Assembly: GCA_017307375.1 (NCBI GenBank)
Contig: JAFKFH010000003.1
Coordinates: forward strand, 248,001 to 312,000
Source: Alphaproteobacteria bacterium
GTDB taxonomy: Bacteria; Pseudomonadota; Alphaproteobacteria; Ferrovibrionales; Ferrovibrionaceae
DNA length: 64,000 nt
Direction of reading: 5' to 3'
Shown here one piece after another: positions 1 to 64,000 of this stretch (the stretch's first letter is position 1; every line of letters begins with the position of its first letter). The notes beneath the pieces are model-generated. The model was given only the letters and a program-made list of their open reading frames with translations, did no database searches and had not been told where the DNA came from. The translations under genes were made by a program, and so were the position numbers.

Positions 1-1029
1 CTGGTACTGCAGAATTCCTACATCGTCATCATGGCGCTGGGGATGCTGCTCGTCATCGTCACCGGGCATATCGATCTCTCGGTCGGTTCGGTGGTCGGGT
101 TCATCGGCGCGCTCGCCGCGATCCTGATGGTCGAATACGACTGGCATTTCGTGCCCACCACCGTCGCCTGCCTGATCGTCGGCGCGGCGATCGGCGCGGC
201 GCAGGGCTACTGGATCGCCTTCTTCCGCATCCCATCCTTCATCGTCACCCTCGCCGGCATGCTGGTCTTCCGCGGCCTCAGCCTCACCCTGCTCGCCGGC
301 CAGTCGATCGGACCGTTCCCGGTCGAATTTCAGCGGTTGTCCTCGGGCTTCATCCCCGACTTCTTCGCGATCAAGGGCATCCACCTGACGACGTTGCTGC
401 TGTGCCTGGCCGTGCCGTCGATCATGGTCGCCGTCAACCTGCGCGACCGCGCCAGGCGCGGGCGCCACGGCATGGAACAGGAACCACTGCCCTTCTTCCT
501 GTTCCGCAACCTGGCGCTGTTCGGGCTCCTGGTCTATCTCGGCTATCTGCTGGCGACCTACAAGGGCCTGCCCAACGTCCTGATCATCATGTGCGTGCTG
601 ATCGCGGTCTATGCCTTCGTCACCCGCAACATGACGATCGGCCGGCGAATCTATGCGATCGGCGGCAACGAGAAGGCCGCACGGCTTTCCGGCATCGATA
701 CGCGGCGGCTGACCTTCTACACCTTCGTCAACATGGGCGTGCTGGCGGCGCTGGCCGGGCTGATCTTCGCCGCGCGCCTGAACACCGCGACGCCGAAGGC
801 CGGCGTCTCGTTCGAGCTCGACGTCATCGCCGCCTGCTTCATCGGCGGCGCCTCGGCCTCGGGCGGGGTCGGCCGGGTCACCGGCGCGGTGATCGGCGCG
901 TTCATCATGGGCGTGATGAACAACGGCATGTCGATCATCGGCATCGGCATCGACTGGCAGCAGGTGATCAAGGGGCTGGTGCTGCTGGTCGCGGTCTGCT
1001 TCGACGTCTACAACAAGAACAAGGCCTGA
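1..1029 (+). CDS. Sugar ABC transporter permease (MmsB/GguB/XylH type), 5' partial
   Basis: The inner-membrane permease of a monosaccharide ABC importer. The reading frame is open from base 1, so the N-terminus lies outside the window; 342 residues are visible. The motif TGHIDLSVGSV is the hallmark of the ribose/xylose/multiple-sugar permease family, and the chain is a run of hydrophobic segments. A charged insert around residues 145-160 (the RDRARRGRHG region) resembles the longer XylH and MmsB/GguB branch rather than RbsC. The next gene, 5 bp on, is a sugar 1-dehydrogenase, which suggests L-arabinose, D-galactose or D-xylose as substrate. The binding protein and ATPase are presumably upstream. 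Family assignment is firm; the exact sugar is inferred. Confidence 0.93.
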   Translation: MVLQNSYIVIMALGMLLVIVTGHIDLSVGSVVGFIGALAAILMVEYDWHFVPTTVACLIVGAAIGAAQGYWIAFFRIPSFIVTLAGMLVFRGLSLTLLAGQSIGPFPVEFQRLSSGFIPDFFAIKGIHLTTLLLCLAVPSIMVAVNLRDRARRGRHGMEQEPLPFFLFRNLALFGLLVYLGYLLATYKGLPNVLIIMCVLIAVYAFVTRNMTIGRRIYAIGGNEKAARLSGIDTRRLTFYTFVNMGVLAALAGLIFAARLNTATPKAGVSFELDVIAACFIGGASASGGVGRVTGAVIGAFIMGVMNNGMSIIGIGIDWQQVIKGLVLLVAVCFDVYNKNKA

Positions 1030-1034
1030 CGACC

Positions 1035-1952
1035 ATGGCGCTGTCCATCGGTGTCGTCGGCGCCGGCAAGATCGCGCGCGACCAGCATCTGCCGGCGATC
1101 GCGGCGGAACCCGGGCTGACGCTGGCTGCCATTGCCGATCCCACCGTACCGCGGGTCGATGTGCCGGTCTTTGCCGATCTCGACGCGATGCTGGCCGCGC
1201 TGCCCGGCCTCGATGCCGTGGCGATCTGCACCCCGCCGTCGGTGCGCCTGCCGCTGGCCGTCGCGGCGCTGCGCGCCGGCAAGCACGTGCTGGTCGAAAA
1301 GCCGCCGACCGCGACCCTGGCGGAATTCGCGGCGCTGACAGAGGCGGCCGCGGCGGCGGGCCGCACGCTGTTTGCGACCTGGCATTCGCGCTTCAACGCG
1401 GCGGTCGACCATGTCCGCGTCCTGCTGGCCGGGCAGGTCGTCACCCGCTTCGACATCGTCTGGAAGGAAGACGTCCGGCGCTGGCATCCCGGCCAGGAAT
1501 GGATCTGGCGCGCCGGAGGTTTCGGCGTGTTCGACCCCGGCATCAACGCGCTGTCGATCCTGACCGCGATCCTGCCGGACCCGGTTTTCGTCACCTCGGC
1601 CGAACTGGAATTCCCCGCCAACCGCGAAACGCCGATCGGCGCCCGGCTGGCCTTCGGCGGCACGCCCGGCACCGCCACCTTCGACTGGCGGCAGGAAGGC
1701 CCGCAGACCTGGACGATCACCCTGGCGACGGCGGCCGGACGGTCGATCGAACTGGCCGACGGCGGCACGCGCGCGACCGTCGACGGCCGCCCGGCCGTGG
1801 AAGGCCGCGATGCCGAATACCCGGCGATCTACCGCCGTTTCCTGGATTTGATCGGCGAGGCCGCCTCGGACGCCGACCCCGCGCCGCTGCGCCTGGTCGC
1901 CGATGCCTTCATGCTCGGCCGCCATCGGACCACCGACGAATTCCACTGGTAG
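1035..1952 (+). CDS. Gfo/Idh/MocA sugar 1-dehydrogenase, L-arabinose/D-galactose type
   Basis: NAD(P)-dependent oxidoreductase of 305 residues, predicted to oxidise an aldopyranose at C1 to the lactone, the first step of non-phosphorylative pentose/galactose breakdown. A Rossmann motif (GVVGAGKIA) opens the protein, followed by EKPP near residue 95. The blocks IARDQHLPAI, LFATWHSR, WKEDVRRWHPGQ and VFDPGINALSI closely match what I recall of Azospirillum L-arabinose 1-dehydrogenase. The ATG at 1035 follows the permease stop by 5 bp, so the two are probably co-transcribed. Substrate choice between arabinose and galactose cannot be settled from sequence; the enzymes of this group often use both. 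Confidence 0.88.
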   Translation: MALSIGVVGAGKIARDQHLPAIAAEPGLTLAAIADPTVPRVDVPVFADLDAMLAALPGLDAVAICTPPSVRLPLAVAALRAGKHVLVEKPPTATLAEFAALTEAAAAAGRTLFATWHSRFNAAVDHVRVLLAGQVVTRFDIVWKEDVRRWHPGQEWIWRAGGFGVFDPGINALSILTAILPDPVFVTSAELEFPANRETPIGARLAFGGTPGTATFDWRQEGPQTWTITLATAAGRSIELADGGTRATVDGRPAVEGRDAEYPAIYRRFLDLIGEAASDADPAPLRLVADAFMLGRHRTTDEFHW

Positions 1953-2011
1953 GCCGGCCGGGGTATAACGGGCGTCCTGCCGACGCCACGCCCCCCCCGA
2001 GGTCCCAGCCG

Positions 2012-3625
2012 ATGTCGCTTTCGCTGCTCAGCCGCTACGCCTTCATGGCCGCCTGCGTGCTTGTCACCATCGCCATGCTGCCGTTGCTCAAGGTCGACGA
2101 CTGGTTCCTGGTCGTGGCCATCGTCACCGGCATCCTGTCGCTGATCGGGGTCTGCGACCTGATCCAGACCCGGCATGCGGTGCTGCGCAACTATCCCATC
2201 CTCGGCCACATGCGCTACCTGATCGAGGCGATCCGGCCGGAAATCCGTCAGTACCTGCTGGAGACCGACGACGAGAAGCTGCCGTTCTCGCGCGCGCAAC
2301 GCTCGCTGGTCTATGCGCGCGCCAAGAACGAGGGCGGCGAGCGGCCGTTCGGCACGATGGTCGACGTCTACCAGGACGGCTATGAATTCATCGGCCATTC
2401 GATGCGGCCGGCACCCGAGAGCGACCCGGCCGGTTTCCGCATCACCATCGGCGGGCCGCAATGCCGGCAGCCCTATTCGGCATCCGTCCTGAACATCTCG
2501 GCGATGAGCTTCGGATCGCTGTCGGCCAATGCGATCCGGGCGCTGAACAAGGGCGCCAGGCTCGGCAATTTCGCCCATGACACCGGCGAAGGATCAATCA
2601 GCCCGTATCACCGCGAGAACGGGGGCGACATCATCTGGGAACTGGGCTCGGGCTATTTCGGCTGCCGCGACGAGAACGGCAATTTCTCGCCCGAGCGCTT
2701 CGCCGCCCAGGCCCGCGACCCGCAGGTCAAGATGGTCGAGATCAAGCTGAGCCAGGGGGCCAAGCCCGGCCATGGCGGCATCCTGCCGGGCCACAAGGTA
2801 TCGGCCGAGATCGCGCTGACCCGCGGCGTGCCGGAGGGCAAGACCTGCGTCTCGCCCTCCAGCCACCCGGCGTTCTCGACACCGCTCGAGATGATGGCCT
2901 TCATCACCCAGCTGCGCGAGCTGTCGGGCGGCAAGCCGGTCGGCTTCAAGTTCTGCCTGGGCCACCCGTGGGAGTTCATGAGCATCGTCAAGGCGATGCT
3001 GCAGACCGGCGTGGTTCCCGACTTCATCGTGGTCGACGGCAAGGAAGGCGGCACCGGGGCGGCGCCGGTCGAGTTCACCGACCATCTCGGCGTGCCGCTG
3101 CGCGAAGGCCTGCTGCTGGTGCACAACACGCTGGTCGGGGCCGGGCTGCGCGACAAGGTCAAGATCGGGGCGTCGGGCAAGCTGATTTCCGCCTTCGACA
3201 TCGCCTCGATCCTGGCGATCGGGGCCGACTGGGTGAACATCGCCCGCGGCTTCATGTTCGCCATCGGCTGCATCCAGTCGCAGAGCTGCCATACCAACAA
3301 ATGCCCGACCGGCGTCGCCACCCAGGACAAGCTGCGCCAGCGCGCGCTGGTCGTGCCCGACAAGGCCGAGCGGGTGCGCAATTTCCACCGCAACACGCTG
3401 AAGGCGCTGGCCGAGATGCTGGCCGCCGCCGGCCTGTCGCATCCGGACGAACTGGGGCCGCACCATCTGGTGCGCCGCGTCACCACGACCGAGATCAAGC
3501 TGTTCTCGCAGCTGCATTACTTCGTCAGGCCGAACGCGCTGATCGACGGCAGCGAGACGTCCGAGTTCTACCGGACCTGCTGGCAACAGGCGCGGGCAGA
3601 AACCTTCGACGCCGCGCCGCGCTGA
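2012..3625 (+). CDS. FMN-binding glutamate synthase family protein, membrane-anchored
   Basis: A 537-residue protein carrying only the FMN synthase domain of GltB, without the glutaminase domain. Two hydrophobic segments (about residues 8-27 and 32-52) should anchor it in the inner membrane, with the barrel in the cytoplasm. The [3Fe-4S] cysteines are present as Cys420, Cys426 and Cys431 with the same spacing as in glutamate synthase. PGHGGILPGHK and the GKEGGTGAAP loop belong to the same fold. The frame is open far upstream; ATG 2012 is chosen because the family begins with the membrane segments and the upstream part overlaps the dehydrogenase gene. The reaction of this stand-alone subfamily is not established, so calling it glutamate synthase would be too strong. 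Confidence 0.9.
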   Translation: MSLSLLSRYAFMAACVLVTIAMLPLLKVDDWFLVVAIVTGILSLIGVCDLIQTRHAVLRNYPILGHMRYLIEAIRPEIRQYLLETDDEKLPFSRAQRSLVYARAKNEGGERPFGTMVDVYQDGYEFIGHSMRPAPESDPAGFRITIGGPQCRQPYSASVLNISAMSFGSLSANAIRALNKGARLGNFAHDTGEGSISPYHRENGGDIIWELGSGYFGCRDENGNFSPERFAAQARDPQVKMVEIKLSQGAKPGHGGILPGHKVSAEIALTRGVPEGKTCVSPSSHPAFSTPLEMMAFITQLRELSGGKPVGFKFCLGHPWEFMSIVKAMLQTGVVPDFIVVDGKEGGTGAAPVEFTDHLGVPLREGLLLVHNTLVGAGLRDKVKIGASGKLISAFDIASILAIGADWVNIARGFMFAIGCIQSQSCHTNKCPTGVATQDKLRQRALVVPDKAERVRNFHRNTLKALAEMLAAAGLSHPDELGPHHLVRRVTTTEIKLFSQLHYFVRPNALIDGSETSEFYRTCWQQARAETFDAAPR

Positions 3626-3757
3626 CGCTGCCCAGCCGTCAGCCTGCGTCGGCGACCCGGCGCAGCTTCGCGAAGAAACTGCCATGTTCACGCCCTGACG
3701 ATTCCGCATCGGGCAGGAACAGCACACGCTCGCCGCCGCTGGTTGCCGCGGCAACAC

Positions 3758-4378
3758 TCAGCCATAGAGATCGTTGCGCACGGCGTGGTCGTAGTGGGCG
3801 TCCATGGCCGCCGCCTCGTCGGCCCCCTGGTTGCTCATCGCCGCCAGCATCTGGCCCGGCGTCGGCAGGCTGCCCCGGTCGAGACGCGCCGCCGGATCCC
3901 ACAGCCGGGCGCGGTTGACGGCCTTGCCGCAGTGAAACAGCACCTCGGCGATCGCCACGACGATCGCCGCCTTGGGCACCCTGGTCCCCTCGGCCAGCCG
4001 TGCCCGCAGCCCGTCATCGGCGGTGACCCGGCCACGGCCGTTGATGCGCATGAAGACGTCGAGGCCGGGAAACAGGAACAGCATGCCCAGCCGGTCGTCC
4101 GCCGCCAGGTTGCGCAGCGATTCGATGCGGTTGTTGCCGGGCCAGTCGGCAAAGGCGACGGTCGCGGCGTCGAGCACGTGCACGAAGCCCGGCGGGCCGC
4201 CGCGCGGCGAGGCGTCCAGCCCCTGGTCGCGCCCGGTCGCCAGGCAGAAGAAGGTTGCCTGGGCCAGATACTGGCGGTGGAAGTCGAGCAGGGCGGGCAG
4301 TACCGCCTTCTGGATCCGCTCCATCGGCGGATCGTAGAGCTGGTCGAGGTTCGGTCGGTCGATAAAGGCCTGGGACAT
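3758..4378 (-). CDS. PPOX-class FMN-dependent flavoprotein, pyridoxamine 5'-phosphate oxidase-like
   Basis: A 206-residue cytoplasmic split-barrel flavoprotein. Blocks such as FFCLATGRDQGLDASPRGGPPGFV and FADWPGNNRIESLRN are characteristic of the PPOX-fold group that binds FMN or F420; the pyridoxamine-phosphate oxidase activity itself is not implied. The start is ATG 4378, because AGGAGG sits 5 nt upstream; the in-frame GTG at 4384 overlaps that ribosome-binding site. It is divergent from the AraC-type regulator at 4465, and the 86 bp between them is the likely shared control region. Substrate unknown. Confidence 0.85.
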   Translation of the reverse strand: MSQAFIDRPNLDQLYDPPMERIQKAVLPALLDFHRQYLAQATFFCLATGRDQGLDASPRGGPPGFVHVLDAATVAFADWPGNNRIESLRNLAADDRLGMLFLFPGLDVFMRINGRGRVTADDGLRARLAEGTRVPKAAIVVAIAEVLFHCGKAVNRARLWDPAARLDRGSLPTPGQMLAAMSNQGADEAAAMDAHYDHAVRNDLYG

Positions 4379-4464
4379 CGGCACCTCCTGTCAGGCGACG
4401 ATAGCCGGCGGGTCTCGGCGCTGCTAAGCTATTGCGGACAAAGAATTGCTGATAGGCGCCAAAA

Positions 4465-5241
4465 ATGGATGGCAAGATTGCCCTGGCGTTGCGCGACCAG
4501 GACGACCCCCTGATCGTGGCCCTGCACGGGACCGATCGCGGCCGGCGCGATCTCGGCTTCCACCATCATCCGCGGGGCCAGCTCACCGCGCTGCGCCATG
4601 GCCTGTTGACCTTCGGCACCAAACAGGGCGCCTGGGTGGTGCCGGCCGACCATGCCGTCTGGATGCCGCCGCATCATCCGCATTTCGGCTATTCGCACGG
4701 AGCGTTCGACGGGTGGAGCTGCTATGTCGCCGAGCGGCGCTGTGCCGATCTGCCGGGCCGGCCCTGCACGATCCGGGTATCGGGCCTGCTGCGCGAAGCG
4801 GTGATCCGGGCCGCCGACTGGAAGGGCGAAACCCTCGACGAGCGGCAGCATCGCCTGGCCCTCGTCATCCTCGACGAGCTGCGCGCGGCCGCCGACGAAC
4901 CGTTCGGCCTGCCGATGCCGCGTGACGCGCGATTGGTACGGATCGCCCGCGCGCTGCTGGAGGATCCCGGCGACCGGCGGGGCATGGACGAATGGGCGAG
5001 CTGGGCCGGCATCACCGAGCGGACGCTGAGCCGCCGGTTCGTCGCGGAGACCGGCCACAGCTATACCAGCTGGCGCCAGCGCGCCCGCATGATGCGCGCG
5101 CTGGAACTGCTGGCCGGCGGCGCATCGGTGACGAGCGTCGCGCTCGACCTGGGTTACGACAGCGTCTCGGCCTTCATCGCGCTGTTCAAGCGCCTGCTGG
5201 GAACCACGCCCGCCGCGTACTTCACGCATGCCTCCGGTTGA
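4465..5241 (+). CDS. AraC-family transcriptional regulator
   Basis: A 258-residue one-component regulator. The N-terminal half is a small cupin-like sensor domain (FHHHPRGQLTAL and WMPPHHPHFGY are typical of the NimR/YdeC branch). The C-terminal 100 residues form the double helix-turn-helix: WASWAGITERTLSRRF near residue 180 and VTSVALDLGYDSVSAFIALFKR near 225. It is divergent from the PPOX flavoprotein gene, a likely target. The thrS2 promoter -35 element overlaps its stop codon, so the downstream zinc island starts with no gap. Confidence 0.9.
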   Translation: MDGKIALALRDQDDPLIVALHGTDRGRRDLGFHHHPRGQLTALRHGLLTFGTKQGAWVVPADHAVWMPPHHPHFGYSHGAFDGWSCYVAERRCADLPGRPCTIRVSGLLREAVIRAADWKGETLDERQHRLALVILDELRAAADEPFGLPMPRDARLVRIARALLEDPGDRRGMDEWASWAGITERTLSRRFVAETGHSYTSWRQRARMMRALELLAGGASVTSVALDLGYDSVSAFIALFKRLLGTTPAAYFTHASG

Positions 5242-5266
5242 CGCCCGCGGAATCTGCGCCTATTTT
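5238..5266 (+). promoter_or_regulatory. Sigma-70-type promoter of the thrS2 leader
   Basis: TTGACG (5238-5243) and TATTTT (5261-5266) are separated by exactly 17 bp. The expected transcription start, about 7 nt after the -10, coincides with the ATG at 5273, so the leader peptide may be translated from a leaderless mRNA. Read from sequence; not tested. Confidence 0.65.
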
Positions 5267-5272
5267 CCGGCG

Positions 5273-5353
5273 ATGGCCCACCCCGTCAGCATGACCCTGA
5301 CTACCACCACTACCGCCGTCCGGCGGTCGCGGTGGGCGCGCGCCTCGATCTAG
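5273..5353 (+). CDS. Thr-rich leader peptide of thrS2 attenuator
   Basis: A 26-codon frame whose second methionine (5291) starts the 20-residue peptide MTLTTTTTAVRRSRWARASI. Six of its first eight residues are threonine, in a codon run at 5294-5314, ending in TAG at 5351. No Shine-Dalgarno is visible before either ATG. The promoter places the RNA start at about 5273, which favours leaderless translation from the first ATG. It is followed by a terminator hairpin with a T run and then by the threonyl-tRNA synthetase gene, the arrangement of a classical amino-acid attenuator. A ribosome stalling on the Thr codons for lack of charged tRNA-Thr would leave 5321-5336 free to pair with 5371-5388. Peptide function is regulatory only, by inference. 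Confidence 0.8.
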   Translation: MAHPVSMTLTTTTTAVRRSRWARASI

Positions 5354-5406
5354 GCGCGCCAGCGTCAAGCCCCACCGCAGCCCCGCCGGCGACGGACGGG
5401 GCTTTT
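5321..5406 (+). terminator. Attenuator: antiterminator and intrinsic terminator before thrS2
   Basis: Terminator: AGCCCCG (5379-5385) pairs with CGGGGCT (5397-5403), and with the next bases gives a short T run (5403-5406). Competing antiterminator: CGGCGG (5321-5326) with CCGCCG (5383-5388), plus GCGGTGGG (5329-5336) with CCCACCGC (5371-5378). These pairings share bases 5383-5385, so the two forms exclude each other. A further 7-bp hairpin, 5335-5341 with 5354-5360, could act as pause or protector. Pairings were read by eye, without energies. Confidence 0.75.
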
Positions 5407-5477
5407 GCATTTCTGGGCCATAGACACCAGCACCAGACCCCGATCCGCCCGCCGGCTTCCCCATCAGGAGACCGACC

Positions 5478-6674
5478 ATGGATCTGCACGATCACCGCGC
5501 CATCGCCAACCGCCTCGACCTTTTCCACCAGCAGGACGAAGGGCCGGGCATGGTGTTCTGGCATCCCCGCGGCTTTGCCCTGTTCCGCGTCATCGAGGAC
5601 CATGTCCGCCGCCACATGCGCGCGGCCGGGTATCGCGAAGTCAGGACGCCGCAACTGCTGGCCCGCTCGCTGTGGGAACAGAGCGGCCATTGGGAGAAGT
5701 TCGGCGAGAACATGTTCGCGCTGAACGACGACGACCGCGCCGCGGCGCTGAAGCCGATGAGCTGCCCCGGCCATATCCAGATCTTCAACAAGCGGGTGCG
5801 CTCGTTCCGCGACCTGCCGCTGCGGCTGGCCGAATTCGGCATGTGCCATCGCTACGAGCCGTCCGGCGCGCTGCACGGCATCATGCGGCTGCGCGCCTTC
5901 ACCCAGGACGACGCGCATGTGTTCTGCGCCGAGGACCAGGTAGTCACCGAGGTCGCGCGCTTTGCCGGGCTGCTGCGCCGGCTCTATGCCGATTTCGGCT
6001 TCGACGACATCGTCGTCGGCTTCTCGACGCGGCCGCAGATCCGTGCCGGATCGGACGACGCCTGGGACAAGGCCGAGGCCATGCTGGCCGAAGCGGCGCG
6101 GGCCGCCGGTCTCGCCCCCGAGTTGAAGCCGGGCGAGGGCGCGTTCTATGGCCCCAAGCTCGAATTCGGCCTGCGCGACCGGCTCGGCCGCGTCTGGCAA
6201 TGCGGCACCGCGCAAATGGACTTCGTGCTGCCCGAGCGGCTCGACGCCCATTACGTCGATGCCGACAACAATCGCGTCCGGCCCGTGATCATCCACCATG
6301 CCGCGCTGGGCTCGATCGAGCGGTTCATCGGCATCCTGCTCGAACAGCATGACGGCCGGCTGCCGCTGTGGCTGGCGCCCGAGCAGGTGCTGGTCGCCTC
6401 GATCGGGCCGGAAGCGACCGATGCGGCCGGCGCCGTGGCCCAGGCCTTCGGCGACGCCGACCTGCGCGTGGCCCTCGACCAGCGGCCCGAGCGACTGGGC
6501 CGCAAGGTGGTGCGGGCACACGAGGAAGGGATTCCGGTGCTGGCCGCGATCGGCCGCCGCGAGGCCGAGGAAGGCACGGTCAGCCTGCGCTGGCCCGATG
6601 GCGGGCAGGAGCGGCTGGCGCTGTCGGCGGCGATCGCCCGCATCGCCGAGGCGGCGCGGCCGGGCGTCTTATAA
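5478..6674 (+). CDS. thrS2: Threonyl-tRNA synthetase paralogue lacking TGS and editing domains
   Basis: A 398-residue class II aminoacyl-tRNA synthetase that charges tRNA-Thr. It starts where the catalytic core of the ~640-residue housekeeping enzyme begins, so the TGS and N2 editing domains are absent. The core is complete: motif 2 (RYEPSGALHGIMRLRAFTQ), motif 3 (ALGSIERFIGILLE), zinc ligands Cys96, His147 and His273, and an anticodon-binding domain from about 300. AGGAG precedes the ATG. Such short ThrRS paralogues are known to cluster with COG0523 and Zur-controlled genes, as here. Because the zinc ligands are kept, it probably still binds zinc, perhaps more tightly, rather than being zinc-free. 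Without editing it could mis-charge serine unless another enzyme edits in trans. It is controlled by the Thr leader upstream. Confidence 0.93.
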   Translation: MDLHDHRAIANRLDLFHQQDEGPGMVFWHPRGFALFRVIEDHVRRHMRAAGYREVRTPQLLARSLWEQSGHWEKFGENMFALNDDDRAAALKPMSCPGHIQIFNKRVRSFRDLPLRLAEFGMCHRYEPSGALHGIMRLRAFTQDDAHVFCAEDQVVTEVARFAGLLRRLYADFGFDDIVVGFSTRPQIRAGSDDAWDKAEAMLAEAARAAGLAPELKPGEGAFYGPKLEFGLRDRLGRVWQCGTAQMDFVLPERLDAHYVDADNNRVRPVIIHHAALGSIERFIGILLEQHDGRLPLWLAPEQVLVASIGPEATDAAGAVAQAFGDADLRVALDQRPERLGRKVVRAHEEGIPVLAAIGRREAEEGTVSLRWPDGGQERLALSAAIARIAEAARPGVL

Positions 6675-6686
6675 CGTTATAACGTT
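6673..6686. promoter_or_regulatory. Candidate Zur box upstream of znuA-like gene
   Basis: A perfect 14-bp palindrome, AACGTTATAACGTT, overlapping the thrS2 stop codon and 63 bp before the znuA-like ATG. The GTTATAAC core matches the alphaproteobacterial Zur operator as I know it. A second copy of the same core precedes the COG0523 gene at 10060. Assignment to Zur is by motif and context. Confidence 0.7.
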
Positions 6687-6712
6687 GCAAAATGGGAGTA
6701 GCGGGACTAAAA

Positions 6713-6740
6713 CCTCCGGCGGATCGTCGTCTGCCGGAGG
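6713..6740 (+). promoter_or_regulatory. Hairpin masking the znuA-like ribosome-binding site
   Basis: CCTCCGGC (6713-6720) pairs perfectly with GCCGGAGG (6733-6740) around a 12-nt loop. The 3' arm contains the GGAGG that serves as Shine-Dalgarno for the ATG at 6750. It could be a translational control element or a weak terminator without a T run. Confidence 0.5.
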
Positions 6741-6749
6741 GGGCCCGTC

Positions 6750-7688
6750 ATGCCCGGATTCTTCAGAACACTCGTCATCGCGGGCGCCATCGCGCTCGCC
6801 GCCACCACGGCTGCAGCCGCCGCACCGTTGAAAGTCGTGGCGAGCTTTTCGATCCTGGGCGACATGGTCGCCCAGGTCGGTGGCGATCTCGTCACCGTGC
6901 GCACGCTGGTCGGCCCCGACGGCGACGCCCATGTCTACCAGCCGACACCGGGCGACGCGCAGGCCGTGGCCGGCGCCGGCCTCGTCGTCGTCAACGGGCT
7001 GGGCTTCGAAGGCTGGCTCAATCGCCTGGTCGGCGCCGCCGGCTATCGCGGGCGGGTGGTCACCGCCACCGCCGGTGTCACGGCCCAGACCATGGTCGAG
7101 GACGAGGATGAAGCCGGCATCACCCGTCCCGGCCGCAAGGTGGTGACGCCCAAGCGGATCGAGGATCCGCATGCCTGGCAGGACCTGCGCAACGGCGTCA
7201 TCTACATCCGCAACATCGCCGAGGGCCTGGCCGCGGCCGACCCGGCCAATGCCGCGACCTACCGGTCGCGGGCCCAGGCCTATAGCGACGAACTGAAGTC
7301 GCTCGATCGCTGGGTGCGCGACACCCTCGAGCCGGTGCCGGCCGACCGGCGCAAGGTGATCACCGGCCACGACGCCTTCGGCTACTTCGCGAATGCCTAC
7401 GGCGTCATGTTCGTCGCGCCGGTCGGCATCTCGACCGAGGCCGAGCCGACCGCCGCCGGCGTTGCCCGGCTGATCCGCCAGATCCGCGAGGAACACATCA
7501 AGGCCCTGTTCGTCGAGAACATGACCGACCCGCGGCTGATCGAGCAGATCGGGCGCGAAACCGGGGCCCAGCCGGGCGGGACGCTCTATGCCGACGCACT
7601 GTCCGGCCCGACCGGCCCGGCCGCCACCTATGTCGCGATGTTCCGCCATAACGCGACGCTGCTGGCCGCGGCGATGCGCCGTAACTGA
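6750..7688 (+). CDS. Zinc ABC transporter substrate-binding protein, AztC/ZnuA-like
   Basis: A 312-residue periplasmic metal-binding protein of the cluster A-I family. A signal peptide covers about residues 1-25 (cleavage after AAAAA). The predicted ligands are His61, His141, His207 and Asp282, nearly the same numbering as I recall for the zinc carrier AztC; there is no ZnuA-style His-rich loop, only a short acidic stretch (EDEDE) near 120. It follows a Zur-like palindrome and is followed by two outer-membrane barrels. No ATPase or permease gene lies in this window, so it must work with a transporter encoded elsewhere. Zinc rather than manganese is inferred from the context of COG0523, ThrRS2 and DUF1826. 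Confidence 0.88.
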   Translation: MPGFFRTLVIAGAIALAATTAAAAAPLKVVASFSILGDMVAQVGGDLVTVRTLVGPDGDAHVYQPTPGDAQAVAGAGLVVVNGLGFEGWLNRLVGAAGYRGRVVTATAGVTAQTMVEDEDEAGITRPGRKVVTPKRIEDPHAWQDLRNGVIYIRNIAEGLAAADPANAATYRSRAQAYSDELKSLDRWVRDTLEPVPADRRKVITGHDAFGYFANAYGVMFVAPVGISTEAEPTAAGVARLIRQIREEHIKALFVENMTDPRLIEQIGRETGAQPGGTLYADALSGPTGPAATYVAMFRHNATLLAAAMRRN

Positions 7689-7698
7689 GGACACGATC

Positions 7699-8886
7699 AT
7701 GCGCCGCATCATTCTTGCCGCCGCGGCGGCCACCGGCCTCGCCGCGCCCGCTTTCGCCCAGGACGGCATCGGCGATCCGCCGGCCGGCCGCGACATCTCG
7801 ACCGACGCAGGCGACGTCCGCCGCCCGGCCGGCGGCATGTCCTACCCGCATCTGACCGGCGAGATCGAGCTGCAGATGCAGGCCGACAAGCTGGTGAAGG
7901 CGCCGTCGGGCACAAACCGGAATGCCAACGTCTTCTCCGATTCGGAAGCCAATTTCGGCCTGTTCCTGACCCGCGAATTCTCGATCCAGACCACCTTCCA
8001 CCTCGACCAGGTCAAGGAGCAGGAGAAGGGCGGTTTCCTGCGCGGCCAGGCGATGTTCCTGGAACAGGCCTTCGTCAACTACGAGACCAGCGGCTACGCC
8101 GCCTATGCCGGCAAGTTCAACCCGCAGTTCGGCATGTTCTGGGACCGGGCGCCCGGCGTCTACGGCGATGCCTTCTCGAAGGAAGACTACGAACTGACCG
8201 AGGCGATCGGCGCCGGCGGTGCCGTCAAGTTCGACACCCTGTCCTTCGGCAGCCACGAACTGGGCGCCGCGGGCTGGTTCAAGGACAACACGTCGCTGTC
8301 GTGGAGCCTGATGAACCGGCCGTCCTTCGGTGCGGACACCACGCTGCGCGTCGGCCAGAATCGCCGCGCCTATGGCGGTGCGGGCAATACCGCCGGGCCG
8401 CAATCCTGGTCGGCCAGCCTGCGCGGCGACCAGTTCGCGATCGCCCCCAACCTCGCCTACAACCTCGATTTCTCGAGCCTGGCGGCCGGCGTCGACGGTA
8501 CCGCGCGCCAGTCGATGCTGGCCGCCGGGCTGCAATACCAGGTGCCGATGCCCAAGGGCTGGAAGCTGGTGCCGCTGGCCGAATATGTCCGCATCTGGCA
8601 TGTAGACGGCGACCCCGCCGGCGTCCGGCAGGACCGCACGCTGGTCAATGCCGGCCTGGCACTGGGCTGGCAGAAATGGACGCTGTCGGGCGTCATGGGC
8701 TGGCGCAATACCGATGCGCCGTCGGATGGCAGCGCCGATGCCACGCGCGATCGGCTGGCGACGGTCTCGCTGGGCTACGAATTCGATTTCGGACTGGAAC
8801 TGCAGGCCGGCTGGGCACGCACCCGCGTGGCCGGCGATACCACCCAGACCCTCGGCGCGCTAGCCACCTATAGGTATCGCTTCTGA
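7699..8886 (+). CDS. Outer-membrane beta-barrel (porin-like) protein, paralogue 1
   Basis: A 395-residue exported protein: signal peptide of about 20 residues ending AFAQ, alternating hydrophobic strands throughout, and a C-terminal YRYRF, the aromatic end recognised by the BAM machinery. It shares the blocks AGKFNPQFGMFW, WFKDNT and PLAEYVRIW with the next gene, so the two arose by duplication. A frame extends upstream into the znuA-like gene; ATG 7699 is chosen for its signal peptide and the GAGGA ribosome-binding site. Its place 10 bp after a zinc-binding protein and before a COG0523 GTPase suggests passage of zinc or a zinc chelate across the outer membrane. That role is inference; it could be a generic porin. 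Confidence 0.82.
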   Translation: MRRIILAAAAATGLAAPAFAQDGIGDPPAGRDISTDAGDVRRPAGGMSYPHLTGEIELQMQADKLVKAPSGTNRNANVFSDSEANFGLFLTREFSIQTTFHLDQVKEQEKGGFLRGQAMFLEQAFVNYETSGYAAYAGKFNPQFGMFWDRAPGVYGDAFSKEDYELTEAIGAGGAVKFDTLSFGSHELGAAGWFKDNTSLSWSLMNRPSFGADTTLRVGQNRRAYGGAGNTAGPQSWSASLRGDQFAIAPNLAYNLDFSSLAAGVDGTARQSMLAAGLQYQVPMPKGWKLVPLAEYVRIWHVDGDPAGVRQDRTLVNAGLALGWQKWTLSGVMGWRNTDAPSDGSADATRDRLATVSLGYEFDFGLELQAGWARTRVAGDTTQTLGALATYRYRF

Positions 8887-8936
8887 ACTGACATGTCGGC
8901 GCGGTAAGGTGCGCCCCGCTTTTCACGGGGATCGCC

Positions 8937-10052
8937 ATGCCGCGCCGGTTCATCCTGGCGGCAGCCTTCGCTGCCGCGCTGCCCTCGCCCGCCCTCGCCC
9001 AGCAGACGGTCGATGCACCGGACCAGATCGACCGCCCGGTCGTCCGGGGCAACCTGCAGCTGCAATTGCAGACCGACAAGAACGTCCGCGGCGGTAGCTA
9101 CGGTCCCAACAGCTACATCTCCGACAGCCCGTTCAATGCCGCCCTGTTTCTCGACCGGCACTGGTCGCTGCAGGGAACGCTCTATCTCAACCAGGTCCGC
9201 ACGCCGGCCGGCGGCGGCCTGCTCCAGGGCCAGGGCCTGTACCTGCAGCAGGCTTTCGTCAACTACGATGCCGAGCGGGTGACTGCCTTCGCCGGCAAGT
9301 TCAACCCGCAGTTCGGCATGTTCTGGGGCGCGGCACCGGGGGTCTACGGCAACAATTTCGCGGAAAACGACTATTGGCTGACCGAGGGCATCGGGGCGGG
9401 CGCCGGGCTGAAATTCGCCGGCCTCGGCGATGACCGCGTGACCCTGGCGGCATGGTTCAAGGACAATACGGCGCTGTCGACCAGCCTGTTCGACCGCCCG
9501 GCCTTCGGTCAGCCGTCGACCGTCCGGCCCGGCCGGCTGCGTCTCGGCGATGGCGGGGCCGGCAACAGCCGCGGCCCGACCTCGTTCACCCTGTCCTGGC
9601 GCAGCGGCAACGCCGGCGGCATCGACGGCCTGCAGACCAATGTCGACCTCGCCAGCCTGGACCACGGCAACGACGGCACCCGGCGCCAGACCATGCTGGC
9701 GATCGGCGCCCAGTATCAGCTGCCGCTGGGCGGCGACTGGTCGCTGGCGCCGCTGGCCGAGTATGTCGGCATCTGGAACCTGAACGGCGCGCCCGGCGGG
9801 GTCGGGCAGGACCGCCGCTATCTCAACGCCGGTACCGCGCTGAACTGGGGGAACTGGCAGGCCTCGGCCGTCTACGGGCTGCGCAATACCGAAGGCGGCG
9901 CCACCGCGCCGCGCGACCGGCTCTATACCGCCTCGGTCGGCTACACCTTCGACAGCGGCATCAGCCTGACTGCCGGCTGGGCGCGCCAGCGCATCAGCGG
10001 CGCGACGACCGACACGATCGGCGCCATCGTCGCCTACACGGCAAAATTCTGA
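8937..10052 (+). CDS. Outer-membrane beta-barrel (porin-like) protein, paralogue 2
   Basis: A 371-residue exported barrel with a signal peptide ending ALAQQ and a terminal phenylalanine (YTAKF). It is clearly homologous to the preceding gene (AGKFNPQFGMFW, APGVYG, AWFKDNTALS, PLAEYVGIW, GVGQDRR). It differs in having a shorter N-terminal region and Gly/Asn-rich loops. A 5-bp GC hairpin (8914-8918 with 8926-8930) covers the probable Shine-Dalgarno GGGGA. It likely belongs to the operon running from the Zur-like box at 6673. Function as for its partner: a candidate outer-membrane route used under zinc shortage. Confidence 0.82.
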   Translation: MPRRFILAAAFAAALPSPALAQQTVDAPDQIDRPVVRGNLQLQLQTDKNVRGGSYGPNSYISDSPFNAALFLDRHWSLQGTLYLNQVRTPAGGGLLQGQGLYLQQAFVNYDAERVTAFAGKFNPQFGMFWGAAPGVYGNNFAENDYWLTEGIGAGAGLKFAGLGDDRVTLAAWFKDNTALSTSLFDRPAFGQPSTVRPGRLRLGDGGAGNSRGPTSFTLSWRSGNAGGIDGLQTNVDLASLDHGNDGTRRQTMLAIGAQYQLPLGGDWSLAPLAEYVGIWNLNGAPGGVGQDRRYLNAGTALNWGNWQASAVYGLRNTEGGATAPRDRLYTASVGYTFDSGISLTAGWARQRISGATTDTIGAIVAYTAKF

Positions 10053-10059
10053 GTTGATT

Positions 10060-10077
10060 GTTACGTTATAACATTTC
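10060..10077. promoter_or_regulatory. Candidate Zur box upstream of COG0523 gene
   Basis: GTTACGTTATAACATTTC is a near-palindrome with the same GTTATAAC core as the 6673 site, lying 25 bp before the start of the COG0523 GTPase gene. Both sites stand in front of genes tied to zinc, which supports Zur as the ligand protein. Confidence 0.7.
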
Positions 10078-10101
10078 ATTCTCTCGGCCGAGCGGAATGA
10101 A

Positions 10102-10103
<2 letters not shown>
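10073..10103 (+). promoter_or_regulatory. Inverted repeat enclosing the COG0523 gene start codon
   Basis: ATTTCATTC (10073-10081) is perfectly repeated in inverse as GAATGAAAT (10095-10103); the ATG at 10102-10104 begins within the 3' arm. It may form an mRNA hairpin that limits translation, or be a DNA operator abutting the Zur-like site. Confidence 0.45.
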
Positions 10104-11327
<1,224 letters not shown>

Positions 11328-11331
<4 letters not shown>

Positions 11332-11978
11332 GTGCCCTGCCCGCCGATGATCGTGCACCCGCGCTGGTCCGCGGCCAGTCGATCTCGATCCTGCGCCGCA
11401 TCGCCGACCCTGCGGTCGGCCTGGCGCTGTGGGAGCGGCGGCTGTCCCGCGCCGCTTGCCGCTGGCTGGATGGCCTGCCCGCCGACCGCCTGCCGGACGG
11501 GCGGGTCCTGGTCGGGGTGGCCGAAGCCCACGCCGCCCTGACCGGCATCCTGGCCCGGTCGCATACCCCCGATACGCCGGAGGCCCGGCTGGTCGTCGCC
11601 GACGCGGCGATGCTGGCCCGGCGCTTCGCGGCCATCGCTGGCGGCGAGACCGTCGACATCCGCCTGGAAACCATCCGGCACGATGCCTGCTGGAAATTCC
11701 ATGTTGACGATGTACGTCTTCGCATGTTGACTACCTATCGGGGTCCCGGGACGCAGATCGCCTCCCCCGTCAACGCGGCCGAGGCCCTGACCCGCCAGCG
11801 GGACTACGCCGGCCCGCTGGACGAAATCCCGCCCCACGCCGTGGCGCTGTTCAAGGGCGCGCGCGGCGGGGCGGGGGTGGTCCACCGGTCGCCGCCGATC
11901 AGCGGTACCGGGCTGACCAGGCTGGTGCTTTGCGTCAATCTCCCCTCGGCTGCCTCGCCGCCTCGCTGGACGCCCTGA
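11328..11978 (+). CDS. DUF1826 domain protein, zinc-island partner
   Basis: A 216-residue cytoplasmic protein of the DUF1826 family, often found beside COG0523 GTPases in Zur regulons. Features seen are an N-terminal WLDGLP block, the central [20 protein letters not shown] segment (His, Cys and Asp residues that could bind metal), and [15 protein letters not shown] near the C-terminus. The ATG lies inside the stop codon of the GTPase gene, so translation is coupled. Biochemical function unknown; participation in zinc handling is inferred from position. Confidence 0.8.
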
Positions 11979-12017
11979 ATCCCGTCGGGCAGGATTGCCC
12001 GTGAAGGGGGAAACGGG

Positions 12018-12218
12018 ATGCGCTGCGTTCTATTGGCGATCGCCTTCATCCTGCTGGTGGCCGGCAGCACCCTGGCCGATACCTTGCGGGTTTCCGGCGG
12101 CCCGGACCCGCGCCTCGGCTATTTCGCCTCGCTGATCAAGCGGTATTTCGGGGCACAGCTGCAGGCGCTGAACCTTGCCGACCGCGTGCAGATCAGGCTG
12201 GCCCAGCCGGCGCAATAG
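12018..12218 (+). CDS. Small exported protein, unknown function
   Basis: A 66-residue product with a clear signal peptide (hydrophobic residues 4-19, then ADTLRVSGG) and a short mature part containing an amphipathic stretch (FASLIKRYFGAQLQAL). It has a good ribosome-binding site (AAGGGGGA, about 7 nt before the ATG). I recognise no family. It lies between the zinc island and regB, with 39 bp upstream and 85 bp downstream, and may be its own transcript. Coding status is supported by the start context and signal sequence. Confidence 0.6.
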   Translation: MRCVLLAIAFILLVAGSTLADTLRVSGGPDPRLGYFASLIKRYFGAQLQALNLADRVQIRLAQPAQ

Positions 12219-12303
12219 GTAGTTTCCCTGCGGCAAAATTGGACATGGGGTCGCGCGGCGACTTGTCCTATGGTCTGGCCATGAACAGTCAGAGACATCG
12301 CCG

Positions 12304-13608
12304 ATGACCGGCGAGGCCGGGCTTGAGCCCCCTGCCCTGCAGGGCCGTGTCGGGGCGATCCGCCAGCAGACCCTGATCCTGATCCGCTGGGTCGCCATCA
12401 CCGGGCAGAGCCTGGCGGTGCTGTTCATCCATTACGGCCTGCGTTTCGACCTGCCGCTGTTTCCGGTCTTCGCCACGATCGGCGCCTCGGTCGTCTTCAA
12501 CGGCTTCGTCTTCCTGGCCTCGCCGCTGTCGACCCGGCTGACCGACCGGGGCGCGGCCGTCAGCCTGGCCTTCGACCTGGTGCAGCTGACGCTGCTGCTG
12601 TTCCTGACCGGGGGCCTGACCAACCCGTTCTCGCTGCTGTTGCTGGTGCCGGTGGCGATCTCGGCCTCGGCGCTGGGCCTGCGGTCGACCGCGGTGATCG
12701 GGGTGATGACGCTGTCGGCGATCTCGCTGCTGGCCGTCGCCCATTTCCCGCTGCCCTGGCACGAAGGCGGCATCGACCTGCCGATCCTCTACAAATACGG
12801 CCTGTGGGCGGCGCTGATGCTCGGCGCACTGTTTGTCACCGGCTATGCCTGGCAGGTCGCGGTCGAGGGCCGCCGGCTGCAGGCGGCGCTGGAGGCGGCG
12901 CAATACGCCCTGGCCCGCGAACAGCGGCTGGCCGCGCTGGGCGCGCTGGCCGCCGCGGCCGCCCACGAGCTCGGCACCCCGCTCGGCACCATCCAGCTGG
13001 TCGTCAAGGAACTGCTGGCCGACGCCCCGCCCGATTCCGACCATGCCGAGGACCTGCAGCTGCTGGCCAGCCAGACGAGGCGCTGCCGCGAGATCCTGGC
13101 GCGGCTGTCGCGCCGGCCCGATGCCAATGCGGAAGGGGCCGAACCCTTCAACGAACTGCCCTTCCCCGCCCTGGTCGAGGCTGCCGCCGAACCCCATCTG
13201 CTGCCGGGCATCCAGGTCGACGTCCTGCCCAAGGGCGAGCCGCCGGCCCCGATCGTGGTGCGGCGACCCGAGATCATCCATGGCCTGGGCAACATCGTCG
13301 AGAACGCGATCGATTTCGCCCGCCAGCGGGTCGCCGTCCATGTGATGTGGACGCGCGACGAACTTCGGGTCGAGGTGCTGGACGATGGTCCCGGCTTCAA
13401 CGTCGACGTGCTGTCGGCGCTGGGCGAGCCCTACACCACGACACGGCCCGGCCAGGGCATGGGCCTCGGCGTCTTCATTGCCAAGACGCTGATCGAAATG
13501 TCCGGCGGCCGCGCCGCCTTCTTCAACCGGCCGGCCGGCGGGGCGGGTGTCGCCCTGACCTGGCCGCGCGCAGCCCTTGCCGTCACCCCGCGAAACCCGG
13601 CACAGTGA
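12304..13608 (+). CDS. regB: Redox sensor histidine kinase RegB/PrrB/ActS
   Basis: A 434-residue inner-membrane kinase that controls energy-related genes in response to the redox state of the quinone pool. The N-terminal half has six hydrophobic segments with the quinone-binding heptad GGLTNPF at 103-109. The phosphorylated histidine is His221 (AAAHELGTPLGTI), and the redox-sensitive cysteine of the family is Cys261 (RRCRE). The C-terminal ATPase domain shows NIVENAIDFA and GMGLGVFIAK. Its partner regA follows 29 bp later, as in other alphaproteobacteria. All diagnostic residues are present, so redox sensing should be intact. Confidence 0.95.
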   Translation: MTGEAGLEPPALQGRVGAIRQQTLILIRWVAITGQSLAVLFIHYGLRFDLPLFPVFATIGASVVFNGFVFLASPLSTRLTDRGAAVSLAFDLVQLTLLLFLTGGLTNPFSLLLLVPVAISASALGLRSTAVIGVMTLSAISLLAVAHFPLPWHEGGIDLPILYKYGLWAALMLGALFVTGYAWQVAVEGRRLQAALEAAQYALAREQRLAALGALAAAAAHELGTPLGTIQLVVKELLADAPPDSDHAEDLQLLASQTRRCREILARLSRRPDANAEGAEPFNELPFPALVEAAAEPHLLPGIQVDVLPKGEPPAPIVVRRPEIIHGLGNIVENAIDFARQRVAVHVMWTRDELRVEVLDDGPGFNVDVLSALGEPYTTTRPGQGMGLGVFIAKTLIEMSGGRAAFFNRPAGGAGVALTWPRAALAVTPRNPAQ

Positions 13609-13637
13609 TGCCCGCTATCGCCCAGAGGATTCCGTTC

Positions 13638-14177
13638 ATGACCGACCTGCCCGTTGCCAAGCCGCTTCTGATCATCGACGACGACGAGATCTTCCGCCAG
13701 CGCCTGGGCCGGGCGATGGAAAAGCGCGGCTATGCGGTGACGACGGTCGGCTCGGTCGCCGACGGCGTCGCCGCGGCGCATGCCAGCCCGCCCGATTTCG
13801 CAGTGGTCGACCTGAAGCTCCTGGACGGCTCGGGCCTCGACGTCGTCGCCGCGCTGCGCCAGTCGCGCCCCGAATGCCGCATCGTCATGCTGACCGGCTA
13901 CGGCAACATCGCCACCGCGGTGGCCGCGGTCAAGGCCGGCGCCATCGACTATCTGGCCAAGCCCGCCGATGCCGACGAGATCGCCCGCGCCCTCGACGCC
14001 GGCGAGGAGAACCACCCGCCGCCGCCCGAGGATCCGATGTCGGCCGACCGCGTCCGCTGGGAACATATTCAGCGGGTGTTCGAATTGTGCGACCGCAACG
14101 TTTCGGAAACCGCCCGGCGGCTGAAGATGCACCGGCGCACGCTGCAGCGGATCCTGGCCAAGCGCTCGCCGCAGTGA
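13638..14177 (+). CDS. regA: Redox response regulator RegA/PrrA/ActR
   Basis: A 179-residue response regulator, partner of RegB. The receiver domain has the acidic pocket IIDDDE, phosphoacceptor Asp58 (VVDLKL) and Lys near 106 (LAKPAD). A proline-rich linker (HPPPPEDP) leads to a Fis-type helix-turn-helix, NVSETARRLKMHRRTLQRIL. ATG 13638 is preferred for its AGAGGA site; an upstream ATG at 13608, overlapping the regB stop, would add ten residues. The stop codon overlaps the GTG start of the DNA methyltransferase gene. Confidence 0.94.
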   Translation: MTDLPVAKPLLIIDDDEIFRQRLGRAMEKRGYAVTTVGSVADGVAAAHASPPDFAVVDLKLLDGSGLDVVAALRQSRPECRIVMLTGYGNIATAVAAVKAGAIDYLAKPADADEIARALDAGEENHPPPPEDPMSADRVRWEHIQRVFELCDRNVSETARRLKMHRRTLQRILAKRSPQ

Positions 14178-14956
14178 CGGATGTCGAGCTGGTGGCCGGC
14201 GATGCAGCCGCGGTGCTGGGCGGCCTGCCCGATGCCTCGGTCGACCTGATCGTCGCCGACCCGCCCTACAATCTGGGCAAGCACTACGGCAACAACATCG
14301 ACCGGCGCGAGGCCGCCGACTACGCCGCCTTCACCCGGGCCTGGACCGGCCAGGCCGCCCGGGTGCTGAAGCCGCAGGGCACGCTCTACAGCTTCATGGG
14401 CATGCGCTTCATCGCCCGGCTCTACCTGATGCTGGAGGAGGAGCTGGGGCTGGCGCCCAACGGCTGGATCACCTGGCACTATACCCAGGGGATGGGGCGC
14501 ACGCGCGGCTTCTCGCCGCGTCACGAGGATATCCTGTGCTTCGTCAAGGGGCACGACTACCACTTCGACATCGACGCGGTCCGCGTGCCGCAGAAATATT
14601 TCCGCAAGCGCAACAACATGGCCGGCGCCAATCCCGGCGATGTCTGGACCTTCAGCCATGTCCATTACTGCGCCGGCGAACGCACCCGCCATCCGACCCA
14701 GAAACCCGAGGCGCTGATCGAACGCCTGGTCCGGGCCTCGTCGAAGCCGGGCGACATGATCGTCGACCCCTTCGTCGGATCGGGCACCACGGCAAGGGTC
14801 GCCCAGGTGCTGGGCCGCCGCTGCCTCGGCATCGACATCAACCCCGACTATGTCGAGATGAGCCGGCACCGTCTGCTTCAGCCGTTCGAGGGGTTCGATT
14901 CGGTCGACCCGCGGCTCGACCGCCGGCCGCTGGACATGAAGGCTGCCGCGGAATAA
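14174..14956 (+). CDS. Beta-class DNA methyltransferase (N6-adenine or N4-cytosine)
   Basis: A 260-residue SAM-dependent DNA methyltransferase. The catalytic motif DPPY is at 29-32, and the SAM-binding motif DPFVGSGTT follows near residue 200, with the target-recognition region between: the order that defines the beta class. It lacks the C-terminal extension of CcrM. The start is GTG 14174, overlapping the regA stop in a GTGA, so it is translationally coupled to the redox regulator. No restriction endonuclease gene is nearby, so it is probably an orphan methylase. The recognition sequence cannot be read from the protein. Confidence 0.87.
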   Translation: MTDVELVAGDAAAVLGGLPDASVDLIVADPPYNLGKHYGNNIDRREAADYAAFTRAWTGQAARVLKPQGTLYSFMGMRFIARLYLMLEEELGLAPNGWITWHYTQGMGRTRGFSPRHEDILCFVKGHDYHFDIDAVRVPQKYFRKRNNMAGANPGDVWTFSHVHYCAGERTRHPTQKPEALIERLVRASSKPGDMIVDPFVGSGTTARVAQVLGRRCLGIDINPDYVEMSRHRLLQPFEGFDSVDPRLDRRPLDMKAAAE

Positions 14957-14962
14957 ATTCCG

Positions 14963-15859
14963 CTACTGTCGCGCCAGCGGATGATGATCGCCGACCAGCC
15001 TGCGCAGCCGTTCGGCCAGCACATGGGTATAGATCTGGGTCGTCGAGATGTCGGCGTGGCCCAGCATCGCCTGGACCGCGCGCAGGTCGGCGCCGTGGGC
15101 CAGCAGGTGGCTGGCGAAGGCATGGCGCAGCACGTGCGGCGACACCCTGGCCGGGGCGATGCCGGCCGCGATCGCCAGGTCCTTCAGCAACTGCCCGACG
15201 CGCTGGCGCGTCAGATGCCCTGAATCCCCGCGCGAGGGAAACGCCCAGGGCGATTTGCGCCCCTCGCCGACGAAATAATCGCGGGTCGCCGCGTATTCGG
15301 CAAAAGCCGTCTTGGCGGCCTGGCCGAGCGGCACCAGCCGCTCCTTGTTGCCCTTGCCGCGCACGATCAGGCAGTCGCCGCCCTGGGCCAGCAGCGGCCA
15401 GGGCAGGGCGATCAGTTCGGAGACACGCAGGCCGGTGGCATAGAGCAGTTCGAGCAGCGCGGTCAGCCGCGCCCCTTCGGGCCCCTCCATCGCGCGGGCG
15501 GCGGCGAGCAGCCGGTCGACCTCGTCCTCGGCCAGCACCTTGGGCAATGGCCGGCGCCGGCGCGGCGCATCGAGCAGGGCGGCCGGGTCGTCGCCGCGCA
15601 CCCCCTCGGCATGCAGGAAACGAAAGAGCTGCTTGATCGCCGACAGGCGGCGGGCGGCGGTCGCGGGGCTCAGGCCCCGGGCGAGCAGCTCGGCCAGATA
15701 GGCCCGCAAGTCGTCGCGCGCCGCATCGGCCACCCGCGCCTGGCGCCCCCCGAGGAAGGCGACGAGGTCGACGAGGTCGCGGCGATAGGCCTCGAGCGTG
15801 TTGACGGCCGCGCCCCGCTCGGCCGCCAGCATCTCGAGGAAATTCTCGACGTGGCGCAA
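14963..15859 (-). CDS. xerD: Tyrosine recombinase XerD
   Basis: A 298-residue site-specific recombinase that resolves chromosome dimers at dif together with XerC. The N-terminal SAM-like core-binding domain (ENFLEMLAAERGAAVNTLEAYRRDL) is followed by the catalytic domain with Arg145, His242, Arg245, His268 and Tyr277. The frame opens only three codons after the TGA of the upstream gene (same reading frame), so TTG 15859 is the only initiation codon that keeps the full N-terminus. It is probably co-transcribed with the exported protein gene upstream, 6 bp away, and convergent with the methyltransferase. Confidence 0.92.
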   Translation of the reverse strand: MRHVENFLEMLAAERGAAVNTLEAYRRDLVDLVAFLGGRQARVADAARDDLRAYLAELLARGLSPATAARRLSAIKQLFRFLHAEGVRGDDPAALLDAPRRRRPLPKVLAEDEVDRLLAAARAMEGPEGARLTALLELLYATGLRVSELIALPWPLLAQGGDCLIVRGKGNKERLVPLGQAAKTAFAEYAATRDYFVGEGRKSPWAFPSRGDSGHLTRQRVGQLLKDLAIAAGIAPARVSPHVLRHAFASHLLAHGADLRAVQAMLGHADISTTQIYTHVLAERLRRLVGDHHPLARQ

Positions 15860-15865
15860 GTCGCG

Positions 15866-17662
15866 TCAGAGGCCGCGGGTCAGCGCCGCATCGAGCGCCA
15901 CAGCCCGGGCATCGGCGCCCAAGCCGAGCTTGCCCAGCCCCGCCACTGCCGGCCCGAGGGCGGCGGGCGATGCCTTGGCGGCGCCATCCGCGCCCAGTGC
16001 GATCAGCGCCAGCGCAACGGTTTCCGCCTTGCGCTTGCCGTCGGCCGCCGCCGGCAGGCGCAGCAGCGCCGAGGGGCCGGCGACCGTCTCGTCGGCGGCG
16101 GCATCCTGCCCCAGCACGGCATTCCAGCGAGCCGCCGGCACCTGGATGCCGAGGCCCTGGGCCAGGCCCAGCACCAGCGTGCCGCGCCGGCCGCGCAGCT
16201 TGGCATCCTGGGTGGCAAGCCAGGCTTCGAAGGCCCGGTCCTCGTACTCGACGGCACCGGCGAGCAGCAGCAGCGGCCAGGCCTGGGTCAGGGTTTCGGC
16301 GGCGGCCTTGTCCGAACGCCACCCGCCCAGCGCGCCCGCCCATTTGCGCGCACCCTCGATATCGCCGGCAGCGAGCAGCCCGCGGATCAGCAGGCCGGAC
16401 TGGCCGGCCAGCTCGGACGACGGCGCCAGCGCCTTCAGCGGGGCGAGATTGGCGCGGGACGCGGTGGCGAACAGGCCGCGGTCGCGGCCGAGTTCCAGGC
16501 CGCGCTTGAGGTACTCGGCGCGCAGCGACGGGCTGCCCTGGTTGACGCTGAGCTGGTAGAGCAGGGCGGCCGCGCGGGCATTCTTCTTGGCGGTGACGGT
16601 GGTCGGGCTGGCCTTTTCCGCCTCGGTGAAATTCTCGGCGGCATAGAGCTCGACCAGCTTGTCTGTCGGCAGGGCGCCGAAGGCCTCGGCCGCCTCGGCC
16701 GCGGCAAGGCGCTGGTCGGACGGCGTGCCTTCGGCGGTGGCGATCGCCGCCAGCACCGCGGGTCCGGCGGTGGTCGCGACCTCCGGCGGAATCGGCCGCT
16801 TGGTCGCCTTCAGCATCGCGAAGGAGACGGGATCGAGCGCCCCGAGCTTTTCCAGCTTGCCGCGCTGTTCGCCGGTCAGGACCGCGGCGATGGCAAGATA
16901 GGTCTGGTCGTCGACGCCCTGGTCGCGCAGCAGCGACAGGGTGACCGACGCGGCCGCCGTCTCGCCGGCCACCGCCTGGCAGAAAAGCTGCAGCTTGAGC
17001 CAGTAGAGATCGTCGCCGACATGCGACGACACCTTTTCGCAGGCCGCCTTGTTGTCGCCGGCCAGCAGCGCGGCATCGGCCGAGGCGCGGTCGACGGCCG
17101 CCCCGCCGGCGGCCGGGCCGGCCGCCTTGGCCAGCGCGACGACGCCGGCCGAATCGCCCATCTGGCTCAGTTTCGCCAGGCGGATGTTGAGGAGGTCGTT
17201 GGCCGACTGCCCGGCCCCGGTCATCAGGTTGCCCGGCGCCTGGGCGGCCGACAGCAGCAGCTTGCGTTCCAGCAGGCGCAGCGAGGTGGCGCGGGTCGCG
17301 CCGGGCAGGGCCTGGAGCAGCGCCTCGGCGGTGGCCCGGTCCGAGCCCTGCCACATTTCGACGCCGAGCCCGCCGCTGTCGGAATAAAGCGCCCCGATCG
17401 ACGACATGTCGGGCGCGCCGAGCGATTTGACCGTGACGCTGTCCGAACCGATCGTCTTGGCCGGCTGCGGCGTGCGGGTGGTGCCGAGCGTGCTGGGGCC
17501 CGGCGCCGTCTGCGTCGGCGCCGCCTGCGGCACCGGGGCGGGCGCCGGCTGCGACGGCTGGCTGCCCGGCAGGATGGTGCGCGGCTGGGCCAATGCCGGC
17601 GCGGCCAGCACCAGCGCCAGCAGCGGCAGCAGGGCGGCGCGCTTACTTGCCGATGCGGTCAT
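15866..17662 (-). CDS. Exported alpha-helical repeat protein, unknown function
   Basis: A 598-residue protein with a signal peptide (residues 1-25, ALAQ) and a Pro/Gln/Ala-rich linker to about residue 60. A long Ala/Leu-rich helical body follows, resembling degenerate TPR or HEAT repeats. No catalytic motif is visible. The gene stands between a 46-residue membrane peptide, which overlaps its start, and xerD, an order I associate with other alphaproteobacteria. A periplasmic scaffold role is a guess; the family has no known function to my knowledge. Confidence 0.75.
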   Translation of the reverse strand: MTASASKRAALLPLLALVLAAPALAQPRTILPGSQPSQPAPAPVPQAAPTQTAPGPSTLGTTRTPQPAKTIGSDSVTVKSLGAPDMSSIGALYSDSGGLGVEMWQGSDRATAEALLQALPGATRATSLRLLERKLLLSAAQAPGNLMTGAGQSANDLLNIRLAKLSQMGDSAGVVALAKAAGPAAGGAAVDRASADAALLAGDNKAACEKVSSHVGDDLYWLKLQLFCQAVAGETAAASVTLSLLRDQGVDDQTYLAIAAVLTGEQRGKLEKLGALDPVSFAMLKATKRPIPPEVATTAGPAVLAAIATAEGTPSDQRLAAAEAAEAFGALPTDKLVELYAAENFTEAEKASPTTVTAKKNARAAALLYQLSVNQGSPSLRAEYLKRGLELGRDRGLFATASRANLAPLKALAPSSELAGQSGLLIRGLLAAGDIEGARKWAGALGGWRSDKAAAETLTQAWPLLLLAGAVEYEDRAFEAWLATQDAKLRGRRGTLVLGLAQGLGIQVPAARWNAVLGQDAAADETVAGPSALLRLPAAADGKRKAETVALALIALGADGAAKASPAALGPAVAGLGKLGLGADARAVALDAALTRGL

Positions 17663-17783
17663 CGGGGATCACCTTCTCGACTTTCTGGGTGGGTGCCGGA
17701 AGCGGCAGGGTGCCGAGCACGCCGGCCCCGGCGACCAGCGCCAGCAGCACGACGAGAATGATGATCAGGTGACTGCGCCGCAT
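17643..17783 (-). CDS. 46-residue single-span membrane peptide
   Basis: ATG 17783 opens a 47-codon frame, [20 protein letters not shown] and onward, ending IPDDRIGK and TAA. One transmembrane segment (about residues 6-24) is preceded by two arginines, which predicts a cytoplasmic N-terminus. The C-terminal tail of about 20 residues is periplasmic. Its last 20 bp overlap the start of the large exported protein gene in another frame, so the two are translationally linked and may interact. No family recognised. It is too short for routine gene finders. Confidence 0.65.
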
Positions 17784-17868
17784 GCGTTCGCTACTCGGAG
17801 AATTGTTGTGGGGATGGGGCAGGCGTCGGGAGGCGGAGTCTAGTCGGCCGGGGGCCTGCTGACAACGA

Positions 17869-17897
17869 TTGGCGTCCGCGCCGTCATAGGCTATGTC
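17869..17897 (+). promoter_or_regulatory. Possible promoter of aroKB
   Basis: TTGGCG (17869-17874) and TATGTC (17892-17897) with a 17-bp spacer lie 8 nt before the aroKB ATG. If used, the transcript has almost no 5' untranslated region. Both hexamers are imperfect. Confidence 0.4.
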
Positions 17898-17905
17898 AAC
17901 GGGTC

Positions 17906-19573
17906 ATGATCACGCCGTCCCCTGCCGCCCTGCCGCCGATCGACCGTTCCATCGTCCTGGTCGGGCTGATGGGCGCGGGCAAATCCTCGGTGGGCAAGCG
18001 CCTGGCCCAGCGGCTGGGCCTGCCGTTCGTCGACGCCGATACCGAAATCGAGGCGGCCGCCGGGATGACGATCGCCGAAATCTTCGCCCAGCACGGCGAA
18101 CCGCATTTCCGCGAGGGTGAACGGAAAGTGATCGCCCGTCTGCTGGACGGCCCGCCGAAGGTGCTGGCGACCGGCGGCGGCGCCTTCATGGACCCCGAAA
18201 CCCGCCGGCTGGTGCGCCAGCGCGGGCGGTCGGTCTGGCTGAAGGCCGAGCTGGACGTGCTGGTCCGCCGCTGCGCCCGGCGTACGCATCGCCCGCTGCT
18301 CAACCAGGGCAGCGACCTCGCCACCACGCTGAAGCGGTTGATGGACCTGCGCTACCCGGTCTATGCCGAGGCCGACCTGACCGTCGAGAGTCACGACGGC
18401 CCGCATGAGCGGGTGGTCGAGGCCATCGTGGCGCGGCTGGGCGGCGGCGAGGTCGAAACCCAAATCGAGACCGTGCCGGTCGAGCTGGCCGGCCGTTCCT
18501 ACGACATCCTGGTCGGCCGCGGCCTGATCGCCGATGCCGGCCACCGGATGAAGCCGTTCCTGAAAGGCCGCGCCGTCGTCGTCACCGACGAGACCGTGGC
18601 CGGGCTGCATCTGCCGGCACTGCGCTCGTCGCTTGCCGCCGAGGGCCTGGCTTGCGAAGCCGTCATCCTGCCGCCCGGCGAGGAAACCAAGAGCTTTGCG
18701 CGCCTGGAACAGCTCTGCGACCAGCTGATCGAGCTGCGCGTCGAGCGGCGCGAGGCGATCGTCGCGCTGGGCGGCGGCGTCATCGGCGACCTGACCGGCT
18801 TTGCCGCCGCGATCCTGCGCCGCGGTCTCGATTTCGTCCAGGTGCCGACCACCCTGCTGGCCCAGGTCGATTCGTCGGTCGGCGGCAAGACCGCGATCAA
18901 TGCCCGCAAGGGCAAGAACCTGGTCGGCGCCTTCCACCAGCCGCGGATGGTGCTGGCCGATACCGCCGTGCTGGACAGCCTGCCGCGCCGGCAACTGCTG
19001 GCCGGCTATGCCGAGGTGGCGAAATACGGCCTGCTGGGCGATGCCGCGTTCTTCAGCTGGCTGGAACGCCATGGCGAGGCGGTGATCGCCGGCGACCCGG
19101 CCGCCCGCCGCCAGGCGGTCGTGACGTCGTGCCGGCACAAGGCGCGGATCGTCGCCGCCGACGAGCACGAGAACGGCGATCGCGCGCTGCTCAATCTCGG
19201 CCATACCTTCGGCCATGCGCTGGAGGCCGAGACCGGCTTTTCGGACCGCCTGCTGCACGGCGAGGCGGTGGCGATCGGCATGTGCCTGGCCTTCGAGCTG
19301 TCGGCCCGGCTGGGCCTCTGCGCGCGCGAGGATGCCGAGCGGGCAAAAAGGCATCTGGCCGCGATCGGCCTGCCGACCAGCCCGCGCGACATCCCAAGCC
19401 AGGGCCTGGCGATGACCGGCGAGGCGCTGTGGCATCACATGCAGCAGGACAAGAAGGTGGCGGACGGCCGCATCACCTTCGTGCTGGCCCGCGGCCTTGG
19501 CCAGGCCTTCCTGACCCGCGACGTCGACCCCGGCGCGGTGCGGGCGCTGCTCGACGAGGCGGTGGCCGCCTGA
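17906..19573 (+). CDS. aroKB: Bifunctional shikimate kinase / 3-dehydroquinate synthase fusion
   Basis: One 555-residue frame joins two shikimate-pathway enzymes. Residues 1-175 are shikimate kinase: Walker [10 protein letters not shown] at 20-28, DADTEIE, and GGGAF. Residues from about 185 are 3-dehydroquinate synthase: PPGEETKSF, the NAD-binding [13 protein letters not shown], and [11 protein letters not shown]. The zinc-site residues lie in HGEAVAIG and [12 protein letters not shown]. Steps two and five of the pathway are thus on one chain. The joint ([16 protein letters not shown]) has no internal stop. aroK and aroB are neighbours in most alphaproteobacteria, and fusions occur in some relatives. 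The ATG at 17906 lacks a clear ribosome-binding site. Confidence 0.95.
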
Positions 19574-19577
19574 TCCG

Positions 19578-20897
19578 ATGGACGTCGACCTAGGCATCGG
19601 CTTCGACGACCCCTGGGTGACGGCGGCGATCGTCGTCGGCCTGCTGATCTGCTCGGCCTTCTTCGCCTCGTCGGAAACCGGCCTGACCGCCGCCTCCAAG
19701 CCGCTGCTGCACCATCTCGAACGGGCCGGCAACCGCCGCGCCCGCATCGCCGAGCGGCTGCGCGAGAACAAGGGCCGGCTGCTCGGCGGGCTGATGATCG
19801 GCAACAACCTGGTCAATATCCTGGCCTCGTCGCTGACCACCTCGGTGCTGGTCCACACCTTCGGCGACGCCGGCGTCGCCTATGCGACGGCGGGCATCAC
19901 CGTGCTGGTCGTGGTGTTCGGCGAGGTGCTGCCCAAGACCTACGCGATCAACTATCCCGAACGCGTGGCGCTGTTCGCCGCGCCGCTGGTGCGCTGGGTC
20001 CTGACCGTGCTGGGGCCGCTGGTCACGGTCGTCGATTTCCTGGCGCGGCTGATGCTGCGCCTGGTCGGGTCGGGGCGCAAGCGCGCCCAGGTCTCGGCCG
20101 CGCAGGAGCTGCGCTCGTCGTTCGACCTCAAGGTCAAGGAAGGCGCGCTGGTCAAGCACGAGCGCGACATGATGGGCTCGATCCTGGCGCTGGGCGACGT
20201 GACCATCGCCGACGTCATGGTCCATCGCAAGGCGATGGTGACGCTCGATGCCGACCGGCCGGCCCGCGCGCTGGTCGCCCAGGTCCTGGCGATGCCCCAT
20301 ACCCGGCTGCCGCTGTGGCGCGGCACGCCCGACAACATCGTCGGCGTCCTGCATGCCAAGGACCTGCTGCGGGCGCTCGCCGCCGTCGAGTTCGACCCCG
20401 AGCGCGTCGACCTCGCCAAGGTGATGGTCGAACCCTGGTTCGTGCCCGATACCACCCGCCTGGCCGACCAGCTGACCGCGTTCCGCCAGCGCCGCACCCA
20501 TTTCGCCCTGGTCGTCGACGAATACGGCACGCTGATGGGGCTGATCACCCTCGAAGACATCATCGAGGAGATCGTCGGCGACATCGACGACGAGCACGAC
20601 AAGCCGGTCCTCGGCGTCAAGGACGAGGGCAACGGCAGCTATCTCGTCGACGGCACGGTGACGATCCGCGACCTGAACCGCCAGTTCGACTGGGAACTGC
20701 CCGACGAGGAGGCGACGACGGTCGCCGGTCTCGTCATCCACGAAGCACGGATGATTCCCCATCCCGGCCAGACCTTCGTGTTCCACCGGATGCGCTTCGA
20801 AGTGCTGCGCCGCCAGCGCAATCAGATCACCCAGCTTCGCCTGACCCCGCCGCCACGGCGCGGCGACGAGGACGACGACACGGATCCCGGCATATGA
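19578..20897 (+). CDS. HlyC/CorC (CorB/CNNM-type) membrane transporter with CBS domains
   Basis: A 439-residue inner-membrane protein. The N-terminal DUF21 domain (to about 150) holds four membrane segments with the conserved SSETGLTAAS and GEVLPKTYA blocks of the CNNM/CorB magnesium exporters. A CBS pair follows (about 205-330), and a C-terminal CorC_HlyC domain (about 345-425) begins at the GSYLVDGTV segment. It starts 4 bp after aroKB and overlaps the next gene by 4 bp (ATGA), making an aroKB-corB-AEC operon. Divalent cation transport is the family expectation. Confidence 0.9.
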   Translation: MDVDLGIGFDDPWVTAAIVVGLLICSAFFASSETGLTAASKPLLHHLERAGNRRARIAERLRENKGRLLGGLMIGNNLVNILASSLTTSVLVHTFGDAGVAYATAGITVLVVVFGEVLPKTYAINYPERVALFAAPLVRWVLTVLGPLVTVVDFLARLMLRLVGSGRKRAQVSAAQELRSSFDLKVKEGALVKHERDMMGSILALGDVTIADVMVHRKAMVTLDADRPARALVAQVLAMPHTRLPLWRGTPDNIVGVLHAKDLLRALAAVEFDPERVDLAKVMVEPWFVPDTTRLADQLTAFRQRRTHFALVVDEYGTLMGLITLEDIIEEIVGDIDDEHDKPVLGVKDEGNGSYLVDGTVTIRDLNRQFDWELPDEEATTVAGLVIHEARMIPHPGQTFVFHRMRFEVLRRQRNQITQLRLTPPPRRGDEDDDTDPGI

Positions 20898-21769
20898 TCG
20901 CCCAGCTTTTCGCCATCATCGCCCCGGTGCTCGTCGCCGCGGGCATCGGCTTCTACTGGGCCAGGTCGAAGCGCGTCTTCGACACCGCCTTCGTCGGGCA
21001 GATCGTGTCCAACATCGGCACACCCTGCCTGGTGTTCTCGACCCTGGCCAAGACCGAGGCCGATCCGGCGATGATCTTCACCATGGCCGGCGGCACGCTG
21101 GTCGCCACCGCCGGTTTCCTGGTCGTCGCCTTCATCGGACTCAAGCTCGCCCGCCAGCCGATCCAGCCCTACCTGTCGCCGCTGACCTTCGCCAATACCG
21201 GCAACATGGGCCTGCCGCTCGCCCTGTTCGCCTTCGGCAAGGAAGGGCTGGCGATGGGCATCGCCCATTTCACCGTGACCTCGATCCTGAACTTCACCGT
21301 CGGCCAGCTCGCCGTCGCCGGCCGCGCCCAGCTCGGCGCGGTACTGCGCTCGCCGATCCTGCCGGCGGCGCTGGCCGGGGCCGTGGTGGTCGGATTCCAG
21401 CTGCACGTCCCCGACTGGATCGCCAATACCACCCAGCTGCTGGGCGGGCTGACCATTCCGCTGATGCTGCTGATGCTCGGCGTCTCGCTCGCCAACCTCA
21501 AGATCTCCGGGCTCAAGCGCGCGCTGGGCCTGTCGGTGTTCCGCATCGCGCTGGGCTTTTCCGTCGGCACCACCGCCGCCTGGGCACTGGCCCTGCCGCC
21601 GCTGGCCGGCAAGGTCCTGGTGCTGCAGGCCTCGATGCCGGTGGCGGTCTATTCCTACGTCTTCGCGCTGCGCTACCAGCAGCGGCCCGACGACATCGCC
21701 TCGATGGTGGTGATCTCGACGACGCTGGCCTTCTTCACCATCCCGCTGGTGCTGCTCTACCTGCTCTGA
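20894..21769 (+). CDS. AEC-family auxin-efflux-carrier-like transporter
   Basis: A 291-residue inner-membrane carrier with about eight to ten hydrophobic segments. LTFANTGNMGLPLALFAFG and the ASMPVAVYSYVFA motif near the C-terminus are typical of the auxin efflux carrier (MdcF/YfdV) family, which exports or imports small organic acids. ATG 20894 overlaps the stop of the CorB-like gene. Its 3' end overlaps the convergent MOSC gene by 13 bp. Substrate unknown. Confidence 0.88.
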   Translation: MIAQLFAIIAPVLVAAGIGFYWARSKRVFDTAFVGQIVSNIGTPCLVFSTLAKTEADPAMIFTMAGGTLVATAGFLVVAFIGLKLARQPIQPYLSPLTFANTGNMGLPLALFAFGKEGLAMGIAHFTVTSILNFTVGQLAVAGRAQLGAVLRSPILPAALAGAVVVGFQLHVPDWIANTTQLLGGLTIPLMLLMLGVSLANLKISGLKRALGLSVFRIALGFSVGTTAAWALALPPLAGKVLVLQASMPVAVYSYVFALRYQQRPDDIASMVVISTTLAFFTIPLVLLYLL

Positions 21770-22446
21770 CCTTCCAGGCGCGGCAGCCAGTCCTCGACCG
21801 CCGCGCTGTCGAGCCGCCGGGTGGCCAGCCGCATCCACGACGGCGTCAGCCCGGGCAGGGCGATGAATTCGGCCAGTGCGTCGCGGTCGAGCATGTCGAC
21901 ATAGAGCAGGCGGTGGACCCGCGCCAGGGTCCAGGCCGGATGCGGTCGCGCGACCAGCTCGAAGCCGTCGCCGGCCGCGACCAGGCCCGGTTCGACGACC
22001 CGCCAGTACCAGCCGGTGCGGCCACTGTCCTGCACGCGGCGCGCCATGTCGCGCTGACCGAACCGGACGTTCAGCTTCCAGCAGGGCTGGCGCGCTTGCG
22101 ACAGTTCGAGCAGGGCGCGACCCAGCCGGAACCGGTCGCCCAGACAGACCATCGCCTCGGTCAATCCCGAGGCGGAGAAATTCTCGCCCATGGCGCCCGG
22201 CATGAAGCGGCCCGCCAGTGCCGGCAGGTCGGCTGCCCAGGCCGCGTAGTGGTCGGCCGGATAGTGGTGGATCGCCTTGTCGGGAGCGCCGTGCAGCCCG
22301 GCATCGCCGACCTCGTCGCCGGCAAGGCCCGCCGGCCCGGCCATGACCGGCCCGGCGACGGCCGACCGCGTCGCTATGCTGGAACGATCGCCGCGCGGGC
22401 CGAAAGATGCCGGTCGCCCGACACGGATCTGGTCGAGAACGGTCAT
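21757..22446 (-). CDS. MOSC domain protein (YiiM-like)
   Basis: A 229-residue protein with a MOSC domain, the fold that carries sulfur to or from the molybdenum cofactor or reduces N-hydroxylated compounds. The conserved cysteine is Cys122 (ARQPCWKL), with GENFSASGL and DKAIHHYPADHY as further family blocks and a C-terminal helical 3-alpha region as in YiiM. The start codon is in a TGATG overlap with the TetR gene upstream, so the pair is co-expressed. YiiM relatives handle 6-hydroxylaminopurine and similar substrates; that activity is possible here, not shown. Confidence 0.85.
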   Translation of the reverse strand: MTVLDQIRVGRPASFGPRGDRSSIATRSAVAGPVMAGPAGLAGDEVGDAGLHGAPDKAIHHYPADHYAAWAADLPALAGRFMPGAMGENFSASGLTEAMVCLGDRFRLGRALLELSQARQPCWKLNVRFGQRDMARRVQDSGRTGWYWRVVEPGLVAAGDGFELVARPHPAWTLARVHRLLYVDMLDRDALAEFIALPGLTPSWMRLATRRLDSAAVEDWLPRLEGQSR

Positions 22447-23069
22447 CAACGAGCCTCCAGATAGGCGCAGAACATGTCGGCCATCGCATCGGCGAAGGCT
22501 GCGATCTCGGCCGGCCGGCGGGGTGTGCCCGAGAACTGCTTGCCCACCGCGCTCATCGTCGTGCCGATCAGCTCGACGGCAAGATCGCGCACGGGCTCGG
22601 ACGCACCGGGCAGCGCCTCGGCCATGAAGCGCCGCATCGTGGCAATGCCGGCTTCGCGCGCCGCGCGCGCCTCCGGGGCATCGCGATAGAGCGGGGCGGC
22701 ATCGTCGAGCGCCCCGCGGACCGCCGCCTCGTCGCACTCGGACCGGATGAAGGCGTGGACCAGCCGGCGCAGGCGGGCGGGCGGCGGCGTGTCGCGGTCT
22801 TCGAGGATGCCGCACAGCAGATCGGTCGTGTCGCGCCATTCGTCGCTCTGCAACCGGAACAGGATCGCCGCCTTGTTCGGAAAGTACTGGTAGAGCGACC
22901 CCACGCTGACCCCGGCGCGCTCGGCGACGCGCGCGGTGGTAAAGCGCTGCGCGCCCTCGGCGGCCAGAACCTGAACAGCGGCCTGGAGGATGGCGGCGAC
23001 CAGCTCGTTCGAGCGGGCCTGCTGCGGCTGTTTCCGCGAGGAAATCCGGGCGTTTCGTCGTGCGGTCAT
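22446..23069 (-). CDS. TetR-family transcriptional regulator
   Basis: A 207-residue repressor with an N-terminal helix-turn-helix (FTTARVAERAGVSVGSLYQYFPNKAAIL) and a C-terminal ligand domain. The frame extends upstream to a GTG at 23126, but that would run across the operator palindrome; ATG 23069 fits family length. The palindrome at 23095-23118 between it and the divergent O-methyltransferase gene is the probable operator. It shares a transcript with the MOSC gene, so the MOSC protein and the methyltransferase are the likely targets. The inducer is unknown. Confidence 0.88.
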   Translation of the reverse strand: MTARRNARISSRKQPQQARSNELVAAILQAAVQVLAAEGAQRFTTARVAERAGVSVGSLYQYFPNKAAILFRLQSDEWRDTTDLLCGILEDRDTPPPARLRRLVHAFIRSECDEAAVRGALDDAAPLYRDAPEARAAREAGIATMRRFMAEALPGASEPVRDLAVELIGTTMSAVGKQFSGTPRRPAEIAAFADAMADMFCAYLEAR

Positions 23070-23094
23070 CGGGCTGCCGGCCAATGCGAATAGG

Positions 23095-23118
23095 AAACGC
23101 GAATGATTATTCGTATTT
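23095..23118. promoter_or_regulatory. Probable TetR operator
   Basis: The core CGAAT-gatt-ATTCG (23100-23113) is a perfect inverted repeat extended by AAA (23095-23097) and TTT (23116-23118). A further GCGAAT copy lies at 23086. It sits in the divergent tetR/O-methyltransferase gap, the standard place for a TetR operator. Confidence 0.65.
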
Positions 23119-23164
23119 TGGGTCACGGCGCAACCGCGCGTCGATGCCCCGACCGGAGACCCGG

Positions 23165-23830
23165 ATGAACACCCTCAGCACCACCCCCGTCGCGCCGCTG
23201 CTGGCGCGGCTGTTCGAAGAGAGCGCGGCGGACGAAGCCGCGACCGAGGCGGCCGTGGCCGACCTGTCCGACGCCGAACGGATGGCGATGATGCGCAGCA
23301 AGACCGCGTATCGCGACCTCTATGGCCGGCTGCGGCATGCCGCGCTGGCGGTTTCGCCGGAAACCGGCCGCCTGCTCTACATGCTGGCGCGCGCCGGCCG
23401 GGCCCGCGCGATCGTCGAATTCGGCACGTCGTTCGGGATCTCGACGCTGCATCTGGCGGCCGCCTTGCGCGACAACGGCGGCGGCCGGCTGATCACCACG
23501 GAATTCGAACCGTCGAAGGCGGCACGGGCCCGCCGCAACCTGGAGGCGGCGGGCCTCGCCGACCTGGTCGAGATCCGCGAGGGCGACGCGCTGCAGACGC
23601 TCGCCACCGGCCTGCCTGACGGCATCGACCTCGTGCTGCTCGACGGCGCCAAGCCGCTCTACCCCGATATCCTGGGGCTGGTCGAAGACCGCCTGGTCGG
23701 CGGCGCCGTGATCGTCGCCGACAATGCCGGCTTCAGCCCCGCCTATCTCGACCGCGTGCGCACGCCCGGCAACGGCTATCTGTCGATGCCGTTCGGCGAA
23801 GACGTCGAGCTTTCCGTCCGCGCCGCCTGA
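23165..23830 (+). CDS. SAM-dependent O-methyltransferase (class I, CCoAOMT-like)
   Basis: A 221-residue methyltransferase. The SAM-binding glycine loop is IVEFGTSFGIST near residue 85, followed by TTEFEPSKA and the acidic LVLLDGAK, which in this family lies at the metal/catecholate site. ATG 23165 has a GGAG site upstream; earlier in-frame starts would run through the TetR operator. The acceptor is probably a small phenolic compound. Divergence from a TetR repressor suggests inducible expression. Confidence 0.82.
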   Translation: MNTLSTTPVAPLLARLFEESAADEAATEAAVADLSDAERMAMMRSKTAYRDLYGRLRHAALAVSPETGRLLYMLARAGRARAIVEFGTSFGISTLHLAAALRDNGGGRLITTEFEPSKAARARRNLEAAGLADLVEIREGDALQTLATGLPDGIDLVLLDGAKPLYPDILGLVEDRLVGGAVIVADNAGFSPAYLDRVRTPGNGYLSMPFGEDVELSVRAA

Positions 23831-23889
23831 GACTGCCCCGCCGGCAGCGCCGGCCGTAAGCGTTCACGTCAACCAACGCATTCATCGAT

Positions 23890-23912
23890 GGCCGCCCGGG
23901 CACCGGGCGGCC
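23890..23912. terminator. GC-rich hairpin after the O-methyltransferase gene
   Basis: GGCCGCCCGG (23890-23899) and CCGGGCGGCC (23903-23912) form a perfect 10-bp stem with a 3-nt loop. There is no T run, so this is a weak or factor-assisted terminator, or a 5' UTR element of the MFS gene. Confidence 0.45.
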
Positions 23913-23932
23913 TGCATGCGGAGTGCGTGAAC

Positions 23933-25066
23933 ATGGCCGATCAAGCCTATCGCCGCGTCGTCGTCCTGACGGCGACGCTGTTTCTTTCCTATCTCGCCGT
24001 CGCGATGTCGCTGCCGGCGGTCTCGTTGCATGTCGTCCGCGATCTCGGCCTCGGCAACGCCGAGGGCGGGCTGGCCGTCGGCATCGCCTTCCTGTCGACG
24101 ATCCTGACCCGCGCCCATGCCGGCGCCCTGGCCGACCGCCGGGGCGGCAAGGCCTGCATGGCGGCGGGCCTCGTGCTCTACGCGGTGGCCGGCGCGGCCT
24201 GCCTGGCCGCCGACGACTATGTCATCCTGGTCGCCGGCCGGTTGCTGCTCGGCCTCGGCGAAAGCCTCGCGATGGTCGGCATGATCGCCTGGGCGATCGG
24301 GCTGATGGGTCCGACGCGGTCCGGCAAGGTGATGTCGCTGATCGGCATCGGCATGTACGGCGCCTTCGCCGCCGGCGGGCCGCTCGGCCTGGCGCTGATG
24401 GACCGGCTGGGTTTCGGCGGGCTGATGGCCGTCTGCACCGCGCTGCCGCTGCTCGGGCTGGCCGCCATCCTGCCGCTGGCAGGCGTCGCGCCGCAGGCCG
24501 GGCCCCGGGCCTCGTTCTGGACGATCATCGGGCTGATCTGGCGGCCGGGCGCGGCCGTCGGCCTGCAGGGCGTCGGCTTTGCCGCGCTGGGTGCGTTCTT
24601 CACGCTCTATCTCGTCAGCCGCGGCTGGCCCCATGCCGGGCTCGGCCTGACCTGCTTTGGCGCCGGCTTCGTCATCGTCCGCCTGGTGTGCGGCAACCTG
24701 CCCGACCGCCTGGGCGGCGTGCCCGTGGCGGTCGTCTCGCTGGCCGTCGAGGCCTGCGGCCAGTATCTGCTGTGGCTGGCGCCCGGGCCGTGGGCGGCGC
24801 TGGCCGGCGCGCTGCTGACCGGGCTGGGCTGCTCGATGGTGTTTCCCGCCATGGGCGCCGAGGTGGTCAAGCGGGTGCCGCCGCAGCTGCGCGGCACCGC
24901 GGTCGGCGGCTTCGCGGCGTTCCAGGATCTGGCGTACGGCGCCACCGGGCCGCTGGTCGGGCTGCTGGCGGACCACGCCGGGTACGCCGATGTGTTCCTG
25001 GTCGGCGGACTCTGCGCCACGCTGGGATTGTGGCTGGCCAGCGGAGCCGGCCGGATCAGGAACTGA
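23933..25066 (+). CDS. Major facilitator superfamily transporter (YhhS/YfcJ-like)
   Basis: A 377-residue inner-membrane transporter with about twelve hydrophobic segments. The MFS loop 2-3 signature appears as GALADRRGGKACMAAG, and GAEVVKRVPPQLRG lies in the C-terminal half. It is closest in character to the YhhS/YfcJ arabinose-polyol efflux group. ATG 23933 follows GGAG; a longer frame from 23888 would cross the GC hairpin and adds no hydrophobic segment. Substrate unknown. It may share regulation with the O-methyltransferase, but a hairpin separates them. Confidence 0.87.
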   Translation: MADQAYRRVVVLTATLFLSYLAVAMSLPAVSLHVVRDLGLGNAEGGLAVGIAFLSTILTRAHAGALADRRGGKACMAAGLVLYAVAGAACLAADDYVILVAGRLLLGLGESLAMVGMIAWAIGLMGPTRSGKVMSLIGIGMYGAFAAGGPLGLALMDRLGFGGLMAVCTALPLLGLAAILPLAGVAPQAGPRASFWTIIGLIWRPGAAVGLQGVGFAALGAFFTLYLVSRGWPHAGLGLTCFGAGFVIVRLVCGNLPDRLGGVPVAVVSLAVEACGQYLLWLAPGPWAALAGALLTGLGCSMVFPAMGAEVVKRVPPQLRGTAVGGFAAFQDLAYGATGPLVGLLADHAGYADVFLVGGLCATLGLWLASGAGRIRN

Positions 25067-25128
25067 GCCAGACCCGGTCGGCGGCGATCATGTCCCGCCG
25101 GCCGGATCGAACGGCATCGACGCCATCT

Positions 25129-25144
25129 GGAGTAGCACTACTCC
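25129..25144. terminator. Small palindromic hairpin between convergent MFS and bolA genes
   Basis: GGAGTAG (25129-25135) and CTACTCC (25138-25144) are perfect inverse copies separated by 2 nt, overlapping the bolA stop codon. It could serve both converging transcripts; no T run is present. Confidence 0.35.
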
Positions 25145-25404
25145 CCGGGTGCCAGCGTCTTCAACGCCAGGGCATGGATCGGACCCGCCAGTTCGGCGGC
25201 CAGCACGTCATAGACCAGACGCTGGCGGGCGACCCGGTTCAGGCCGGCGAAGCGGGCCGAGACCAGTTCGACGCGGAAATGGCTTTCGCCACCCGGGCGA
25301 TGACCGGCATGGCCGGCATGGAGATGCGACTGATCCTCGATGACGAGGCGTTCCGGCGCGAAAGCCTGGGTAAGTTTGGTCTCGATGGCCGAGGCAACCG
25401 ACAT
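25138..25404 (-). CDS. bolA: BolA family protein
   Basis: An 88-residue BolA-fold protein. The family works with monothiol glutaredoxins in iron-sulfur cluster handling, and some members act as transcription factors. Recognised from the block HLHAGHAGHRPGGESHFRV, whose histidines include the invariant cluster ligand, and the following RVARQRLVYDVLAAEL segment. The start ATG 25404 gives full family length. It is transcribed away from the rhamnose operon, with 197 bp between them for both promoters. Confidence 0.9.
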   Translation of the reverse strand: MSVASAIETKLTQAFAPERLVIEDQSHLHAGHAGHRPGGESHFRVELVSARFAGLNRVARQRLVYDVLAAELAGPIHALALKTLAPGE

Positions 25405-25601
25405 GATGGAACTCCAGACGACAGTTCAGCTTTTAGCAGGCGAGTGCGGCGCAAATGCCACGGGGGCCGACGTAAGATAGAGCACACAGGGCCGGCGTAC
25501 TTGCCAGGGTAGGGGTGATTTGCTAACCATCGCGCCACAATTTTCAAGGATTTCGCGCTGCAAAACGGCGGCGCCGGCTGGTTTTCGAGGGGACGCCTGT
25601 C

Positions 25602-26165
25602 ATGGAAGTGGTGGCGCTGGAACTGCCTGAGGTCAAGTTGGTGACGCCGCGTCGTTTCCACGACAACCGCGGCTATTTCTACGAGGCGTGGAGCGCCAAG
25701 GCATTCGCGGCCGCCGGCCTCGATTTCGACTTCGTGCAGGACAACGTTTCGATGTCGAAGCGGCGCGGTACCGTGCGCGGCCTGCATTTCCAGCTCCACC
25801 CCAATGCACAGGCCAAGCTGGTCTCGGTGCTGCGCGGCGCCATCCTCGACGTCGCGGTCGACATCCGCGTCGGCTCGCCGACCTATGGTCGCCACGTCGC
25901 CGCCGAGCTGTCGGCCGAGAACGGCAGCGCCCTGATGGTTCCGGCCGGTTTCGCCCACGGCTTCGTCACCCTGGTCGACGACACCATCGCCACCTACAAG
26001 GTGAACGCGCCCTATTCCCAGCCCGACGATCGCGGGATCTATTGGGCCGATCCGGCCCTCGGCATCGACTGGCCGATCAAGGAAGCCGAGGCCGAGATGT
26101 CGGACAAGGACAAGCTGCTGCCGCGGCTGGCCGACCTGCCGACCTGCTTCACCTACGGCGCCTGA
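25602..26165 (+). CDS. rfbC: dTDP-4-dehydrorhamnose 3,5-epimerase
   Basis: A 187-residue cupin-fold epimerase, third step in dTDP-L-rhamnose synthesis. Diagnostic stretches are HDNRGYFYEAW, the catalytic-base segment RGLHFQ (His about 66), LDVAVDIRVGSPTYG, and GFAHGFVTL. The gene has GAGGGGA before the ATG and heads the operon rfbC-B-D-A. The 197-bp upstream gap is the probable promoter region, though I see no convincing -35/-10 pair there. Confidence 0.95.
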   Translation: MEVVALELPEVKLVTPRRFHDNRGYFYEAWSAKAFAAAGLDFDFVQDNVSMSKRRGTVRGLHFQLHPNAQAKLVSVLRGAILDVAVDIRVGSPTYGRHVAAELSAENGSALMVPAGFAHGFVTLVDDTIATYKVNAPYSQPDDRGIYWADPALGIDWPIKEAEAEMSDKDKLLPRLADLPTCFTYGA

Positions 26166-26201
26166 ACGGCGCCGCCAGCTACCACATAAGGAAGTCGACT
26201 G

Positions 26202-27275
26202 ATGAAGATCCTGGTGACCGGTGGTGCGGGTTTCATCGGCGGGGCGCTGGTGCGCCACCTGATCGCCGATACGGATGTCTCGGTCGTCAATCTCGACAAG
26301 CTGACCTACGCCGCCAACCTGGCGTCGCTGGCCCCGGTCGCCAACAGCCCGCGCTACGTCTTCGAGCAGGCCGACATCTGCGACCGACCCGCGGTCGAGC
26401 GGATCCTGCAGGCCCATCGGCCGGACGCAATCATGCATCTGGCGGCGGAAAGCCATGTCGACCGGTCGATCGACGGCGCCGCGGCCTTCATCCAGACCAA
26501 CATCGTCGGGACCTTCACGCTGCTCGAAGCGGCGCGCGACTACTGGCGCGGCCTGGAGCCGGCGCAGGCCGAAGCCTTCCGCTTCCACCACATCTCGACC
26601 GACGAGGTCTACGGCTCGCTGCCTCCGGTCGGGCTGTTCCGCGAGGACACGTCCTACGATCCGCGCTCGCCCTATTCGGCGTCCAAGGCGGCATCCGACC
26701 ATCTGGTCTCGGCCTGGCATCACACCTACGGCCTGCCGGTGGTGATGACCAACTGCTCGAACAATTACGGGCCCTACCACTTCCCCGAGAAGCTGATCCC
26801 GCTGATCATCCTGAATGCGCTCGAGGGCAAGCGCCTGCCGGTCTATGGCCGCGGCGACAATATCCGCGACTGGCTGCATGTCGAAGATCACGTCCGGGCG
26901 CTGTATCAGGTCGTCACCCGCGGCCGGGTCGGGCAGAGTTACAACATCGGCGGCAACAACGAGCGCACCAATCTCGAGATCGTCCACGCGATCTGCGACC
27001 TGCTGGACGAGATGGTGCCCGGCAACCCGCATCGCCCGCATCGCCAGCTGATCGAGTTCGTCGCCGATCGCCCCGGCCACGACCAGCGCTATGCGATCGA
27101 TGCCGGCAAGATCAAGCGCGAGCTGGGTTGGTCGCCGACGCACACGGTCGAGAGCGGCCTGCGCCAGACCGTCCAGTGGTATCTCGACAACCGCGACTGG
27201 TGGGAGCCGATCCGGCGCGGCAACTATGCCGGCCAGCGCCTCGGCCTGTCCACCGGCGCCGCGGCCAAGGCGTGA
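26202..27275 (+). CDS. rfbB: dTDP-glucose 4,6-dehydratase
   Basis: A 357-residue extended short-chain dehydrogenase, second step of dTDP-L-rhamnose synthesis. The NAD-binding motif is TGGAGFIG at 6-13, the catalytic STDEVYG lies near residue 133, and the YSASK motif lies near 165. Length and motifs match RmlB. AGGAAG precedes the ATG, and its stop overlaps the rfbD GTG start. Confidence 0.96.
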
Positions 27276-28147
27276 AGACGGTCCTGGTCGTCGGCGAGAC
27301 CGGCCAGCTTGCGCGCGAGCTGGCCCGTGCCGCCTGGGCCCCGGGGGTCGAGCTGACCTTCGCCGGACGCGACATCATCGATCTGGCGCGGCCCGAAACG
27401 GCAACCGCGGTCGTCGCGGCGATGAAACCCGGCGTGGTGGTCAATGCGGCCGCCTATACCGCCGTCGACAAGGCGGAAAGCGATGCGGATCAGGCCTTCC
27501 TGGTCAACCGCGACGGCCCCGCCGCCCTGGCCCGCGCGGCCGCCACGGTCGGCGCACCGCTGATCCACGTCTCGACCGACTACGTCTTCGACGGCACCAA
27601 GGACGGCGCCTATACCGAGGACGATCCGGTCGCCCCGGTGTCGGTCTACGGCCGTTCGAAGGAGGCCGGCGAGCGCGCGGTGCGCGAGGCCGCCGAGCGC
27701 CATGTCATCCTGCGCACCGCCTGGGTCTACAGCCCGTTCGGCAGCAATTTCGTGAAGACGATGCTGCGCCTGGGGGCCGAGCGCGAAGAACTGCGCGTCG
27801 TCGCCGACCAGCGCGGCTGCCCGACGGCCGCGGCCGACATCGCCGCCGCCATCGTGCGCCTGGCCGGGGCCGACCACGGCTGGGGCACCTACCACTACAG
27901 TGGCGCCGGCCCCACCACCTGGCACGGCTTCGCCGAGGCGATCTTCGCCGGTGCGGTGGCCCGCGGCGCCAAGGTGCCGGCGCGGGTGACCGCCATCGGC
28001 ACCGCCGACTATCCGACGCCGGCGGTGCGGCCAGCGAATTCGGTGCTCGACTGCAGCAGGATCGACCGCGTCCATGGCATCGTGGCGCGCAACTGGCGGG
28101 AGGCGCTGGAAGACTGCCTCGACGCCCTGATTGGACCGAGGACTTGA
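27272..28147 (+). CDS. rfbD: dTDP-4-dehydrorhamnose reductase
   Basis: A 291-residue SDR enzyme that makes dTDP-L-rhamnose in the last step. It opens with [15 protein letters not shown] (nucleotide binding), then [26 protein letters not shown], and the YGRSK catalytic pair. GTG 27272 lies in the rfbB stop (GTGA overlap), so the two are translationally coupled. All family motifs are intact. Confidence 0.95.
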
Positions 28148-28149
28148 CG

Positions 28150-29031
28150 ATGAAGGGCATCATCCTGGCCGGTGGCTCCGGCACGCGGCTCTATCCGGTG
28201 ACCTATGCGGTCTCCAAGCAGCTGCTGCCGGTCTATGACAAGCCGATGATCTATTATCCGCTGTCGACCCTGATGCTGGCCGGCATCCGCGACATCCTGA
28301 TCATCACCACGCCCGACGACGCCCCGGCCTTCCAGCGGGCGCTGGGTGACGGCTCGAACTGGGGCATCAATCTCAATTACGCCGTCCAGCCCAAGCCCGA
28401 GGGCCTGGCCCAGGCCTTCATCATCGGCCGCCAGTTCGTCGGCAACAGCCCCTGCGCCCTGGTCCTCGGCGACAACATCTTCTATGGCCACGGCCTCAGC
28501 CAGATGCTCGAGGATGCGGCGGTGGCCCGCGACGGCGCGACCGTCTTCGCCTACTGGGTCGAAGATCCGGAACGCTACGGCATCGTCACGTTCGACCAGG
28601 GCGGCCAGGCCGTCAAGATCGAGGAGAAGCCGAAGGCACCGACCTCGAACTGGGCCGTCACCGGCCTCTATTTCTACGACAACGACGTCTGCGACATCGC
28701 CGCGGCGGTCAAGCCCTCGCCGCGCGGCGAGCTCGAGATCACCGATGTGAACGCCGAGTATCTGCGGCGCGGCAAGCTGAAGGTCGCCCGCATGGGCCGC
28801 GGCTTCGCCTGGTTCGATACCGGCACCCATGCCTCGCTGCTGCAGGCGGGCGAATTCGTCCACACGATCGAGGCCCGCCAGGGTCTCAAGATCGCCTGCC
28901 TGGAAGAGATCGCCTTCCGCAAGGGCTTCATCGACGCCGAAGGCCTCGTCCGCGCCGCCGCGCCGCTGGCCAAGACGTCCTACGGCGCCTATCTGCTGCG
29001 GCTGGCCCAGGGCGAGCGGATCGGCGAGTAG
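28150..29031 (+). CDS. rfbA: Glucose-1-phosphate thymidylyltransferase
   Basis: A 293-residue nucleotidyltransferase that couples glucose-1-phosphate to dTTP, committing sugar to dTDP-L-rhamnose. The nucleotide-binding loop [13 protein letters not shown] starts at residue 6, with [16 protein letters not shown] and the metal site LGDNIFYG downstream. It begins 2 bp after the rfbD stop and ends 52 bp before the glycosyltransferase gene, which probably uses the product. Confidence 0.96.
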
Positions 29032-29083
29032 TGCCCCGGCGCAAGGCCTGCGCCGCGCTGCCGGGCCACGACCGAGGCCCGCG

Positions 29084-31666
29084 ATGAACCCGCCGCCGCG
29101 CATCCTGCGCGGCTGGCGCAAGGCGGTCGCGGCCCTGCCGCAGGCCGACGATTCGGCCCTGCTGGCATTGGCCGCACTCTGCCTCGAACGGCTCCGTCCG
29201 GCCGTCATCGCGGCCCCCGGGGCCGATGGCGATCTCGCCGCCGCGCTGCGCGGATTGAGCGCGATGCTTGCGCCCGATTGCCGGCTTGAAACCGGTCTTG
29301 CCCCGTCGGGGCCGGTCGATCTGCTGATCGTCGATCTCCGCCGCCCGGAAACCCTGCCGCCTCAGATGCCGGTCGCCGGCATCACCATCGCCGCCGGCCT
29401 CGCCGGCGAAACCCTGGACGACGAGGGGCGCCGGGCCTGGCGGGGCCTCGGCGACGGGCGCGCGGCCGCGATCCTGCCGCTGGCCGGCGGCATCGGCCTG
29501 GTTGCCGGCGGGCCGGCGCCACCACCGGCGTTGGCCGCGCTGTTCAAGCCGATGGGAGTCGAGCGGACCGCGCTTCTCGAAGTGCTCGGCGGTACCGCCG
29601 CATCGCGGCGCGACGCGCGGCTGCGCGACATGCTGGAGCGGCTGTCGCTGCTGATCGCGGCCGACCCCAATCTGCAGCCGCATGGCCACAGCCTCGCGCG
29701 CCAGCTGGCCGCGCGGGCCGACGCGCCGCTCGACGGTGCCGATCCGGCCGCGCTGGAAGACGTGATCGCGCTGCTCGACCAGGCCCTGGCCGAGGTCGAG
29801 GGGCAGGTCGCCCACAGCCGGTCGGCCTTCGGCGCGCTGAGCCGGCCGCTAAATCCCTACGATATCTATGGCTGGAGCGCGGTCCGCTTCGCCAATCTGA
29901 CCGCGCGGCTGATCATCCGCCTGTCCGACGCCGTGGCGCCATCGGGCAGCCGGCGCCGGCAGTTGGCGGCGGTGCCGCTGCGCCTGGTGCGCGGTGTCCG
30001 CAATCGCGGCATCCGCGCGGTAATCTCCGACCGCATCGATTTCGCCCTGGCGCGCTGGCGCGCCTGGCGCCGGCTGGGGCTGCGGGCCAAGGAACTGGTT
30101 CCCGCCGCCGCAACCGCCGGCGAGCCGCCGGAATACGATGCCTGGCTGCGGCGCCATCCCGACGACCCCGCCGGGCCGACCGCCGCCGAGATCGCGCAGG
30201 GTCCGCGCATCAGCCTGATCCTGCCGGTCTACAAGATCCCGCATGCGGTGCTGCGGCGCACGATCGACAGCATCCTCGACCAGGCGTGGCCGAAATGGCA
30301 GCTCTGCCTGGCGCTGGCCGATCACGGCAATGCGGCCAACCAGCATCTGCTCGAGGAACTGGCGGCGACGGACGAACGCGTCGTGCTGACCGTCATGCCG
30401 CGCAACCTGGGGATCTCCGGCAACTCCAACGCCGCATTCCGACTGGCCGACGGCGATTTCGTCGCGCTGATCGACCATGACGACGAGATCGGTCGCGGCG
30501 CCCTGCTGGCCGTGGCCCGCGCAGCCCTGGGCGCGCCCGAGATCGATTTCTGGTATACCGACCGCGACATCGTCACCGGGCTGGGCGAATACCGCATCCA
30601 CCCGTTCTTCAAGCCGGACTGGAGCCCGGAAATGCTCCTGTCGGCCAATTACCTGACGCATTTCAACGTCTTCCGGCGCGAACTGCTCGATCGCATCGGC
30701 GGCTGGGATCCGGCGACCGACGGGGCCCAGGACTGGGACATCTTCATCCGCATCGCCGAGATCACGACGCGCATCCGGCGGGTGCCCGGCATCTTCTACC
30801 ACTGGCGGATGATCGAGGGATCGTCGTCGACCAACGTGATGGCCAAGCCCTATGTGCCCGCAGCCCAGCGGCGGGTGGTGCAGGGGCATCTCGATCGCCG
30901 CGGCCTTGCCGCGGTCGCCGAACCCCACGCCAAGAGCGGGTTCCATATCGCCTGGTCGTCGCCGCCGCCGTCGGCGCTGGTGCTGGTGCTCGATCCGCAG
31001 GGCAGCGCCGGCGCGGAACGCTGCGCCGCGGTGGCGGCGATGGTCGAGCCCGGCGTGGCCGAGGCGTCGATTGCGGTGGCCCCCATCGCCGGCGCGGCAC
31101 CGGCGGCATCGATGCGCACGGCGCTTGCCGAATCCCAGGCAGAATACGTCCTGGTGCTGTCGACGGCCATCGAGCGGCTGTCGGACGATTTCCTGCGCGA
31201 GCAGGTGGGCTGGCTTGCCAATATCGCCGAGATCGCCTTCGTCACCGCCCTGAGCTTCGATCCCGGCGGCCGGGTCGTCGAAGCCGGGCTGGTCGTGGAC
31301 GCGGCCGGCCATGGGCACCCGTTGCTGCGCGGCGAGCCGATGGTCTGTTCGAGCTATCTCGGCAGCCCGTCCTGGTACCGCAACGTCAGGGCGGCAAGCC
31401 CGCTGGCGGTCTCGTTCCGCCGGACCGAGCTTCTTGCCGCGCTGGACGAGGTCCCGGAAAACAACGAGGTGCAGGACTGGTTCGTGGCCCTGTGCCGGGC
31501 GGTCGGTGAAAGCCGGGGACGCCGCGGCCTGGTCAATCCGCATAGCCTCGCCTGGCTGCGGGCCGAGGCCAGTCCGCCGCTGCCCCCGTTCGATCCGAGC
31601 GTCGGGGCCGATCCCTATTTCCACCCGGCGCTCGGCAGCGTCGTGCCGCTGAGCCTCGGCGGCTGA
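29084..31666 (+). CDS. Large glycosyltransferase, GT2 domain in the middle
   Basis: An 860-residue protein. A GT-A family 2 domain starts near residue 374 (ISLILPVYKIPHAVLRRTID), with the metal-binding DHDDE near 463 and QDWDIFIRI as the catalytic-acid region. The first 370 residues are Ala/Leu-rich and match no domain I know, and the last 200 look like a degraded second sugar-nucleotide fold. It follows the four rml genes, so transfer of rhamnose onto lipopolysaccharide O-chain, a capsule or a glycoprotein is likely. Donor and acceptor are inferred from context only. Confidence 0.82.
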   Translation: MNPPPRILRGWRKAVAALPQADDSALLALAALCLERLRPAVIAAPGADGDLAAALRGLSAMLAPDCRLETGLAPSGPVDLLIVDLRRPETLPPQMPVAGITIAAGLAGETLDDEGRRAWRGLGDGRAAAILPLAGGIGLVAGGPAPPPALAALFKPMGVERTALLEVLGGTAASRRDARLRDMLERLSLLIAADPNLQPHGHSLARQLAARADAPLDGADPAALEDVIALLDQALAEVEGQVAHSRSAFGALSRPLNPYDIYGWSAVRFANLTARLIIRLSDAVAPSGSRRRQLAAVPLRLVRGVRNRGIRAVISDRIDFALARWRAWRRLGLRAKELVPAAATAGEPPEYDAWLRRHPDDPAGPTAAEIAQGPRISLILPVYKIPHAVLRRTIDSILDQAWPKWQLCLALADHGNAANQHLLEELAATDERVVLTVMPRNLGISGNSNAAFRLADGDFVALIDHDDEIGRGALLAVARAALGAPEIDFWYTDRDIVTGLGEYRIHPFFKPDWSPEMLLSANYLTHFNVFRRELLDRIGGWDPATDGAQDWDIFIRIAEITTRIRRVPGIFYHWRMIEGSSSTNVMAKPYVPAAQRRVVQGHLDRRGLAAVAEPHAKSGFHIAWSSPPPSALVLVLDPQGSAGAERCAAVAAMVEPGVAEASIAVAPIAGAAPAASMRTALAESQAEYVLVLSTAIERLSDDFLREQVGWLANIAEIAFVTALSFDPGGRVVEAGLVVDAAGHGHPLLRGEPMVCSSYLGSPSWYRNVRAASPLAVSFRRTELLAALDEVPENNEVQDWFVALCRAVGESRGRRGLVNPHSLAWLRAEASPPLPPFDPSVGADPYFHPALGSVVPLSLGG

Positions 31667-31672
31667 CGCCGG

Positions 31673-31846
31673 TCAGAAGGCGAGATAGACGACGATCATC
31701 GCCGCAATGGCCAAACCGAGCGAAATGGCGAGAATGTAGCGGACGCGGCCGGTCTTCTCGGCCTGGCGGGCCTCGGTGGGCGGCAGGACGGTGTGGCCGG
31801 CAACATCCTGCGGCGCCTGCGGATGCGGGCGTGGCTGGGCATTCAT
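31673..31846 (-). CDS. Small tail-anchored membrane protein
   Basis: A 57-residue protein with a Pro/Gln/His-rich N-terminus (QPRPHPQAPQ) and one C-terminal transmembrane segment (YILAISLGLAIAAMIVVYLAF). The topology is that of a tail-anchored protein with the soluble part inside. ATG 31846 has GGGAAG upstream; a TTG at 31864 is a less likely start. No family known to me. It is convergent with the glycosyltransferase gene and divergent from rpmH. Confidence 0.6.
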   Translation of the reverse strand: MNAQPRPHPQAPQDVAGHTVLPPTEARQAEKTGRVRYILAISLGLAIAAMIVVYLAF

Positions 31847-31954
31847 CGATCTGCTTCCCTTCAATTTGTGTGGCAGAGGAGCCGTCCTCGATAGAACCGG
31901 CGCGTGTCGGGCTGGTTCCGCATCGGCAAACCCGAGGAAATCCGCCCGATTGCG

Positions 31955-31983
31955 TTGACTCGCCGGGCGGCCTTGCGTATAAG
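31955..31983 (+). promoter_or_regulatory. Sigma-70 promoter of the rpmH operon
   Basis: TTGACT (31955-31960), a 17-bp spacer and TATAAG (31978-31983) make one of the best housekeeping promoters in the window. It would start RNA about 50 nt before the rpmH GTG, as expected for a highly expressed ribosomal protein gene. Confidence 0.75.
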
Positions 31984-32042
31984 CCGCAAGACTTTTTTCC
32001 GGCCGGGCGATGTCGCCCCGCCGTAATCATGGAGTATTGACC

Positions 32043-32177
32043 GTGAAGCGGACCTATCAACCGAGCCGACTGGTGCGCAAGCGCCGCCACGGCTTCCGCG
32101 CCCGCATGGCGACCGTCGGCGGCCAGGTGGTGCTGAAGCGTCGTCGCGCCAAGGGCCGCAAGCGCCTCTCCGCCTAA
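32043..32177 (+). CDS. rpmH: 50S ribosomal protein L34
   Basis: A 44-residue, very basic protein, [20 protein letters not shown] and onward, ending KGRKRLSA: an unmistakable bL34. The start codon is GTG 32043, with GGAG upstream. It opens the conserved rpmH-rnpA-yidD-yidC-engB block often found near replication origins. No DnaA box cluster or dnaA gene is visible here, so the origin is not in the window. Confidence 0.98.
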
Positions 32178-32205
32178 GGACCCGGCCCTGCGTGCCGGAG
32201 CCGCA

Positions 32206-32580
32206 GTGACCGCCGATCTCGGCCGCCTCAAGCGGCGGGCGGAGTATCTGCGTGTCGCCGGCACGAAGGTGAAGGCCGTGATGCCCGGGGTGATCCTGCA
32301 GGCCGCGCCGGCGCAAGACGCCGATGCGGCGATGCCGGAATCGCCACCGAGCAGCCTGCGGCTGGGCTTTACCTGCAGCCGCAAGGTCGGCAACGCGGTG
32401 GCGCGCAACCGTGCCCGGCGCCGACTGAAGGCGCTTGCGGCGGAAATCTTTCCCGCCCATGCCGCACACGGCCGGGACTATGTCCTGATCGGCCGGGAGG
32501 CCACGGTCGCGCGCGATTTCGCGAGCCTGCGCCGCGATGTCGAAGGCGGGCTCAAGCGCCTCGGCCTCTGGCGGGGATAG
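32206..32580 (+). CDS. rnpA: Ribonuclease P protein component
   Basis: A 124-residue basic protein that assists the RNase P RNA in maturing tRNA 5' ends. The RNR signature occurs as [18 protein letters not shown] near residues 58-75. Start GTG 32206, 28 bp after rpmH. A longer-than-usual insertion ([20 protein letters not shown]) lies between the first strands, a feature common in alphaproteobacteria. Confidence 0.95.
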
Positions 32581-32591
32581 GGATTCCGGGC

Positions 32592-32828
32592 ATGTCGACG
32601 GCTGCCCAGCTCCTCAGCCTGCCGATCAAGGCCTATCGCTACGCCCTGTCGCCCATGCTGGGCGTCAACTGCCGTTACGTCCCGAGTTGCTCGGAATACG
32701 CGCTCGAGGCTCTGGCGCGCCATGGCGCGGCCAGGGGCGGCTATCTCACGCTGCGACGGCTGTGCCGCTGCCATCCGTTCGGCGGCCACGGCTATGACCC
32801 GGTGCCCGCGCCGATCCCCCGGCGCTGA
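32592..32828 (+). CDS. yidD: Membrane protein insertion efficiency factor YidD
   Basis: A 78-residue amphipathic protein that helps YidC insert membrane proteins. Family features: [20 protein letters not shown], three cysteines in PSCSEYA and [14 protein letters not shown]. It lies between rnpA and yidC as in nearly all bacteria. Confidence 0.95.
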
Positions 32829-32842
32829 CGAGGTTTCCTTCG

Positions 32843-34612
32843 ATGTCCGACCAGAAGAATCTCTTCATCGCGATCGCGATCTCGCTCGTGGTGCTCTTGG
32901 GCTTCCAGTACTTCTACGAGATGCCGCGGATGGAGCGGCAGCGCGCGGAACAGGCCGCACAGGCCCTGAAGGACGCGCCCAAGGCCGGGGAGACCCAGGC
33001 CCCGCAGGCGCCCGGCAGCGCCGCGCCGGCACCCGCCGCGGCGGTGCCCAAGACCCGCGAGGAAGTGCTGTCCGGGGCCGAGCGGATCAGGATCGCGACC
33101 CCGAAGGTGCGCGGCTCGATCGCGCTGACCGGCGGACGCCTCGACGATCTCGTCCTGACCGAATACCGCGAAACCGTCGACCCGAAGAGCCCGGAAATCG
33201 TCCTGCTGGCGCCGGCCGGCGCCGAGCATGCCTACTATGCCGAATTCGGCTGGACCGCGGCACCGAGCGAGACGGCCAAGCTGCCTGACGGCGCGACCGT
33301 GTGGAAGGCCGACGGCACCGAACTGACCGCGACCAAGCCGATCGTGCTGAGCTGGAACAACGGCGAGGGCCTGACCTTCACCCGCACGATCGCGATCGAC
33401 GCCAACTACATGTTCACCGTGACCCAGAAGGTCGAGAATGCCTCGGGCAAGAAGGTCACGCTGTTCCCCTATGCGCTGGTCCAGCGCCAGGGCACGCCCA
33501 AGACCGAGGGCCTCTACATCCTCCACGAAGGCCCGCTCGGCGTGTTCCGCGACAAGGCCGATTCGTCGGGCACGCTGAAGGAATACAGCTACAAGGACGT
33601 CGTCTCCGACAAGTCGATCGAGTTCCCCTCGATCGGCGGCTGGATCGGCATCACCGACAAGTACTGGCTGACCGCGCTGGTCCCGGTCGACACTGCCAAC
33701 GTCAAGGCCCGCTTCAGCCATGTCCTGCGCGACGGCGACCGCTATCAGGTCGACCTGCTCGGCTCGGCCGTCGAGGTCGAACAGGGCCAGTCGGGCGAAA
33801 ATGTGCAGCGGCTGTTTGCCGGTGCCAAGGTGGTCAACCTGATCGACACCTATGCCGAGCAGTACAAGATCGCGCGCTTCGACCGCGCGATCGACTGGGG
33901 CTGGTTCTATTTCCTGACCCGGCCGGTGTTCTTCTGCATCGATTTCTTCTTCCATGTGTTCGGCAATTTCGGCCTCGCCATCCTGACGCTGACCATCATC
34001 ATCAAGTTCCTGTTCCTGCCGCTGGCCTACAAGTCCTACGTCTCGATGAGCCAGATGAAGGAGCTGCAGCCGGAGATGATGAAGCTGCGCGAGCGCTATG
34101 GCGACGATCGCCAGAAGCTGAACGAGGAGATGATGGCGCTGTACCGCCGTTCGAAGGTCAACCCGGCCTCGGGCTGCCTGCCGATCCTGCTGCAGATCCC
34201 GGTCTTCTTCTCGCTCTACAAGGTGATCTTCACCACGATCGAGATGCGGCACGCGCCGTTCTACGGCTGGATCCACGACCTGTCGGCGCCGGACCCCACC
34301 TCCTGGATCAACCTGTTCGGCCTGCTGCCCTTCGCCGTGCCGCATCTGGGGCCGCTCGACATCGTCAACATCGGCGTCTGGCCGCTGATCATGGGCGTCA
34401 CCATGTGGGCGCAGATGAAGCTGAACCCGACCCCGCCGGATCCGGTCCAGGCCAAGATCTTTTCGTTCATGCCGATCATCTTCACCTTCATGCTCGGCAA
34501 GTTCGCGGCGGGCCTGGTGATCTACTGGAGCTGGAACAACCTGCTGTCGGTGGCCCAGCAGTGGTTCATCATGCGCCGCGTCGCCCATCGCAAGAAGACC
34601 GCGACCTCGTGA
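32843..34612 (+). CDS. yidC: Membrane protein insertase YidC
   Basis: A 589-residue inner-membrane insertase of the Oxa1 family. One N-terminal membrane segment (about residues 6-25), an Ala/Pro-rich linker, the large periplasmic P1 domain (about 70-345), then the conserved five-helix core from about 355. The core includes the YKSYVSMSQMKELQPEMMKL coiled hairpin and SGCLPILLQIPVFFSLYKV. The length is normal for Gram-negative bacteria. Its stop overlaps the engB GTG start. Confidence 0.97.
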   Translation: MSDQKNLFIAIAISLVVLLGFQYFYEMPRMERQRAEQAAQALKDAPKAGETQAPQAPGSAAPAPAAAVPKTREEVLSGAERIRIATPKVRGSIALTGGRLDDLVLTEYRETVDPKSPEIVLLAPAGAEHAYYAEFGWTAAPSETAKLPDGATVWKADGTELTATKPIVLSWNNGEGLTFTRTIAIDANYMFTVTQKVENASGKKVTLFPYALVQRQGTPKTEGLYILHEGPLGVFRDKADSSGTLKEYSYKDVVSDKSIEFPSIGGWIGITDKYWLTALVPVDTANVKARFSHVLRDGDRYQVDLLGSAVEVEQGQSGENVQRLFAGAKVVNLIDTYAEQYKIARFDRAIDWGWFYFLTRPVFFCIDFFFHVFGNFGLAILTLTIIIKFLFLPLAYKSYVSMSQMKELQPEMMKLRERYGDDRQKLNEEMMALYRRSKVNPASGCLPILLQIPVFFSLYKVIFTTIEMRHAPFYGWIHDLSAPDPTSWINLFGLLPFAVPHLGPLDIVNIGVWPLIMGVTMWAQMKLNPTPPDPVQAKIFSFMPIIFTFMLGKFAAGLVIYWSWNNLLSVAQQWFIMRRVAHRKKTATS

Positions 34613-35256
34613 CGACGGACGAACAGGCCGAGGCGGCGGCCGCGCTGGAGCGCGGCCGCTGGCTGTTCGCCCAGGAATGCCGCTTCCGGCTGGGAGCCCA
34701 CAATCTCAGCCAGATGCCCGACGACACCCTGCCCGAGATCGCCTTCGCCGGCCGCTCGAACGTCGGCAAGTCGAGCCTCGTCAACGCGCTCACCGGGCGC
34801 AACACGCTGGCGAAGGTGTCGAACACCCCGGGCCGCACCCGTGAGCTCAACTTCTTCGTGCTGGCCGAACGCCTGTCGTTCGTCGACCTGCCGGGCTACG
34901 GCCATGCCGAGGTCTCGAAAAAGCAGGTCGCGGGCTGGACCCAGACGATCTATGCCTATCTCAAGGGGCGCGTGCCGCTGCGCCGGGCCTTCCTGCTGAT
35001 CGATTCGCGCCATGGGCTGAAGACGACCGACGAGCCGGCGATGAAGCTGATGGACGATTCGGCCGTGGTCTACCAGGTCGTCCTGACCAAGGCCGACAAG
35101 ATCAAGCCGGCCGAGCTGGCCGAGACCAAGGCAAAGGTCGAACTGGCCTTGAGCCGCCGGGTGGCGGCGCACCCCGTGGTGCTGGCCACCTCGTCGGAGA
35201 CCGGGCTCGGCATCCCCGAACTGCGCGCCGAGATCGCCGGCCTCCTCAATTTCTGA
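34609..35256 (+). CDS. engB: Ribosome biogenesis GTPase YihA/EngB
   Basis: A 215-residue TRAFAC GTPase needed for assembly of the large ribosomal subunit. G1 is GRSNVGKSS at 48-56, G2 lies in TPGRTRELNFF, G3 is DLPGYG, and G4 is TKADK. Start GTG 34609 overlaps the yidC stop (GTGA). In many relatives argB comes next; here an M16 peptidase on the other strand lies between. Confidence 0.96.
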   Translation: MTTDEQAEAAAALERGRWLFAQECRFRLGAHNLSQMPDDTLPEIAFAGRSNVGKSSLVNALTGRNTLAKVSNTPGRTRELNFFVLAERLSFVDLPGYGHAEVSKKQVAGWTQTIYAYLKGRVPLRRAFLLIDSRHGLKTTDEPAMKLMDDSAVVYQVVLTKADKIKPAELAETKAKVELALSRRVAAHPVVLATSSETGLGIPELRAEIAGLLNF

Positions 35257-35265
35257 CCCGACCAC

Positions 35266-38079
35266 TCAGTTGGTCGTCTCCGGCAGCACCGTATAGACCC
35301 TGGCCTGGTCGGGCTTCAGCACCTCGACCGCCAGCGCCTGCACCTCTTCCCGCGTCACCCGGCGCAACGAGGCCGGCCAGTCGGCCAGCCGGGCCATGCC
35401 GTAGACCGGGTCGGGATAGGTGGTCAGCAGATTGAATTTCTCGCCATCCTCGACCTGGGCCTTCGCCGCGGCGGCCGCCAGCGGCTCGAGGGCACGGGTA
35501 AACTCGTCCTCGGCGATCGGGGTGGTGGCGAAACTGGCGGCGACGCCGCGGGTGCGGTCGATCACGGTCTCGACCTGGCCCGGCCGGCAATCGACCACCG
35601 CGGTGATCTGGGCCGGCGCGATATCGCGGCGCACGGTCGCCCGCACGCCTGGCGAATAGGAGGCGCCATCTTCCGACCGCAGCGCCTCGCGCAGCCGCAG
35701 GCGGAAGACTTCGGCCAGGACCTGCTGGCGGCGCAGCGCCTGGGCATCGCGTTCGGCGCCGGTCGCGGCCGGCCAGGCCAGCGCGGCATAGCCGCGCTGA
35801 TCCGCCGCCCGGAAGGTCAGCGGCGGCTCGCGCCCGGGATCGGCCACCCGCAGCGTGATCGGGTCGGGCAGGCGGTCGCTTGCCGCCGGCCGGTCGGGCA
35901 GGGCGCCGAGCGTGCGCGCGATCTCGGCCAGCGCGACATCGGGATCGACCTTGCCGACGATGACGAGCGTCGCCGGCGCGGTCTTGATCATGCCCTTCAG
36001 CCACTCGACGATCGGCCCCGGCGCCGCGGCGGCAAACACCGATTCGGGCGGCAGGCCGATACCCGGCGCATTGTCGTAGAAGTGGCGCGGCATCTTGTAG
36101 CCCAAGGTGTAGTCGGCCGACCCGGCCATCGCCCGGTAGCTGCGGTCGAGGTCGGTGCGGGCCAGCTCGAAACCCTGCGGCCGGTAGGCCGGCGCCGTCA
36201 GATAGGCGGCGGCGAGATCGAGGGCGAATCCGAGGTCGTCGGGTGCCGGCTGGGACGAGAAGCGCAGCTCGGAATCGGTCGCCGAAACGCCGAAACCGAG
36301 ATCGTAGCGCTGGAGATAGCGGCGCAGCGCATCGAACGGATGGGCCTCGAGCCCGCCATAGACCAGCACCGAGCCGGCCATCGGCCCGACCAGTTCGGGA
36401 TCGGTCAGCCGCTTCGCCGGGTCGCGGGCGAGCTGAAGTGCCAGGCGCAGGCGCCCCGACTTGCCCTCGGTACGCATGACAATGGCGCGCAGGCCGTTGG
36501 CGAAGCGGACATCGGTGATGTCGGTGGCGGGATTGGCACGCGCGACGACGCGCCCGGCGGGGCCGAAGTCGTGATAGGCGAATGGTGGCAGGGCGGCCTC
36601 GGCCGGCGCGGCGACGGGCACCGCCTGGCTTTCCGCCCAGGCCCCGCGAATCGCCGCGTCCGCCTCGGCGTCGGGAACGCCGAGCGGGCCCGCGATCATG
36701 ATGCGGCGGTCGTCACCCGCCCAGAAGCCGCGCAGTGCGGCAACCAGCGCGGCGTTGTCGATGCGGGCAAGCCCCGCCTCGAGCCGCGCCTGATCGTCGG
36801 CCAGGGCGGTCGGCACGCTGTCGTAGCGGACGGCACCGACCAGCCGGTCGGCCGTGCCGGCCGGGCGGCGATCGGCGGCGGCCGCGATGCGCTGGGCCAT
36901 CGCCTTGCGCTCGGCGTCGCGCGCCTCGTCGATCTCGACCGTGGTGAAGCCGTGAGCGAGCGCCCGGCGCAGTTCCTGGTCGGCCGCGGCGAGCGCCAGC
37001 CGCCAGTTGGCCGGATCGGTCGACAGGGCGAGGGCGCCCGTGCGCACGCTGCGGTACGAATCGGTGAAGGAGACGCCGCCGACGTCATACTTGCCCCCCT
37101 CGGCCCGCGCGCGCTGACCCAGACGCTGGCTGATGATGCGGTTGGCCAACGCGAGCGGCATGCGTTCGGCCCGCGTCGCGGCACTGTCGGGGCCGGGGTC
37201 GAAATTGCGCACGGTCATCAGCTCGACCGAGACATTCGTATCCTGCTCGGGCAGATGACGGACCTGCAGGCCGCCCGGCACCGCAGCCGGGGGTTGGGTC
37301 GCGGGCAGCGGCGTGTCCACCGCCTGCATGTCGCCGAACAGCTTGGTGATCTCGGCGGCGATCGCCGGGGCATCGACCTTGCCGGTGACGATGACGACGA
37401 GATGGTCGGGCCGGTACCAGCGGCGATAGAAGCGCTCGAAATCGGCATGGCCGACCCGCGCGATCACCTCGGGATCGCCGATCGGGGCCACACGGGCGGG
37501 CCAGGCATCGCCGAACAGCAGGCCCGAGGCGGCGATCCACTGGCGATAGCCCGCGGTATCGCGCAGCCGGCGTTCGGCGGCGATGACGCCGCGTTCGGGT
37601 TCGATCTGGTCGGCCGCGAGCAGGGCACGGTCGGCGAATTCGCGCAGGACCACGAGTCCCTTGTCGATCAGTTCCGGTTCGGCCCGCGGCAGATCGAGCT
37701 TGTAGGTCGTCGAATCGACGCCGGTCGAGGCATTGGCATCGGCGCCGAAGCGCAGGCCGAGCCGCTGCAGATAGGCCGCGAGATCGGCCTGCGGCAGGTT
37801 CTGCGTCCCCTTGAACAGCATGTGCTCGAGGAAATGGGCAAGACCGCGCTGATCGGGCTCCTCGATGCCGGCCCCGGCCTCGACCAGCAGCCGCAGCGAA
37901 ACCTGATCGTGACCGTCCAGCGGCCAGATGACATAGCGCAGTCCGTTGGGCAGGCGGCCCCAGGTGATTGCCGGGTCGGGCTTCAGGTCGCTCTGTTCGT
38001 GAGCGAAGGGCCTCGGTTCGGCCTGCACCGCGAACGGCAGGACGACCAGCAGCAGCAAGGCGAGCAGAAGACGCGGCAT
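35266..38079 (-). CDS. M16-family zinc metallopeptidase (pitrilysin type)
   Basis: A 937-residue exported peptidase. The signal peptide is residues 1-20 (AVQA). The inverted zinc motif HxxEH is His82-Glu85-His86 ([10 protein letters not shown]), with the third ligand in the [10 protein letters not shown] helix about 75 residues later. A second, inactive M16 half follows ([20 protein letters not shown]), giving the usual two-lobed clam. Start ATG 38079 has GAGGGGA upstream. Such periplasmic enzymes degrade short peptides. It is inserted between engB and argB on the opposite strand. Confidence 0.92.
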
Positions 38080-38217
38080 GGATCCCCTCGAAACGGGCGG
38101 TCGGGACGGCACCGGCCAGAGACGGCAGAATTGGGGCAAATCCTTGGCGGATCCAGCGTCGTTCTGTCACGAATTCGTGGTGGCGGGCCTTCCGGTCATC
38201 CGTTATATCGGCTGACC

Positions 38218-39144
38218 ATGGATAAGAAGACAGCCGTACCCTCGATCGCCCTGTCCGAAGCGCTGCACCAGAAGGCAGCCATCCTGTCGGAAGCGCTGCC
38301 CTACATGCGCCGGTTCAACGGCGAAACCTTCGTGGTCAAATACGGCGGCCACGCGATGGGCGAGGAGGCGCTGGCCGAACAGTTCGCCCGCGACATCGTG
38401 CTGCTCAAGCAGGTCGGCATCAACCCGGTGGTCGTTCATGGCGGCGGGCCGCAGATCGGCGCGATGCTCGAGCGGCTGCAGATCAAGTCCGAGTTCATCG
38501 ACGGGCTGCGCGTCACCGACCGGCATACGGTCGACGTCGTCGAGATGGTGCTGGCCGGTTCGATCAACAAGTCGCTGGTGTCGGCGATCAACAATGTCGG
38601 CGGCTCGGCCATCGGCATCTCCGGCAAGGACGGGCGGCTGATCGAGGCGCGCAAGCTGACCCGGACCAAGCGCGATCCCGATTCCAACATCGAGAAGGTG
38701 CTCGACCTCGGTTTCGTCGGCGAACCGGCGAAGATCAACCCGGCCATCATCGAGACCCTCGAGGCCTCCGACATCATCCCGATCATCGCGCCGACCGGCA
38801 TCGGCCCGAACGGCGAGACCTACAACATCAACGCCGATACCGCGGCCGGCGCCATCGCCGGCGCGCTGAAGGCAGCCAAGCTGATCGTGCTGTCCGACAT
38901 TCCCGGCGTGCTCGACAAGGACAGGAAGCTGCTGTCCGAGCTGACCGAGGGGCAGATCAAGGACCTGATCGCCGACGGCACGATTTCGGGCGGCATGATC
39001 CCGAAGGTCGAGAACTGCCTGGATGCGCTCGCGGCCGGCGTCGAGACCGCGACGATCCTCGACGGTCGCGTGCCCCATGCCCTGCTGCTCGAGATCTTCA
39101 CCGAGCACGGCATCGGCACGATGATCCGCCGCGACGCGGCCTGA
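38218..39144 (+). CDS. argB: Acetylglutamate kinase
   Basis: A 308-residue amino-acid kinase that phosphorylates N-acetyl-L-glutamate in arginine synthesis. The ATP/substrate motifs are [10 protein letters not shown] near residue 40 and [10 protein letters not shown] near 75, with [15 protein letters not shown] and [14 protein letters not shown] toward the C-terminus. The extended N-terminal helix ([22 protein letters not shown]) is the mark of arginine-inhibited hexameric forms. The frame stays open far upstream, antisense to the M16 gene; ATG 38218 gives family length. Confidence 0.97.
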
Positions 39145-39165
39145 CTGCCGCCCCCGCGGGCGTCA

Positions 39166-40686
39166 ATGCCGCTGCAGACCGCGCAGGCGCTGCATGCAGC
39201 CGGGCGCCTGGCCGAGGCCGAAGCTGCCTATCGGGCCGTCTTGTCGGATGATCCCGACAATGCCGAAGCGCTCCATGGGCTGGGACTGATCGCCCAGGTC
39301 ACCGGCAACGGCGAGGTTGCAGTCCGCTTGCTCGCCCTGGCAGCCGACAAGGCGCCGGCCGACCCTGAGCCAGCCGCCCATCTCGGCGCGGCATTGCTGC
39401 TGCTAGGGCGGCGCGACGAGGCGGAGGCCGCGCTGTTGCGTGCGCTCGGCCAGGCCCCAGGCCATGCCGAGGCGCGCTTCACCCTGGCAAATCTGATTCG
39501 TGATCGCGGCGATGTCGCGGGTGCCGAGCGGGCCTATCGTACGGTCCTGGCCCTGGCGCCGGCGCATCTCGGGGCAGCGGTCAATCTTGCCTCGCTGCTC
39601 CGCCAGGCCTTTCGGCTGGACGCGGGTGCCGCCTGGATCGGCCGCGCCTTGATCCTGCAACCCGACAATTTTCACCTGCACGCCAATCTCGCCGCCCTGC
39701 GGCATCACCAGCGGCGCTTCGCCGATGCCCGGGCCGCTTTCCGGCGGGCTCTCGCCCAGGCGCCGACCGAGCCGGGCATCCAATACAATTATGCCCATAC
39801 GCTGCTGGCGGACGACGATTTCGCCATCGGCTTTCGCGTCTATGAATGGCGATGGCAGGCACGGGAATTCGACCAGCTCCGCCGCTCGCTTCCGATGCCG
39901 CGCTGGGACGGCCGGCAACGCGCCGGGCAGCGCCTGCTGATCCACGCCGAACAGGGCTTCGGCGACGCGATCCAGTTCTGCCGCTACGTACCGCTGGCGG
40001 CGAAGCGCGGGCAACGCGTGGTGTTCGAGGTGCCGGCACCGCTCGTCCGGCTGATGGCCAGCCTGCCCGGGGTCGAGCAGGTGGTGGCGCGCACCGATGC
40101 CGTCCCGGCAGCCGACTGCGAATGTCCGCTGCTGAGCTTGCCGCTTGCCCTCGGCCGCCCTGCCGACATGCGGGCAGCGGCCGTGCCCTATCTCGCGCCG
40201 CCGGCGGAAGTTGCGGAGCAATGGACCGCGCGCCTGGCCGAACTTCGCGGCGTCAAGGTCGGGTTGTGCTGGGCCGGAAATGCCTTCCCCGACCCGACGC
40301 GGACGATACCGTCGGCGGCCCTGGAAATCCTCGGCGGGCTTGGCGACGTGACCTTCGTCAGCCTGCAAAAGGACGGGACGCAGGCGCCGGCGGGGCTGAA
40401 CATGGTCGACATGAGTGCCGAGATCGCGGATTTTGCCGATACGGCCGGCCTGATGACGGCACTCGACCTCGTCATTTCCATCGACAGCGCGGCTGTCCAT
40501 CTGGCGGGCGCGCTGGGGCGGCCGACCTGGCTACTGAACCGGCGCGCGGTCGACTGGCGCTGGCGCGACAAGCCGACGGGCGTGCCCTGGTATCCGAGGA
40601 TTCGCCAGTTCCGGCAGCCGGACTGGAACGACTGGGCCAGCGTGCTGCTGGCGGTGCGTGCCGAACTTGCCGCACTGGCCGGATGA
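39166..40686 (+). CDS. TPR-repeat protein with a glycosyltransferase-like C-terminal domain
   Basis: A 506-residue protein. The first 200 residues are about six TPR units (AEAAYRAVLSDDPDNAEALHGLG and repeats). From about 225 comes a domain with LLIHAEQGFGDAIQFCRYVP, VGLCWAGNAFPDPTRTIP and DLVISIDSAAVHLAGALGRP, typical of the GT9/GT41-like fold found in flagellin-modification and O-GlcNAc-type proteins. The TPR part probably binds the acceptor protein. It lies 21 bp after argB, and its 3' end is 4 bp from the convergent kinase gene. Donor and acceptor unknown. Confidence 0.85.
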   Translation: MPLQTAQALHAAGRLAEAEAAYRAVLSDDPDNAEALHGLGLIAQVTGNGEVAVRLLALAADKAPADPEPAAHLGAALLLLGRRDEAEAALLRALGQAPGHAEARFTLANLIRDRGDVAGAERAYRTVLALAPAHLGAAVNLASLLRQAFRLDAGAAWIGRALILQPDNFHLHANLAALRHHQRRFADARAAFRRALAQAPTEPGIQYNYAHTLLADDDFAIGFRVYEWRWQAREFDQLRRSLPMPRWDGRQRAGQRLLIHAEQGFGDAIQFCRYVPLAAKRGQRVVFEVPAPLVRLMASLPGVEQVVARTDAVPAADCECPLLSLPLALGRPADMRAAAVPYLAPPAEVAEQWTARLAELRGVKVGLCWAGNAFPDPTRTIPSAALEILGGLGDVTFVSLQKDGTQAPAGLNMVDMSAEIADFADTAGLMTALDLVISIDSAAVHLAGALGRPTWLLNRRAVDWRWRDKPTGVPWYPRIRQFRQPDWNDWASVLLAVRAELAALAG

Positions 40687-40690
40687 CGGA

Positions 40691-43072
<2,382 letters not shown>

Positions 43073-43078
43073 CGAGGG

Positions 43079-43606
43079 TCAGGCCTTGCCTTCGGTGATC
43101 TTGGCCAGCGTGCGCTCGGAGGCGCCGGTCAACCCTTCGAGCAGCTTGGCTTCATAAGGGCCGCCCTGGCCCTTGGTATCCTGGGCGACAAACAGCTGCA
43201 GGGTGTTCACATGAACGTCGATCAGCGCGGTAACCGAATCGAGATGCTCGGCGAGGCTGAGTTCGGCACGGTTGAAACGCTCGATGAAGGCGGTCAGCGA
43301 GCCGGCGACGCGGGTGATCAAGGGATAGCCGAAGGTGCCGGCCTGGCCCTTGATGTCATGGGCGACGCGAAACACGCCCTTGAACATCGGGTCGATCTCG
43401 TCGGGCTTGGCGCGCATGCGCTGGCACATCGACACCAGTTCCTGAACGTCGCCCTCCACGACGAGGCGATAGTTCATCGACACCCGCTCGACCACCTTGT
43501 CGCCGGCGGCGGCGATCTCGTCGAACGAGCGGCCGCCGGCGCGGCTGGCAGCCTTCTTCAGGCGGCTCGGTACATTCAGAATGCGGGCATCGCCGCTATC
43601 GGCCAT
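43079..43606 (-). CDS. Histidine phosphotransfer (Hpt) domain protein
   Basis: A 175-residue single-domain phosphotransfer protein. The phosphoacceptor is His83 in the motif AHDIKGQAGTFGYP, within the four-helix bundle from about 45 to 150. It sits 17 bp downstream of the response regulator gene and 6 bp before the hybrid kinase, so the three form one operon and one relay: kinase receiver to Hpt to regulator. A basic N-terminal stretch (RLKKAASRAGGR) precedes the domain. Confidence 0.9.
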   Translation of the reverse strand: MADSGDARILNVPSRLKKAASRAGGRSFDEIAAAGDKVVERVSMNYRLVVEGDVQELVSMCQRMRAKPDEIDPMFKGVFRVAHDIKGQAGTFGYPLITRVAGSLTAFIERFNRAELSLAEHLDSVTALIDVHVNTLQLFVAQDTKGQGGPYEAKLLEGLTGASERTLAKITEGKA

Positions 43607-43623
43607 GGCGAAGACCTCCTTGA

Positions 43624-44220
43624 CTACGCGTCGTCGCCCATCAGCGACTTGATTTCTTCAGGTGACAGGCCCCAGGCCGCGAGATCGTTGCCGTCGGGCA
43701 CCGGACCGTTCGAGGCGGCGGCCGTCGGCTGCTTGCCGCGGCGCTCAGGCCCGGTGTAGTCGGCGGACGAGCGGCGACGGCGGTCGGGCCCGAAATAACC
43801 CGGGGCCTGGATGAACGGCCGCGGCTTGTCGATCACGGTGCAGAACCGCGTCAGCAGGGTCTTGGCCGAGATCGGCTTGGCCAGGAATTCCGTCACCCCG
43901 GCATCACGGGCCTCGTAGACCCGCTGTACCTCGGTATGGCCGGTCAGCATGATGATCGGCAGGAAGCGATTCGGACTATCCTTGGCGGTGCGGATCATCT
44001 TGACGAAATCGTGCCCGTCGAGCGGCTGCATTTCCCAGTCGCAGATGACGAAGTCGAAAGGCATCTGGCGCATCAGCGACAGCGCGGTCGGCGCGTCTTC
44101 CACATCCATCACGGTACGGAAGCCGAACGACCGGCAAAGATCGACCACCATCGCCCGGATGAAGCGATTGTCGTCGATGATCAGCACGCTGAAACTCGAA
44201 AAATTGTATTTGTCGCTCAC
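43624..44220 (-). CDS. Single-receiver response regulator
   Basis: A 198-residue protein with an N-terminal receiver domain: IIDDNRFIR, phosphoacceptor Asp61 ([11 protein letters not shown]), Lys in LAKPIS. The C-terminal 65 residues hold two short basic motifs (GPDRRRRS and GPERRGKQ) and end [13 protein letters not shown], with no DNA-binding or enzyme domain. It may act by protein contact. GTG 44220 is the preferred start; a longer open frame to 44307 is low-complexity. It leads the phosphorelay operon and is divergent from mdh. Confidence 0.88.
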
Positions 44221-44412
44221 GCTCGCCTCGCCAGCCCCCGCGCCGCCGCGACCACGATCCGAAGCCCGGATCCCCCCGGATCCGGGCGCCAGGAAGGCGC
44301 TCACCACTATCCTTTACTGTACTGCACCACGGCCAAGCCCCGCCAGCATGGAATTTCGTCCGCGAGGGGGATAGATTGCCGCCGGGTTTCCCGTTCGAAG
44401 AAGGTTTCAGCC

Positions 44413-45396
44413 ATGACCAAAGCCCCCGTCCGCGTGGCCGTCACCGGCGCCGCCGGCCAGATTTGCTACGCCCTCCTGTTCCGGATCGCCAATGGCGACC
44501 TCTATGGCAAGGATCAGCCGGTGATCCTGCAGCTGCTCGACCTGCCGCAGGCCCAGAAGGCCGTGAACGGCGTGGTCATGGAGCTCGACGACTGCGCCTT
44601 CCCGCTGCTGCAGGGCGTGGTGATCACCGACGACCCGAAGACCGCCTTCAAGGATGCCGACGCGGCGCTGCTGGTCGGCGCCCGGCCGCGCGGCCCGGGC
44701 ATGGAACGTCGCGACCTGCTCTCGGCCAATGCCGAGATCTTCAAGGTGCAGGGCCGCGCGCTGAACGATGCCGCCAAGCGCGACGTCAAGGTGCTGGTCG
44801 TCGGCAATCCCGCCAACACCAATGCCTACATCACGATGAAGAGCGCGCCGGACCTGCCGGCCGGCAACATCACCGCGATGCTGCGCCTCGATCACAACCG
44901 CGCCGTCTCGCAGCTGGCGGCCAAGGCGGGCGTCGGCCCGGCCGACATCGAGAAGATCATCGTCTGGGGCAACCACTCGCCGACGATGTTCGCCGACTAT
45001 CGCTTCGCGACCGCCAAGGGCAAGCCGCTGCCGGAAGTGATCAATGACGAGACCTGGTATCGCGAAACCCTGATTCCGACCGTCGGCAAGCGCGGCGGCG
45101 CGATCATCGAGGCCCGCGGCGCCTCGTCGGCCGCTTCGGCCGCCAATGCCGCCATCGACCACATGCACGACTGGATCCACGGCACCAATGGCGGCTGGGT
45201 CTCGATGGGCATCGCGTCGGACGGCTCCTACGGCATCCCCGAGGGCGTGATCTACGGCACCCCGGTGACCTGTGCCGGCGGCAGCTACAGCCGCGTGACC
45301 GGCCTGGAGATCAGCGACTACGCCCGCACGATGATGGACAAGACGCTGGCCGAACTGAACGAAGAGCGCGAGGCCATCGCCTCGCTGCTCGGCTAA
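44413..45396 (+). CDS. mdh: Malate dehydrogenase (cytosolic-type, NAD-dependent)
   Basis: A 327-residue TCA-cycle enzyme. The NAD-binding loop TGAAGQI starts at residue 11, the active-site loop is [13 protein letters not shown] with the substrate-binding arginines, and the catalytic pair is Asp near 160 and His188 (WGNHSPTMF). This sequence type resembles eukaryotic cytosolic and Burkholderia enzymes rather than the LDH-like malate dehydrogenase common in alphaproteobacterial TCA operons. That is worth noting. It stands alone, ending at a long hairpin. Confidence 0.94.
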
Positions 45397-45407
45397 GACC
45401 CGAAAGC

Positions 45408-45446
45408 CCGATCGCCGTCGCGGTCAACGACCGGGACGGCGATCGG
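45408..45446. terminator. Long bidirectional hairpin between mdh and the DUF2336 gene
   Basis: CCGATCGCCGTC (45408-45419) pairs perfectly with 45435-45446. Inside it CGGTC (45421-45425) pairs with GACCG (45429-45433) over a 3-nt loop. The 17 paired bases lie in a convergent gap and would serve transcripts from both sides, though neither side has a T run. Confidence 0.6.
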
Positions 45447-45474
45447 CCCTATCGAGGGACTGCCGCAGGGCGAC

Positions 45475-46755
45475 CTAAACCCCCAACAGCTTCAGCTGGT
45501 TTTCGAGTTCGGCGGGGCTGAGCGGATAGTCGAAGCCGTTCTTGGCATTGAGGATCTGCTGGGGCGGGATCAGCGCGACGCGCAGTTGCAGGCGCATCGC
45601 CGTGCGCATCGAGAAACCCGCCTTCCAGGCCAGCGCCACCACCGAGCGCGACACCCGCGACTGCATGATCTTGGCGACGGTCTGCTGGTCCAGCTTGCTC
45701 TTCAGCGTCAGGGCGGTGAAGACGAAGTCGCGCTCGTTGCGGTCCATCGCCGCGACCAGCGCCTCGTCGTCGAGCTTGCCGGCCTCGAACAGCTTGCGTG
45801 CCCGCTCGGGGCCGGGCGAGGGAGCCTCGTTGTCCTGGGCGGTGCCGAGCCGGTTGCGCACCGAATCGCGCAGTTCGCCGGCGATGCCGTCCCCGAGCTT
45901 GTGACGGTCGACCAGTTCGTCGATCAGCGAGGCCGCGACGAAACCGGCGATCCGCCGCATCGCGCGCAGCGACAGTTCGGCGCGCATCACCAGCGGTTTG
46001 TGCCAGTTCTCCATCGAGGCGGCATGCTCGATGATCGTATCGAGCGTCTCTTCGCGCACCTGGGCCGACTTGTTGGCCAGCAGCGTCGCGACCGCCGGCC
46101 CGTCGAGGGTGGCGACGACCGCGTCCGAGACGTTGTAGGACAGGTTCGACCGCCGCGCGATCGCCGACAGCCGCTCGGCCGCGCTGCCGGTGGCGATGAT
46201 CTCGAGCAGGTCGTCGTCGGACAGCAGCGGCGAATATTCGAGAACCGGGGTCGAGACGATCGACGACAGATCGGCGGCCAGCCGCTTGACCAGGCCATGC
46301 GGCACGTTCGCCGCCTGCTTGATCTCCTCGGCGACGATGGCGCGGATGCGCGGCAGCTGGTCGCGGGCCAGGACCTCGATGACCTGCAGCGTCATCTCGC
46401 GCACGCGGCTCGATTCGTCGGCCGGCATGTCCGGCAGCAGCCGGCCGATCTTCTTGGCCAGTTCGGCACGGGTGTCGTCGTCGACGTCCTTGGCCAGCAG
46501 CAGGTTGGCGTGCGGCGGGGTGACGAGATTGTTGGCGATCGCCCGGCGCACCTCCGGCACGGCATCGCCGGCAAGGAAATAGAGGATTTCGGGCTTGACG
46601 TTCTGGCGGCGGGCGAGCGCCGATCGTTCGGCCGTCGACCCGTCGCGGGCGACCAGCTTGTCTTCCTCGTAGGTCGTTTCGGGGCTTGCCGTCTCGTCCG
46701 CGCCGGGCGGGTTGTCGCCGCTGCGGCGGCCGAAACCGAGGAAACGCTTGATCAT
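45475..46755 (-). CDS. DUF2336 domain protein
   Basis: A 426-residue soluble, all-helical protein. The DUF2336 region (about 40-300) consists of HEAT-like repeats (EVRRAIANNL, VREMTLQVIEVLARD, VREETLDTIIEHAA). DUF2336 proteins are common in alphaproteobacteria and have been tied to signalling, but their biochemistry is unclear to me. ATG 46755 overlaps the stop of the upstream diguanylate cyclase gene (ATGA), which supports a link to cyclic-di-GMP signalling. Confidence 0.82.
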   Translation of the reverse strand: MIKRFLGFGRRSGDNPPGADETASPETTYEEDKLVARDGSTAERSALARRQNVKPEILYFLAGDAVPEVRRAIANNLVTPPHANLLLAKDVDDDTRAELAKKIGRLLPDMPADESSRVREMTLQVIEVLARDQLPRIRAIVAEEIKQAANVPHGLVKRLAADLSSIVSTPVLEYSPLLSDDDLLEIIATGSAAERLSAIARRSNLSYNVSDAVVATLDGPAVATLLANKSAQVREETLDTIIEHAASMENWHKPLVMRAELSLRAMRRIAGFVAASLIDELVDRHKLGDGIAGELRDSVRNRLGTAQDNEAPSPGPERARKLFEAGKLDDEALVAAMDRNERDFVFTALTLKSKLDQQTVAKIMQSRVSRSVVALAWKAGFSMRTAMRLQLRVALIPPQQILNAKNGFDYPLSPAELENQLKLLGV

Positions 46756-48143
46756 GCCGCGGTCCCGGAATCGTCGCCGACCGCGACCTGACCCTTGCCG
46801 GCGCGCTTGGCCTGGTACATCGCGGTGTCGGCACGGGCGAGCAGGATGTCGGACGAGACGTCGCGGACCGGATCGCTCATCACCACGCCGCAGGATACCC
46901 CCAGCGGCTTGCCGGCAACGCCGTGCAGGACGTCGAGCGACTGGCCGAAGGCGACGATCGCCTGGGCCTTGCGCCGGGCGCCGTCGACATCCGCCTCCTC
47001 GAGCCAGACGGCGAACTCGTCGCCGCCGAGGCGGGCGACGAGATCGCCGGCGCGGCTCTTCTCGGTCAGGTAGTCGGCCAGGGCGCGCAGCGCCGCATCG
47101 CCCTCGGCATGGCCGCGCACGTCGTTGACCGCCTTGAAATTGTCGAGGTCGATGTAGAGCAGCGCGCCGGGCCGTTCGTGGCGGCGCTGCTGGGTCAGGC
47201 GCAGGTCGAGCGATTCGTGGAAGGCGCGGCGATTCAGCAGGCCGGTCAGGCCGTCGGTGCGCGACAGCCGTTCCAGCCGGGCATAGGCCCGCTTCAGCTC
47301 GGCGTCACGGCGGCGCGCCTCGGTCACGTCACGGCAGACGCCGCGGGCCCCGACCCACCGCCCGTCAGGACCGGCCACCGGGATCGACGAGACTTCGTAA
47401 CAACCGATCGTCGCGTCCTTGCGCGTCAGCCACACTTCGATGGCGTCGAGCGAGCGCTCGGCCTCGAACGGCCAGGCGGCAAGGTCGGTGCCGGGACGCG
47501 AGACCTTCTCCACCGGGCCGTCGAGGCTTGCCGCCTCGAACTCGGCCGGTTCGGCACGGAATTCACGGGCCGACCGCCCCTCCAGCTCGAAAGCCTGATA
47601 GCCGAGCGCACCGCGCGGCGAGACGAAGCCGAAGCGGCCGGCGGCATTGGTCTCCCAGGCGAAGTCGGTCGAGCAGGACACGAGGTCCTTGTAGCGCTGG
47701 CGTGAATCCAGCAGCGCCTTCGCCATGTTGCGCTCGAGCGTCACGTCGCGGGCCAGCACCAGCACGCGCCGACCGTCCGGGATCTCGACCGGCAGCAAGG
47801 TGACGAGCAGCGAGGACGAGCCGTCGGCGTTGGGCAGCTCGATGCGCTCGCTGCCCGGTCGATTCTGGGTAGCGACGCGGATTACGGCATCCGAAAGTTC
47901 AGGCAGCTCGCCCAGCAGGAAGGCGGTGCCGAGCGCCGTGCCGGTATCGTTGTTGAGCAGCACCACGCCGTCGGGATCGACCAGCAGCGCCGGGCCGGCA
48001 TAGCCCGCCACCATCTCGGTCGGGTTGAGGCGCGCCGGGTCGAGCGGCCCTTCGGCCGGCGGCATCATGTCGTCGGGGGCGGACAGGCTCGCTGCGGTCA
48101 GCGCCCCGGCCACGGCATCGCCGCGCATCGCATCGCCGGCCAT
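46752..48143 (-). CDS. PAS-GGDEF diguanylate cyclase
   Basis: A 463-residue soluble enzyme predicted to make cyclic di-GMP. Two PAS domains (about 45-150 and 160-290) precede a GGDEF domain (about 300-460). The active site RLGGDEFAVW is intact, and the RxxD inhibitory site (RAGD) stands five residues before it, so product inhibition is expected. ATG 48143 is chosen; the frame continues upstream without a family match. It is coupled to the DUF2336 gene. Confidence 0.9.
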   Translation of the reverse strand: MAGDAMRGDAVAGALTAASLSAPDDMMPPAEGPLDPARLNPTEMVAGYAGPALLVDPDGVVLLNNDTGTALGTAFLLGELPELSDAVIRVATQNRPGSERIELPNADGSSSLLVTLLPVEIPDGRRVLVLARDVTLERNMAKALLDSRQRYKDLVSCSTDFAWETNAAGRFGFVSPRGALGYQAFELEGRSAREFRAEPAEFEAASLDGPVEKVSRPGTDLAAWPFEAERSLDAIEVWLTRKDATIGCYEVSSIPVAGPDGRWVGARGVCRDVTEARRRDAELKRAYARLERLSRTDGLTGLLNRRAFHESLDLRLTQQRRHERPGALLYIDLDNFKAVNDVRGHAEGDAALRALADYLTEKSRAGDLVARLGGDEFAVWLEEADVDGARRKAQAIVAFGQSLDVLHGVAGKPLGVSCGVVMSDPVRDVSSDILLARADTAMYQAKRAGKGQVAVGDDSGTAA

Positions 48144-48264
48144 CACAAACTCTCTCGCAGCTCGCTCTCCATTCGGACAAGTCGATTTCCAGCCTGTTTG
48201 CCGGCCGGCGTCAAGCATCAAGCGGGGCTCCCGCGGCCCGATCGGGCTGCTATAGTGCCGCGCC

Positions 48265-48912
48265 ATGACGATCTTGCCCGAAGCTTACCGAACCTGGCTG
48301 TTCGACCTGGACGATACGCTCTATCCACGCTCGTCAGGCGTGTTCAAGGCGATCGAGCAGCGCATCCTGGAATACCTCGCACGCCATCTGGAGGTCGATG
48401 CGGCCGGCGCGGTCGCCGCGCGGGCCCGACTGGTCGGGGACTATGGTACCACCCTGCGCGGCCTGATGATCGAGCATGGTATCGAACCCCGGCTGTTCAC
48501 CGACTACGTCCATGACGTCGACCTGTCCGTCCTGGTCCGGCACGAGGTGCTGGATGCGGCGCTGGCGCGCCTGCCCGGCACCAAGGTGATCTTCACCAAC
48601 GGCACCAGCGACCATGCCGAGCGGGTATTGGAGCGCCTCGGCCTCGCCCATCATTTCGCGGCGATCTTCGACATCGCCGCCGGGGGCTGGGTGCCAAAGC
48701 CGTCGGTCGCGACTTACCGCCGGCTGATCGACCAGTTCATGGTCCAGCCAGGCAAGGCCATCATGCTCGACGACTCGCCACGCAACCTTGCCACCGCCAA
48801 GGCGCTCGGCCTAGCCACCGTCTGGGTGACCGAGACGGTGCCGGATACCGTGCCCGAGGGCATCGATGCGATGACGGCCGACCTGCCGGGATGGCTGAGC
48901 GCGCTGGGGTGA
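48265..48912 (+). CDS. HAD-family pyrimidine 5'-nucleotidase-like hydrolase
   Basis: A 215-residue HAD phosphatase. Motif I is FDLDDTLYP with nucleophile Asp14 and acid/base Asp16, motif II is FTNGTSDHA, and motif IV is MLDDSPRNL. The sequence type (SDT1/phosphoglycolate-phosphatase-like) is usually annotated as pyrimidine 5'-nucleotidase. It overlaps the methyltransferase gene by 4 bp. Confidence 0.88.
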   Translation: MTILPEAYRTWLFDLDDTLYPRSSGVFKAIEQRILEYLARHLEVDAAGAVAARARLVGDYGTTLRGLMIEHGIEPRLFTDYVHDVDLSVLVRHEVLDAALARLPGTKVIFTNGTSDHAERVLERLGLAHHFAAIFDIAAGGWVPKPSVATYRRLIDQFMVQPGKAIMLDDSPRNLATAKALGLATVWVTETVPDTVPEGIDAMTADLPGWLSALG

Positions 48913-49577
48913 CGGTGCGGGCGGATCCCGCCGCCTTCATCCGGACCCATGCCCGCCTGCAGCCGGTCGGCCATGCACCGGAACTGCGGCTGCACTTGGC
49001 CGACGACACCTCGCCGCTGTGGCGGCTCGGCGAAAGCGAGCTTGCCGCGCTCGGCGTCGTCGATCCCTACTGGGCCTTCGCCTGGGCCGGCGGCCAGGCG
49101 CTGGCGCGGCATATTCTCGACCATCCCGCGCTGGTGGCGGGCCGCCGGGTGCTCGATTTCGCGACCGGGTCGGGGATCGCCGCGATCGCGGCCGCGCGGG
49201 CCGGGGCCGCCGAGGTCGCCGCGGTCGACATCGACCCGCTGGCCATCACCGCGCTGGGGCTGAACGCCGCGGCCAACGCCGTCGCGGTCGAGGGCATCTG
49301 CGCCGACGTGATCGGCCGGGATGCCGGGTGGGACGTCATCCTGGCCGGCGACGTCTGCTACGAGCGCAGCCTGGCCGAGCGGGTGATCGCCTGGCTGGAC
49401 CGCCTTGGCCGGCGCGGAGCCAGGGTGCTGATCGGCGATCCCGGCCGCGCCTGGCTGCCACGCGACCGGCTGGAGAAACTGGCGGAATACCAGGTGCCGG
49501 TCGCCCGCGAGCTGGAGGACATGGAAGTCCGCCGGACCGCAGTCTGGCAACTGCGGCCCGGCCCAACGGCGGGTTAG
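48909..49577 (+). CDS. Class I SAM-dependent methyltransferase, METTL20/ETFB-lysine type
   Basis: A 222-residue methyltransferase. SAM-binding motif [20 protein letters not shown] lies near residue 78, preceded by [16 protein letters not shown], a block seen in electron-transfer-flavoprotein beta-subunit lysine methyltransferases. GTG 48909 overlaps the HAD gene stop (GTGA). The 3' end overlaps the convergent sulfhydrylase gene by 4 bp. A protein-lysine target is inferred from the subfamily. Confidence 0.82.
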
Positions 49578-50863
49578 CCGGCGGCGGCCAACGCCTGGTC
49601 GAGATCGGCCAGGATGTCGTCGATATGCTCGATGCCGATCGACAGGCGGACATAGCCGGGCGAGACGCCAGAGGCCGCCTGATCGTCGCCGGTGAGCTGC
49701 GAATGGGTGGTCGAGGCCGGATGGATCGCCAGGCTGCGCGCATCGCCGATATTGGCGACGTGGTAGAACAGCTTCAGCGCATCGATGAAGCGCTTGCCGG
49801 CTTCGAGGCCGCCCTTGAGCTCGAAACCGAGCAGGCCGCCGAAACCGCCCTTGAGATAGGTGTCGGCGCGCCGGCGCGCTTCGCCGGTCTGCTGGCTGGG
49901 GTGGATCACCTTGGCCACCGCCGGATGCTTGGCAAGGTGCTCGGCCACCGCCTGCGCGTTGCGGCTGTGCTCGCGGATGCGCAGCGGCAGCGTTTCCAGG
50001 CCCTGCAGCGTCTGGAACGCATTGAACGGCGACAGGGCGGCGCCCAGGTCGCGCAACAGGGTGACCCGCGCCTTGATGATGTAGGCAATCGGCCCGAGCG
50101 GCTTGACCGCCTCGACCCAGACCGCGCCGTGATAGCTCGGATCCGGCTGGTTCAGCAGCGGCTGGCGGGCCGGATTGGCGCCCCAGTCGAAATTGCCGCC
50201 ATCGACGATGACACCGCCGATCGAGGTGCCGTGGCCGCCGATGAATTTGGTGGTCGAATAGACGACGATCGCCGCGCCGTGGTCGAACGGCCGGGCCAGC
50301 AGCGGCGCCGCGGTGTTGTCGACGATCAGGGGCACGCCGAATTCACGGCCGATGGCTGCGACCTCGGCGATCGGGAACACCGTCAGCTTCGGGTTGGGCA
50401 GGGTTTCCGCATAGTAGGCGCGGGTGCGGTCGTCGGTCGCCTTGCGGAAGTTCTCCGGGTCGGCGGGATCGACGAAGCGAACTTCGATCCCCTGTTGACG
50501 CAAGGTGTTGGCGAACAGGTTCCAGGTGCCGCCGTAGAGGTCGGTCGAGGACACGATATTGTCGCCGGCCTGGGCCAGGTTCTGGATCGCCAGCGCCGAG
50601 GCGGCCTGGCCCGACGAGACGGCAAGCGCGGCGACGCCGCCTTCCAGCGCGGCGATGCGCTTTTCCAGCACATCGGTCGTCGGGTTCATGATGCGGGTAT
50701 AGATGTTGCCGAATTCCTTCAGCGCGAACAGGTTCGCGGCATGGTCGGCCGAATTGAACTGGTAGGAAGTCGTCTGGTAGATCGGCACGGCGACAGCGCC
50801 GGTGGCGGGGTCGGCACGATAGCCGGCATGCAGGGCAAGGGTCTCGGGACGGGTCGACGACAT
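49574..50863 (-). CDS. O-acetylhomoserine sulfhydrylase (aminocarboxypropyltransferase)
   Basis: A 429-residue PLP enzyme that makes homocysteine from O-acetylhomoserine and sulfide. The PLP lysine is Lys206 ([10 protein letters not shown]), with [10 protein letters not shown] and [20 protein letters not shown] as cofactor- and family-specific blocks. ATG 50863 has AGAGGA upstream; the longer frame to 50974 is not used. I looked for a SAM riboswitch in the 132-bp leader and found none. Confidence 0.93.
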
Positions 50864-50995
50864 CGGATATCCTCTCTGAGGCTGACGCTTATTGTTCGAT
50901 GCCGCAGAGGCTAACAGTCCGATCCGCACTCGCAAGGACTTTGATAACAGTGCGGATGTGGAAAAATCTTTCACACATTTTTTTGATGTTGAAAT

Positions 50996-52003
50996 TCACG
51001 CCGACTGCCGGATCACCAGTTGCCGGTCCAGGGTCAGCCGCATCGGCACCTTGCGCCCTTCGCGCGCGGCCAGGAGAACCTCGCGGACATGGGCACCGAC
51101 CCCGCGCGGGTCGCTCGACATCGTCGACAGCGCCGGACGGGCATGTTCGCCGACCTCGATCCCGCCGAAACCGATGATGGCGATATCCTTCGGGATGTGG
51201 AAACCGCGATCGGCCGCCGCGGCCATCGCGCCGATCGCCAGTTCGTCCGACGCGCCGAGCACGCCGCGCACCGTCACCCCGCGGCCGATCGCCGTCATGA
51301 AGGCTTCGTAGCCGGCCTGGTAGCGATAGCGGCTCTCCCAACTCCAGACGAGGTCGTCAGTGGCTTCGAGACCGGCATCGGCGAGCGCCTGGCGATAGCC
51401 CTTGAACCGCTCGCGGCCGATCGCCGACTGGCTGGTACGGCCGAGATAGGCGACCGGGCCGTAGCCGCGCTGCAACAGGAAGGCAACGGCGGTGCGCGCG
51501 GCCGCGGCATCGTCGTGGAACACCGACGGGATGCCGTGGCGCGACAGGTTCTGGCCTACCGCCACCACCTGGATTTCCTGGGCGGCAAGCTGGTCGATCA
51601 GCGGCTTGAGCACCTTGAGATCGAGCGGATCGCTGGAGGCGATGACGACGCCGGCCAGGCGCAGCGACGGCGCCCGCTCCAGCAGGCCCTTCAGGCGGTC
51701 GGCATTATGGTCGAGGTTGAACAGCAGGAGTTCGAGGCCGATCGACTGCAGCGCCTCCTGCAGATGCTTGGTCAGCGAGGCATAGACCGCCTGCTCGATA
51801 TCCGAGATCAGCAAGGCGACCTGGTTGCCGCGGCCCAGCCGCAGGCCTTGCGCCATGATGTTCGGGTGATAGCCGAGGCCCTCGACCGCCTCCATGACCC
51901 GGGCCCGGGTCGCGGGGGCGACCACCGTCTGGCCACGCAGCACACGAGAGACCGTCGCCGGCGACACGCCAGCGCGGGCGGCGACATCGTGCAAGGTTAC
52001 CAA
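50996..52003 (-). CDS. LacI-family transcriptional regulator
   Basis: A 335-residue repressor. The helix-turn-helix with hinge is at the very N-terminus (VTLHDVAARAGVSPATVSRVL), and a periplasmic-binding-protein-like sensor domain follows (from about residue 55). The start is most likely TTG 52003, which has GGAGAGGGG upstream; a TTG at 52045 would add 14 residues before the motif. It adjoins the oxidoreductase/ABC cluster, and the tandem GATAACGTTT repeats at 57402-57424 look like its operators. Inducer unknown. Confidence 0.88.
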   Translation of the reverse strand: MVTLHDVAARAGVSPATVSRVLRGQTVVAPATRARVMEAVEGLGYHPNIMAQGLRLGRGNQVALLISDIEQAVYASLTKHLQEALQSIGLELLLFNLDHNADRLKGLLERAPSLRLAGVVIASSDPLDLKVLKPLIDQLAAQEIQVVAVGQNLSRHGIPSVFHDDAAAARTAVAFLLQRGYGPVAYLGRTSQSAIGRERFKGYRQALADAGLEATDDLVWSWESRYRYQAGYEAFMTAIGRGVTVRGVLGASDELAIGAMAAAADRGFHIPKDIAIIGFGGIEVGEHARPALSTMSSDPRGVGAHVREVLLAAREGRKVPMRLTLDRQLVIRQSA

Positions 52004-52085
52004 GAAACGCGCCCCTCTCCAGTTCCGCGGCCTGATATAGGGCAAACTGGCCGGAGCGTCAGCATGCGTGCGGATCCGGTTTGCG

Positions 52086-53693
52086 TTACGCGGTCTTGAG
52101 CAGGCGGGCCTGCAGGTCGGCGATCACCGCATGCGCCGTGTTGTGCCCGGACAGCCCGGAGACGAAGTTGCCGGGCCAGGTGCCGTTGCCCGACAGATAG
52201 AAGCCGCGCGTCGGCGTGCGGTAGTTGGCGAGGCCCGGCAGCGGCCGCATCCAGAACTGGTTCCACGGCAGCATGTCGCCATGGGTGATATTGGCCTCGA
52301 TCAGGCCGTAGTCGCGCTCGAAGTCTTCCGGGTCGACGCAGGCGTAGTCGCTGATGATGTCGGGCAGGTTCGGGATCCAGCGCGTCATCGCGGCCACGCA
52401 GCGCTGGGCCAGCCGGTCCCGCTCGGTCTTCCAGTCGCCGTCCTTGAGACGGAAGGGGGCGTTGCCGATGTTGCAGCTCATGACGTGCTTGCCGGGCGGC
52501 GCCAGCTCGGGCGACGAGATCGACGGGCACAGCCCCCAGATGACCGGCTGTTCCGGCGTGCGGCCGAGCATCATGTCGGCATGGCTTTCCTCGATATAGT
52601 CGAGGGTCGGCGCAATGCGGAACTGGGCACCGGCCAGCAGCGCGGCCTCGGCATCGTCGGCGGCCGCGGCATAGCGCGGCAGCCCGTCCAGGGCCAGGAC
52701 CAGCTTGTAGGCCCGGCCGGTCATCCGCCGGCGGGACATCTTGCCCTTGATGACGGTCCAGGTCTCGTCGCCATCGTCGATCAGCCGCTCGATCGCGGTG
52801 CGGGGATTGATCGCCGAGATGACGACCGGGGCCATGATCTCCTCGCCGTCGCCCGTGACGACGCCGGTCACCGCGCCGTCGCGGGTCAGCAGTCTGGCCA
52901 CCGGCGTCCCGGTGCGGAGGACGACGCCGCGCGACCTCGCACTCGCCACCATCGCATCGATGATCGCGCCCATGCCGCCGACCGTCAGACCGGTCGAGCC
53001 GCGCAGGTTGTGGGCACGCGGATCGTGGCCTGCCGCCATCGCCATCGAGGCGAGCGACAGCGGCCGCATCATCAGATTGACCGGCGTACCCGGCGTCGAC
53101 GGCGTGAACTGGCCAGCGACCACGGTCATCGGCGCGACGACCGCCTTGGTATTGGCCGACAGCTCGAATTCCTCGAACAGGTCGCGGGCCGAGCCGAAGA
53201 AGATCCGCCCGAAGGCTTCCTGGTCGGCGACGGTGGTGAGGTTCCTGACCAGTGCCTGAAGGTCGGGCGGCTCGCGGAACAGCGAGATGCCGAGCCGGTT
53301 GGCGAAATCCTGCAGATAGGCGAACATCGCGTCGTAGCGCGCGGCGTCGCCGGGGGCGAAGGCCTCGAACTGCGCCGCGGTGCGGGCCCGGTCGCGCCAG
53401 CCGACGAACAGCCGGCCGTCGTCGAGCGGGTGGACCAGCGTCGGATCGGTCATGACGAAGCGCAGGCCGTGCGCCTCGAGCTCGAGATCGCGCACGATCT
53501 TGGGTTCGAGCGAGCCCGGCGAATTGGTGATCGTCGTCCGATAGCCCGGCATGAACTCGACGGTGGCGGCCGGCCCGCCCAGGCGGTCCGAGCCTTCCAG
53601 CACCAGGACCTTCAGCCCGGCCCCGCCGAGATAGCCGGCGCAGACCAGGCCGGAATGGCCGCCCCCAACCACGATCGCATCGAACGACGCCAT
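52086..53693 (-). CDS. FAD-dependent oxidoreductase, phytoene-desaturase-like
   Basis: A 535-residue flavoprotein. The dinucleotide fold VVGGGHSGLVCAGYLGGAG is at 9-27, and the second FAD-binding block GFYLSGNGTWPGNFVSGLSG lies at the C-terminus, as in the CrtI/amine-oxidase superfamily. No other carotenoid gene is nearby. Its position in a LacI/ABC catabolic cluster suggests oxidation of the imported compound. ATG 53693 is preferred; GTG 53696 immediately upstream is possible. Substrate unknown. Confidence 0.82.
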   Translation of the reverse strand: MASFDAIVVGGGHSGLVCAGYLGGAGLKVLVLEGSDRLGGPAATVEFMPGYRTTITNSPGSLEPKIVRDLELEAHGLRFVMTDPTLVHPLDDGRLFVGWRDRARTAAQFEAFAPGDAARYDAMFAYLQDFANRLGISLFREPPDLQALVRNLTTVADQEAFGRIFFGSARDLFEEFELSANTKAVVAPMTVVAGQFTPSTPGTPVNLMMRPLSLASMAMAAGHDPRAHNLRGSTGLTVGGMGAIIDAMVASARSRGVVLRTGTPVARLLTRDGAVTGVVTGDGEEIMAPVVISAINPRTAIERLIDDGDETWTVIKGKMSRRRMTGRAYKLVLALDGLPRYAAAADDAEAALLAGAQFRIAPTLDYIEESHADMMLGRTPEQPVIWGLCPSISSPELAPPGKHVMSCNIGNAPFRLKDGDWKTERDRLAQRCVAAMTRWIPNLPDIISDYACVDPEDFERDYGLIEANITHGDMLPWNQFWMRPLPGLANYRTPTRGFYLSGNGTWPGNFVSGLSGHNTAHAVIADLQARLLKTA

Positions 53694-53706
53694 CACCCGG
53701 TACTCC

Positions 53707-54687
53707 CTACTGGACGAATTCGTTGGTGTAGTACTCGTCGGGTTTCTTGCCGCCGGGCGGAATTTCGCCGACCGCTTCCATCGCGGCGATCAGCCTGGCC
53801 CATTCCTCGGGCGTCTGCCTGCCCCAGCTTGCATCGGTCGCCGGCGTCGACAGTTCGAACAGGCCGGTCATGTAGTCGACGCACTGGGAGTGCTTGCCCG
53901 GCAGATTGACCTTCGACTGGATGAACTTGCAGGCGCCGTCCGGGTCGGCCGCCGCATCCTGGAAACCGCGCCGCGATGCCGCGATCAGCTTCTTCACCGC
54001 CTCGGGGTTCTTCTTCAGGAAATCGTTGTTGGCGGCGAAGCCGAAGCCGAGCAGCGGCACGCCGTAATCGGCCAGTTGCAGCGCCACCGGCTCCTTGCCG
54101 GCGCCACGCACGATCGCCTTGTAGGCATGGCTGTCGCCGGAAACCACGTCGACCTGGCCGTTCAGCAGCGCCGCGGTCTTGGTGTTGGCATCGAGCGAGA
54201 CGATGTTGAGGGTCCCGTCGGGAATGTTGTTGGCCTTGCGGAAGATCGACATGCTGAGGCCGTCGGAGCCGCCGGGGGTCGAGCCGATCTTCAGGCCCTT
54301 CAGCGAGTCCGGCCCGGTCAGCTTGACCTTGTCGGCCATGCCGATGAACGCGGCGGCGGTCTTGTGCTGGTAGAGCGCGACGACCTTGATCGGCACACCC
54401 TTCGAGATCGAATGGGCGGCGTTGGTGACGTTGAGATGACCGATATCGAAGCCGCCCTGGCCGACCAGGATGGCGGTCGAGTTCGAGCCCCGACCCTGTT
54501 CGATGGTGACGTCGAGCCCGGCATCCTTGAAATAGCCGCGTTCCTCGGCCAGCAGGAACGCCGAGTGATAGGGGGTCCAGCCCCAGTCGAGCAGCAGGCG
54601 GACCTTGGTCGCCTGGGCCGCTGCCGTGCCGGCACCGGCCAGCAGCGCGCAGAGGGCGACGCCGGCGATCGTCGTGGACCTGAACAT
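53707..54687 (-). CDS. ABC transporter substrate-binding protein (SsuA/NMT1 type)
   Basis: A 326-residue periplasmic protein with a signal peptide (residues 1-24, AAAQA). It has the NMT1/THI5-like domain: LLLDWGWTPYHSAFLLAEERGYFKDAGLDV and GGSDGLSMSIFRKAN are typical of carriers for sulfonates, hydroxymethylpyrimidine and related nitrogen or sulfur organics. ATG 54687 has GGGAGAG upstream. The permease and ATPase genes are next to it. The ligand is not deducible from sequence. Confidence 0.9.
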   Translation of the reverse strand: MFRSTTIAGVALCALLAGAGTAAAQATKVRLLLDWGWTPYHSAFLLAEERGYFKDAGLDVTIEQGRGSNSTAILVGQGGFDIGHLNVTNAAHSISKGVPIKVVALYQHKTAAAFIGMADKVKLTGPDSLKGLKIGSTPGGSDGLSMSIFRKANNIPDGTLNIVSLDANTKTAALLNGQVDVVSGDSHAYKAIVRGAGKEPVALQLADYGVPLLGFGFAANNDFLKKNPEAVKKLIAASRRGFQDAAADPDGACKFIQSKVNLPGKHSQCVDYMTGLFELSTPATDASWGRQTPEEWARLIAAMEAVGEIPPGGKKPDEYYTNEFVQ

Positions 54688-54718
54688 CTTAACTCTCCCT
54701 GTTTTCATTGGCGTGACG

Positions 54719-55527
54719 TTACGGGGTCTTGATGCGCTGGCTGGCATGCCAGGGAATGACGCGGCGCTCGATCAGGTCGGCGGCGTACCAGACCAGGATG
54801 CCGAAGACCGAAATCATCACGACCGCGGCGAAGGCGAGCGGCACCTCGAGGCTGCCGACCGCCTGGATCAGCAGGTGGCCGAGGCCCTTGTTGGAGGCGA
54901 CGAACTCGCCGATGACGGCGCCCAGCGGTGCCATGGTGGCCGAGATCTTGACGCCCGACATGATCGAGGGCAGGGCCGACGGCATGCGGATCTTCCACAG
55001 CGTCTTCCAGGTGCCGGCCCGCATCGACCGGGTCAGCTGCAGCAGGTCGGGATCGGCCGACTTCAGCCCGGTCACGGTGTTCACCAGGATCGGGAAGAAG
55101 GTGAAGATGACGACGAAGATGATGCCGCTCTTCAACCCGAAGCCGACCCAGACCAGCAGCAGCGGGGCCACGACCACCTTGGGGATGGCGTGGAAGACGA
55201 CGAGCCAGGGGTAGAGCATGCGGTCGACGACGCGCGAGGCGGCGATGCCCGCCCCGGCCACCAGCCCCAGGACCATCGCGATGCCGAAGCCGACGGCGGC
55301 GGCAAGCGCGGTGAAGCCGAGCTGGCCCCAGAGCAGCGCCCATTTGTCGACGATCACCTGGAAGATCAGGCTCGGCGCCGGCAGCAGATAGGGCGGCAGC
55401 GCCAGGCCGCGCACCGCCAGTTCCCAGGCGCCCAGGCCCAGCACCGCCGACAGCACCGGGGTGGCAATCGCCCCGACGATCTCGGGCAGGCGCGACCGGC
55501 GCTTCGGGGCCGTCATCGTCACCACGG

Positions 55528-55531
<4 letters not shown>
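54719..55531 (-). CDS. ABC transporter permease (SsuC/TauC type)
   Basis: A 270-residue inner-membrane permease with six hydrophobic segments. The EAA-like cytoplasmic loop is TRSMRAGTWKTLWKIRMPSALP, and the GAVIGEFVASNKGLGHLL segment is characteristic of the SsuC/TauC family. Its ATG overlaps the ATPase stop (ATGA). The frame runs on far upstream, but that part is out of frame with any domain. Confidence 0.92.
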
Positions 55532-56298
<767 letters not shown>

Positions 56299-56300
56299 CG

Positions 56301-57341
56301 TCAGGCGGCCTGCGTCGCCGGCGGCGCCACCGCGTCGGGTTCGAAGGTCCGGGCGAAGAGGCGCAGGAAATTGCCGCCCATGATCTGGTCGATCTCGCCC
56401 TCGTGGAAGCCCCGCGCGGCAAGACCCGGGCGCAGGTTCTGGAAGTCGGCGGGCGAGCGGAACCAGTCCTGCCAGCCTTCATGCGGCGGCGGCAGCGGCT
56501 TGGCGATCCGTTCGCGCGACCATCTGGCATAGCGCCACCAGTCGCGGATGCCCGGCGGATGGCCCGGGCAGAAATCGGTGCCGACGCCGATATGGTCGAC
56601 TCCGAAGCGGTCGGCCGCCCAGGCGACCATTTCGCAATACTCGTCCAGCGTCGTCTCGACCCCGCGCAGCGTCATGAAGCGGTTCGGGCTGAGGCCGATG
56701 ACGCCGCCGCGCGCAGCCAGCGCCCTGATCGCCTCGGTGGTCTTCAGCCGCCCGGGACCGAAGCCCGGGTTGGTGACGAACTCGCGCGGATTGCCATGGG
56801 TGATCGAGACCGGCTTCTCCGACATCTCGATGGCGTCGAGCGTCGTGCGCTCGCCGCAATGGGACAGGTCGATCAGGACGCCGACCCGGTTCATCTCGGC
56901 GATCGCGACCTTGCCGAAGCGTGAGGAAACCCCGGTGTCCTTTTCCTCCCAATAACCGCAGCCGATGTAGTTCTGCAGGTTGTAGGTGAGCTGCATGATG
57001 CAGACGCCGGCCTCGCGGAAGGCCCCGATCAGCTCGACGTCGTGCTCGATCGGCGCGGTGTTCTGGAAACCCATGACGATCGCGGTCCGGCCCGAGGCCG
57101 CGATGCGCTCGACCTCGGCGGCCGAGGTGGCGAGGGCGGCGATATCGGCGTTGTTGGCCAGCATGTGCTTCCAGGCGCCGATCACCGACATCGCGGCCGC
57201 GGCATTCTCCCAGATCGCCACGGTGACGTTGACGCAGGAGACGTCGCCCTGCCGCCACATCTCGACCCAGCGCCGTTCGGGCACGGGGATGCCAAGGCCG
57301 TCGATGGTGATCCGGCGCTTGGGCGTTGTCGCTTCAGCCAT
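56301..57341 (-). CDS. Peptidase M19 (renal dipeptidase) family protein with degenerate metal site
   Basis: A 346-residue TIM-barrel protein of the membrane dipeptidase family. The second-site histidines are kept: His161 (IDLSHCGER) and His182 (THGNPRE), as is the aspartate in GVGTDFCPG. The N-terminal HxD ligand pair is missing (IDGLGIP in place of DGHxDxP), and the bridging glutamate of the VEGG motif is replaced in GFQNTAPIE. A two-zinc dipeptidase is therefore doubtful; a one-metal hydrolase or another reaction is more likely. It is first in the operon leading to the ABC transporter, with tandem LacI-type sites upstream. Confidence 0.82.
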   Translation of the reverse strand: MAEATTPKRRITIDGLGIPVPERRWVEMWRQGDVSCVNVTVAIWENAAAAMSVIGAWKHMLANNADIAALATSAAEVERIAASGRTAIVMGFQNTAPIEHDVELIGAFREAGVCIMQLTYNLQNYIGCGYWEEKDTGVSSRFGKVAIAEMNRVGVLIDLSHCGERTTLDAIEMSEKPVSITHGNPREFVTNPGFGPGRLKTTEAIRALAARGGVIGLSPNRFMTLRGVETTLDEYCEMVAWAADRFGVDHIGVGTDFCPGHPPGIRDWWRYARWSRERIAKPLPPPHEGWQDWFRSPADFQNLRPGLAARGFHEGEIDQIMGGNFLRLFARTFEPDAVAPPATQAA

Positions 57342-57401
57342 CGCCAACTTTCTCCGCTGAAAGGATCGGCCGGCCTGGCTTGCGCCGATGGACGGCTTGA
57401 T

Positions 57402-57424
57402 GATAACGTTTGCAGATAACGTTT
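57402..57424. promoter_or_regulatory. Tandem LacI-type operators
   Basis: GATAACGTTT occurs at 57402-57411 and again at 57415-57424, a 13-bp spacing. Each contains the palindrome AACGTT that is the usual centre of LacI-family sites. The pair lies between the divergent M19-like and aldehyde dehydrogenase genes and could control both arms of the cluster through the regulator at 50996-52003. Confidence 0.6.
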
Positions 57425-57488
57425 TCATGATTGGCGCCGCGCGACGGGCTGTCAATCGAATTTCAGTAGTCCGGAGGAGTGGCCAGAC

Positions 57489-58916
57489 ATGCGGCATGCG
57501 GCTGAGTTCTATATCGACGGCGCCTGGGTCGCGCCGCTCGGGTCCGGGATGATCGACGTGGTCGACCCCGCGACCGAACAGCCCTTCGCGCAGGTCGCGC
57601 TGGGATCGGCGGCCGATGCCGACCGCGCGGTCTGGGCCGCGCGCCGCGCCTTTCCGGCCTATGCCGCGACCACGCGCGCCGACCGCATCGCGCTGTTGCA
57701 GCGGATCGTCGACGGCTTCGCCCACCGCCATGACGAGCTGGCCCGCGTGGTCTCGCGCGAGATGGGATCGCCGCTGAAGGCGGCCTCCACCGCCCAGGTG
57801 GCCAGCGGGCCGAACCACCTGAAGGAGATGATCCGCGTGCTGGAAGGTTTCGCCTTCGACACGCTTTCCGGCACGACGCTGATCACCCACGAGCCGATCG
57901 GCGTCTGTGCGCTGATCACGCCATGGAACTGGCCGATCAACCAGCTGGTCTGCAAGGTCGCGCCGGCGCTGGCCGCGGGCTGCACCATGGTGGTCAAACC
58001 GTCCGAGCTGTCGCCCTTGTCAGCCCTGATCGTCGCCGAGATCCTGCACGAGGCGGGGGTGCCGAAAGGCGTCTTCAACCTGGTCAACGGCGATGGCCCC
58101 ACCGTCGGCCAGGCGCTGGCCGCGCATCCCGAGGTCGACATGGTCTCGTTCACCGGCTCGACCCGGGGCGGGATCGCGGTCGCCAAGGCGGCAGCCGACA
58201 CGGTCAAGCGCGTCGCGCAGGAACTGGGCGGCAAGTCCGCCAACATCCTGCTGCCCGACGTCGATTTCGACCGCGCGGTGCCGCCGGGCGTCGCGCGCTG
58301 CTTCGGCAACAGCGGCCAGTCCTGCAGCGCGGCGACCCGCATGCTGGTGCCCGCCGACCGCCATGACGAGGCGGCGGCGATCGCGGCCCGCGCCGCGGCG
58401 ACCTACAAGTCCGGCCCGCCGGAGGCGGAGGACACGGTCATGGGACCGCTGGTCAGCCAGGCCCAGTTCGACAAGGTGCAGCGGCTGATCCGGCAGGGCA
58501 TCGCCGAGGGGGCGACGCTGGTCGCCGGCGGTCCGGGGCGGCCGGACGGGCTCGACCGCGGCTACTACGTGCGGCCGACCGTCTTTGCCGGCGTGCACAA
58601 CCAGATGACCATCGCGCGGGAGGAGATCTTCGGCCCGGTCCTGGCGATCATTCCCTATCGCGACGAGGCCGAGGCGATCGCCATCGCCAACGACACGCCC
58701 TATGGATTGAATGCCTATGTCCAGGGTGTCGACATGGAGAGGGCCCGCCGCGTCGCGCGGGCGATGCGGGCAGGCAGCGTGCATGTCAACTATCCGGCGG
58801 TCGACCGCGCCGCGCCGTTCGGCGGCTACAAGCAGTCCGGCAACGGCCGGGAATGGAGCCGCTGGGGCCTGGCCGAGTTCCTCGAGGTGAAGGCGATCGT
58901 CGGGTACGGTGCGTGA
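57489..58916 (+). CDS. NAD(P)-dependent aldehyde dehydrogenase
   Basis: A 475-residue ALDH. The cofactor site shows ITPWNWPINQ and GSTRGG, the general base glutamate is in ELGGKS near residue 250, and the nucleophilic cysteine is in NSGQSCSAATRM near 285. The sequence type (NSGQSC followed by a small residue) is that of broad-range bacterial ALDHs from catabolic clusters. Its stop overlaps the ATG of the ACMSD-like gene, so the two are coupled. Substrate inferred to be a semialdehyde made in this cluster. Confidence 0.9.
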   Translation: MRHAAEFYIDGAWVAPLGSGMIDVVDPATEQPFAQVALGSAADADRAVWAARRAFPAYAATTRADRIALLQRIVDGFAHRHDELARVVSREMGSPLKAASTAQVASGPNHLKEMIRVLEGFAFDTLSGTTLITHEPIGVCALITPWNWPINQLVCKVAPALAAGCTMVVKPSELSPLSALIVAEILHEAGVPKGVFNLVNGDGPTVGQALAAHPEVDMVSFTGSTRGGIAVAKAAADTVKRVAQELGGKSANILLPDVDFDRAVPPGVARCFGNSGQSCSAATRMLVPADRHDEAAAIAARAAATYKSGPPEAEDTVMGPLVSQAQFDKVQRLIRQGIAEGATLVAGGPGRPDGLDRGYYVRPTVFAGVHNQMTIAREEIFGPVLAIIPYRDEAEAIAIANDTPYGLNAYVQGVDMERARRVARAMRAGSVHVNYPAVDRAAPFGGYKQSGNGREWSRWGLAEFLEVKAIVGYGA

Positions 58917-59896
58917 TGGAGACGATCGCGCTGGACGTCCACTGCCACCTGGCGCCGCTCGCCCCGGGACGGACCGCCGGCATGCGCGGCATCGGCTGGG
59001 ACGCGGACGGCCGGCTGATCACCATCGACGGCTACCAGCTCGCCGCCCCCTCGGTCTACCGGGTCGAGGCGCTGATCGCCTGGATGGACGAAAACCGGGT
59101 CGCGCGGTCGTGGATCTCGATTCCCCCGCCGCTCTACCGCCTCGGCCTCGACCCGGTCGAGGCCGAGGCCTGGACCGCCTGCGTCAACCGCGCGCTGGCC
59201 GATGCCGCCGCGCGCCACCCCGACCGGCTGTCGCCACTGTTCCACCTGCCGGTGCAGCACCCGGCGCTGGCGGCCGCGATCGCCGCGCGCCAGGCCGCGA
59301 CGCACCGGCCGCTGTTTGCCATGGCCGCCGGCTCGGCCGATGCCGGCCTGGTGCTGTCGGACTCCGGCTACGCCGGGCTATGGCAGGTCCTTGACCAGCT
59401 TCGCGCCTTCCTGTTCCTGCATCCGGTCAAGGGTTGCGATCCGCGCTACGAAGCGTTCTATCTGCACAACCTGCTGGGCAGCCCGGTCGAAACCGCCCTG
59501 GCCGCCGCCCATCTGGCATTGTCGGGCATCCTGGAACGCCACCAGGGCATCACGCTGTGCCTGGCCCATGGCGGCGGCGCGACCGCGGCGGTCGCCGGCC
59601 GGCTGGAACGCGGCCAGGTCACCGGCCGGCCCGGGGCCGATACCGGGGCCGAGCGACCGCGCCAGGCCTTTCGCCGCGTCGCCGTCGACTGCATCTGCCA
59701 CGATCCCGACGCGCTGGTCCTGGCCGGCGCGATGCACGGTCGGGACAACGTCTTCTTCGGCTCGGACTGGCCGTTCTCGATGGGCCTGCCGAAGCCGCAT
59801 GAGCAGCTGGCCGCCACCGACCACGCCTTCCGCGACGCCATCTTCCAGCACAATCCCCGGCGCCTGCTGTCGCAGTACCGCCTGACCAGCGAGTAG
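58916..59896 (+). CDS. Amidohydrolase 2 family protein, ACMSD-like
   Basis: A 326-residue metal-dependent TIM-barrel protein. The HxH pair is His9 and His11 (DVHCH), a further histidine is in LCLAHGGG, and the catalytic aspartate is in FFGSDWPF. The latter half (ALSGILERHQGITLCLAHGG, NVFFGSDWPFSMG) resembles aminocarboxymuconate-semialdehyde decarboxylase. An ALDH upstream and a RidA downstream recall the aminomuconate branch of aromatic degradation, where decarboxylase, dehydrogenase and deaminase occur together. Either decarboxylation or hydrolysis is possible. Confidence 0.83.
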   Translation: METIALDVHCHLAPLAPGRTAGMRGIGWDADGRLITIDGYQLAAPSVYRVEALIAWMDENRVARSWISIPPPLYRLGLDPVEAEAWTACVNRALADAAARHPDRLSPLFHLPVQHPALAAAIAARQAATHRPLFAMAAGSADAGLVLSDSGYAGLWQVLDQLRAFLFLHPVKGCDPRYEAFYLHNLLGSPVETALAAAHLALSGILERHQGITLCLAHGGGATAAVAGRLERGQVTGRPGADTGAERPRQAFRRVAVDCICHDPDALVLAGAMHGRDNVFFGSDWPFSMGLPKPHEQLAATDHAFRDAIFQHNPRRLLSQYRLTSE

Positions 59897-59900
59897 CCAG

Positions 59901-60278
59901 ATGATCGATGTGATCGATACCGGCATCATCCCGTCGAAGGGCCCGGTCAACGGCACCGTCAAGGCCGGCAACATGCTGTTCATGGCGCATGTGCCCAAGG
60001 ATCCGGTGACCGGCACGATCGTCGAGGGCGACATCGAGGTCCAGACGCGCCGGGCGCTGGCCAATCTCCGGATGGCGGTCGAGGCCGCCGGCGGCAGCCT
60101 CGCCGACGTGGCGCAGCTGCTGATTCACCTGATCGACAAGGACGACGCCGTCGGCATGAACAAGGTCTATCGCGAGGTCATGCCGACGCCCTATCCGTCG
60201 CGTGCCACGGTGGTGGTCAAGGAACTGCTGACGCCGGGCATGCGGATCGAGATCCTGGCCTGGGCGGTGCCGGGCTGA
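59901..60278 (+). CDS. RidA/YjgF family protein
   Basis: A 125-residue protein of the RidA fold, which hydrolyses reactive enamines or imines and in aromatic pathways deaminates 2-aminomuconate. The conserved Arg101 (SRATVVV) and Glu117 (MRIEILAWA) are present, so an active site is expected. It ends the ALDH-amidohydrolase-RidA operon. Its last 62 bp overlap the convergent trpA gene. Confidence 0.9.
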
Positions 60279-61083
60279 CGGCAGCGGCCGACAGGGCCGA
60301 CACCAGCTTCTTCACCGCCGGGATGGTCCGGTCCGTCGCGCGGCCCCCGTCGAGCGTCGCGGCCAGGGCGTCGATCAGCGCGGTACCGACGACGACGCCG
60401 TCGGCGATATCGGCCAGCCCCGCGACCTGGGCCGGGCTGCGCACGCCGAAGCCGACGACGACCGGCAGGTCGGTGGCCGCCCGGATCGCAGCCAGTGCCG
60501 GTTTCAGCCGTTCGGGGTCTGCGGCGGCGGCACCGGTGATGCCGGTGACCGAGACATAATACACGAAGCCCCCGGCATCACCGACCACCCGCCGCAGGCG
60601 GCGCGAATCGGTCGTCGGCGTCGCCAGCCGGATCAGTTCGAGGCCAGCCCGGGTCGCCGGCAGCCGCAACTCGCCGTCGACCTCCGGCGGCAGGTCGACG
60701 ACGATGCAGCCGTCGACCCCGGCGGCCACTGCGTCGGCGGCGAAGCGTTCGACGCCGTAGACGTAGATCGGGTTGTAGTAACCCATCAGCACGACCGGCG
60801 TGGCCTGGTCGTGCCGGCGGAAGTCGCGGACGAGATCGAGTGTCCGCGCGGTCGTCTGGCCGGCGGCCAGGGCGCGCAGGCCCGCCGCCTGGATCACCGG
60901 GCCGTCGGCCATCGGGTCGGTGAAGGGCAGGCCGAGTTCGATGACGTCGGTACCGCCCGCGACGAGGGCATGCATCAGGGCGAGCGAGGTGTCGCGGTCG
61001 GGATCGCCGGCCATCACATAGGTGACCAGCGCGGCGCGGCCAACCCGGCGGCAGCGGGCGAAACGATCCTTGAGCCGGCTCAT
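60217..61083 (-). CDS. trpA: Tryptophan synthase alpha chain
   Basis: A 288-residue subunit that cleaves indole-3-glycerol phosphate. The catalytic glutamate and aspartate are in [16 protein letters not shown], with YYNPIYVYG and [10 protein letters not shown] as further family blocks. The last 20 residues ([19 protein letters not shown]) exceed the family length and come from the part overlapping ridA. ATG 61083 overlaps the trpB stop (ATGA). Confidence 0.95.
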
Positions 61084-62306
61084 TGGACCATGCCCATCAT
61101 GCCGGCGATCTGCGGCACATCCTTGTCGCCGCGGCCCGAGATGGTCGCGACCATGACATGGTCGCGCGGCAGGTCGGGGGCCAGCTCGACCACCTTGGCG
61201 ATGGCATGGGCGGATTCCAGCGCCGGCACGATGCCTTCCAGGCGCGACAGCAGATGGAAGGCGGACAGCGCCTCGTCGTCGGTAGCCGACAGGTACTGCA
61301 CCCGGCCGATATCGTGCAGCCAGGCGTGCTCCGGCCCGATGCCGGGATAGTCGAGACCGGCCGAGATCGAATGGGCCTCGGTGATCTGGCCGTCGTCGTC
61401 CATCAGCAGATAGGTACGGTTGCCGTGCAGCACGCCCGGCCGGCCGCCGGACAGCGAGGCGGCATGGCGGCCCGAGGCGAGGCCGCTGCCGGCAGCTTCG
61501 ACCCCGATCAGCCGGACTTCGGGGTCGTCGAGGAAGGGGTGGAACAGGCCGATGGCGTTCGAACCGCCACCGATGCAGGCGATCAGGCTGTCGGGCAGGC
61601 GCCCCTCGGCCTCGCGCAGCTGCGCCCGCGTCTCCAGGCCGATGATCGACTGGAAGTCGCGCACCATCATCGGATAGGGGTGGGGGCCGGCCACGGTGCC
61701 GATGCAATAATAGGTGTCGGCGACATTGGTCACCCAGTCGCGCAGGGCTTCGTTCATCGCATCCTTGAGGGTCTGCGAACCCGACAGTGCCGGCACCACT
61801 TCGGCCCCGAGGAGCTTCATGCGCGTCACGTTGGGCATCTGCCGCTCGATGTCGACGGCCCCCATGTAGACGATGCAGGGCAGGCCGAAGCGGGCGCAGA
61901 GCGTGGCGGTGGCGACGCCGTGCTGGCCGGCCCCGGTCTCGGTGATGATCCGCGTCTTGCCCATGCGGCGGGCCAGCAGGATCTGGCCCAGCACGTTGTT
62001 GACCTTGTGCGAGCCGGTGTGATTGAGGTCCTCGCGCTTCAGGTAGATGCGCGCCCCGCCCAGATGCCCGGTCAGCCGTTCGGCGAAATAGAGCGGCGAC
62101 GGGCGGCCGACATAGTGCTTCTGCAGCCGCAGGATATCGTCGCGAAACGACGGATCCGACCAGGCATCGTTGTAGGCGGCCTCGAGCTCCAGGATGTTGG
62201 GCATCAGGGTCTCGGCGACGAAGCGGCCGCCGAAGATGCCGAAGCAGCCATCGGCGTCGGGGCCTTGCGCGAGGGAATTGGGGCGATAGTCGGTCTGCGG
62301 GCGCAT
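61080..62306 (-). CDS. trpB: Tryptophan synthase beta chain
   Basis: A 408-residue PLP enzyme that condenses indole with serine. The PLP lysine is in [11 protein letters not shown], the substrate loop is ETGAGQHG, and the phosphate-binding loop is [17 protein letters not shown] precedes ATG 62306. trpF, which often precedes trpB, is not here; instead the gene has its own leader peptide and attenuator. Regulation by tryptophan supply is therefore expected at transcription elongation. Confidence 0.97.
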
Positions 62307-62366
62307 CTGATCCTCCTCGGGGGGTGGAGGGGCGCTGGGATCGAAGGGCAGACGGGTGTCGAAACT

Positions 62367-62395
62367 AAAAAGGCCGCTCTCCGATCAGAGCGACC
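62367..62395 (-). terminator. trpBA attenuator terminator
   Basis: On the minus strand GGTCGCTCT (62395-62387) pairs with AGAGCGGCC (62380-62372), nine pairs with one G-U, followed by TTTTT (62371-62367). The competing antiterminator is GGGCGAC (62428-62422) with GTCGCTC (62394-62388). The protector stem is GCCCGC (62441-62436) with GCGGGC (62430-62425). These overlapping pairings make up a complete attenuator. Confidence 0.82.
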
Positions 62396-62431
62396 CATGA
62401 CGTCAGGACGATGTCAGGGATGTCGCCCGCT

Positions 62432-62476
62432 TTACGCGGGCCACCAACGACAGGAAAGGTGCACGGACATCGTCAT
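62432..62476 (-). CDS. trpL: Tryptophan leader peptide of trpBA
   Basis: A 14-residue peptide, MTMSVHLSCRWWPA, with tandem Trp codons at 62446-62441 just before the stop. It ends in the 5' arm of the protector hairpin. The -10 element is 7 nt before the ATG, so translation probably begins at the RNA 5' end, as reported for the trpL leader of Sinorhizobium meliloti, whose peptide is also 14 residues. Stalling at the Trp codons would free 62428-62422 to form the antiterminator. A longer in-frame ORF to 62683 is not supported. Confidence 0.85.
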   Translation of the reverse strand: MTMSVHLSCRWWPA

Positions 62477-62483
62477 GGCGCAA

Positions 62484-62512
62484 AAGGTAAGGGTGGATGG
62501 CGCGCGAGTCAA
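62484..62512 (-). promoter_or_regulatory. Promoter of the trpL-trpBA leader
   Basis: On the minus strand TTGACT (62512-62507), a 17-bp spacer, and TACCTT (62489-62484). The start point predicted from the -10 falls at or next to the leader ATG at 62476. The remaining bases up to 62703 serve the divergent cupin gene; I see nothing else in that stretch. Confidence 0.65.
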
Positions 62513-62703
62513 TCCGGGCCGGAGCATTCCCGCAGTATCGCCGCTTTTTTGCGCGGCCCGCTCAAAGCCCCGTCGCCTTCGACCCCTGCGGATAGCGGGG
62601 ATGGGCCGCAACCTGTTGAGAAAGCTGGACGCCGGACGATGGCACGCGATTTGCCGGAAGACGGTCGCCACGCCGCAATCCATGCCGCCTCCAGGAGGGC
62701 CCC

Positions 62704-63180
62704 ATGCAGACCGAAACGTTGGCCAAGCCGGCAGCGCCGGCGCCGTTGCCCCTATCGCCCGCCGCCATGATCGCCACCGCCTTCTCGCATATCCGCGAGG
62801 GCGATACCGAGTTCAGATCAGACGGACTGCGGGACTTCTTTCTCTATCGGGATCTCGGCGTTGCCGAAGCCACCAACGGCCTGGTCATCGCCCAACTGGT
62901 CAAGGCGAACCTGCCGCCCGAGGAAGGCACCGGCTGGCACCGCCACGAAGCCAATTTCCATATCGTGATCATGCTGAAGGGCTGGGCCCGCTTCATGTAC
63001 GAGACCGAGGAGACGCTGGTGCAGGCGGGCGATTGCGTGCACCAGCGGCCGGGAATCGTGCACTACCTGTTCGATTATTCGCCGGACATGGAATATCTCG
63101 AAATCGTCAGCCCGGCGGATTTCACCAGCATCGACATGCCCGGACCCTGCGCCGTTCCGCCACCGACGCCGTGGGCGTGA
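62704..63180 (+). CDS. Cupin-domain protein
   Basis: A 158-residue single-cupin protein. The metal site is in GTGWHRHEANFHIVIMLKG (HxH and a further His) and the second cupin motif is AGDCVHQRPGIVHYL. AGGAGG lies 5 nt before the ATG. It has no signal peptide. It may be a small-molecule dioxygenase or a sensor domain; the sequence does not decide. It ends just before a 15-bp perfect hairpin shared with ribH2. Confidence 0.8.
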   Translation: MQTETLAKPAAPAPLPLSPAAMIATAFSHIREGDTEFRSDGLRDFFLYRDLGVAEATNGLVIAQLVKANLPPEEGTGWHRHEANFHIVIMLKGWARFMYETEETLVQAGDCVHQRPGIVHYLFDYSPDMEYLEIVSPADFTSIDMPGPCAVPPPTPWA

Positions 63181-63213
63181 GGGCGGATCCGGCCCGTCGG
63201 GCCGGATCCGCCC
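63181..63213. terminator. Perfect 15-bp hairpin between convergent cupin and ribH2 genes
   Basis: GGGCGGATCCGGCCC (63181-63195) and its exact inverse (63199-63213) flank a GTC loop. There is no T run on either side, but the stem is very stable and sits in the 38-bp convergent gap, so it probably ends both transcripts. Confidence 0.6.
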
Positions 63214-63218
63214 GGCGG

Positions 63219-63707
63219 TCAGGCGACCGCGCGTTCGTCGCGGGCGAGGCGGGCCATGTTCTCCAGCGTGGCGAGGCAGGCATGCGCCGCCTCGACGCCC
63301 TTCACCACGAAATGCTCGCGGAAGAAGGTCGTGTGCGTTTCATGCTCGTGGAAATGCTTCGGCGTCAGGACCGCCGACAGTACCGGGACCTCGGTATCGA
63401 GCTGGATGCGCATCAGCGCGTCGATGACCGCGGTCGAGACGAACTCGTGACGATAGATGCCGCCATCGACGACGAAGCCCGCGGCAACGATCGCGGCATA
63501 GCGCCCGGTCTTGGCCAGCAGCTTGGCCTGCAGCGGTATCTCGAACGAGCCGGGAACCTCGAACAGCTCGACCTGGGACTGCGGAAAACCGCGGCGGCCG
63601 AGCTCGGCCAGGAACGACTGGCGGCACCGATCGACGATGTCGCGGTGCCAGCAGGCCTGGACGAAGGCGATACGCTGGTGGGAGGGGGTCGCAAAAGACT
63701 GATTCAT
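63219..63707 (-). CDS. ribH2: 6,7-dimethyl-8-ribityllumazine synthase, type II
   Basis: A 162-residue enzyme of riboflavin synthesis that joins the pyrimidine and the four-carbon unit. Blocks VPGSFEIPLQAKLLAKTGRYAAIVAAGFVVDGG and the histidine in YRHEFV mark lumazine synthase; length and the FHEHETHTTFFREHF segment match the RibH2 (decameric) type. ATG 63707 is used because AAGGA lies 5 nt upstream; the ATG at 63713 overlaps that site. The gene is controlled by the FMN riboswitch upstream and stands apart from other rib genes, which suggests it is a second lumazine synthase. Confidence 0.93.
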   Translation of the reverse strand: MNQSFATPSHQRIAFVQACWHRDIVDRCRQSFLAELGRRGFPQSQVELFEVPGSFEIPLQAKLLAKTGRYAAIVAAGFVVDGGIYRHEFVSTAVIDALMRIQLDTEVPVLSAVLTPKHFHEHETHTTFFREHFVVKGVEAAHACLATLENMARLARDERAVA

Positions 63708-63804
63708 GGTCATCCTTCCAATAGGACCAGAATCAGGGCACACGGGACCAAGGGCACGCGACCGGGCGCCGTCGCAAGGACGGAGTCCGGCTGTGCTATC
63801 ACCC

Positions 63805-63958
63805 CGTTCTCTTCCATCCGGACTATGACCGTCGGCTTCGGAATCGCACCGAAATCTGCTGACCCCCGATGATCCGACGGGATCATCGAGGCGCTCGCGG
63901 GCTAGGCAATCGCTTGCCATTACCGCCGGTGGGGACTTTCACCCCGCCCTGAGAACGT
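63805..63958 (-). promoter_or_regulatory. FMN riboswitch (RFN element)
   Basis: Read on the minus strand the element opens with the GTTCTCAGGGCGGGGTGAAA box (starting near 63957), then CCCACCGGCGGTAAT and a variable stem around 63875. It continues with CAGCAGATTTCGGTG and GCCGACGGTCATAGTCCGGA, and closes with GGAAGAGAACG that pairs with the first arm. All conserved blocks of the RFN class are present. FMN binding should reduce ribH2 expression. Between it and the gene a GGTCCT arm could pair across the Shine-Dalgarno AAGGA, pointing to translational control. Confidence 0.93.
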
Positions 63959-63993
63959 CAACATGCCGCCGGCGAATTCCGGTCGGCGTCCAG

Positions 63994-63999
63994 ACTATA
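63994..63999 (-). promoter_or_regulatory. Possible -10 element of the riboswitch-ribH2 transcript
   Basis: TATAGT on the minus strand, 36 nt upstream of the riboswitch. Its -35 partner lies beyond the window, so the call rests on one hexamer. Confidence 0.35.
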
Positions 64000-64000
64000 G

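Follow-up and report, generated by a model that had tools for sequence, protein, structure and literature searches.

A probable ribosome-mediated threonine attenuator in front of a gene for an accessory threonyl-tRNA synthetase without an editing domain

The window, by which we mean the whole 64-kb stretch of alphaproteobacterial DNA that was analysed, carries a promoter, a short threonine-rich reading frame and a set of alternative hairpins, followed by thrS2 (5478-6674, + strand), which encodes a threonyl-tRNA synthetase (ThrRS) of 398 aa. As the sequence-only reading had proposed, this is a shortened enzyme: only the class II core and the anticodon-binding domain are matched, the TGS and editing domains are lacking, and the zinc ligands are present. 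The protein scores 454 bits against NCBIfam TIGR00418 (cut-off 384), and its active-site residues are the same as in E. coli at the positions taken to be catalytic. The thrS2 sequences form one clade (SH-aLRT 100; 59 distinct sequences), and the product presumably charges tRNA-Thr. For comparison of the upstream regions, 33 of an initial 35 short-ORF loci were kept; L092 and L086 were excluded, as what lies upstream of each looks like coding sequence (in L092 it also contains N). Sister species account for many of the 33 loci, which are to that extent not independent.

The promoter consists of a -35 element TTGACG (5238-5243), an N17 spacer and a -10 element TATTTT (5261-5266), and this stretch (5238-5266, + strand) gave the only sigma-70-like match between 4800 and 6900, where shuffled sequence averaged 0.0 (sd 0.1). 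Behind it lies a leader ORF of 26 aa (5273-5353, + strand), MAHPVSMTLTTTTTAVRRSRWARASI followed by a stop codon, with Thr codons at 5294-5296 and 5300-5314. Six Thr fall among the first eight codons behind ATG 5291, the codon at which translation had earlier been placed; the Thr count was correct, and the start is better assigned to ATG 5273, the likely start because the leader ATG sits 5-10 nt downstream of the -10 box in 31 of the 33 loci (distances of 3-11 nt searched, top-scoring in-frame ATG chosen). The leader mRNA of the window is thus, on the promoter geometry of its relatives, probably leaderless. No other ATG-started ORF of 12-60 aa in the window reaches six Thr in eight residues, and none did in any of five shuffles. 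The window has what a ribosome-dependent attenuator calls for here, a brief leader ORF in which codons for the target enzyme's amino acid are clustered.

An intrinsic terminator lies between the leader ORF and the structural gene (5367-5406, + strand), in two overlapping registers (5367-5377 with 5393-5404, or 5379-5388 with 5393-5403) and with TTTT at 5403-5406; an automatic pattern scan did not list it because its rule demands five T in eight. The competing antiterminator (5320-5389, + strand) pairs 5320-5326 with 5383-5389 and 5329-5336 with 5371-5378, around a hairpin of 5338-5345 with 5352-5359, and shares the 5' arm of the terminator. A further hairpin (5312-5327, + strand; 5312-5317 with 5322-5327) joins the last Thr codon to the next arm in the fold without a ribosome and excludes the antiterminator. 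The fold of the RNA 5278-5416 beats 200 of 200 shuffles (z -3.84), and five pairs of the lower terminator stem show changes on both sides (27 of the 33 loci aligned), so that the stem covaries. Our alignments A1 and A2 hold 27 and 29 of the 33 loci, respectively.

Folding bears out the alternative antiterminator and the T-tailed terminator of the sequence-only reading. In co-transcriptional folds, uptake of the terminator 5' arm by the antiterminator averaged 0.81 over the 33 loci with the Thr codons masked, 0.33 with no ribosome and 0.12 with a ribosome at the stop codon (a mean of 32 loci, L040 having no stop before the terminator), so that in these folds a ribosome on the regulatory codons favours the antiterminator. 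Uptake in the stalled state exceeded both other states by 0.1 at 25 of the 33 loci; the window itself does not show the full contrast, with 0.83 without a ribosome versus 0.64 stalled. Spacer shuffling reduced the value to 0.63 versus the real 0.81, a modest contrast, with 31 of 33 loci above their own shuffles. At equilibrium, the mean terminator probability of the full-length leader scarcely differs between states (0.77 without a ribosome, 0.70 with a ribosome on the middle Thr codon, 0.83 at the stop); the full-length fold still makes the terminator with a stalled ribosome, and antitermination would therefore have to be kinetic.

The element recurs upstream of other short thrS paralogs, where the sequence-only reading had advised looking for Thr-rich leaders. 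Bradyrhizobium valentinum LmjM3 and Paraburkholderia xenovorans LB400 are among the strains that carry it. The terminator motif, derived from the same sequences in which it was counted, occurs in 33/33 kept loci, and a Thr-run leader (at least four Thr in eight codons) in 27/33, which supports a Thr-codon attenuator upstream of an accessory ThrRS gene. One of the other leaders has three Thr, and five carry Thr/Ile/Val codons; these mixed leaders belong to relatives of the same family, so that Thr alone is not universal. Thr codons of the 33 leaders comprise 130 ACC, 46 ACG, 11 ACT and 9 ACA. A separate draw of 385 alphaproteobacterial genomes gave a match of our RNA model directly upstream of 13 of 13 short thrS among the matches listed, four of these genes being in or near the training rows of the model. 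Genes counted as short had an open frame of no more than 519 aa and did not lie at a contig end; the gene in G307 was added despite a longer open frame, its leader match lying about 65 nt upstream, and the piece G307:C390, at a contig end, was left out. Identity with a T-box or a known Rfam leader was rejected: the T-box and the enterobacterial Thr leader are absent from the five Rfam matches up to E 10 in 4800-6800 of the window, and 18 relatives gave zero matches at the gathering threshold.

We consider it very probable that the element is a ribosome-mediated transcription attenuator that senses charged tRNA-Thr in front of an accessory, editing-domain-less ThrRS2. Computation directly shows which parts there are, that they are conserved and that the folds compete; start site, stalling and termination we infer as follows. 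RNA polymerase would start at or beside ATG 5273, and a ribosome would translate the leader. With ample charged tRNA-Thr it would reach the stop codon and cover an arm of the antiterminator, and the terminator at 5367-5406 would halt transcription; with charged tRNA-Thr scarce it would stall at the Thr codons, the antiterminator would form first and thrS2 would be transcribed, the accessory synthetase then restoring Thr-tRNA charging. Low Thr-tRNA may result from a ThrRS inhibitor, from Thr starvation or from zinc loss.

ThrRS inhibition may be the trigger, and the same mechanism could serve as inducible protection against natural ThrRS inhibitors, borrelidin and obafluorin among them: Thr-tRNA would fall on inhibition, the attenuator would open and a spare synthetase would be supplied. 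We regard this purpose as possible, at somewhat less than even chances. It has a precedent in the auxiliary trpRS1 described below, and in the Burkholderiaceae the same RNA model also finds leaders before MFS transporters, isochorismatase-like hydrolases, ABM proteins and, in one genome, a full-length ThrRS with S463 and M489, the substitutions of ObaO. Among 68 listed matches, three were already known thrS2 loci (L187, L194, L195), two had no or a weak match (L204, L207), 17 were left out and 46 were classified by similarity. The latter comprise 21 thrS2 (one partial, L219), 15 isochorismatase-like (two partial, L265 and L271), 3 ABM, 2 MFS, the S463 ThrRS and 4 matchless targets (L229, L270, L274 and L277, the leaders of the last three not being Thr runs). 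Genome G800 has two ThrRS genes.

G463S alone confers resistance to obafluorin and borrelidin (PMC11252418), and E. coli can become borrelidin-resistant by, among other routes, raising its ThrRS level (PMC4389257). Against a protective purpose, thrS2 itself keeps G463 in 60/60 rows (E. coli numbering; residue counts are over distinct sequences, L092 included), so that the known resistance substitution was rejected for thrS2 and Ser at 463, the mark of the ObaO type, is seen in the leader-bearing full-length ThrRS instead. L489 is kept in 55/60; the other five have Met, but L489M alone gives no obafluorin resistance (PMC11252418). Moreover, among 398 Burkholderiaceae genomes only one of two ObaO-like S463 ThrRS genes, picked by identity, bears the leader. 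No obvious obafluorin gene cluster lies near the S463 ThrRS genes within about 17-20 kb on each side (G430) or 12-14 kb (G493), by ORF starts. A broader proposal, which we hold slightly less likely, is that alpha- and betaproteobacteria reuse the Thr attenuator as a sensor of ThrRS failure and thereby organise an inducible defence against natural products that target ThrRS. The defence would be thrS2 in most of them; Burkholderiaceae would add an efflux pump, a hydrolase, an ABM protein and an ObaO-like ThrRS, each preceded by a leader that the same model finds. The ribosome would sense lost target activity rather than the drug, and one switch would therefore serve for any inhibitor.

Zinc was the input favoured by the sequence-only reading, according to which the housekeeping ThrRS fails when zinc is lost, so that uncharged tRNA-Thr accumulates and, as part of a zinc-starvation island, thrS2 is switched on without Zur. 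The island is real in this window, where thrS2 is followed by znuA (ZnuA-family metal-binding protein, 6750-7688, + strand), zigA (10102) and a DUF1826 protein gene (11328). Two GTTATAAC boxes, putative Zur sites, occur in the window versus 0.01 expected; one precedes zigA and the other (6676-6683, + strand) lies between thrS2 and znuA, outside the attenuator. As that reading supposed, thrS2 has no Zur-like box of its own: in the 33 loci, the stretch running from 160 nt upstream of the leader ATG to 20 nt downstream of it contains no exact GTTATAAC, and its two one-mismatch sites (L006, L035) both lie over -10 boxes. The promoter does not resemble that of a Zur-regulated zinc-sparing paralog, nor was the zinc-gene neighbourhood of such a paralog seen to be conserved: flanks of 1.5-4 kb or shorter contained no zinc genes in 32 loci, and in 35 other thrS2 genomes neither zigA nor a ZnuA gene turned up close to thrS2. 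Four of these have one on the same contig, 0.76-2.2 Mb off; the other 31 carry them, if at all, on different contigs, and there they may adjoin thrS2 across a contig end.

The zinc ligands C334, H385 and H511, which some zinc-sparing paralogs lose, are retained in 60/60 rows; in favour of the zinc reading, two residues adjoining ligands are altered in nearly the whole clade (N333S, R512H). Zur-linked ThrRS paralogs have been reported, and they too retain the zinc ligands (PMC2770081); likewise, Anabaena T2 is under Zur control (PMC4787780). Synteny, Zur-box and ligand tests do not support zinc as a conserved input, which we reject. We hold the zinc-starvation model to be improbable, and zinc is unlikely to be the general trigger of the switch because zinc genes were not found beside it in other genomes; zinc loss could be one cause of uncharged tRNA-Thr in this genome, to which the adjacency here is the sole pointer. 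Gene neighbors can mislead: one of 36 thrS2 genomes, the present one, was seen with adjoining zinc genes. That leader ORF and hairpins arose by chance, or make up a small-RNA gene of their own with no part in thrS2 control, is scarcely credible: GC-rich sequence does pair readily (the shuffled control of 0.63), but the element is kept together with thrS2 in alpha- and betaproteobacteria amid varied gene neighbourhoods (19 loci inspected by eye).

The ribosome-mediated attenuator would give the entire clade of ThrRS enzymes without an editing domain one conserved RNA switch, and it predicts when these enzymes are made. The other leader targets mark a possible gene set that responds to ThrRS inhibition.

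Attenuation of synthetase genes is already known (pheST, Streptomyces trpS and leuS, trpRS1 and a proposed thrL), contrary to the earlier supposition that a peptide attenuator on such a gene was undescribed, and the Thr attenuator on thrS2 adds to these cases. The trpRS1 of Streptomyces coelicolor, work of Vecchione and Sello in 2010, is reportedly an auxiliary antibiotic-resistant TrpRS under ribosome-mediated attenuation; like thrS2 it is an accessory synthetase, differing in amino acid and phylum. Classical attenuation is given for pheST in gammaproteobacteria and for trpS and leuS in some Streptomyces (PMC1262725), with other amino acids than here, and a hisS paralog in bacilli is cited for a peptide attenuator on a synthetase gene (PMC2965389). 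In the open-licence literature, as far as searched, we found no report of a Thr attenuator before a short proteobacterial thrS. ObaO is, like thrS2, a spare ThrRS, found in obafluorin producers, and owes its resistance to Ser463, whereas thrS2 is short and keeps Gly463 (PMC11252418, PMC10619133). Anabaena T2 is likewise a second ThrRS with retained zinc ligands, yet it retains an editing domain, which carries an insert, and is repressed by Zur (PMC4787780). The leaderless thrL proposed before thrS in Streptomyces lividans TK24 (PMC8079986) shares with the window a Thr leader peptide in front of a ThrRS gene and a leaderless start, but contains just two Thr codons and lacks a clear terminator. 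Finally, according to PMC7298713, trpL of S. meliloti has Trp codons and trpE(G) as its target, unlike the window leader, and resembles it in being alphaproteobacterial and in having the RNA 5' end at the leader ATG.

On comparative evidence, the leader of thrS2, the short threonyl-tRNA synthetase (ThrRS) gene at 5478-6674 on the forward strand, is a genuine Thr-codon attenuator of an accessory ThrRS and is conserved. The sequence-only reading had proposed aligning the upstream regions of other short thrS genes for Thr-rich leaders, and such leaders were indeed found. Loci were drawn from the same family and from GTDB genomes selected via protein similarity; 35 passed a length filter and, with L092 and L086 left out, 33 were counted. 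A leader with at least four Thr in eight codons precedes thrS at 27 of these (26 in a first count, plus L040), and the terminator motif, a pattern drawn from the same 33 loci in which it was then counted, is present at 33/33. The leader of L053 has three Thr, and five of the 33 loci (L007-L011) have Thr, Ile and Val codons, which suggests a shift in the amino acids sensed. These five belong to one genus of the same family and share a near-identical leader, MQSIILTV..TIKVT..., before thrS2. In RNA alignments the terminator columns are invariant and GGCGG almost so, with both-sided changes at five lower-stem pairs of the terminator; at L061, GGTGGG with CCCCACC replaces the GGCGGG with CCCCGCC seen elsewhere (by eye in the alignment), a change that regains an antiterminator pair and loses one terminator pair. 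A covariance model located the element directly upstream of 13/13 short thrS genes identified among the matches listed for 385 alphaproteobacterial genomes; four of these 13 were in, or near, the training rows.

The Thr leader is the sole ATG-started ORF of 12-60 aa with six Thr in eight residues in the 64 kb (none in five shuffles), and its RNA folds strongly (z -3.84; 0/200 shuffles as good). The promoter at 5238-5266 (+) is the only sigma-70-like match within 4800-6900. At each locus the leader start was assigned to whichever in-frame ATG had the highest-scoring promoter at a distance of 3-11 nt upstream. At 31/33 loci this promoter scored above the 95th percentile for 6200 randomly chosen positions, a control that does not mimic choosing among ATGs, and the ATG lay 5-10 nt past the -10 box. 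L036 and L061 had no promoter above that percentile within 3-11 nt of the leader ATG. In the window this rule selects ATG 5273 (-10 box ending at 5266) rather than ATG 5291, and the leader peptide then has 26 aa: MAHPVSMTLTTTTTAVRRSRWARASI.

The attenuation mechanism is well supported by comparison: a ribosome stalled on the Thr codons would let upstream RNA take the terminator 5' arm during transcription, and a ribosome at the leader stop would leave that arm free for termination. In folding predictions where a ribosome masks the Thr codons, the arm is paired by upstream RNA with a mean probability of 0.81 (33 loci); the mean falls to 0.33 without any ribosome and to 0.12 when the ribosome sits at the stop codon (the latter over 32 loci). 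The stalled value exceeds both other states by 0.1 at 25/33 loci. Shuffled spacers gave a stalled value of 0.63, and 31/33 loci lie above their own shuffles. The window matches the general pattern in its stalled and stop values (0.64 versus 0.07), unlike its value without a ribosome (0.83). At equilibrium the terminator is preferred in almost all states (means of 0.77 without a ribosome, 0.70 with stalling at the middle Thr codon and 0.83 at the stop), so the switch would hinge on folding order during transcription.

The 398-aa thrS2 product scores above the TIGR00418 cut-off, and its only domain matches are the class II core and the anticodon-binding domain; the Pfam scan for this protein, and open-frame lengths at the other loci, indicate that no editing domain is present. 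Its genome encodes one additional, full-length ThrRS (729-aa open frame, 55% identical). The thrS2 proteins form a single clade (SH-aLRT 100, 59 distinct rows); L092, the one remaining of the 60 "short" rows, lies outside it and is probably a disrupted full-length gene. Two positions, each adjoining a zinc ligand, distinguish the clade (E. coli ThrRS numbering): 333 is Ser in 59/60 short and Asn in 98/99 long rows, and 512 is His in 58/60 short and Arg in 99/99 long rows. Ser333 and His512 may adjust zinc binding or the choice between Thr and Ser in an editing-less enzyme. Anticodon-domain positions 575 and 589, which have a part in anticodon reading, are variable in thrS2.

Similar leaders precede other genes. 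The model matched at E up to 1e-8 in 57 of 299 Burkholderiaceae genomes, and the 46 targets classified, out of 68 matches listed, comprise 21 thrS2, 15 isochorismatase-like hydrolases (L259-L265, L268, L271-L273, L275, L276, L240 (= L278) and L241, behind Thr-rich leaders), three ABM-domain proteins (L266, L267 and L269, behind a Thr/Ile leader), two MFS genes, one full-length ThrRS and four without a match. Scanning one protein per new target kind gave PF00857, PF03992 and PF07690, and showed TGS and SAD domains in the ThrRS. L201, from a separate search, brings the MFS cases to three; its first residues, like those of L230 and L232, resemble the thrS2 start by eye, as if these MFS genes had acquired a thrS2 regulatory region. 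Other alphaproteobacterial matches are Thr/Lys-rich leaders before genes with an aspartate-semialdehyde dehydrogenase-like start (by eye). One lies in the window's own genome (L142, contig C12, 217689-217795), where a leader with Thr, Lys and Met codons (MSTMTKTTRTTKTTAPAG...) and a terminator of the same type precede a gene whose scanned product is asd; leaders like it precede asd-like genes in several further alphaproteobacterial genomes (by eye).

As a candidate specific trigger, inhibition of ThrRS by natural products appears, from these sequences, better supported than zinc. The leader-bearing full-length ThrRS from one Burkholderiaceae genome shares S463 and M489 with ObaO, the second ThrRS of obafluorin producers, for which PMC11252418 gives these substitutions. 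No Thr leader precedes a second ObaO-like ThrRS (genome G493; 79% identical, with S463 and M in the 489 stretch); in G068, one does precede a full-length ThrRS with Gly463, the sole ThrRS among the matches listed there.

Zinc loss, the input proposed by the sequence-only reading, is less supported, although znuA, zigA and a DUF1826 gene lie downstream of thrS2 in the window. The window's only two GTTATAAC boxes (6676 and 10065; 0.01 expected) stand before znuA and zigA and, by the Zur consensus, are candidate Zur sites. Between these genes, 7690-8883 and 8937-10049 encode two related proteins (51% over part) with no Pfam match; they may be outer-membrane proteins belonging to the zinc island. 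The idea is reasonable because Zur-linked ThrRS paralogues have been published (PMC2770081) and Anabaena T2 offers a precedent for a zinc-linked second ThrRS (PMC4787780). Nothing found, however, connects the thrS2 clade with zinc. The zinc ligands are present in 60/60 short rows, as they are retained in the Zur-linked paralogues according to PMC2770081. Exact GTTATAAC occurs around the leader start at 0/33 loci (two one-mismatch sites only, both on -10 boxes), and relatives of znuA, zigA or DUF1826 flank 0/32 other loci (within 1.5 kb for family loci, up to 4 kb for others). Across 35 other thrS2 genomes (E up to 1e-60 for zigA, 1e-20 for ZnuA), either gene shares the thrS2 contig in four, 0.76-2.2 Mb off; in 31 they lie only away from that contig or are missing.

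The leader transcript probably starts on or adjoining the leader ATG, in which the thrS2 leader resembles S. meliloti trpL, where such a start is reported (PMC7298713). The Thr attenuator on thrS2 is a further case of an already known sort of control.
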